From: Candidatus Nitrosocosmicus sp.
Lineage (GTDB): Archaea; Thermoproteota; Nitrososphaeria; Nitrososphaerales; Nitrososphaeraceae
Direction of reading: 5' to 3'
Assembly (NCBI GenBank): GCA_025934495.1
Contig: JAICXY010000032.1
Coordinates: 1-33,277, forward strand
Length of the DNA: 33,277 bases
Both the position numbers and the translations under genes were made by a program. This document shows, piece after piece, positions 1 through 33,277 of this stretch; within the stretch, counting starts at the first letter, position 1, and every line of letters begins with the position of its first letter. The notes under the pieces were generated by a model. It saw nothing but the letters and a program-made list of their open reading frames with translations. It had not been told where the DNA came from and did no database searches.

Positions 1-1
1 A

Positions 2-148
2 GCCTTTATGGGTGCTCTAGCCTATGTAGTCAGAGTATACGCACGTTTGGTAGAATTGGGAGCAGAAACTCCAGCAAGGAACCCCTATGTTGCAGAAATG
101 TACAAATTAGCATTGGAAGGAAAACTCTACAGTAGATCCATTCCATAA
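2..148 (+). CDS. C-terminal end of an unidentified protein (cut by window edge)
   Basis: An open frame enters from the left edge and stops at TAA 146-148, giving about 48 residues and ending in LYSRSIP. The segment is helical in character, with VVRVYARLVELGAETP followed by a helix containing YVAEMYKLAL. The 'LGAETPARN' turn before a last helix loosely recalls the C-terminus of ketopantoate reductase-like dehydrogenases, but too little is present to name the protein. Codon use and the T-run straight after the stop make it a convincing gene end. Confidence 0.6.
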   Translation, partial: AFMGALAYVVRVYARLVELGAETPARNPYVAEMYKLALEGKLYSRSIP

Positions 149-149
149 A

Positions 150-160
150 TTTTTTTTTTT
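150..160 (+). terminator. oligo-T terminator
   Basis: Eleven consecutive T residues begin two bases after the stop codon of the left-edge gene. Oligo-T tracts on the non-template strand are the usual archaeal termination signal. No stem precedes it. Confidence 0.55.
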
Positions 161-550
161 GTTCTGTTTAATAATCATCGTTATAATAAATTAATTAGAA
201 TTTGCATCAGATATTTTATTCAGTTAATGGTGAGTAACATTAATTCCGATAACGTAATTTTAAAACATGATATATTCACGTCCTTTTAATAAAGATGTTT
301 TAGAAAAACTATACAATTTGTCAAGGATCTGCTAAAAGGCTCAGAAATAATTCTATCTAAAAAGATGATGGAGTACTGCGAAAAAATCTGAATTCGTAAT
401 TAAGATATTCTCAAATACATTTAAAATCAGAGTATTGTAAAATGGATAAAACAATTGTGTTATGCAGACCCGTCATATTAATAAATCTAATAAATTTCCA
501 ATGGTCAAGTAATAATTTAGTGTGAGAAATATAAAAAAATTCAAATTAGA
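161..550. other. gene-free AT-rich stretch
   Basis: About 390 bases with stops in all frames and no recognisable RNA gene, repeat or mobile-element end. It separates the terminated left-edge gene from the promoter of the PRC-barrel gene. Confidence 0.5.
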
Positions 551-568
551 TTATAAAAGCTTTTATAA
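551..568. promoter_or_regulatory. perfect 18-bp palindrome overlapping a TATA box
   Basis: TTATAAAAGCTTTTATAA is a perfect palindrome centred on AAGCTT. Its right half contains the TATA-like element TTTTATAAA, which lies 20-28 bases before the ATG at 589, the expected distance for a leaderless or nearly leaderless archaeal transcript. A symmetric site on the TATA box would suit a dimeric repressor that blocks TBP. Part of the symmetry could be a by-product of AT richness, but the length and the GC centre argue for a site. Confidence 0.45.
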
Positions 569-588
569 AATAAAAATAAGTGTATAGT

Positions 589-972
589 ATGTCGTCTATT
601 GATTTTTCTCAAGCAATAATATCCAAAAAGGGTGTAATCACAAAAGATCGAGAGGTATGTGGCAATATAATTGGTGAAAGAGATGATTCTATACTGGTAG
701 AAAAAGGTGTTATGCATGATCATATATATGTTATACCTAAATCACGGATTGAAGGCTATGATGGATCACAAATTATTTTAAACGTTTCTTTATCCGAACT
801 AAAATCGTTTGAAGAAAAAAGAGGTGCCACGGCGGATTATGTCACAGATGGGGAAACAGCAGGGCAAGTTAAAGAAACAGCAGGGCAAGTTAAAGACACT
901 ATTACAGATACTATTTCTGGTACCGTGGATAAGGTAAAAGGCTTAGTAACGGGTGACGATAACAAAGAATAA
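589..972 (+). CDS. PRC-barrel-like stress protein with amphipathic tail repeats
   Basis: A 127-residue protein. Residues about 1-80 look like a PRC-barrel/DUF2171-type small beta-barrel (a 'GNIIGERDDSILVE' strand pattern, then 'YVIPKSRIEGYDG'), a fold common in bacterial and archaeal stress and envelope proteins. The tail, from about residue 88, is low-complexity and LEA/CsbD-like, with two tandem ETAGQVK units followed by a degenerating DTITDTISGTVDKVKG stretch, likely an amphipathic helix. The ATG at 589 is preferred to the in-frame GTG at 580 because it fits the TATA box at 560-569. There is no signal peptide. The role (general stress or membrane association) is inferred from domain type only. 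Confidence 0.75.
   Translation: MSSIDFSQAIISKKGVITKDREVCGNIIGERDDSILVEKGVMHDHIYVIPKSRIEGYDGSQIILNVSLSELKSFEEKRGATADYVTDGETAGQVKETAGQVKDTITDTISGTVDKVKGLVTGDDNKE
853..894 (+). repeat. perfect 21-bp tandem duplication inside the PRC-barrel gene
   Basis: Two adjacent identical 21-base units starting GAAACAGCAGGGC lie at 853-873 and 874-894. The length is a multiple of three, so the duplication adds one seven-residue ETAGQVK unit to the helical tail without shifting frame. Perfect nucleotide identity suggests a recent slippage event. Confidence 0.85.
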
Positions 973-1134
973 AATCCAAATATTATACTAAATCAATAAA
1001 ATTTTTAATATATTTTTTCGTCTTTGTTCGGAATATAAATATTATTTTAAGGTTTCACCATAAATTGTTGATAATTGTAAATAGTTTATCTTAAAAATAG
1101 ATAATTATTATTTGCTTTGAGTAAGAAAATAATA

Positions 1135-1419
1135 TTAAGATTTACCAAATTTATGTAATGATAAAATACCTGTTAATTTACCTGTTAGGCGCAGATAAAC
1201 AATTTGATCAAATATATCTTTGGTAATCTGTTTTAGGTTTTCATCATCATGAAAATTAAAATCATTTTCATAGCTTTTATTAATCCATTCATTAACTTTT
1301 TTATGCAAGTTATTTAGTTCACCATAGTTATCTTCAATGGTTGAAAGTACATTACCCTCCAAAATCTGTCTTACAAATTCATTTACTGTTCCATATTGAA
1401 ATTCGATTAGTGGATGCAT
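1135..1419 (-). CDS. hypothetical protein, 94 aa
   Basis: Not recognised. It is an acidic, mostly helical small protein (QILEGNVLSTIEDNYGELNNL; later KQITKDIFDQIVYLRLTG), with no signal peptide, membrane segment or cysteines. A TATA-like AAATATTATATA element lies roughly 30 bases before the ATG on the minus strand, consistent with a leaderless gene. Its residue composition is protein-like rather than random AT translation, which is why it is kept, but no homologous family can be named. Confidence 0.5.
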   Translation of the reverse strand: MHPLIEFQYGTVNEFVRQILEGNVLSTIEDNYGELNNLHKKVNEWINKSYENDFNFHDDENLKQITKDIFDQIVYLRLTGKLTGILSLHKFGKS

Positions 1420-2505
1420 ATTCGTATTTATTAATAAGTAGGTATATAATATTTGGGATAAAAAACTAAAATACTACCTAGATATGACATTGGTAAAAGA
1501 CTATTGTAATTATTATTAAAGGTTTTTTATGCCTGCAAAAATATTATTTTAACGATAAAACATAATTTTCATACATGTTCATATAAAATATAATACATTT
1601 TATGAAAAATATATTAATCAAAATCGAAAATTGATAAATATTAAAATATAAAGTAAATAAAAATACATGCAAGTTTATCTATTTTTTTATCCCTCTGCTT
1701 TGCCGAATAACTCAAACTTTTCCAATAATTTATAGAATTCACTTGAATCATTAGTATTTTCGCATTAAAATATACTCTATTTTAATTATTTCAAGAATAA
1801 AAATGATTTTCATAGTTCTTCGACAAAGTATATCCCTCGATAAATTTTGCTACAATATTAAATTGTAATAAAAAGAGATTGTTTATTTAGGCAGAAAATT
1901 TGAAATTGAATTTGAATGCTTTGTTGTATAATTCCTAAATTCTCCTGTTTTACTGTCGATATTGCCTAAATGGATATTATTTTATTATACAATGCGGTTT
2001 TAACATCATTTCTTTTACCATACTCTTAACCTTTACAAAATAAACGTACTATTCAACGCTCTCTTTATTGAGGGGAAACCTGTTTCAAAGATCCACCTCT
2101 TTCCATATTTTGTACTATGCTTCCATTTTGTTTTCATACCACGTAAAAAATGTTATGTCTTTTTTAAAAACGATGGTAATTGAAATATTTGACATTAAGT
2201 ATTACAGAATATTTAAAAAGGTATATTTTAGTATTAAGGATATATCATATTACTTTGAATTAGGCTAATTATTAAATTTTTTTGATGTATAGACCTTGAA
2301 TTGCCTTGGTATTATGAAATTTGTTGATAATTGATAATATATAAGACCGTATAAGACGATTATTTGGAAATTTCTTTATATTTATATATTATGTCTTTTT
2401 GATTTAAAATTTGAGAATATTTGATATATTTTCAGAAAAATGATTAAGTTAATTTTACACTAAATAAAGTTAGAACCTGATAAATAGGATTAGTGGTGAT
2501 AAACC
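1420..2505. other. long AT-rich intergenic region with a possible decayed inverted-repeat element
   Basis: No convincing gene in about 1.1 kb. At 1918-1936 the sequence TGCTTTGTTGTATAATTCC closely matches the terminus of the 137-140 bp element family found at 7542, 25060 and 32236. The matching opposite end is unclear: ATTATACAATGC at 1985-1996 could be a shortened partner. The rest shows nothing recognisable. Confidence 0.35.
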
Positions 2506-2508
2506 TTG

Positions 2509-2796
2509 ATGGCTATAAATAAATTCAACAATATGCTATATATAATAACCATTGTAACCTCTTTTGGGTTATTGCTGTCATTCAGTTATGTACATAGCGC
2601 TTATTCAAAGGCGGTACCTTTAGTTAAAATTCATACTGGAAGTTCAGCTTCAGATTCGAGTATATCTCACTTTTTTAGTTGTGTTCATCATGCAGTACAT
2701 TCCAATGAAGGTAAATCGGGTATATCTGCATATTTTAAACACGAGCCTACAAAAAATGAGGTAATTAGCTGCTTTCACAAGACAGTCAAACATTAA
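2509..2796 (+). CDS. small secreted two-cysteine protein
   Basis: A 95-residue protein with an N-terminal export signal: basic start, hydrophobic core 'MLYIITIVTSFGLLLSFSYV' and a probable cleavage near 'VHS-AYS'. The mature part of about 65 residues is polar and holds two cysteines (SCVHHAV... and ...ISCFHKTVKH), which may form a disulfide outside the cell. The ATG at 2509 is used, preceded by a GGTGAT Shine-Dalgarno-like motif at about -15; TTG 2506 is the alternative. It lies 17 bases before a second gene of the same design, suggesting a two-gene unit. Function unknown. Confidence 0.7.
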   Translation: MAINKFNNMLYIITIVTSFGLLLSFSYVHSAYSKAVPLVKIHTGSSASDSSISHFFSCVHHAVHSNEGKSGISAYFKHEPTKNEVISCFHKTVKH

Positions 2797-2813
2797 AAGA
2801 ATGTGAGAATAAT

Positions 2814-3074
2814 ATGGAGAATAAATTAAATAAAATAAAATCTGCAAAAAAAAGAAATACCTTGTCACTGAGCATTGTTGCTTTTGCAGTTGCTTTTGCT
2901 ATACTAATTCCTGTAGCATTTATTGATTCTGCACATGCATTAACAAAGTATGAAAACTGTATTATCAATGCAGCAAATAATCATGGAAAACTTTCACTTT
3001 CCGATGTTACAAGCTGCTATGATAATGAGTTTAAAGGAGCAAAGGGATCTGATGCAAATGGACATCCCTTATAA
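2814..3074 (+). CDS. small secreted two-cysteine protein, partner of the preceding gene
   Basis: An 86-residue protein with a lysine-rich N-terminus, a long hydrophobic core (SLSIVAFAVAFAILIPVAF) and a typical signal peptidase site after 'SAHA'. The mature part is only about 43 residues with two cysteines in 'YENCIINAANNHGKLSL' and 'DVTSCYDNEF'. The spacing pattern C-x-x-x-A-(about 13)-C followed by an aromatic resembles the upstream protein, so the two may be diverged paralogues. It is likely cotranscribed with it and ended by the hairpin at 3095-3130. No known family is recognised. Confidence 0.7.
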   Translation: MENKLNKIKSAKKRNTLSLSIVAFAVAFAILIPVAFIDSAHALTKYENCIINAANNHGKLSLSDVTSCYDNEFKGAKGSDANGHPL

Positions 3075-3094
3075 TATATAAGAACACTTTTTGT

Positions 3095-3130
3095 ATTTTA
3101 AAAATAATAATAACTTTTTATTTTTAAAAT
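3095..3130. terminator. 13-bp perfect stem-loop after the secreted-protein pair
   Basis: ATTTTAAAAATAA (3095-3107) and TTATTTTTAAAAT (3118-3130) are exact reverse complements separated by ten bases that include five T residues. The hairpin lies 21 bases past the stop and contains T-runs on both strands, so it could end transcription in either direction. The pure AT composition lowers confidence. Confidence 0.4.
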
Positions 3131-3440
3131 CAAGTAATATTATTTTGCAATTTTAAAATAATATAAAAAAAATATTATATTCTATGATCTATTTGAGAAA
3201 TTCAATAAATTGCATTTTCAAGAATTTCTATGACTTTTACAAAGTATATTTGAGCATTTAGATGGTATATTTATTGTATGATTACCTTAGTCAAATAACT
3301 ATAATATCGATTATATTATTAAATATGTGATAACAAGCAATTTTTTTGTGATGATTACAGAAATTGAAGAAATAGGCCCTTTTACTTAAGACATTATTTC
3401 TTTGTTATGGAGTTTATAAAAAGGTTTAGCCTTTTTTACC

Positions 3441-4134
3441 GGCGCTGTTCACTTAAGGAACGCCTATAGCTTAAAGACGTTCTATCTCTTTATGATTTCA
3501 AGAAATAGCACATCTTCTTCAAAATATATAGGTTATAGTTTATATTTCTATTTTTCAGGGTTATCTTTAAGAAAAGCAGAGCAGACAGATTATCAGATTG
3601 CTTTATGAAAAGAAATCATGCATATTTGTAATTGGATTCAAAAAATACAAACCTCAGAAAATATCATCATTAAGAAAAAGAAAATCTCCGAGTATTCTTG
3701 TATACAAAAAGATGAGACTGCTGTAATAAAAGTTGGACCAGAGTATATTTGGGTATGATTGGTTGCCATATTAATGAACCTGAGAAGAACAAAGAAATTC
3801 TTGGAATAAGCACATCCAAAGAACAAAAAAATATGTTTGTGGTAGCAGAGCATTTTCTGTCAGATGTTGTAGATGATTATAGTTCACATCCTGTTTCCAC
3901 AGATAGTGGCTCATGGAATCAATTCAAGCAGATAATTTCTTGAAGATAAAAATCATTACATCTACCCTCCATTTGAAAAAAGCATTATTGAAAGGGAATG
4001 CAATATCTGAAGGATAGAACCAAAGAATGCTTTGATGATATTATTTTCTTTGTAGAAAAAAGAAGAAATGTAAATTAAAATTGGTATAAATTGATTTGAT
4101 TTATTTGCAGATTTTCATAATAAGTAATTATGTC
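3441..4134 (+). pseudogene. decayed IS6-like element, copy A (transposase in fragments)
   Basis: The left end GGCGCTGTTCACTT resembles the IS6-family type end (GGCACTGTT...). Downstream, broken frames encode recognisable transposase pieces: a clear stretch at about 3750-3943 contains 'EILGISTSKEQKNMFVVAEHFL' and 'SSHPVSTDSGSW', the latter covering a catalytic Asp region. Then 'LKDRTKECFDD' appears after several stops and a frameshift near 3990. Several frameshifts and stops separate the pieces, so it is inactive. It ends against copy B, which runs the other way. Confidence 0.7.
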
Positions 4135-4776
4135 TAAAGTGACCAGGGTCTTTTTACCTGCTTTAATTTTGCACTTTTTCTTTCTACAAGGAAAATAATA
4201 TCATAGTTTTCGATTCCATGCTTTGTACCGCAATGCCTTTTCAATAACGTTTCTTCATTCTTATATACAAAAGAATGAATAAAATGTTTCAGTTTCAAGA
4301 AGCGCCAGGCTTGGAATACCAATTACTATCATCTCTGTTGAAACTGAATACCGGTCATATTCAGCTACAATATATGGTAAGATACACTGTCTCTGCTCCA
4401 AACATATTTTAAGTTCTTTTGATATGCTTGATCAGAGGATTTCTTTAATTTTCGGCTTCATTCATACCAATCACTCAAAGCCAAATATATTCGGAACCAA
4501 CACTGACTTTATTCTAGTCAATTACCTATTCATAAATTTTCTTTTTCTTTTTGGTGATACTTTCGTTGATTTGTACTTTTTTATTCACTTCCGGCAGATA
4601 GAAACGTGACTCATTTTAATGTACACTAATTTCATATTTGGCAGCATTTCTAAATGACAAACCTAAAAAGTACAGATACAGTCCATAACCGATAATTTGT
4701 GAATTTTTTCTAATTCTATGGATCATAAAGGAAATATGTATATTCATGATGTATATATTTTTTCAAGTCTGGAGCC
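4135..4776 (-). pseudogene. decayed IS6-like element, copy B, tail-to-tail with copy A
   Basis: On the minus strand the fragment 'QAWRFLKLKHFIHS' near 4322-4270 is the transposase C-terminal motif also seen in the other copies, followed by a garbled 'NYDIIFLVERKSAKLKQVK'. At the other end, 4640-4776, the bases match the leader of the IS copies at 7679-7821 and 9991-10130 and finish in GGAGCC, the reverse complement of a GGCTCC-type end. Stops and indels are scattered through it, and no complete transposase frame remains. Confidence 0.65.
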
Positions 4777-5004
4777 AAAAAATCATATTATTTTTATATT
4801 TGAAAAGTTTTGCAATTGAAAAATAATTATTTACAGATAATTTAATCAAGAGAATAACTTATAAAATTTTTATCAATCTTTAGAAATGCATAAGGGTTGA
4901 TTTGCTATTTTCGTATAACCACTTTAGATCAAACAATTTTTACCTAAAGGAAATTTATCTAAATATCTAATAGTTATATAGTATGTTGAACAATAAAAGT
5001 CACA

Positions 5005-5205
5005 ATGGTACAAAATAATGATGATAATACCGAAAATAGAGGATTAGCATCTGCAGATGAAGAAACACGAGAAAGAGTTGCTAAAAAAGGTGGAGAAGCA
5101 CCTCATGAGAAGAGAGGATTACAAGCTGCCGATGAAGAAACAAGACAACGAGTTGCTAGTGAAGGCGGAAAAGCATCACATAAAAACGATAACGAAAAAG
5201 AATAA
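5005..5205 (+). CDS. KGG-repeat general stress protein
   Basis: A 66-residue, highly charged protein made of two copies of a roughly 23-residue unit: GLASADEETRERVAKKGGEA, then GLQAADEETRQRVASEGGKA. This is the KGG/stress-induced repeat (GsiB/YciG-like) found in small hydrophilic desiccation- and stress-associated proteins. There are no hydrophobic core, cysteines or signal peptide; it is probably intrinsically disordered in the cytoplasm. A TATA-like AGTTATATAG lies about 28 bases before the ATG, consistent with a leaderless transcript. Together with the PRC-barrel protein it gives this end of the window a stress-protein flavour. Confidence 0.85.
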   Translation: MVQNNDDNTENRGLASADEETRERVAKKGGEAPHEKRGLQAADEETRQRVASEGGKASHKNDNEKE

Positions 5206-6160
5206 CGCATATAAAATTTGTGAATACATTCATTTATTTATTTTTGGTAAATTTGTATCAGAGTGATTACATGTTTAAAACACAGTAAGTTTAGTTTTGT
5301 GGCAAAATAAAATTATAATATACTTTATATGATATTTATAGGTATTTATAGTAGATTTATTGTATAATTAAAACAATCTACCTTTCTAATATAACATTAT
5401 ATTCAGTTTCTATCAATATCTATTCATAATTCTGATGTATCAATCCTGCCCCTATTTCCAGTATTCTCTTGTTCTTTCTTGATTTGTTCCGAATACCTTT
5501 TGAAGTTGTAAGTGATTCTTCTTATAGATGTTATAATGTGCATTTTTCCTTTTTTTATGGTCGGCTTTATAGTTGTATAGACCTTAGTATGAAAGCAAAG
5601 AGAGAACAGGTTGGTGACAAACTAGTAGTATAAAGCTATTTGCAATTAGTTATGCAAGAGACCTATTGTCGGTAGATAAATTTTAACAATCATTCAAAAA
5701 AGCAGAATACGTAAAAAAATAAAACTCAAAAGATTGGCTTTGACTACTTATATTTGGTTTTACGGAATATAATTACGAATAAGGAATTATTGGATTTGAA
5801 TATAAATATAAAGAGGGTGTTCATATATGGGGTTTTTTCTGTCAAATATATACAATATGGCTATTGCATACTGTTTATATGGATGGATAATGGTATTTGG
5901 CAAACACGAAATACTTTTTATTACTTCTTGCTAAAACATAATATTCATTCATCTTAATATAATTCTATTAAAATTATAATGTAGTATAAAAGATAAAGTT
6001 GCAGTCTTGTTTTAGTAATCATTTTCTATGCAAAAATAACAATTATAGAATAAAATCTATAAAAATGGCCAATTATATCTATATTATTTTAGCAAAGAAA
6101 TAATTTCAACTTTCAAGAGTCGTTCAGAGAACAGGAATAGCCTAACTGAAAATTATTATT
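5206..6160. other. gene-free AT-rich region
   Basis: About 950 bases without a credible gene. A small inverted repeat GTAGATT...AATCTAC at 5351-5381 might be a terminator for the KGG gene. One open frame of 67 codons (5754-5957) is rich in Ile/Tyr/Phe, as expected from translated AT-rich noise, and is not accepted as a gene. Confidence 0.45.
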
Positions 6161-6257
6161 CTATAAATATACCTACAAAAAAGCGAATATTAATTCAACG
6201 ACATTGGGACATAGCCTATATTTTAAATATTTCAGTTATAACACTAAAGGTAATTCA

Positions 6258-7301
6258 ATGGTTGAAGATACTGTATTAATAGTAAATCCATATTCAAACA
6301 GTGGTTTAACTCATAAAAATTGGAATTCTATTTTTCAAACACTTTGTGAATGTTTTGGAAATGATCTTGAAGTGGCATTTATTGAAAATGAGGGTGATGG
6401 AACCAACCTATCAAGGTTTTATTTGAAAAAGAATTTTAAAAATATTATCCCAATTGGCGGAGATGGGACAATAAATGAAGTAGCAAATGGTTTTTTTGAA
6501 TACAATACTGGTATAAACTATAATACTAACGTATCATCAAAAGATACTTTTGATAATGATTTATTATCTTTCTATTTGGAACCTATAAATCCCGAAGCGG
6601 TATTGACTGTATTACCATGCGGAACAAGAAATGTTTTAATTCAATCACTAGGACTGCCAAACAATTTTGAGGAATGCTGTAAAACACTAAGAAATTGTAA
6701 AACGTCAAAAAAAATCGATATCATATCTGCTCTAATAACTGATTTGAATAATCCTGAAAAAAATGTGAATAGGATTTTTCTTAATGCTGCAGAAATAGGT
6801 ATGGGTGCAGAAATTATCAGCAAATCAAAAAGTATTAGAAAAAAGGTAAATAGCAGAATTTTATCTACAATAGCAGGATTAGCTATTACTCTGCCGAACC
6901 ATAAAGATCAAATATGTGAAATCACTTTAGGTCTGGATAAAGAAGGAGATAATGATAATAAAATAATTACCAAAATGACGATGGGTGTTGTTGCGAATGG
7001 CAGTTTTTTAGGGGGTGGTATCAAAGCTGCATCAAAAGCAAAGTTTGATGATGCCCTTCTTGATATAGTTATAATTAAAAACTCCGAAGGCCTTGCATTT
7101 TTAAATGAAATTATCAATTTAAAAAATGGAGATCAAGTAAAATTTAGTGGAGAAGGTAATATAATGTACACACAATCAAAGAATATTTCAATGATTTCAC
7201 CAAGTGATAAAAATGTTATTGTTACCTTAGATGGAGAACCCGTAGGCACTTTACCTGGATTATTTCGAGTATTTCCAAGTTATTTGAGAATAAAGATTTA
7301 A
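6258..7301 (+). CDS. diacylglycerol/lipid kinase family protein
   Basis: A 347-residue protein of the DAGK/sphingosine kinase/YegS fold, which phosphorylates lipids using ATP. Visible: N-terminal 'VLIVNPYSNSG', the nucleotide-binding GGDGTINEVANG motif, 'LPCGTRNVLIQSLG' (the family's GTxND-like region, here GTRNVL), 'EIGMGAEII', 'NGSFLGGGIKAA' with the following 'FDDALLDIVII', and C-terminal 'VTLDGEPVG'. The ATG at 6258 directly precedes the first beta strand and has AAAGGTAA upstream; a TTG at 6204 would add 18 residues. A TATA-like TCTATAAATATA at about 6160 fits a short leader. It is monocistronic. Likely role: archaeal membrane-lipid or dolichol/isoprenoid metabolism; substrate not predictable. 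Confidence 0.85.
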   Translation: MVEDTVLIVNPYSNSGLTHKNWNSIFQTLCECFGNDLEVAFIENEGDGTNLSRFYLKKNFKNIIPIGGDGTINEVANGFFEYNTGINYNTNVSSKDTFDNDLLSFYLEPINPEAVLTVLPCGTRNVLIQSLGLPNNFEECCKTLRNCKTSKKIDIISALITDLNNPEKNVNRIFLNAAEIGMGAEIISKSKSIRKKVNSRILSTIAGLAITLPNHKDQICEITLGLDKEGDNDNKIITKMTMGVVANGSFLGGGIKAASKAKFDDALLDIVIIKNSEGLAFLNEIINLKNGDQVKFSGEGNIMYTQSKNISMISPSDKNVIVTLDGEPVGTLPGLFRVFPSYLRIKI

Positions 7302-7459
7302 AAAATTATTCTAAAAAGTTTTTATTTATATTTACCAAACAAAACATGATGTAAAATTATCCTGTAACGTGATCATTTGAATTATTTATAGTTCGATTAT
7401 TTTATGATGTAAATATGTGCCCAAAAATCATAACATATATACTATCTTTATATTGTATA

Positions 7460-7821
7460 AGCAGTTTACTTGAGGAAAAACCTAGAGCTCGAATATACCT
7501 AATTTCCTTTGAGATCCATAAACAAAACATTATATCTTTTATGCTTTTTTGCAGAATTCGAAAAACAGTTAAAGCTATCCTCCATTTAGAGGCAATATAA
7601 TCCAATTTTCACTGTTTCCACATAATTCTATCGACAAAACTTTAACAAATAACGATAATATAATCATGCAACAAAGCACTTTTGCAGCATTTATAAATGA
7701 TAAACCTAAAAAGTATAGTTAAAATCCATAACAGATAATTTGTGAAGGTGTTTTAACTCTAAGAGTCATAAAGGAGTTAGGTATATTCGAGCTTTATGTT
7801 TTTCTTCAAGATAACAGTGCC
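7460..7821. mobile_element. two inverted IS6-like left ends flanking a nested small element
   Basis: The first 82 bases (7460-7541) match the plus-strand left end of the IS copy at 9991 (for example 'GCTCGAATATACCTAATTTC'). The last 143 bases (7679-7821) match the reverse complement of the same left end and finish in ATAACAGTGCC. Thus two left ends face outward with no transposase between them, and a 137-bp inverted-repeat element sits exactly in the middle. It is either a miniature derivative of the IS or the outcome of inverted recombination between two copies. Confidence 0.65.
7542..7678 (+). mobile_element. miniature inverted-repeat element, family 2, copy 1
   Basis: 137 bp beginning TGCTTTTTTGCAGAATTCG and ending AATCATGCAACAAAGCA. 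It aligns almost end to end with 32236-32374 (shared blocks AATTTTCAC, AATTCTATC, ACAAAAC, AAATAACGAT). Terminal inverted repeats and the absence of an open frame mark it as non-autonomous. It is inserted inside IS6-like debris. No clean target duplication remains. Confidence 0.75.
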
Positions 7822-7907
7822 AGTTTGACATCGAATATTTTTTTTGATCTACAATAAGTTTACATATAAAACTAAATTTATAATCTTTGCTTCTCCAAAG
7901 TTAATGG

Positions 7908-8120
7908 TTGGAAGGCGAATTTCGAGATAATATAAAAATTGGGTCTTTGGTAAAAGTTATGCAAAAAACTGATCAAAAAACAGGTATTATAACTGAAGGT
8001 ATTGTAAAGGAAATATTAACTAACTCAAAATCTCATCCTCATGGAATCAAAGTCCGATTAGAAAATGGGATAATTGGTAGAGTTAAAGAATTAGGGTATG
8101 ATCCAAAGACAAATAACTGA
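7908..8120 (+). CDS. ywbE: YwbE-like protein (DUF2196)
   Basis: A 70-residue protein with the full pattern of the YwbE family: 'IKIGSLVKVMQKTDQKTG' then 'GIVKEILTNSKSHPHGIKVR' and 'ENGIIGRVKELG'. It is a small beta-rich cytoplasmic protein of unknown function found in bacteria and archaea. The TTG start at 7908 is favoured because a TATA box TTTATAATC lies 23-31 bases upstream, and the family's usual length of about 65 residues matches. The out-of-frame ATG at 7904 would miss the domain. It is followed by a family-1 miniature element 15 bases after the stop. Confidence 0.85.
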   Translation: MEGEFRDNIKIGSLVKVMQKTDQKTGIITEGIVKEILTNSKSHPHGIKVRLENGIIGRVKELGYDPKTNN

Positions 8121-8135
8121 TAGAACAAAGAATAT

Positions 8136-8279
8136 AGATCTCTTGCATAATTAGGACCATTAGAAAAATTTCTAATGAAGAATATACCTTGATCGTAATC
8201 AGCAAATTAAAATGTAGATATTACATAATTTCATCGATAGCCTCAAATTTTGATAGGCGTCTAATTATGCAATAGATCT
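8136..8279 (+). mobile_element. miniature inverted-repeat element, family 1, copy 1
   Basis: 144 bp with near-perfect terminal inverted repeats, AGATCTCTTGCATAATTAG at the left and CTAATTATGCAATAGATCT at the right. It contains an internal perfect hairpin (CATTAGAAA / TTTCTAATG, 8158-8177) next to the left terminus. The reverse complement of 23498-23640 aligns with it over the whole length at roughly 85% identity by eye. It has no open frame, so it must move in trans if at all. It lies just after the YwbE gene, where it could also act as a terminator or RNA hairpin. Confidence 0.8.
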
Positions 8280-8627
8280 TATGTATATTTGAACATAATT
8301 TTAAAATATCTTTTTTAGGGTTTTTATACAAAACAATATACTTGTTGTATAATCCATTTTTCACAATAGATGGATAATTTCAATTTAAATCCCGGATTTG
8401 TAAATTGATATTCCTATTATATTAATTTCAATTTTATCATAATATCCTTTCACAGATTTATATTGCAAATCATAAGAGAAATAATATTTTGGGAGCCTTT
8501 ATTTAATGGAATATCAATAAAATATAGTGGTAACTATTGTTCTCCTTTTCTTTATTATGCTATATTAATCCATCATAAAAAATAACAATAATTATAATTA
8601 TTTAGAATTTATTATATATCAATAGTT
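8280..8627. other. intergenic region upstream of the glycosyltransferase
   Basis: About 350 AT-rich bases between the family-1 element and the glycosyltransferase. TTTATTATATATC at about 8606-8618 is a TATA-like string but lies close to the ATG at 8628. ATAATTATAATTATTTAG at about 8586-8603 is another candidate. Nothing else is recognised. Confidence 0.35.
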
Positions 8628-9848
8628 ATGGCAGGAAGAAAACAGAATTTTAGTATCCTGATGGTTTGTACAGAGTATCCACCAATGCAAGGAGGTATCG
8701 GAAGATATGTATATAATTTGGTTAAGTCATTATGCTCAAAAGGAATTGAAGTCAAAGTTATTTCTAATTCGGATGGGAAAGGAGATTATACTGGATTATC
8801 ACCTTTTAGTAAAAATAATTCAGAAGTATTATATGAAGTGGTACAAAAACTACATCCAGATATTGTTCATATACAACATGAACAAGGGCTATATAATTTT
8901 GAAATTCACCCTTTGTTCCCATCTAGAACAAAAACAGGATTAGACAAATTTTATTCGATTTGTAAAATACCAATTGTATCAACATTCCATACATCTTATA
9001 GATTCAAACAATGGATGCAATCTATTCTCATAAATGGAAAAGATACACTACATTTAAGATATTTGTATGAATATTGGAAACATTTAATCAATTACTCCTC
9101 TTTTCTTAGAACAAATTATTATGCGATGTCTAAAAGCTCTGCAGGAATAGTCTTTTCTAACTATATGGCAAATCTAATTCCAGGTACCAGAGTCATATAT
9201 CACGGATCTGAACCCTTTCAATCTGTTGATGTTGAACAAGAAAGAGCAAGAGAAATGCTTTCTCTTCCAAAAAAAGATCGAATCATACTAGTACAGGGAT
9301 TTATAACTGCTTCAAAAGGTTGGAACATTATAAAAAAAATGAATATACCTGATGGTTGGAAATTAGTAATAAATTATTCTAAAAACCATTATAATAAACA
9401 AATAATTAATCTAAAATTAAATAACAAAAAAAATATAATTAATTTGGAAAAAGATTATCTTACTGAAAAAGATTTATCGACATTATTTTTTGCATCCGAT
9501 ATTATCTTTTTACCATACAAAGCAATAGCAGGGTCAGGAACCATGTTTGATGGTTTAGGACACGGGAAGCCTTTTTTGGCTTCAAATACCGGATTTTTCA
9601 AAGAATTTTCAAAATATGGTTTAGGAATAGTTACCGATAGAGATGCTCGTAGTTTTGAGAAAGGTCTTGAGATAGTTGACAAAAACTATATTGCATTAAA
9701 ATCAAATGTAGAGAAATTCCGAAAAAAATTAACATGGGATGTTATTGCGGAACAACATTTAGATATTTATGAAAACATTCTTAATAATAAAAAAGATAAA
9801 GCTACCAATTTAATAACCACCTCAACAAAGGCACCAGAAAAACCATAA
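8628..9848 (+). CDS. GT4-family glycosyltransferase
   Basis: A 406-residue GT-B fold enzyme. The N-terminal domain has the classical start 'ILMVCTEYPPMQGGIGRYVY' (donor/acceptor loop with GGIGRY) and 'PDIVHIQHEQGL'. The linker is followed by a C-terminal Rossmann domain with 'IILVQGFITASKGWNII', 'FFASDIIFLPYKAIAGSG' and 'LGHGKPFLASNTGFFKEF', corresponding to the nucleotide-sugar binding region of GT4 enzymes. It probably transfers a sugar to a lipid, glycan or protein on the cytoplasmic side of the membrane. There are no transmembrane segments. It stands alone, flanked by mobile-element debris; the substrate cannot be told. Confidence 0.85.
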   Translation: MAGRKQNFSILMVCTEYPPMQGGIGRYVYNLVKSLCSKGIEVKVISNSDGKGDYTGLSPFSKNNSEVLYEVVQKLHPDIVHIQHEQGLYNFEIHPLFPSRTKTGLDKFYSICKIPIVSTFHTSYRFKQWMQSILINGKDTLHLRYLYEYWKHLINYSSFLRTNYYAMSKSSAGIVFSNYMANLIPGTRVIYHGSEPFQSVDVEQERAREMLSLPKKDRIILVQGFITASKGWNIIKKMNIPDGWKLVINYSKNHYNKQIINLKLNNKKNIINLEKDYLTEKDLSTLFFASDIIFLPYKAIAGSGTMFDGLGHGKPFLASNTGFFKEFSKYGLGIVTDRDARSFEKGLEIVDKNYIALKSNVEKFRKKLTWDVIAEQHLDIYENILNNKKDKATNLITTSTKAPEKP

Positions 9849-9990
9849 AGAACATCAAATGATTTTTTATTTGCATCATGATAATTTTTGATAAATAGCA
9901 TAACACGCGATTTGTATAAAATCAAGTTTGAAACTATTTCCTCTCATAGTATATAATACATCTTTTGATAAAGTATTGATAGTGATATCC

Positions 9991-10670
9991 GGCACTGTTA
10001 ACTTGAAGAAAAACTAAAAGCTCGAATATACCTAATTTCCTTTGATATCAATAAACAAAATATTATATCTTTTACATATATTTGATATGGATTTTATCTG
10101 TACTTTCTAGATTTATCATTTAGATGGTCACAAAAGCCTTATTCAAATTTGTTAATATAGACTATCTATATATCTGGAACTGGATTCAAAAATACAACAC
10201 AAACATGAAAAAATCTTTCAAAGAAAAGAAACTTTCAGAGTATTCTAGTATGTATAAAGACGAAATCCTCTTAAAAGTTGATTCTGAATTCATTTGGCTT
10301 TGGTTGTTGTCGAGCAACCGATAAAGAAATCATTGGAGGAGTATTTTAAGAGAATGAAACATGTTTGTTGCCGAACGGTTTTTATCGAATATTTTAGAAG
10401 AATTTGGAGAACATCTGGCATCTACAGATAGCGGTACATGGTAGTTACCACAAGCATACAAATCCTTGAATTTTGTACATCATATTTATTCTCCATTTTA
10501 GAAAAGCATCATAGAGAGGATAATGCAGTATATTAAAGATAGAACAGAAATCTCTATGATTATTTTCTATGTAAAAAAAGGAAATGTAAATTGTTTCATA
10601 TTAAAAATTGGATTAATCTTTTTATGAATTTGTATAACAAGGATGTGGTAGTCGAAGTAAGTTAACAGCC
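9991..10670 (+). mobile_element. decayed IS6-like element, copy D, with both ends visible
   Basis: 680 bp from GGCACTGTTAACTTG at the left to AAGTTAACAGCC at the right; the ends are inverted repeats and resemble IS6-family ends. Inside, an interrupted transposase is readable: 'YIWNWIQKYNTNMKKSFKEKK' with 'FIWLWLL' (10124-10324), then 'MFVAERFLSN' after a frameshift, 'STDSGTW' near 10427-10441, and a C-terminal piece ending around 10590. The element is shorter than an intact IS6 member (about 800 bp) and carries several stops, so it is dead. No target duplication is obvious at the boundaries. Confidence 0.7.
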
Positions 10671-10885
10671 CCGTCAGACCTATTATTACACGTTAAATAA
10701 GTCTCGTACAGGGTTCTCTATATTTATTTACAATCGATTAATTTTGAATGTCCCAATTCGTGATCTAGAAATTATTTTTTGATTTTATTTCTAATAATCA
10801 ATCTCCATATACTAAATCAATATATAGATGTGGTTGGATGTTAAGATATATGAAGTTTTACCGATTCTGAGATCATTGACATCAG

Positions 10886-12751
10886 TTAGCCATATTGAAA
10901 TATTATTCCTTTTTCTCCTCTAGGATGTTTCCAATCTGTTTCTTTTGCACATGTTCCACATTCTATGCATCCTTCGTGTTGAAGCATTACTCGCTCATTC
11001 TCAATACTGTAACATTTAGTGGGACATAGAGTAACCATTTTTTTCATAAAATCACTTTGTGAATTTAAAACTTTGATGTGAGATAATGAATCGTCATTAT
11101 AATCTAGTTTTGCAATTCTCTCAGCAATTGTAGGGATGGTGATAGAATAACTTTTTTGTAAATCCCTGCCTGCTCTTTCTGCAATCTCGACAGGAACATC
11201 GGTATAGGTGTTGTTTGATTCAAGAATTGGTAAGAGTCTTTTATATCCTAATGTATTTGCAAATCCTATAGATATATTTCTCAAGGTATTACTTGACATC
11301 AATTTAAAAATGGTTCCGTATCTATGTCCAACTATATCTTTAGGTACTTGTTTTGTGCAATCAAGAAAAGTTTTAAGATAGTTTTTGTCAATTTCATTCA
11401 TATCTCGAGTATAAGGGCTTTCTTCTACCAATTTACTATAGCGTTCACCCAATCTATCAAAGTTATTCTGATCTATCGATTTTGAAATAGATTCTGCAGC
11501 TCTTACTGCATCATCAATACCTACATTAATACCTTCTATACGAGGACCTACGAATATGCCCCGACCAGCCGCATCACCGATAAATAATATATTTTTATAA
11601 TACGGTTTCTTCATTCTACCGCGCTTTCCATCGGGAACTAATTTAGTACTATACTCTAATTCAACATAATTTGTTTCAAATCCTATATCATATTTTGAAA
11701 CTAATTCGTTATGTATTGAATCGATTTTATTTTTTATATCATCCTTTGTTTTGTAAAGACCACTTGCTAAAAGATCAGAAATCCTTGATGAAGAATAATA
11801 TGCTTGATGTAGATCTTTCCAACTTTTGATTAATTTATTGGATTTAAAGCGTGCTCTGAGTTCTTCCTCTTTTGAAAGATTTTTATAACTATCTTTGCTT
11901 TTTGGAACTTCATCTTTTATTAATTCCATTACAAATGGATTTGATAGTAATGCATTAACAAGTTCATTTGGCTCTACAGGATTTTCGATTAGGGAATCAT
12001 AGTGATAAACCGCGCCAACTGAAAGAGTATCTCTATTTGTATAAAGAAATCCTCCACCAATATGGTTTAGTGTTATGTCGCCTGCAAAAAGATGGGCGGC
12101 CCCCTCATTTTCTGATATTTCAAATCTTTCTTCTATCAATCCCTCAGGCAATTTTACTACTACCTTTACTCCCTGATAGAGTTCAGACGATGTAAATTTA
12201 CTTCGAGCACCTGTTATCTGTGCTATTTCGGAATTAACTCCATCTGCAGCAATAACTGCTTTTACTTGAAATGGCTCAAGCTCATCGGTTTCTATAATAA
12301 TTGTATTTTCATCTTTCCAGATTATTGATTTAACATGGACTCCCAACACTATTCCGCCACCGAGATTTTCTGCACTTTGCAAAGCCTCTTTTGCAAACCA
12401 TGTTAGTAATTTATTGAGTAAAACGGTATAGCCAAAGTTTGATTGATAATTATGGGTGGGGGTAATATCTAGAGAAAATACTTTGTCTTTTGACGTAGCA
12501 TGAAGAATGTATTTTGTTATCTGCCTTTCTACCGGTGCATCCTTTAAGAAATTATCAAAAATATTTTCAACATTGTATACCTTTCCTACCGCAGGATTTT
12601 TAGAGTATAGTATACCGCCAGATACATTTTTGGTCCCTATTTTCTTTCCGCCCTCTATGAGAATTGCTTGTTTTCCAAGATTTGATAAATGCTTAAGTGC
12701 GGCAAGGCCTGCTGAGCCTCCGCCAATTATCGCTACATCAAACTTTTCCAT
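10886..12751 (-). CDS. fixCX: ETF:quinone oxidoreductase with fused ferredoxin domain (FixC-FixX fusion)
   Basis: A 621-residue flavoprotein. The N-terminal FAD-binding Rossmann motif is IIGGGSAGLAAL (residues 8-19). 'NVSGGILYSKNP' and 'VIAADGVNSEIA' are typical of the FixC/geranylgeranyl reductase superfamily, and 'ILFIGDAAGRGIFVGPRIEGIN' gives the second FAD contact. The C-terminus carries a 4Fe-4S FixX-like domain: C576, C580, then C595xxC598xxC601. It accepts electrons from the EtfAB dimer and passes them to quinone at the membrane. FixC and FixX are separate genes in many bacteria; here they are one chain, as in mitochondrial-type ETF-QO. The ATG shares one base with the stop of the EtfA gene (TAATG), so the three genes form one operon. 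The 3' end faces dead IS copy D. Confidence 0.9.
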   Translation of the reverse strand: MEKFDVAIIGGGSAGLAALKHLSNLGKQAILIEGGKKIGTKNVSGGILYSKNPAVGKVYNVENIFDNFLKDAPVERQITKYILHATSKDKVFSLDITPTHNYQSNFGYTVLLNKLLTWFAKEALQSAENLGGGIVLGVHVKSIIWKDENTIIIETDELEPFQVKAVIAADGVNSEIAQITGARSKFTSSELYQGVKVVVKLPEGLIEERFEISENEGAAHLFAGDITLNHIGGGFLYTNRDTLSVGAVYHYDSLIENPVEPNELVNALLSNPFVMELIKDEVPKSKDSYKNLSKEEELRARFKSNKLIKSWKDLHQAYYSSSRISDLLASGLYKTKDDIKNKIDSIHNELVSKYDIGFETNYVELEYSTKLVPDGKRGRMKKPYYKNILFIGDAAGRGIFVGPRIEGINVGIDDAVRAAESISKSIDQNNFDRLGERYSKLVEESPYTRDMNEIDKNYLKTFLDCTKQVPKDIVGHRYGTIFKLMSSNTLRNISIGFANTLGYKRLLPILESNNTYTDVPVEIAERAGRDLQKSYSITIPTIAERIAKLDYNDDSLSHIKVLNSQSDFMKKMVTLCPTKCYSIENERVMLQHEGCIECGTCAKETDWKHPRGEKGIIFQYG

Positions 12752-14082
12752 TATTGTTCTATTCCTTGAGGTATTTGCAATTTATCTTTGTGTTTTTTTA
12801 TTTCATTAATCAAAAGCGGTAGCACCTCTTCAATTTTTCCTTTGATTAATATATCTGATTCATCTATTATGGGTGCTTGAATATCTTGATTTATAGAAAT
12901 TACAAATTCTGATTCTTTCATTCCAGCAATATGTTGTACGGCGCCACTTATTCCTAAAGCAAAATATAACAAAGGATTTACCTTTCTACCACTAGTGCCT
13001 ATAACTCGATCAGGGATCATATATGTTGAGGTTAGATTTTCGCTTACGGGATATGGCTTCTTAGAAATAGGTAATGATACTCCTATTTCTGCATCTAATT
13101 CTTTCGCAAGATTTTCTATCAACTTTATGTTCTGTTCAGGAGATTCTTTGATTCCTCTTCCAAAGCTAACTATTGTTTTTTTATTGTTAAAATCAACTTT
13201 ACTTTGAACTATTCTTCTATTGATTATTTTTATTTTAAGGTCTTCTTGAGATATATTTGGATCAAAATCTATTATTTTTTCTTCTCTAGTTGTATCTCGT
13301 TCTATTCGAGAAAAAACGCCTGGAATTATGCTACAGGCTTGTGGATGAAATTTTTTTTTATTGTCGGGATTAAGATTGTCCAAACAAAGTATGGTAGTCC
13401 AAAGAAAACCTGAAAAGTCTGGCCTATACATTTCAAGAGTCTTTTCATATACGATGGGCTTTCCTTTTGTTTTATGCTCGTGTCTTATCTCTAAATCATT
13501 TATTACTAGCTTATTTATATCGGATGCAAGTCCAGATTCTAATTCTGCCATGACAGTAGAAGACAAATGCCTTCCTGTATCATCTGCAGAGAAAAACATG
13601 TACCTAGGTTTGCTAAAAATAGGATTTAAGGACGCTGGCGTGGTGGTGGCGGTAGAGACAGGATGGATGGAAGAAGTAATTTTTTCCGCACAAGTTCTAT
13701 CGGTTACAATTTGGCTTATTATTTTTGTATAAAGAAGGTTGCGGTTATATCGAAGTTCTGGATGATCTGCACAGATCACAATATCTGCACCATAATAAAT
13801 TAACTCCTTGCATAGGTGTCGGATATTATGTCCAAGTATAATTGCGACTACCTTTTCTTCTGGTTTGTATCTTTTATTAAAATCATCTATTAGCCTTCTT
13901 GCTTCTCCTAGCATTTCAAAACTTACTGGCAATATTGTGCCTTCTTCTTGTTCTATTACAATGTATAAATGTCTGTAGTTCTCTTCTATTTCTTTTTCAT
14001 TCTCTTTTCTAGTATCATCTATAAAAGTCTCTTGATTTTCTTTTATTTTTGTTTGTGAAATAGAAGATAATGGCGATGTCAT
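12751..14082 (-). CDS. etfA: electron transfer flavoprotein alpha subunit
   Basis: A 443-residue EtfA/FixB homologue, longer than the usual 310-350. Residues 1-36 are a charged extension, and a 'SIHPVSTATTTPASL' linker interrupts the N-terminal domain. The N-terminal domain begins at 'HLYIVIEQEEGTILP'. The C-terminal FAD domain is well conserved from residue 359: 'VIGTSGRKVNPLLYFALG', 'ISGAVQHIAGMKES', 'ISINQDIQAPII' and 'KIEEVLPLL'. It forms the heterodimer with EtfB that carries electrons from a dehydrogenase to the ETF-QO. Its start overlaps the EtfB stop by four bases (ATGA), a sign of translational coupling. The extension may contact the bifurcating flavin or a dedicated partner; this is inference. 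Confidence 0.9.
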   Translation of the reverse strand: MTSPLSSISQTKIKENQETFIDDTRKENEKEIEENYRHLYIVIEQEEGTILPVSFEMLGEARRLIDDFNKRYKPEEKVVAIILGHNIRHLCKELIYYGADIVICADHPELRYNRNLLYTKIISQIVTDRTCAEKITSSIHPVSTATTTPASLNPIFSKPRYMFFSADDTGRHLSSTVMAELESGLASDINKLVINDLEIRHEHKTKGKPIVYEKTLEMYRPDFSGFLWTTILCLDNLNPDNKKKFHPQACSIIPGVFSRIERDTTREEKIIDFDPNISQEDLKIKIINRRIVQSKVDFNNKKTIVSFGRGIKESPEQNIKLIENLAKELDAEIGVSLPISKKPYPVSENLTSTYMIPDRVIGTSGRKVNPLLYFALGISGAVQHIAGMKESEFVISINQDIQAPIIDESDILIKGKIEEVLPLLINEIKKHKDKLQIPQGIEQ

Positions 14083-14972
14083 TTTATGATTGTCCCTCCC
14101 AAAGTATCATATATTCTAGTTACAACCTGTCCTATATTCCCTTGGCTAGAGCCATCAATGACATCTGCTTTTCTATTTGCCTTTGCCCTTGGTATTTTTT
14201 CAACTTTATAAACTATTGTAGGTGACCCAGGTAATCCTACGGCCTTTGAATTTACTTCTAGCGATTGAGCACTAAAAACTTTAAGATATTCTTTATATTG
14301 GGATGATCGACCTATTGCCTCCTTTTGATGTCTTGCTAGTTTAAGCCTTTGAGATATAGTATTAAAAAAAGGGATAAAAGAGGGATCCAGTGTCATAAAA
14401 ATTGGTAATGGTGCCTCAATCTCTTCGATTATATCATGATATCCATAACTTTTAATTAATCGCTGTACTTTTACATAACCTCTTTTAATATCTACGTCAT
14501 AATCAATAACATTACCAATGAAAGGATAACCAAGTTTCCATGCAGTTTGTGGTCCTGTTTGTCCTGTTTCGCCATCAGAAGCCCTGTGGCCTGCGAAAAC
14601 AATATCAATAGGCTGACCATTTGCCATTTTCTTTATACCTGCTTTTAGAACTTCAGCTGTAGCAAGAGTATCAGCCCCTGCAAAAATACGATCACTATAA
14701 AGATGTAGCTCATCGGCATCACAAATTAGTTGAGATTGTTGCAAAGCTGCCTCTGCTATTGGAGGGCCCATCGTAGCAACCGAAACCCGAGAACCATACT
14801 TTACTTTGGAGTATAAGGCAGCTGTTGATGCTACAGCACTATGAGGCCCTAAAATATTTTTTGTTTCAGCTCTGTTTAATGTTCCATCCGCATTATAACT
14901 TACATTTCCTTCAGAAAAATCAGGCTCAAGTTTTACTATAACTGCAGTATTAAGCGTTCCATCTGGATTCAA
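14079..14972 (-). CDS. etfB: electron transfer flavoprotein beta subunit, bifurcating-type loop
   Basis: A 297-residue EtfB/FixA homologue, first gene of the ETF operon. 'NADGTLNRAETKNILGPHSAVA' replaces the canonical VNPFD...E..LRL region. Residues 128-141 read GHRASDGETGQTGP, closer to the DGDT-Q-VGP type seen in FAD-binding, electron-bifurcating EtfB than to the DDD-Q type of AMP-binding EtfB (established for FixAB and EtfAB-Bcd; the match here is my reading). The only available in-frame start after an upstream TGA is TTG (14972) or the adjacent CTG; a TATA box TTTATAAAT sits 22-30 bases ahead, supporting a leaderless TTG start. An electron donor could be NADH or the neighbouring dehydrogenase. 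Confidence 0.88.
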   Translation of the reverse strand: MNPDGTLNTAVIVKLEPDFSEGNVSYNADGTLNRAETKNILGPHSAVASTAALYSKVKYGSRVSVATMGPPIAEAALQQSQLICDADELHLYSDRIFAGADTLATAEVLKAGIKKMANGQPIDIVFAGHRASDGETGQTGPQTAWKLGYPFIGNVIDYDVDIKRGYVKVQRLIKSYGYHDIIEEIEAPLPIFMTLDPSFIPFFNTISQRLKLARHQKEAIGRSSQYKEYLKVFSAQSLEVNSKAVGLPGSPTIVYKVEKIPRAKANRKADVIDGSSQGNIGQVVTRIYDTLGGTIIK

Positions 14973-14993
14973 CAGCTGGTATTTCGCTTGATA

Positions 14994-15002
14994 ATTTATA
15001 AA
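14994..15002 (-). promoter_or_regulatory. TATA box of the etfB-etfA-fixCX operon
   Basis: On the minus strand TTTATAAAT lies 22-30 bases before the TTG start of etfB, as expected for archaeal TBP with a leaderless mRNA. It fixes the start codon of the operon's first gene. Confidence 0.6.
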
Positions 15003-15519
15003 TGCTTTTTGAAAAAGGCAACGTCAGAAAGTATTTTATATCCTTACGGTAATTTGTTACATGATAGTTTTTACCGTTACTTTGGTTATATTTTATAACT
15101 AAAGAGTATGGTATATTAGATCTCGTATAATTAAAAATGTTATAATTTTAAATTATGATCCTGTAATAATTATCTGAAGCTGATTCATTCCGCTATAATT
15201 TATCAGACCTATTACTATGTCCAATATTATGGTATGTTATATTTTCTGAGCCTGGTTTTAAATATGCATTTTATGCTGCTAAATGTTCTGCAAATGCAAT
15301 TGAACTATTTTATTGCTGTGTTGCATGATTAATATAATTCCAAATACATTTAGCTAGCGTCAACTGTAAATTATGTGGAATGGTCTCCGACTATAACCAA
15401 TCTTTAGTTTGACATGGCACAATATTGATAGGATTTGATGTTCTTGATAACTGAGATGCTGAATTAAAAGAGATGAATGAAAATAAGGTTGGATTAAGAG
15501 CCAATTTAATATCCTAATA
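15003..15519. other. gene-free region upstream of the ETF operon
   Basis: About 500 bases with no credible gene. TGCTGTGTTGCATGATTAA at 15314-15332 matches the terminus of the family-2 miniature elements, but no opposite end is found within 150 bases, so it may be an isolated remnant. Confidence 0.35.
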
Positions 15520-15870
15520 CCTTTCTTCTTTTATTGGAATATGCCAAAATATATTTTCATCTGCCTTATAGACAAACCAATGAAGGAATTGCACAAGGAC
15601 TTCTATGGAAAGTACCTTCGATCTTTGATTACAGTACAATAAGCAGAAGAATAAACAGGGTGTATATTAATGTAAAAGATGATGGTAGCAAATAATTCAA
15701 AGACAATCATATCCTAATTGCAATAGACAATACAGAAATCATGTTTACAAATAGAGGCTAATGAATGATAGGCAAATGGCTACTTTAAAAGAAAGACCAT
15801 GTTAAAAGATCAAAACATCAAACGGATAAAATATTTTATGGAAATGTTGAAATTGGTTTCATTGCCTTTT
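15520..15870 (+). pseudogene. IS5-type transposase remnant
   Basis: Interrupted plus-strand translation gives 'LPYRQTNEGIAQGLL' and 'FDYSTISRRINRVYI', then 'HILIAIDNTEIMFTNRG' with stops, followed by 'IGKWLL'. This order (LPYRQTEG..., DY..I.RR, then A-I-D-x-T-x-I...NRG) is that of IS5-group archaeal transposases, where the Asp of 'IDNT' is the first catalytic residue. At least three stops and loss of both element ends show an old fragment. Confidence 0.6.
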
Positions 15871-15948
15871 GTCCTTGGATGGCTTGTAGTCATTTTGTTC
15901 AACTATGATTGTCGATTGTGATGAAACGGTCATTTTTCTATCCTAGTC

Positions 15949-16028
15949 GGTCAACCAATAAAAAAAACGTTCAAAACGCCGGTCAACTTGGTCAAATAAG
16001 CGGTCAAAATGGTCAATAAAGTGGTCAA
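15949..16028 (+). repeat. GGTCAA motif array with 21-bp period
   Basis: GGTCAA occurs at 15949, 15981, 15990, 16002, 16011 and 16023, with GTTCAA at 15969. From 15981 the spacing alternates 9, 12, 9, 12 bases, so the double motif repeats every 21 bases, two helical turns. In one frame the core reads G-Q-L-G-Q-I-S-G-Q-N-G-Q before a stop, so it may be the remnant of a seven-residue protein repeat, or a protein-binding array. There is no flanking gene other than transposon debris. Confidence 0.7.
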
Positions 16029-16029
16029 A

Positions 16030-16774
16030 TTTTTCTATAAGCATACCGAGCATAAGATATGAAGGAAAAAACAGATGGGAATGATAAATCTTACCATATA
16101 ATAATTAATGATGCTTGGTCATTATTCAAAATCACTTATTTTTATCCTCAATTCAACATGCCAATTCCAATCATGGATTTTATCAATTTGAATTAATTTC
16201 TCTACTCACAGGTATGGTATGAATATTCCTCTCTGATTGTAGATACTTTTCCTAATGCTGCTTGATTTAATCATACAAGCTCAAGGATCTCTTTAGAACT
16301 ACTTTCATATCCTTCTACAGGATGAATCAAATCTATTCCTAATGCATTTTGCTAAATTCATACAGATTCTTATCATCTATTCTGGTAATTCGCCATATAA
16401 TATATAAAGGGTAAAGAGAATAACCAAGAAAAGGGTAAAGCAACCTACAATTCATCTAATATCCTTTACCATAGCATTATTGGTAGTTACTTTATCTGCT
16501 ACTAGAGATATTGTAAAAGATCTTTTATGTTTATGCTAGATGAATTCTATGGGAAAACTCATTCTTCGTGAGTATTGCTGTATCCATTGCCTACCTTGCA
16601 TACATATTGATTCCAGTCTGTTACTACTCGGCTCTGTCAAATTTGTGTCGGATATATCGTAAAATGGATTAATCTATTTACGAATAACTGCAATAAGATA
16701 TTGATATATTGGCTTAAGTTCATTCAAGATATAAGTTGGGATTGAGTAAACATAATTTGACTTTATATATTTTT
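16030..16774. other. gene-free degenerate region between the repeat array and the dehydrogenase gene
   Basis: No intact frame. Short features seen: two direct copies of AAAGGGTAAAG near 16405-16440 and a GGCTCTGTCAAATTTGTG string near 16630 that resembles an IS6-type end. The fragmented look suggests decayed genes or insertions that cannot be named. Confidence 0.35.
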
Positions 16775-18058
16775 TCAATAAGCTTTGTACTCTTTTCCAA
16801 GTAACAATGACGCAATTTTGAGCTCAAGTATTTCATTAGCACCTTCGTATATTGTTGTAGCTCGACTGTCTAAAAAATGCCTTGCAACTCTGCTAGTTTT
16901 TCTATATCCAAAAGATCCAAAAATTTGAATGGATCTATTAGATACATCAAAAGCATTATTGGTAGCATTAAGTTTTGCCATCGAGGCAAATAAATCCACC
17001 TCATTTTTTAATTTTTGATATTCTTTATTTTCTTTTGATATCTTATATATCCAATCGCTATATTCATTTTTTAAACTTTCTATATAATCATGTAATTTTT
17101 GCCTCAAAAGCGCAGTTTTATATACCAACCATTTCGATGATTCGATAGCTACTTTTATTTGTACAATATGTTGTTGAATTAGCTGTTTTTTTGCTAAAAG
17201 AGAATTATGCTGAACTCTTTCTTTTGAATGGTTGATAGATTCTGTCAAACAATCCTCCATCACCCCTATAGATCCCGCAGCAACACTTAACCTTCCATCA
17301 ATTAATGCAGTATATGCTATATGAAGACCATCCCCTCTTAAACCGATCAAGTTTTTTTTTGGAATTTTATAATTTTTAAAATTTAACTGTGCATTTTTTA
17401 CAGTCAGTAACCCAATTTTGTCTTTTATTTCGACTATCTCAAAATCAGGAAAATTTTTTTTATCTATAATGAAGGCAGATATTTTCCCATTTAGGTTTGA
17501 ATCGACGTTACCTTTTTCTTTTGCATATATTGTAAAAACATCAGCAAATGTTCCATTGCCTATCCAGTGTTTTATGCCGTTTAACAGAAAATAATCATCT
17601 TTTTCTTCTATCGTAGATGTTAAAGAAGATGGATCGCTACCAGCCAATGGTTCTGATAAAGCAAAAGCCATAATGGATTCGCCTTTAGTAGTAAATGGTA
17701 AAAATGATTTTTTTTGTTCTATACTAGCCCAATTTTGTAATATCAATTGACCTATGGAAATATGGGCAGAAAAAAAAGTTCTAAGAGATCCTCCCTCCAT
17801 GCCTATTTTTTGCAAGGCCATAACATAAGTTAGAAAATCATAACCAAGACCACCATATTGTTTAGAAATCGGGCAACCCAACATTCCTATTTTTCCAAAT
17901 TCAGGTATAATATTTTCATTAAATCGTTCATGCAAATAGCAATCTGTTTCAATATTTCTGATATTTTTACAAGCATCGTTTATCTTGCTTATATAGTTAG
18001 TTTGTTCTTTAGAAATTTCAAATTGCATATCTGAAAGATTTATGAATTTGTTACTCAC
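16775..18058 (-). CDS. acyl-CoA dehydrogenase family flavoprotein
   Basis: A 427-residue ACAD-fold enzyme; family members oxidise acyl-CoA (or related) substrates with FAD and hand electrons to ETF. Signature 1 is present as 'FALSEPLAGSDPSSLTS' followed by 'LNGIKHWIGNGTFADVF'. The glutamate of 'TIYEGANEI' (E405) is in the position of the catalytic base of most family members, so it is probably active. 'QIFGSFGYRKTSRVARHFLDSR' is also typical. An extra charged stretch of about 25 residues (around 'HDYIESLKNEYSDWIYKISK') interrupts the C-terminal helical bundle, making the protein longer than the usual 380-400. The GTG at 18058 is favoured by a TATTATAC box about 25 bases ahead; ATG 18028 ('MQFEISKEQ') matches the usual N-terminus and is a real alternative. 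No acyl-CoA ligase, hydratase or thiolase lies in the window. Confidence 0.85.
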   Translation of the reverse strand: MSNKFINLSDMQFEISKEQTNYISKINDACKNIRNIETDCYLHERFNENIIPEFGKIGMLGCPISKQYGGLGYDFLTYVMALQKIGMEGGSLRTFFSAHISIGQLILQNWASIEQKKSFLPFTTKGESIMAFALSEPLAGSDPSSLTSTIEEKDDYFLLNGIKHWIGNGTFADVFTIYAKEKGNVDSNLNGKISAFIIDKKNFPDFEIVEIKDKIGLLTVKNAQLNFKNYKIPKKNLIGLRGDGLHIAYTALIDGRLSVAAGSIGVMEDCLTESINHSKERVQHNSLLAKKQLIQQHIVQIKVAIESSKWLVYKTALLRQKLHDYIESLKNEYSDWIYKISKENKEYQKLKNEVDLFASMAKLNATNNAFDVSNRSIQIFGSFGYRKTSRVARHFLDSRATTIYEGANEILELKIASLLLGKEYKAY

Positions 18059-18444
18059 TGGCTGATTTATTGATGTATAATAATTAATTTTAATCTTTAC
18101 ATAATATAATATTTTGTTAAAATTTTTTTTGTTAACTGATGAAAAAAATTTATTAATTTTCTATTTGATGATGTTATTTTATATTTTATATTTTGTGTTA
18201 TTCTGAGAGATTTAATATTGTCGATGATATCATTATTGGATTATATTTTTTTAATTAAATGTAATCAGTTAAGATAAAGACATAGCTTTGTTTGGTGTCA
18301 TCTAAAGGTGATTTGGTATTTATAATGTTTAAAGACAACTTTTTATTTATTATTTAACAAATGTTAAATTATAACATTATAATTTTATCTAATGTAAACT
18401 AAAACATAAGAAACGTTTATCTTTTTTAAGGATATAAAATAATA
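18059..18444. promoter_or_regulatory. divergent promoter region, dehydrogenase / glutamine synthetase cluster
   Basis: 386 AT-rich bases hold the promoters of two divergent transcription units. On the minus side TATTATAC lies just upstream of the GTG at 18058. On the plus side the GS gene has an AAGGA motif at about -14 and the likely TATA element further upstream. No clear palindromic operator was found, although a shared regulator such as the nearby Lrp protein could act here (inference). Confidence 0.45.
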
Positions 18445-19953
18445 ATGCAGGCAGAAAAAATATATAAAAATTCCGCATTAGATATAACCAATGAATTAGA
18501 AAAATCTGGAATAAAATGGATAAGACTAAATTTTTGTGATCCATTAGGGTTTCTTCATCAAATAACAGTTAACAGTAATGAAATTACAGAAAATGCATTT
18601 AAGCAAGGGATACCCCGGTTGGATGGCAGTTCCATAAGAGGATTCAAAGAGATCTACGAGTCAGATATGCTGCTTAAACCAGATCCGTCTACTTTTGCCA
18701 TCTTACCTGATTATTTTGATAAAAATCATCATCACGGAAGAGGGTATACATATCCTTCAATGGCTGCACGTATGTTTGTTGATATTTATGAAGGATTTGG
18801 AGGAAAACGCTATTCCCGAGATAGTCGATATATGGCACAAAAAGCCGAAGAGGTTTTAAAAAATAAAGGTTTTGAGAAGAGTTACTGGGGACCTGAATTA
18901 GAATTCTTTGTTTTTAACAAAATTAATCTTCTTCCCAACCCAATGTCTTCAGTAAATTGTTCTGGGGGATCAGGATACTCTATCGAATCTGCTGAAGCAC
19001 CATGGAATTCTTCCAATGAAAGTGGGTATACTATTCCATTTAAAGGGGGATACTTTCCAGCACCTCCAGCAGATAGTTTAACCGATTTAAGAGATGAAGT
19101 ATCAGAAACACTGCAAGAGTTTTTTGGAATAAGGGTGGAGGCCCATCATCATGAGGTTGCAACAGCAGGACAATGTGAGATTCAGATGAGATATGATGAT
19201 CTTGTACATGTAGCAGATAATGTAATTACATACAAGAAGACAGTAAAAGAAGTTGCCGCAAAGCGCGAAATGATTGCAAATTTTATGCCAAAACCCATTG
19301 CGCTTGATAATGGCTCTGGTATGCATGTGAGCCAAAGCTTGTGGACAAAAAAGAAGCACGGAGAAGATATCAATGCATTCTACGATTCTTCTGATGAATA
19401 TGCAGAGTTAAGCCAGACAGCTCGTTATTACATTGGAGGGTTAATAGAACATGCTAGATCACTTTGTGCCATAACCAATCCCACAACTAATTCCTATAGA
19501 AGATTAATTCCAGGATTTGAGGCTCCAATAAATGTAGCATGGAGTAAAATGAATAGATCAGCTAGCATAAGAATCCCTGCTCATTTCAAAAACATGGAGA
19601 CGGCGAAAAGGGTAGAATATAGAACACCTGATCCTAGTTCAAACATCTATCTTGTAGAAGCCGCATTGTTATTGGCAGGGCTTGATGGAATCAACAAAAA
19701 AATTTCACCTCCAAACCATATTGATAAAGACATATACAAACTTACAGAACAAGAAAAAAGAGAATGTGGAATTAAAAAATTACCTACTTCACTAATGGAA
19801 GCCATTGAATCTATGGAATCAGATAATGAATTTTTGAAACCGGCGTTTACAAATGACTTTCTAGAGATGTACTGCCAGATTAAAAAAGACGAATATACAA
19901 CAGTAGCAGCAATTCCATCGCCAAGAGAATTTTATATGTATGGGAATATATAA
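18445..19953 (+). CDS. glnA: glutamine synthetase family protein (GlnA or gamma-glutamylamide ligase)
   Basis: A 502-residue type I GS fold: ATP-dependent ligation of an amine (ammonia in GlnA) to the gamma-carboxyl of glutamate. Motifs in order: 'LDGSSIRGF' (59-67, with the Asp that binds ammonium in GlnA), 'YWGPELEFFVF' (147-157, metal Glu), 'KGGYFPAPPAD' (200-210), 'EAHHHEVATAGQCEI' (232-246), 'DNGSGMHVSQSLW' (288-300), 'RLIPGFEAP' (353-361, flap Glu) and 'NRSASIRIP' (370-378). All catalytic positions look intact. No adenylylation-site motif of the bacterial beta type is present. The closest pattern is archaeal GlnA, so plain glutamine synthesis is the default. Its position as first gene of a split glutamate-synthase-like cluster makes a gamma-glutamylmethylamide synthetase role possible. 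Confidence 0.88.
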   Translation: MQAEKIYKNSALDITNELEKSGIKWIRLNFCDPLGFLHQITVNSNEITENAFKQGIPRLDGSSIRGFKEIYESDMLLKPDPSTFAILPDYFDKNHHHGRGYTYPSMAARMFVDIYEGFGGKRYSRDSRYMAQKAEEVLKNKGFEKSYWGPELEFFVFNKINLLPNPMSSVNCSGGSGYSIESAEAPWNSSNESGYTIPFKGGYFPAPPADSLTDLRDEVSETLQEFFGIRVEAHHHEVATAGQCEIQMRYDDLVHVADNVITYKKTVKEVAAKREMIANFMPKPIALDNGSGMHVSQSLWTKKKHGEDINAFYDSSDEYAELSQTARYYIGGLIEHARSLCAITNPTTNSYRRLIPGFEAPINVAWSKMNRSASIRIPAHFKNMETAKRVEYRTPDPSSNIYLVEAALLLAGLDGINKKISPPNHIDKDIYKLTEQEKRECGIKKLPTSLMEAIESMESDNEFLKPAFTNDFLEMYCQIKKDEYTTVAAIPSPREFYMYGNI

Positions 19954-21412
19954 TATAGATATGTCCTACAATAAAGATATACTTGCCATTAAAAGAAATC
20001 TTCTAAAAGAATCTTCTTCTTCCAATCTTATAGATTACTATGATCAATCAAAGATAATTCTCGATGCAAGGAAAGCATTTGATGGACTAATTCCATATTC
20101 AGGATTAGGCGCTAATTCTACTAATGATTACTTTTCATCGATAGATCTAATTGGTGGAAAACTTAAAACAGATGAAGATTATAGTGATGTAGATCTATCT
20201 TTAGAAATTGGAGGACGTTATTCTAATAATATTATAACAACAGATGTACCATTTTTTATTTCTGGGATGAGCTATGGTTCGTTAAAGCTTCCTGCAAAAA
20301 TAGCATTGCATATTGCATTAAACAAACTTGCTGAAGATGGAATAAAAGTAATAATGAATACTGGTGAAGGAGGTGCACTGCCATGGGAAATTTATGGTAT
20401 GGATATTGAAAATAGTAGCATAATTGAATATACTAACCGATTACTTAAGGAGCACAATTTAGACAATATAAATAGGGAACAACTTTTTCAAAGACACTAT
20501 CCTCTGGTAGTTCAATATGCATCAGGAAGATTTTGGAAAGATCCTAATTACCTGTTGAAAGCAGATGCAATAGAAATAAAGATAGGTCAGGGTGCAAAAA
20601 TAGGACATGGAGGGCTGTTACCTGGCTCAAAGGTAACAGAGCTTGTTGCTGAAAATCGTGGAATACCTCCGTATAGGTCAGCTCACTCACCTTCAAGACA
20701 TCTAGATATTTTGGGGCCTGAAGATTTAGTTGCCAAGATCCTTGAATTAAGAGAAGTTACTGATTGGAATATACCCATAATCGTAAAGGTAGGTGCTGCA
20801 AGAGCGTATGATGATATTAAGATAATACTTAAATCTTATGCAGATTCTGCCTCCATAGATGGCTATGTGGGAGGGACTGGTGCGGCTCCTTGGGAGATTC
20901 GCGATATCATTGGAATAAATACAATACCTTCGATAAAAATGGGAAAAGATGCAATAAATGATTATTATTCTCATAAAGAGATAAATGAGTTTAAATTACT
21001 TGCTCATGGCGGTATTTGGGATTCAAAACGAATTGCAAAATGCATTGCTCTTGGAGCAAATGGAGTGGGCATAGGCACAGGTTTTCTTATATCTATGGGG
21101 TGTACCCTAATTCAAGACTGTTATACAAATACCTGTCCTGCAGGGCTAACTGGATCATATGAAAAGCTTGATATAGAAAACAGTGCAAAGAGAATAATTA
21201 ATTATATTAAGGGGACAATGGTTGAACTGCAAAATATTGTAGGTTCATTAGGTAAAAAAAGAATTAAAGACCTTAACAAAGATGATCTTTTTGCCACGGA
21301 TGAACTATCTAATATGGTATCAGGATTATCATCGAACAATAAGAATTACTTTAAACAGATTAAGGATAAAATTAGACAGATAGATGTTCATGGAATGGAA
21401 TTGAATGTCTAG
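19940..21412 (+). CDS. glutamate synthase FMN/3Fe-4S core subunit (GltB-central/MgsC-like)
   Basis: A 490-residue TIM-barrel flavoprotein corresponding to the FMN domain of glutamate synthase. Visible: 'FFISGMSYGSL' (105-115), 'MNTGEGGALPWE' (139-150), 'IEIKIGQGAKIGHGGLLPG' (211-229), 'SPSRHLDILGPEDL' (250-263), 'GYVGGTGAAPWE' (308-319) and the 3Fe-4S cysteines C388-x5-C394-x4-C399-P. It lacks the ferredoxin-like insertion of methanogen GltB and so resembles stand-alone MgsC of N-methylglutamate synthase. The core should reduce 2-oxoglutarate imine to glutamate (or, with methylamine, N-methylglutamate). ATG 19940 overlaps the GS gene by 14 bases; ATG 19961 (seven bases after the GS stop) is equally possible. 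Confidence 0.85.
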   Translation: MGIYNIDMSYNKDILAIKRNLLKESSSSNLIDYYDQSKIILDARKAFDGLIPYSGLGANSTNDYFSSIDLIGGKLKTDEDYSDVDLSLEIGGRYSNNIITTDVPFFISGMSYGSLKLPAKIALHIALNKLAEDGIKVIMNTGEGGALPWEIYGMDIENSSIIEYTNRLLKEHNLDNINREQLFQRHYPLVVQYASGRFWKDPNYLLKADAIEIKIGQGAKIGHGGLLPGSKVTELVAENRGIPPYRSAHSPSRHLDILGPEDLVAKILELREVTDWNIPIIVKVGAARAYDDIKIILKSYADSASIDGYVGGTGAAPWEIRDIIGINTIPSIKMGKDAINDYYSHKEINEFKLLAHGGIWDSKRIAKCIALGANGVGIGTGFLISMGCTLIQDCYTNTCPAGLTGSYEKLDIENSAKRIINYIKGTMVELQNIVGSLGKKRIKDLNKDDLFATDELSNMVSGLSSNNKNYFKQIKDKIRQIDVHGMELNV

Positions 21413-21437
21413 AGAAAAAATTCTGGAGTAAAAAAAA

Positions 21438-22595
21438 TTGAATCCCAGAGATAAGTTTGTCATAAGGTCTTCGATCTTAGAATTAGCCGAAACTGGTACT
21501 CCACGCAATATTTCAATAGATGACAAATTAAGAAATGAACATAAAGAAAGAGAAATAGAAAAGACAATAAACATTTGGGATAGCATAACTGCATTAGGTG
21601 CGCAATTATCACGACCACCATATGACCCATACCGAGAGATAATAAATCTTGGAATATCTATAGGCCGAAAACAATGTCTAAATAAGGTAGTTTTATCTAT
21701 GCCACTGATAATTTATGATAATGCTATCAAGATAGAAGAAACATCTTTAGAGTCTTTACATATTGCATTAGATCGCCTTGCTATTGATAGCAATACAAAT
21801 TTAGGTCTTATTTCAGAAAATGAAATAAAGAATAGAAAATTCTCACATTTCAAACGAATAAATAAAAAATCAGCGAAAGTAGAAGATTATGATTCAGAAG
21901 GACTTGTGCTACAATACAATGACGACAAATCTTTACAATTTCTCACAGACATAAGGAGAGAATTTAATGGCCCAATACTTGTAGAAATTGATGATGATTT
22001 TCAGAAATACATTGGACCGCTATTAGATACAGGAGCTGATGGGGTTATTGCTGATACTATTAAAATAACTAATAATGCAAGATACAAAGGAAAACATGCA
22101 TTAAGAGTAATACGTGATGTAAGGTACGCTATAAACCAATATTATGCAGGAAGGGAAAATGATGGTATTGTCTTAATGGTTGCAGGGGACTTTAATAACA
22201 CCGGAAGAATTGTAAAATCTGCTGCATTGGGTGCAGATATTATCGGCTACTATACCAGCTTATTAATTGCGAATGCTGCAAATCATTATGAGATTTCATC
22301 CAACATACATACAGTACCCGACAGGATTTGTAGGCACATTCTAGCTACCAAAGGAGAACTTAAAGGTGTACCGGCTGCATTAGGCTACAGTGATTTTTAT
22401 AATCTATCTCCTGCTGATTTACGTACCTCTAGTATTGAGACAAGTTTACAAGCGGATATTGCCATAGAGGGGATAGATAAAACATATCGCCAAATAATCG
22501 AAGAACTGATTGATGAATATGCCAGTGAAAAAGGTATAGAAATGAATAAGGAAAAAAAGCGGGAACTAGTTGTACAGCTATTAACGCACAGATGA
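21438..22595 (+). CDS. degenerate paralogue of the glutamate synthase FMN core (probable pseudoenzyme subunit)
   Basis: A 385-residue protein whose second half follows the same plan as the preceding gene: 'GPILVEIDDDFQKYIGPLL' with 'DTGADGVIADT' matches 'IPIIVKVGAARAYDDI...DGYVGGTG', and 'VLMVAGDFNNTGRIVKSAALGADIIG' matches 'LLAHGGIWDSKRIAKCIALGANGVG'. The glycine-rich GGTGA loop, the GQGAKxGHGG segment and all three cluster cysteines are absent, so it should not bind 3Fe-4S and probably not FMN in the normal way. The N-terminal part (residues 1-70) is not recognised. The TTG start has GGAG about 12 bases upstream. Placed inside the operon, it is best read as a structural or regulatory partner of the active subunit. 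Confidence 0.65.
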   Translation: MNPRDKFVIRSSILELAETGTPRNISIDDKLRNEHKEREIEKTINIWDSITALGAQLSRPPYDPYREIINLGISIGRKQCLNKVVLSMPLIIYDNAIKIEETSLESLHIALDRLAIDSNTNLGLISENEIKNRKFSHFKRINKKSAKVEDYDSEGLVLQYNDDKSLQFLTDIRREFNGPILVEIDDDFQKYIGPLLDTGADGVIADTIKITNNARYKGKHALRVIRDVRYAINQYYAGRENDGIVLMVAGDFNNTGRIVKSAALGADIIGYYTSLLIANAANHYEISSNIHTVPDRICRHILATKGELKGVPAALGYSDFYNLSPADLRTSSIETSLQADIAIEGIDKTYRQIIEELIDEYASEKGIEMNKEKKRELVVQLLTHR

Positions 22596-22614
22596 TAAGG
22601 AATGAAAATTACAA

Positions 22615-23496
22615 ATGTGTGGAATTTGTGGAATTATATTAAAAGATCATAATAATCCAAACTTTTCAATAGGTGCTCTGCTTTATCAGATGATGGAAAG
22701 CCAACAGGTACGAGCTCAGGATAGTGCAGGAATAGCCATTTTTAATAATATAAATAGTCATAATAATGATTTATTCTATAATCTAGCATATTTGATGGAA
22801 TCTCCTACGGAAATTGGTGAATATGATTTGATAGAGAAAAAAGTATCTACAACAATACCTTCAAATGAACAGGTACAACTAATTTCTAGATTAAGCGAAG
22901 ACAATCGGGTTTCTATAATAGGTTGTGAAAAAGAAATGAAACTGGTTAAAAATTTAGGCCTTGTAAAAGATCTTGATAAAAAATATAATATAAAATCAAT
23001 GAAAGGATCTCATGGTATTGGACATTTAAGAATAGCAACAAGCAGCAAAGTCGATCCAAGTAATGCACATCCATTTAGTACTACTGTTATGCCAGATATA
23101 GCAGTTGTACATAATGGGGAAATATCAAATTATTCAAAATTACGGAATTTACTTGAGAATAAGGGATATCCTTTCTATTCTAATTGTGATTCAGAGGTCA
23201 TAGCTGTATTTCTTGTTGATCAGTTATTAAAGCATGGAGATATACAAAGGGCACATGATGAATTTATACAAAAAGCCGACGGGCCATTTACATATATTGC
23301 CGCCACAAATCATTCGCTATCATTAATAAGAGATAAATTTGGAACCCGGAAGGGAATTGTAGGTTATAATCCTGGAAAAAATGGATATCCGGCATTTTGG
23401 GCAATGGCAACTGATTTATCTGCATTAGATATTGTGGGAGCTAATGAGTACGTGAAAGCAGCATCTCCAGGTAAGTCTATAATTTTCACAATATAA
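22615..23496 (+). CDS. class II glutamine amidotransferase subunit (GltS-/MgsA-type)
   Basis: A 293-residue N-terminal-nucleophile amidohydrolase that releases ammonia from glutamine (or an amine from a gamma-glutamylamide). The start is fixed because Cys2 of 'MCGICGI' must become the N-terminal nucleophile. Other active-site motifs are intact: 'RAQDSAGI' (33-40), 'GIGHLRIAT' (134-142), 'HNGEISNY' (166-173) and 'NCDSEV' (190-195). It is the stand-alone equivalent of the amidotransferase domain of glutamate synthase; MgsA of N-methylglutamate synthase has the same size and layout. It starts 19 bases after the preceding gene with an AAGGA motif in the gap. It is separated from the GXGXG gene by an inserted miniature element. 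Confidence 0.88.
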   Translation: MCGICGIILKDHNNPNFSIGALLYQMMESQQVRAQDSAGIAIFNNINSHNNDLFYNLAYLMESPTEIGEYDLIEKKVSTTIPSNEQVQLISRLSEDNRVSIIGCEKEMKLVKNLGLVKDLDKKYNIKSMKGSHGIGHLRIATSSKVDPSNAHPFSTTVMPDIAVVHNGEISNYSKLRNLLENKGYPFYSNCDSEVIAVFLVDQLLKHGDIQRAHDEFIQKADGPFTYIAATNHSLSLIRDKFGTRKGIVGYNPGKNGYPAFWAMATDLSALDIVGANEYVKAASPGKSIIFTI

Positions 23497-23497
23497 T

Positions 23498-23640
23498 AGA
23501 TCCCTTGCATAATTAGACGCCTATCAAAATTTTGCAGCCTATCAATTATATTGTGTAATATTTACATTTTAAATTGCTGATCAGAACAAGGTATATTCTT
23601 CATTAGAAATTTTCCTAATGATCCTAATTATGCGAGATCT
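23498..23640 (-). mobile_element. miniature inverted-repeat element, family 1, copy 2, inside the glutamate-synthase-like operon
   Basis: 143 bp that begins one base after the amidotransferase stop codon and ends 41 bases before the GXGXG start codon. The termini AGATCCCTTGCATAATTAG and CTAATTATGCGAGATCT are inverted repeats, and the whole element is the reverse complement of the copy at 8136-8279. It contains no frame. As it sits between two genes that should be cotranscribed, it may weaken, terminate or stabilise the downstream message through its hairpins. Confidence 0.8.
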
Positions 23641-23655
23641 AATAAATAAATTAAT

Positions 23656-23786
23656 AAAGGCACGGTTAAAAACAAAGGTTAATGTGTTATACGTTAGATA
23701 TCGATGAACTTCGAGCAATAGTACAAGACATTGGCTCAAAGATATCTAATCCAGATACACAGTTTGAAAGTGTTAACCGTGCCTTT
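23656..23786. repeat. 14-bp inverted repeat spanning the GXGXG gene start
   Basis: AAAGGCACGGTTAA at 23656-23669 and TTAACCGTGCCTTT at 23773-23786 are exact reverse complements. One arm lies just upstream of the start codon, the other about 90 bases into the coding sequence, so the mRNA could fold a stem enclosing the start. It may equally be a templated repair scar next to the inserted element. Confidence 0.6.
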
Positions 23787-24611
23787 GAAGAGGATTATGG
23801 TATAAGACTTCCTTATGGCTTAAAACGTGCATCAATAGAAAAATTTGGAGATGTTGCAACTTCACCACTAATAATGGAAAGAGCGATAAATTCCATCATG
23901 AAAAAAAAGATAGGAGATGGCGAAACTAAAATCATATTAAGAAATCCAAAAGCTCTTTACAGAATAGGAATACTTGGCTTTGATAATCCAATAAAATTAG
24001 ATATAATAGTGGAGGGTGATGTTGGAAATTTTTTTGGTGCATTTTGCAATTTTAATGGGACTTGGATAGTTAAGGGAAATGCGGAAAATGGATTGGCAGA
24101 TAAAGGATATAAAGGAAAAATAATTGTAGACGGATTTGCTACAGAGCTAGCATGTCAAAACAATCAAGCAACTAAATTCAGTAACGGTGTAGATGTTTTG
24201 ATTAGAAAAGGATGTATGGAAAGAGCGATGGGCCAGGCTAGAGGGGGAAGATTGATAACTTTTGGTGCAGGATACAATTCTGGCCTATATATGTCAGGAG
24301 GAATACTGCTTAATTTGGGTTTGCCTGGTGAACTGTTTGGCCCTGGAATGGTTGGTGGCATTATTTACTCGCCTGAAGGAACTACTGCAGCCGAAGGTGC
24401 AATTATTACCAAATTAACATCGAGGGATTATCAAATAATTAGAGAAACCTTGAGAATTTTTGAAAATGACTTATTAATAGAGCAATTGGATAATTTCTCT
24501 ATGGAAAATCCTATTATATCTTTAACTAATAATGTAAAAAGGAATACTCAAAAGTACAGTATACATGATTTCATTAAGATAGTACCAAATATGACAAATT
24601 CTGGTCACTAG
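23682..24611 (+). CDS. glutamate synthase GXGXG-domain subunit (GltC/MgsB-type)
   Basis: A 309-residue protein with a beta-helix GXGXG domain like the C-terminal domain of glutamate synthase. Repeated glycine turns are visible: 'VEGDVGNFFGAF', 'VKGNAENGLADKGYKG', 'IRKGCMERAMGQARGGRLITFGAGYNSGLYMSGG' in successive coils, and 'LFGPGMVGGIIY'. Residues 1-80 form a separate helical N-terminus ('RAIVQDIGSKIS', 'ASIEKFGDVATSPLIMERA') not usual in the shortest MgsB-type proteins. In the complex this domain is structural, supporting the ammonia tunnel between amidotransferase and FMN core. An AAAGGTTA motif precedes the ATG. It has no strong TATA of its own, so it probably depends on read-through of the miniature element. 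Confidence 0.82.
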   Translation: MCYTLDIDELRAIVQDIGSKISNPDTQFESVNRAFEEDYGIRLPYGLKRASIEKFGDVATSPLIMERAINSIMKKKIGDGETKIILRNPKALYRIGILGFDNPIKLDIIVEGDVGNFFGAFCNFNGTWIVKGNAENGLADKGYKGKIIVDGFATELACQNNQATKFSNGVDVLIRKGCMERAMGQARGGRLITFGAGYNSGLYMSGGILLNLGLPGELFGPGMVGGIIYSPEGTTAAEGAIITKLTSRDYQIIRETLRIFENDLLIEQLDNFSMENPIISLTNNVKRNTQKYSIHDFIKIVPNMTNSGH

Positions 24612-24812
24612 AAATTAAAAGGCTATTATTAATTTCTAACTTATGTATAATAGTATCCAACGATTAGCTTTATTACTCTGATATTTGTTCACTGATTCCA
24701 ATCGTAAATGAATTGGTGAGTTAAAAAAAGGCATGCAGATATTTGAATTGCAAAATCTATGATTATAACGATAGCCCCAATTTCAGCATTCGCGGTATAA
24801 TAATAAAAGACC

Positions 24813-24830
24813 CTGCAATTCAAATTGCAG
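24813..24830. repeat. 18-bp palindrome between the GXGXG gene and the Lrp gene
   Basis: CTGCAATT and AATTGCAG are exact inverted arms separated by CA. It lies in the convergent gap, 200 bases after the GXGXG stop. It could be a bidirectional terminator stem or a dimeric regulator site; its size and spacing are compatible with Lrp-type binding, but nothing else supports that. Confidence 0.4.
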
Positions 24831-25051
24831 TTATGCTGTGGTTGTAGGAAGAATTAATTATAATTAAACAAGGTCATTTGCATTATACTTATTCTTTATC
24901 GATGTTGATTGGTATTTTTTGTGATTCCAGTCTTCGATAACCGTGTTAAAGTTATAGTTAAATTAGTATATTTTGATTATGACTAATGGTTTATAAAATC
25001 AATTTGAATTTAAAAGTATCAAAGTAAATATTGCAAAATGTTATTGTAGGT

Positions 25052-25207
25052 ATAAAAATTGCTTTGTTATACGATCCAGTACATCGTTTTGCATTAACAT
25101 TCTAAAATAAGAAGATGACACAAATAGTCATAATTTCAATAGTATTGGTATGAAGGATGTATATGTCTTTAACCGTATTTAGAATCATGCAACAAAACAA
25201 TAAAAAT
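25052..25207 (-). mobile_element. miniature inverted-repeat element, family 2, copy 2, with 8-bp target duplication
   Basis: The element proper is 25060-25199 (140 bp), starting TGCTTTGTTATACGAT and ending AATCATGCAACAAAACA. It is flanked by perfect direct repeats ATAAAAAT at 25052-25059 and 25200-25207, the mark of transposition with 8-bp target duplication. Read as reverse complement, its first 30 bases match the copy at 32236; the middle has diverged. It has no coding frame. Eight-base duplications and a GC(A/T)-T-T-TGTTG-like terminus are shared with IS6-type elements in this window, which are possible helpers. Confidence 0.8.
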
Positions 25208-25321
25208 TGGATATGTGAATAGAGTATTTAAAAGTATTAATAATCCAAATTGTAATCTAATCGCAATAGGAATGAATAGTTATTATAATATATTAACAAA
25301 ATATCAATGATATTAAAAGTG

Positions 25322-25759
25322 TTATAATATTTTGAAATCTTCTTTCACCGTAATTAAAACTATATGTGTATTGGTTCTATCGATATATGGTAACGATAGA
25401 TCGTTTTTAACAAAATCACTCAATTCCTTACGATTCCTAAATTTAACAACTATTATCATGTCTGTCAATCCTGTAATGTCATAAACCGCACAAACATTTG
25501 GAAGTTTTGAAATGTGTTTTTCAACTTCGATTATTTTATTTTTGATTGTAGTTATTTCAATCACTGCTGTCAAATCAAATCCCAACTTTACATGATCTAA
25601 TATTGCAGAATACGATTTTATCGTGTTATCCTTTTCTAATTTTGATATCCTGTTTAGTACTGTTGGTGGTGATACTCCTATTTCAAATGCTATCTTTCGA
25701 TATGAACTTCTAGCATCCGCTAACAATCTTTTTAATATCCGTATGTCTGTTTCGTCCAT
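25322..25759 (-). CDS. Lrp/AsnC family transcriptional regulator
   Basis: A 145-residue protein with the family's two parts: an N-terminal HTH (residues 1-60, 'DETDIRILKRLLADARSSYRKIAFEIGVSPPTVLNRISKLE') and a C-terminal RAM ligand-binding domain ('KLGFDLTAVIEITTI', 'VCAVYDITGLTDMIIVVKF', 'IDRTNTHIVLITVKEDF'). Such proteins sense amino acids and control nitrogen and amino-acid genes. The ATG at 25759 has a TATA box CTTTATAAA (25780-25788 reading the plus strand) 21-29 bases upstream, supporting a leaderless mRNA. It is convergent to the GS/glutamate-synthase-like cluster with about 700 bases between, making that cluster its most likely local target (inference). Confidence 0.88.
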   Translation of the reverse strand: MDETDIRILKRLLADARSSYRKIAFEIGVSPPTVLNRISKLEKDNTIKSYSAILDHVKLGFDLTAVIEITTIKNKIIEVEKHISKLPNVCAVYDITGLTDMIIVVKFRNRKELSDFVKNDLSLPYIDRTNTHIVLITVKEDFKIL

Positions 25760-25779
25760 TATACTTTTTCTATGATCAA

Positions 25780-25788
25780 CTTTATAAA
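25780..25788 (-). promoter_or_regulatory. TATA box of the Lrp-family gene
   Basis: TTTATAAAG on the minus strand, 21-29 bases before the ATG, at the canonical archaeal spacing for a leaderless transcript. Confidence 0.55.
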
Positions 25789-26095
25789 TATAAGATAAAT
25801 TTTATTTTTTATTTATAATTGTCAATTTAAAATTAATAATTTTATAGGTATCAAAAATCAAAATCAAATACAAATCCAATCCTAAAACTAGAATCTGAAA
25901 AAAAGAAAGCGATCGAAAATTTTGTTTTCTTCAAACAATCTATACATAACTTTAAATCCTTACTTTCTTATTTCGCTTTATCCATATTATACCAATTGAC
26001 ATATATCCAAACTATACGTTTGCCATCGGTTTATTTTTATTAATAAATCCTTTTAGCTAAGTTAATCTGTTATCATCCTATATATTCACGTGACT
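25789..26095. other. gene-free region upstream of the Lrp gene
   Basis: About 300 AT-rich bases with no gene, repeat or RNA recognised between the Lrp promoter and the IS630 remnant. Confidence 0.4.
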
Positions 26096-26099
26096 CTTA

Positions 26100-27118
26100 C
26101 CCGAGAATCATTTGAAAAGATTTACAATACGAATAAGATGTAAAAACAAAGGAAAGATGCTCCTTGTTCTCAATATAGTTTATCAATACAAGATAACCGC
26201 TCAGGTAGTCAGAGACCTTCTTCATCAAAGTAAAGCTTGGGCTTCAGACTGGTTAAAAAGATATGATGTATAGATTAAAACCTAGACCTAAAAGCGGTAG
26301 ACCATCCAAACTATCAGAAGAAAAGAGATAGAGTATCAGATTAAGAAAGAACTAATAGAAAGCAACAGTCATGGTTAGAGAACCACAAAACAGGTGGAAG
26401 AAGAGTTAATCGTAAAGAAAAGCGTAATGAAATATCCATTTATTCATACACATATACCGTCGTATCCTCCGTAAATGAGTTTTCAAACAAAAGAAGATAC
26501 CAAGAAAAGTACATGTTAATACTGCATCTTAAGAGGAAAAAGATAATTTCAAAAAAGGTTACAGAACAGATACTTGTGGATAAGCAGCTACAACAACAAC
26601 AAAATGGATAGAAAAGGCTTTACCATAGTATCTATGTAGATGAATCATTCCTCTTTTATGATTCTCTTGTAAGACACGTTTGGGTTGATGAGAATAAAAG
26701 ATCTGTTGTTAGAATAACAGGCTCGCACCAACATTCTTGTATTTTTGGAGACGTAGGCATAGAGAATAAGAAGATGCAACAATAAGACAGTATGATATTT
26801 TCAACGGCGGTGAGATACATTCCTTGTTGATTATCTAACTAATACATGCTAAATTTCCTAAATGCTATCTTTTTATGGACAAAGCATCATCTCCTCATTA
26901 TAAATTAAAGAAGGTAATCTGATATTTTGAAGAAAACAAAGATACTCTTATACCGGTATATATCTTCCAACTACCGCATCACCAGAGTTCATGGTAATGG
27001 AAGAGATAGGGGATATGTTATAGCCAAGCGTGATCTATTAGTACTAAAGTATTATTCATCCTTTACAGATTTAAAGAATAATATATTTTGGTATTTCAAT
27101 AAAAATATTCCATCTTGA
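26100..27118 (+). pseudogene. IS630-type transposase pseudogene
   Basis: A nearly full-length but shattered IS630-family transposase. In order: an N-terminal helix-turn-helix part with 'YQYKITAQVVRDLLHQSKAW' and 'SDWLKRYD', the linker 'LKPRPKSGRPSKLSEE', then the DDE domain with 'IYVDESFLFYDSLVRHVWVDE' (first catalytic Asp and adjacent Glu), 'RSVVRITGSHQHSCIFGDVG', 'KCYLFMDKASSPHYK' (second Asp) and 'YRYI...TTASPEFMV', followed by 'KRDLLVLKYYSSFTDLKNNI'. At least six stops or frameshifts interrupt it, so it is inactive. Element ends were not identified. Confidence 0.75.
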
Positions 27119-27392
27119 TATGAGAAACTATCTGTTAAGGGAGGTTCGATAACATATGCTAATTAGTATACATATTTTTGAATTATATTTTCTAAATGCT
27201 GAAATTTGTTTTTATTAGGTTTAAATTTAAAGTGAAAAAGTATTGTATTTTTAATTTAGTAACAATGTTGTTATCCTAAACGAATTTGTATTAAAATATT
27301 TTAAAATCAATAATCCCATTATATATTTGAGTTAATGAAAGGATACATATATCAGAATGGAATATTTTCAAAAGTTTGTCATTTGTTCGTTA

Positions 27393-27705
27393 GGTACTGT
27401 TGACCTAAGAAAAAACCTATAGCTGGAGGATATCCTATCTCTTTTATGAACTCCAGAAATAGAACACCTTCAGTGTATATTGGATATTGATTGTAATTGT
27501 ACTTTAAGAATACTTTCTAGCTGGTATCGCATCTGATATCGTCGATAAACATGTTTACCATCTGATGCCGCAGATGGTAGTTCATGGTATTTCTATCAAG
27601 CTTGCCAATTTTTAAAACTCAAACATATTCTACATTCCGCTTAAAAGAGCATCATTGAAAGAATTATGTAATATAAAGGACAGGACCATACATTTGTAAA
27701 ATTAG
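27393..27705 (+). pseudogene. decayed IS6-like element, copy E (short)
   Basis: The left end GGTACTGTTGACCTAAG resembles the other IS6-like ends, and the following bases 'AAAAAACCTATAGCTGGA' match the leader of copy A. After a large internal loss only the C-terminal transposase piece remains, reading 'WYFYQACQFLKLKHILHS' and 'KSIIERIM' with a stop between them. The right boundary is uncertain. Confidence 0.6.
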
Positions 27706-27761
27706 CAAGTAGAATATTTTATCTAATACATTTAATATTGTTATAATCATAAAAAAATATT

Positions 27762-28460
27762 ATGACTTTAGAATTACGATGGTTTTTTCAGGATAAAGTT
27801 CCTGAAGAAATTAATAGGTGGTTTAAAAAAGAATTTAAAAAAAACGAAGGAAATAGTACAGAAGTAATCGATTCCTATCAAGATATATATCTTTTTAATC
27901 CAGAAGTTACCTATTCAAGTATAAAATTCAGAAATGACACTTTTGTTATTAAATGGCGTAAAAACACATTTCCCATAAAACTGAATTTAAAAAATATAGA
28001 CATGGTAGGGAATGTAGAAGATTGGATTTGCTGGAATCTTGAAGAGCTTAACGCATCAAAAGAAATTCAACTTTATATAGATAAAAACAATAAACATCCG
28101 TGGATAAAATTAAATAAAAAAAGGCAAAAAATCCTTTATAAAATTTCAAATAATCGAAAAGAATTTTTGGTATTAGAGGAAGATATCTCTAAGGCTGATT
28201 GTTCCATAGAATTATCCACTATAATGCTTGATAAAAACAAAGATATATCTTGGTGGACAATAGCAATAGAATTATTTAAAAAAACTAACAATAATAATAA
28301 CAATAATGACAAGCATGAATCCACATATGAAGAAAAACAAGTATTTGAGAAAATATCTAAAATATTCCTTAAAAATTATCCTCATAATGACTTGATTGCA
28401 ATAAGATCCTATGGCTATCCACAATTATTTTCATTATATGAAAATTTAATAAAATTGTAA
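27762..28460 (+). CDS. conserved-looking hypothetical protein, 232 aa
   Basis: A soluble, charged protein starting 'MTLELRWFFQDKVPEEINRWF'. The first 75 residues have alternating strands ('STEVIDSYQDIYLFNPEVTYSSIKFR', 'FVIKWRKNTFPIKL'), which loosely recall the E-x-E-x-R/K strand layout of CYTH-type tunnel proteins, but the motif is not clear and I do not assign it. A poly-Asn run (seven N, residues about 182-188) marks a simple-sequence linker. No membrane segment or signal peptide. A TTATAATC box about 21 bases before the ATG suggests a leaderless transcript. Function unknown. Confidence 0.65.
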   Translation: MTLELRWFFQDKVPEEINRWFKKEFKKNEGNSTEVIDSYQDIYLFNPEVTYSSIKFRNDTFVIKWRKNTFPIKLNLKNIDMVGNVEDWICWNLEELNASKEIQLYIDKNNKHPWIKLNKKRQKILYKISNNRKEFLVLEEDISKADCSIELSTIMLDKNKDISWWTIAIELFKKTNNNNNNNDKHESTYEEKQVFEKISKIFLKNYPHNDLIAIRSYGYPQLFSLYENLIKL

Positions 28461-28669
28461 ACTTTAATTATGCATAAACATAACCTTTTCTAAAAGAATA
28501 TACTTATAAAATCCCAAATCGATAATTTAATTCTTATTAAAACCTATATAACTAAAATTAGCTTTAGTAATAATTAACGTGTATCCGATTTTAAAAATGA
28601 ATGAATTTAAAATGGCGATGATAAGAGTTAAGAATATAGAATAATATTTTCTTTCTATTTCTTTGATAA

Positions 28670-29089
28670 TTGAAATTTAAAACCGAATATCTTAATTTTA
28701 AAACCAATTCGAAACATGAATTTGTAAATATCACTTCACAAGTAAGACAAATTATTGAAGAAAGCCGAGTTAAGGAGGGTCTTTGTTTGGTAAATACTAT
28801 GCATATTTCATCCAGTATTTTTATAAATGATGATGAAGATGGCTTGCATGAGGATTTTGAAAAATGGCTGGAACATCTTGCACCTCACTATCCAATAAAA
28901 CAATATAGACATAATGATACTGGTGAAGACAATGCAGATGCACATCTTAAACGCCAAATTATGGGGAGAGAAGTTGTCATCGCCATAACTAAAGGAAAAC
29001 TTGACTTTGGTCCTTGGGAGCAGATATTCTATGGTGAATTTGATGGACAAAGAAATAAAAAAGTATTGATAAAAGTAATTGGTGAGTAA
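28670..29089 (+). CDS. yjbQ: YjbQ/UPF0047 family protein (secondary thiamine-phosphate synthase-like)
   Basis: A 139-residue protein of the UPF0047 fold. Diagnostic stretches are '[20 protein letters not shown]', '[21 protein letters not shown]' (His/Asp/Glu metal and active-site region) and '[20 protein letters not shown]'. Some family members show weak thiamine-phosphate synthase activity, but the physiological function of the family is not settled. The length is typical. The TTG at 28670 is chosen because it begins exactly at the family's first strand ([11 protein letters not shown]) and no better ATG exists upstream. It stands alone between two hypothetical genes. Confidence 0.88.
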
Positions 29090-29284
29090 TGTATCGCATA
29101 TCTGATACTTTAAAAAATATTATATAATTAAATGGGGGTATTTATTTAAGTATCAAAATAAAATTTCTTAAATATCATAATTCTTACTAATATTAAATTG
29201 ATCATTACTACTAAAATAAATTAATTGTATCTCAGAGCTCCAATAAAATAAGATATTTATTAACACAAAATAAATTTTGTGTAA

Positions 29285-29650
29285 ATGCAGTTAAAAGATT
29301 TCAGGAATAGAATTAATAAAAAAATTGATGAAAATTATAAATCTCGTCAAAAAATTCTTACAAGAATCAAAGACTACTTAAATATAGATTTTAACAAAAT
29401 TGCAATTTATCGATCAGAAATTAATGTAAAATTCCCTAATGCGAGTAACCATACCACCAAAGAGGAAGATTATAAAGATAATACCTTCTTTAAAATCGAA
29501 ATACCTGGTTCCCTTATGACAAATTCTAGATTTTATTATAAGGGTATAGATATAGATTCATTATCCCTCAAGGAATTAAAAAACCTTGAAAAAGATTTAG
29601 AATATATTTTAATAGAAATAGAGAAAAAAACTGATGAGGTGGTTGTATAA
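29285..29650 (+). CDS. hypothetical protein, 121 aa
   Basis: Not recognised. It is a lysine-rich, helical N-terminus ('RNRINKKIDENYKSRQKILTRIKDYLN'), a central strand-rich part ('AIYRSEINVKFPNAS', 'FFKIEIPGSLMTNSRFYYKGI') and a C-terminal coiled-coil-like helix ('SLKELKNLEKDLEYILIEIEKK'). No cysteines or membrane segments. It is accepted because of the coherent protein-like composition and an ATG start; there is no known neighbour relationship. Confidence 0.6.
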   Translation: MQLKDFRNRINKKIDENYKSRQKILTRIKDYLNIDFNKIAIYRSEINVKFPNASNHTTKEEDYKDNTFFKIEIPGSLMTNSRFYYKGIDIDSLSLKELKNLEKDLEYILIEIEKKTDEVVV

Positions 29651-29934
29651 TAAAAGATATCAAATTTCAGAGATTAAGGATAGAAGAAATATTGAAATTG
29701 ATATATACAATATTAACATCTCCATTTATCTATATTTCAAATTTTTTCGGTTATTAATTTAAAGAGATATGATATCAATTAATATCCATTCCTATTGTTA
29801 AATAAAAGGTACAAGGGGAGTTTTTAAATTACTTTTTGTAAAACTGACTTTAATATACGTATTTAATTATCCCTATGAAATCAATTGTAGTTTAAACTTA
29901 AATTTTTTAAAATGATAATATCTAGTATTAAATA

Positions 29935-30951
29935 TTGATAGAAATAAAAAATTTATTTAAAAAATATAAAAACCTGATAGCTGTTGATAATATAAATATC
30001 AAGATTGATAATAATGAAATTTTTGGTCTTTTGGGTCCAAATGGCGCTGGCAAAACTACTTTAATTCATATTCTTGCAACTTTAATAAAGCCTACATCTG
30101 GAACTGCAACAATAAATGGATATGATATAATAAGCGATTCTTCAAAAGTCAGGTCCAGCATTGGCATTGTTTTTCAAGCACCAAGTAGTGATGATATTCT
30201 TACTGGATATGAAAACTTAAAAATTCACTCATTATTGTACAATGTTCCATCTAATATAAGAGAAAAGCGAATAGAAGATGTATTAGAATTAGTAGGATTA
30301 ACAAACAGAAAAAATGATCAAGTTAAAAAATATTCAGGGGGAATGCGAAGGCGCCTTGAAATTGCAAGAGGGCTATTACATAAACCAACGGTAATCTTCT
30401 TAGATGAGCCTACATTGGGTCTTGATCCAGGCAGTAGAGAGGTAATGTGGAAATACATTAAAAGATTGGTAAATGAGGAAAAAATTACTATAATATTGAC
30501 AACACATTATATGGAAGAAGCAGATCTTTTGTGTAACAGGATTGGTTTTATAGACAAAGGCAAAATAATTGCACTGGATTCGCCTTCAAAATTAAAAGAG
30601 GGTATTGGTGGAGAAATAATCAACATTCAGGTTGAATATAATGAAATATGTGAATTAGATGAAATTGTAAACATGATAAAACATTTTGATTTTGTACACA
30701 AAATAGAGAATTACAATGAAGGGATAATTACTATTTATGTCGATAATGCAAACCGTAATTTGCCTTCTATTTTAAAATATGTGGATAAATTCACAAACAA
30801 CAAAATCCATATAATATCAGTGGATTTTAGAAGACCGACATTAAATGACGTTTTTCTCAAATTTACTGGGAGGCATATTGAAGATCAACATGATAAAGAT
30901 GGTGCCGAAGGTGGCTTTATGGAGAGATATGCACAATATGCAAAAAAATAA
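29935..30951 (+). CDS. ABC transporter ATP-binding protein, DrrA/ABC-2 type
   Basis: A 338-residue ATPase that powers the permease encoded next. Motifs: Walker A 'GPNGAGKTT' (34-42), Q-loop Q81 in 'GIVFQAPSSDD', signature 'YSGGMRRRLEIARG' (133-146), Walker B 'VIFLDEPTLGLDPG' (153-166) and the H-loop His191 in 'TTHYMEEADLL'. The C-terminal ~100 residues form the DrrA-type accessory domain, ending 'RRPTLNDVFLKFTGRHIED', typical of daunorubicin-resistance-like exporters. Starts with TTG at 29935; no in-frame ATG precedes it. It overlaps the permease gene by 14-23 bases. The likely substrate is a lipid, polyketide-like or toxic compound; not determinable. Confidence 0.9.
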   Translation: MIEIKNLFKKYKNLIAVDNINIKIDNNEIFGLLGPNGAGKTTLIHILATLIKPTSGTATINGYDIISDSSKVRSSIGIVFQAPSSDDILTGYENLKIHSLLYNVPSNIREKRIEDVLELVGLTNRKNDQVKKYSGGMRRRLEIARGLLHKPTVIFLDEPTLGLDPGSREVMWKYIKRLVNEEKITIILTTHYMEEADLLCNRIGFIDKGKIIALDSPSKLKEGIGGEIINIQVEYNEICELDEIVNMIKHFDFVHKIENYNEGIITIYVDNANRNLPSILKYVDKFTNNKIHIISVDFRRPTLNDVFLKFTGRHIEDQHDKDGAEGGFMERYAQYAKK

Positions 30952-31738
30952 CAACAAGAGTTTTAAATTTGACCTTGAATTAGGTAAAATATATGCAATT
31001 TGGTTAAGAGAATTCAAGGTATTTTTAAGAGAAAAAAGCAGATTAGTAGCATCAACTTTTACACCATTGCTATGGTTATTCGTTCTGGGAGGAGGTTTGG
31101 GATCGACTGTATCCACACCATTTCATGCCTCAAATATTGACTACCAGAAATTTATTTTTCCTGGAATAGTTATCATGTCCGTTATTTTTTCTTCAGTATT
31201 TTTTGGTGCCTATATCATATGGGACAGAAAATTTGACTTTCTTAAAAGCGTAATGGTTGCACCAGTTAGAAGAAGTACTATCTTTTTAGGTAAAACTTTT
31301 GGTGGAATGACTACTTCATTAATACAGGCATTTATTTTATTAGGAATTGGTGTATTTATTGGAGTTAATTATACGCCTTATTCTATAGCATCATTCATTG
31401 TAATAGTTTTAATGTTATCATTTGCTTTAACTTCGTTGGGTTTAGCTATTGGAAGTTACATGGAAAGTTTGGAGGGATTTCAATTAATTGTTAGCTTTGT
31501 AGTGTTTCCACTTTATTTTCTTAGTGGTGCATTATTTCCTCTTGACAATATTCCAATATGGTTATCAATTTTAACGAGTATCAATCCTGCAACATATGCT
31601 GTTGAAGCTTTAAGGTCATCTATGCTAGGTGTGGATGGAAAAAATATATTAATTGTCAACATTGGTGTTCTTTTAATAACTACTCTGGCATTAGGTATAG
31701 TGGGAATACTATCATTCAGAAGAATGAAAGCTGTTTAA
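30929..31738 (+). CDS. ABC-2 type transporter permease
   Basis: A 269-residue membrane protein with an N-terminal amphipathic region ('IYAIWLREFKVFLREKSRL'), then about six hydrophobic segments: 'LLWLFVLGGGLGS', 'FIFPGIVIMSVIFSSVFFGAYI', 'SLIQAFILLGIGVFIGV', 'IASFIVIVLMLSFALTSLGLAIG', 'FQLIVSFVVFPLYFLSGALFPL' and 'LIVNIGVLLITTLALGIVG'. The 'FPLYFLSGALFPLDNIP' and 'NPATYAVEALR' motifs are hallmarks of DrrB/ABC-2 permeases. The start is set at ATG 30929, five bases after a GGAG motif inside the ATPase gene; ATG 30938 is an alternative. The overlap implies translational coupling and a 1:1 exporter complex. Confidence 0.88.
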   Translation: MHNMQKNNNKSFKFDLELGKIYAIWLREFKVFLREKSRLVASTFTPLLWLFVLGGGLGSTVSTPFHASNIDYQKFIFPGIVIMSVIFSSVFFGAYIIWDRKFDFLKSVMVAPVRRSTIFLGKTFGGMTTSLIQAFILLGIGVFIGVNYTPYSIASFIVIVLMLSFALTSLGLAIGSYMESLEGFQLIVSFVVFPLYFLSGALFPLDNIPIWLSILTSINPATYAVEALRSSMLGVDGKNILIVNIGVLLITTLALGIVGILSFRRMKAV

Positions 31739-31896
31739 TTTTACAAATAATGGATTTATACCGATGACTATTTGTTATTGTTATGGAAGTTACAAAAAAC
31801 TTGAATTTTTTATATCTAAAACATGACAAAAATCATTATTTTTGATAATTTTAAACTAATGGAAGAAGTTAACCTTCTTAAAGTATAAGATAATGG

Positions 31897-32028
31897 TCAT
31901 CTTCTCGTCTTTTGATTAGAGAATACTTTTCTATGAGAAGTAGCACAATAACCACAATATTCCAAGATACCAGCTTTGCCATGGCACATACATTCACATT
32001 TAGTTCCTGATGAAAATTTTTGTTTCAT
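31897..32028 (-). CDS. 43-residue cysteine-rich mini-protein, probable zinc-binding
   Basis: A short minus-strand frame translates to MKQKFSSGTKCECMCHGKAG followed by ILEYCGYCATSHRK and a basic tail. Five cysteines and a histidine are arranged C-x-C-x-C-H...C-x-x-C...H, a likely zinc-knuckle. Such density of Cys in a genome this AT-rich is unlikely by chance, and a TTATAAGA box lies about 30 bases before the ATG. It lies convergent to the ABC exporter. Function unknown; RNA or DNA binding or metal handling are guesses. Confidence 0.6.
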   Translation of the reverse strand: MKQKFSSGTKCECMCHGKAGILEYCGYCATSHRKVFSNQKTRR

Positions 32029-32235
32029 GTTTGTAATGATATATTGAGGTCTTATAACAATATGCCAAGACTTGAATTTAAAATTTAATTAATATATAAA
32101 GAAAAGTCATTATCAGATCAACTCTGTAAAGTTAAGGTAAAAAATTCTTTCTGTAAATGTTTTAATTGTTACGGCCAAACAAAATTCAATTTGCATGATA
32201 AATTATGTTCATTACAAGTCTTTTATCTCAGAATC

Positions 32236-32374
32236 TGCTTTGTTGTATGATTCGAAATACTGTTAAAACTATGGTCCATTTAGCACGATGATAATCTAAT
32301 TTTCACATTTTCTATTATAATTCTATCAACAAAACGTTAGCAAATAACGATTAAAATAATCGTGCAACAAAGCA
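32236..32374 (+). mobile_element. miniature inverted-repeat element, family 2, copy 3
   Basis: 139 bp from TGCTTTGTTGTATGATTCG to AATCGTGCAACAAAGCA. The termini are inverted repeats (about 14 of 17 positions), and the whole sequence aligns with 7542-7678. No clear target duplication (left flank TCAGAATC, right flank ATAATAAT), so this copy is older or has been rearranged. Confidence 0.75.
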
Positions 32375-32478
32375 ATAATAATCTGTAAAAACCACCTTAT
32401 TTGATTAAAAACCACTAAAATTCTTAAATTTGCAGAGCCATCAGATTGCATTATATAATGATAACAAATAGTCTATCA

Positions 32479-33105
32479 GGCTCTGTAAAGTTAATGAATT
32501 ATTTCTTTATTGTGATAGTCGGCAAAAAGATCATCCACTGTAAAACATGCTTTGATCACATTTCTTTTTTTTACATGAAAAGTAATCTTCAAAGCATTAG
32601 TCATATCTTTGATATACCTGATTGTTCTTTCAATAAATCTTTTCTTATACGGGGGGTGAATATGATGTTTTATTTCGGAAACTGACGGGCTTGATAGATG
32701 CCATATCCAGATATCATCTACTAAGGCAGTGTTTTCCATGTTATCTATGATTTTGTATAGGAATTTCTCTCTATGTGTGTACTACTAACATATTCGCTCT
32801 TTTGATCTGCTTGTTGCAGGAATATTCTTATTAGTTTGAGTCAATGCAATCCAGAGCCATATAACTCCGGTGCCGATTTTATTTGATCTTTATCAATTGT
32901 GAATCTAGGGATCTTGGTTTTGAGGTAGAATAACCTTTCTATAGGTTTGTACTTTATGTCCATTCTCTTATTGAACTATAACTTATAATAAACTTAGAGA
33001 TGACTTTGAATCTATCTTTAACATATGCATAAAATTCATGAAGTGTTATATTAAACTATTTGAATATGGTTATAAAATACCTAATAAATCTACCTTATTT
33101 ATCTA
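32479..33105 (-). pseudogene. decayed IS6-like element, copy F
   Basis: The right end GGCTCTGTAAAGTTAATG (32479) is an IS6-like terminus. On the minus strand the C-terminal piece is readable as 'KHHIHPPYKKRFIERTIRYIKD' and '...DLFADYHNKEIIH', and upstream (about 32860-32760) 'WLWIALTQTNKNIPA' followed by 'KERIC' is the DDE-domain core. Frameshifts and stops between pieces make it inactive. The left boundary is uncertain. Confidence 0.65.
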
Positions 33106-33127
33106 CTTTTATTACTATAATCTCTGT

Positions 33128-33277
33128 TCACTTGACTTTTTCTTTATTGTGATAATCTGCAAACAGTTTCAACCAGTTCGTTACATGTTTTAATTTACAA
33201 TTCTTTCGTTTGCAAGGAAAGTAATCATCGAAACTTTCTATGGTTCTATCTTTTATGTATTGTATAGTTCTTTCAAT
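33128..33277 (-). CDS. C-terminus of an IS6-like transposase (cut by window edge)
   Basis: A 49-codon open stretch entering from the right edge reads 'IERTIQYIKDRTIESFDDYF', then 'PCKRKNCKLKHVTNWLKLFADYHNKEKVK' and stop. No stop or frameshift is seen in this part, unlike the other copies. The IS end TCTGTTCACTTGAC follows straight after the stop. This could be the intact helper copy for the decayed family; the rest lies outside the window. Confidence 0.7.
   Translation of the reverse strand: MERTIQYIKDRTIESFDDYFPCKRKNCKLKHVTNWLKLFADYHNKEKVK

Follow-up and report, generated by a model that had tools for sequence, protein, structure and literature searches.

Ammonia-oxidising archaea (AOA) burn ammonia for energy, and they need it for biomass too. 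A glutamate synthase (GltS, also GOGAT) was reported in Nitrosocosmicus in 2019, as an NADPH-dependent enzyme of N. arcticus (PMC6657660). Why some ammonia oxidisers carry glutamine synthetase (GS) together with GOGAT is listed as unknown in a review (PMC10432482).

The alpha chain of GltS (EC 1.4.1.13/1.4.7.1) joins a class II amidotransferase with an intact cysteine, an FMN barrel with a 3Fe-4S cysteine triad, a central domain and a GXGXG domain. The locus described here has the amidotransferase, the FMN barrel and GXGXG, with a degenerate barrel (core2) probably taking the place of the central domain. However, the four are separate polypeptides, GltD was not found, and core2 has diverged too far to reach the cut-off of any Pfam family. 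Split glutamate synthases from other Thermoproteota (L108, L109, L110 and L117) also have a core2 homologue, either as a separate protein of 303-339 aa or fused after the FMN core, but they fuse the amidotransferase with GXGXG, and their FMN cores belong to a different clade from that of the AOA subunit (core1). Five archaeal GltS loci without a central domain share the separate amidotransferase, and their FMN cores are the closest to core1 outside the ammonia oxidisers (43-49% identity). In contrast to our locus, these enzymes fuse GXGXG, ferredoxin and core, carry ferredoxin domains and an AQxSRPPIDxYRE motif on the FMN core, and no core2 was found with them. Bacterial MgsABC and rhizobial GlxBCD, with GmaS/GlnT, likewise have separate amidotransferase, GXGXG and FMN subunits and an adjacent GS homologue; they differ in that MgsC/GlxD has no 3Fe-4S cysteines, core2 is missing and the GS is of type III. 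Finally, homologues of FixA, FixB, FixC and FixX from bifurcating FixABCX/EtfABCX complexes (7koe) lie beside our cluster, with the differences that FixX is fused to FixC and that the genes adjoin a GOGAT. New here are the interpretation of core2 as the fourth subunit, the lack of a detected GltD, the connection with Fix and the sequence evidence against a methylglutamate pathway.

A five-gene cluster in ammonia-oxidising archaea

The window, by which we mean the whole 33,277-nucleotide stretch analysed, comes from an ammonia oxidiser of soil and holds five co-directional ORFs on the forward strand at 18445-24611. These encode a dedicated paralogue of type I GS (GlnA; 18445-19953; PF00120/PF03951), the glutamate synthase FMN/3Fe-4S subunit core1 (19940-21412; PF01645, E 1.7e-82), a predicted degenerate FMN-barrel paralogue of it, core2 (21438-22595; TTG start), a class II glutamine amidotransferase subunit (22615-23496; PF13522, E 1.5e-17) and a GXGXG (beta-helix) subunit of glutamate synthase (23682-24611; PF01493, E 3.4e-11). 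The GS and core1 genes share 14 bp. Pfam/NCBIfam families were assigned to four of the five genes, core2 alone having no family match. A first-pass annotation of this DNA had already described the set, and we find every ORF at its given position and the set again in every relative examined; the labels that it gave to core2 need correcting (see the last section). Convergent to the cluster is a gene for an Lrp/AsnC regulator (25322-25759, reverse strand; PF13404/PF01037), which is linked to it in eight Nitrososphaeraceae loci.

The cluster recurs in other AOA of two families, in Nitrosocosmicus, other Nitrososphaeraceae and Nitrosopumilaceae, with its gene order conserved. All five genes, or each that fits on a broken contig, co-occur in all relatives examined, therefore the set is not a product of chance; the GXGXG gene is kept in related loci wherever the contig extends that far. 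The distribution is patchy, with the cluster present in 10 of 300 genomes of the class. It is found in at least three genera of Nitrososphaeraceae and in Nitrosopumilaceae, so the one-off transfer that had been considered at first does not hold. An alignment-based contig scan returned 14 loci, every one from ammonia-oxidiser lineages, although it used two short patterns and may miss distant relatives; a contig scan of genomes with core2 alone as the query gave no match. In the tree, core1 of the ammonia oxidisers forms one clade on a long stem, with no identifiable donor.

We conclude that the cluster is probably a dedicated GS-GOGAT module for ammonia assimilation, with core2 as a structural subunit. 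The basis for this is gene content, conserved order, catalytic residues, the domain inventory and a genome without PF14691. GlnA would convert glutamate, ammonia and ATP to glutamine, from which the amidotransferase subunit would free ammonia to be channelled to core1. There, the FMN/3Fe-4S centre would reductively aminate 2-oxoglutarate to glutamate. The GXGXG subunit and core2, the latter in place of the GltS central domain, would complete the scaffold and the tunnel, with the four subunits presumably assembled as one complex.

Electron supply

A search of the organism's own assembly (95.7% complete) for PF14691, the domain of GltD-type reductases, gave no match, while a control search was positive in 9 of 14 genomes. 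The clusters examined contain no reductase gene, and core1 has no N-terminal ferredoxin domain, its first cysteine not coming before residue 368. Each of these findings argues against an ordinary archaeal NADPH-dependent GOGAT with its reductase encoded elsewhere. We consider such an enzyme unlikely, despite the NADPH-dependent annotation in the 2019 N. arcticus paper (PMC6657660) and the existence of some archaeal enzymes in which built-in ferredoxin domains are fused to the core. An unlinked reductase that lacks PF14691 could still deliver electrons from NADPH.

A candidate supply lies next to the cluster, in genes that the first-pass annotation overlooked (10886-14972, reverse strand). FixA (EtfB; 14079-14972; PF01012) is a predicted bifurcating-type electron transfer flavoprotein subunit: its best solved relatives are bifurcating ETFs, with human ETF matching only at E 5.5e-4. 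FixB (EtfA; 12751-14082; PF00766/PF01012) has the alpha subunit of T. maritima EtfABCX as its best solved relative (7koe, E 4e-38). FixC (10886-12751) carries a C-terminal FixX-like ferredoxin domain at about residues 569-621; it is recognised by the FixC and FixX models and matches 7koe chains C and D. Judged by their sequences, these genes are related to bifurcating EtfABCX, more closely than to non-bifurcating ETFs, and bifurcation is predicted for their products.

FixABCX adjoins the cluster in six Nitrosocosmicus genomes, including that of the window. The Fix genes found beside the cluster stem from two Fix clades, whereas the GOGAT of five of these genomes (window, G127, G209, G100 and L051) forms one clade (100/100), thus the adjacency arose, or was re-established, twice. 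Co-transcription of Fix and GOGAT is putative; in two of the Nitrososphaeraceae loci (L029 and L030) the GS gene starts ~400 bp past FixC, and in the window the Fix genes are divergent. In the literature searched we found no association between FixABCX and GOGAT. We also considered FixABCX as an obligatory or general partner and rejected the idea: Fix is common in the class without GOGAT (109 of 300 genomes match at E 1e-30, the weaker of these being only FixC-like), and two GOGAT-bearing Nitrosopumilaceae have no FixC match.

Taken together, the missing GltD and the Fix adjacency suggest a ferredoxin-dependent GOGAT fed by FixABCX. We lean towards ferredoxin as the electron donor. That FixABCX supplies the reduced ferredoxin in Nitrosocosmicus, through an electron bifurcation in which NADH is the donor and ferredoxin and quinone are the acceptors, is a more tentative proposal, to which we give slightly less than even weight. 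A bifurcating complex beside a GOGAT without a detected NADPH subunit thereby offers a testable answer to the question of where the electrons come from.

Substrate and direction of the pathway

Could the complex do something other than make glutamate? It might use glutamine to aminate another 2-oxo acid, or form a catabolic module that passes electrons from glutamate to FixABCX and the quinone pool. A glutamate dehydrogenase is already present in the genome (four PF00208 matches, two of them strong), which would make glutamate formation redundant, Fix adjoins a Glu/Leu dehydrogenase in two genomes (G187 and G242), and in the window an acyl-CoA dehydrogenase gene (16775-18058, reverse strand; PF00441), noted here as context, lies next to Fix, between it and the GS gene. 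We nonetheless regard these roles as improbable. The core1 motifs tested (GMSYGS, IKIGQGAK and GGTGAAP) are kept and agree with GltS, the ATP-consuming GlnA in the same cluster points to assimilation, and no homologue of the acyl-CoA dehydrogenase was found in the relatives' loci examined, the other Fix-GOGAT loci among them. Core1 is the sole PF01645 match in the genome, and both its catalytic loop (20579-20626) and its 3Fe-4S cysteine triad (21101-21136) are conserved. By alignment, the amidotransferase has an intact Cys2 nucleophile (22618) and intact HxRxAT, HNGE and DSE motifs.

The first-pass annotation had left a choice between GS-GOGAT and a gamma-glutamylamide or N-methylglutamate system, in which the GS would form gamma-glutamylmethylamide and MgsABC-like subunits would turn it into N-methylglutamate. 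Core1 and the amidotransferase do share a broad clade with bacterial MgsC/GlxD and MgsA/GlxB, not with E. coli GltB, and bacterial Mgs/Glx clusters likewise combine a GS homologue with such subunits. However, the residues of the GS and the cysteine triad of core1 favour the first alternative and speak against the second. All 17 of the catalytic or ammonium-site residues tested are identical to those of E. coli GlnA, and the ammonium-site residues D50, S53, Y179, E212 and E327 are all present, as in GlnA (EC 6.3.1.2). Bacterial GmaS/GlnT depart from GlnA at four positions (S53G, Y179A/E, N264T and E327T), and the cluster GS is unchanged at each. It scores 538 bits with the GlnA type I model TIGR00653 (cutoff 429) and 221 bits with the type III model (cut-off 469.6). 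On this sequence evidence it is a GlnA type I enzyme, not one of the GmaS/GlnT kind; the genome holds two further GS paralogues, 49% and 43% identical to it. Core1 retains the 3Fe-4S cysteines absent from the five plasmid-borne MgsC/GlxD-type sequences by which we define the MgsC type as lacking them, core2 is absent from bacterial Mgs/Glx clusters, and the window ORFs include no N-methylglutamate dehydrogenase (NMGDH)-like genes; in a genome search for SoxD (NMGDH) the controls gave no signal. Assimilation of amines is therefore very improbable, and the cluster would be a high-affinity route from ammonia to glutamate, not a new amine pathway.

Core2 and the GltS central domain

Core2 had been called a cysteine-free duplicate of the FMN subunit. 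It has Cys80 and Cys298; what it lacks is the 3Fe-4S triad, and without the GMSYGS and IKIGQGAK..GG.LPG loops of core1 it is no second FMN subunit in function. The GGTGAAP loop is missing too. A core2 motif, GAQLSRPPYDPYRE, is encoded at 21597-21638, and part of the ALGADIIGYSTS strand is retained.

We read core2 as a catalytically degenerate barrel that corresponds, as a protein of its own, to the GltS central domain, in which case the four genes would match the four domains of the GltS alpha chain. AOA core2 alone gives weak and about equal scores with PF01645 and PF04898, none above the Pfam cut-off. A joint profile of core2 and its Thermoproteota homologues aligns to residues 474-743 of solved GltS, the central domain (E 5e-11). 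With hhalign, core2 scores 119.8 bits against the archaeal central set; against E. coli GltB it scores 55.6 bits for the central domain versus 27.3 for the FMN domain. The two core2 homologues tested both match Pfam Glu_syn_central (free L109, 1e-8; fused L108, 1.4e-20). An AU test did not reject the grouping of AOA core2 with the GltS central domain (p 0.297), though the free tree sets it beside AOA core1, and strict orthology with that domain is therefore tentative.

An AF2 model of core2 has an FMN-barrel fold (pLDDT 85, replacing an earlier model from 11 close sequences with pLDDT 65), and its best 50 Foldseek matches are FMN-barrel enzymes, with no GltS among them. This fold, these matches and the partly kept ALGADIIGYSTS strand might suggest a catalytic role for core2, as another active FMN enzyme and not a structural subunit, but this is the least credible reading, given the core1 loops and FeS cysteines that core2 lacks.

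The origin of the GltS central domain, from a duplicated FMN barrel or independently of it, is a stated open question (PMC8097209), and a free degenerate barrel subunit bears on it. A bolder proposition, which we think rather unlikely, is that the four-piece GOGAT of aerobic AOA is driven by FixABCX-reduced ferredoxin, tying assimilation to the quinone pool like nitrogenase in diazotrophs, and that core2 is an independent FMN-barrel duplication, recapitulating the origin of the GltS central domain. Core2 is not an oddity of ammonia oxidisers, as its homologues, with 1-5 cysteines each (truncated copies included), are found in many Thermoproteota, either as separate proteins or joined to the FMN subunit in one chain.

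A conserved GS-GOGAT module

The co-directional five-gene set at 18445-24611 (+) is present as the first-pass annotation described it. Pfam and NCBIfam assign four of its genes to GlnA, the FMN/3Fe-4S core (PF01645; core1, 19940-21412), a class II amidotransferase and a GXGXG protein. Searched alone, the third gene (core2, 21438-22595) matches no family in either database. Core1 is the sole PF01645 match in the genome, which also hosts two more glutamine synthetases; the PF00208 dehydrogenase model has four matches there, of which two are strong. Further along the window, a protein of 232 aa (27762-28460, +) has no Pfam match.

The annotation had offered two readings of this cluster, and the one that proposed a new N-methylglutamate-type amine assimilation is not supported. 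Like archaeal GltS and E. coli GltB, core1 retains the CX5CX4C triad; in five bacterial MgsC/GlxD-type proteins this site has an insertion and no cysteines. The core1 loops IKIGQGAK and GGTGAAP also agree with GltS, unlike the corresponding VVGQGAK and GGTAAT of Mgs/Glx. All 17 sites compared are identical between the cluster GS and E. coli GlnA, whereas GmaS/GlnT differ at 53, 179, 264 and 327. Ammonia oxidisers (AOA) form a single clade in the core1 tree, with full support and a long stem. The group around this clade contains central-less archaeal GltS and Mgs/Glx; E. coli GltB lies outside it, as do archaeal enzymes with a central domain. The amidotransferase tree is similar. The cluster is a real, conserved GS-GOGAT module, as the other reading had it.

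In outline this module is already known. A four-subunit GOGAT was reported in 2019 as NADPH-dependent in N. arcticus and N. oleophilus (PMC6657660), a review calls the reason for GOGAT unknown (PMC10432482), and a passage of PMC12097351 bases its claim of GS-GOGAT in Nitrosarchaeum on glnA genes. What is new is the anatomy and the suggested electron supply.

Identity of core2

Core2 had been called cysteine-free; it has two cysteines and lacks the FeS triad. Many other glutamate synthase loci of Thermoproteota carry a homologue, either free after the FMN core (about 303-353 aa) or fused behind it, and Pfam assigns Glu_syn_central to two of these homologues (free, E 1e-8; fused, 1.4e-20). A joint profile of core2 and its homologues matches solved glutamate synthases, the best being 7mfm residues 474-743, in an alignment that covers SMG..AP...AQVT.P.ID..RE; the central domain spans residues 423-780 in the enzyme shown in PMC8097209. 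The AOA core2 profile scores 119.8 bits against the archaeal central set and 58-100 bits against FMN-core sets, and with E. coli GltB 55.6 bits for the central domain versus 27.3 for the FMN domain. Single AOA core2 sequences give about equal, weak scores with the Pfam models PF01645 and PF04898.

Structure prediction gives an FMN-type barrel for core2 (pLDDT 85), and the FMN and 2-oxoglutarate loops of core1 are absent from it. Central-less archaeal enzymes carry the N-terminal motif of core2 on their FMN core; AOA core1 has lost it. The tree places core2 beside AOA core1 (SH-aLRT 80), and a grouping with central domains is not rejected (AU p 0.297). Core2 is therefore best read as a degenerate FMN-barrel duplicate that occupies the GltS central-domain position, which may reflect either shared ancestry with that domain or a parallel duplication.

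Distribution among ammonia oxidisers

True core2 homologues (E below 1e-50 in 300 genomes of the class) occur in 10 genomes other than that of the window: three from its genus, three from two further genera of the family and four from a second family. The relatives named in GTDB are Nitrosocosmicus, other Nitrososphaeraceae and Nitrosopumilaceae. The cluster genes stay together wherever contig extent permits, with GS divergent in Nitrosopumilaceae. AmoA is present in all seven relatives tested. A search for Archaeal_AmoA in the window's own draft assembly (95.7% complete) gave no match, probably because of a gap in the assembly or of sequence withheld from it.

Electron supply and FixABCX

Core1 lacks a ferredoxin domain, GltD is missing from the clusters examined, and a genome search found no PF14691 domain. 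FixA, FixB and FixC-X lie at 10886-14972. Among solved structures they are closest to bifurcating ETFs and to the EtfABCX complex, which in T. maritima oxidises NADH and couples this to the reduction of ferredoxin and menaquinone (PMC10734219). Fix is upstream of GS and co-directional in the relatives G127, G100, G222, G209 (where other ORFs separate the two) and L051; in the window it is divergent from the cluster. We found no report linking Fix with this GOGAT in the open-access papers searched.

The FixC tree makes the window FixC sister to that of genomes whose Fix adjoins a Glu/Leu dehydrogenase gene, with the others in a separate clade. Because the GOGAT genes form one clade and FixC two, the Fix-GOGAT neighbourhood came about, or was re-established, twice. 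FixC is also common across the class in genomes without GOGAT, so a Fix-GOGAT partnership is plausible, not proven.

Short ORF fragments flanking the Fix/GOGAT region (15534-15695 and 26112-26273, both +) resemble transposase remnants by eye, and could mark the rearrangement that made the window Fix divergent. An acyl-CoA dehydrogenase (16775-18058, -) adjoins FixABCX here and was not found at other Fix-GOGAT loci; the window Fix might serve acyl-CoA oxidation.

A second link of Fix to glutamate metabolism is seen in two same-genus genomes without GOGAT, where a Glu/Leu/Phe/Val dehydrogenase gene comes after FixABCX (L042 8371-14510, checked by Pfam; L043 7655-13712, read from sequence). A further ETF-GltS association occurs in an unrelated lineage, where EtfAB and guaA adjoin a two-core GltS-like set. 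These runs, in other Thermoproteota (L121 6223-16596, L122 7593-16478, L124 2376-12711), comprise a degenerate core and an FMN core, each fused to ferredoxin, an amidotransferase-GXGXG fusion, EtfB, EtfA and GMP synthase, with glutamate dehydrogenase in L121 and L124. In L125 (36-5517) only the three GltS-like genes are seen. An ETF-linked glutamate synthase is possible in loci of this type.
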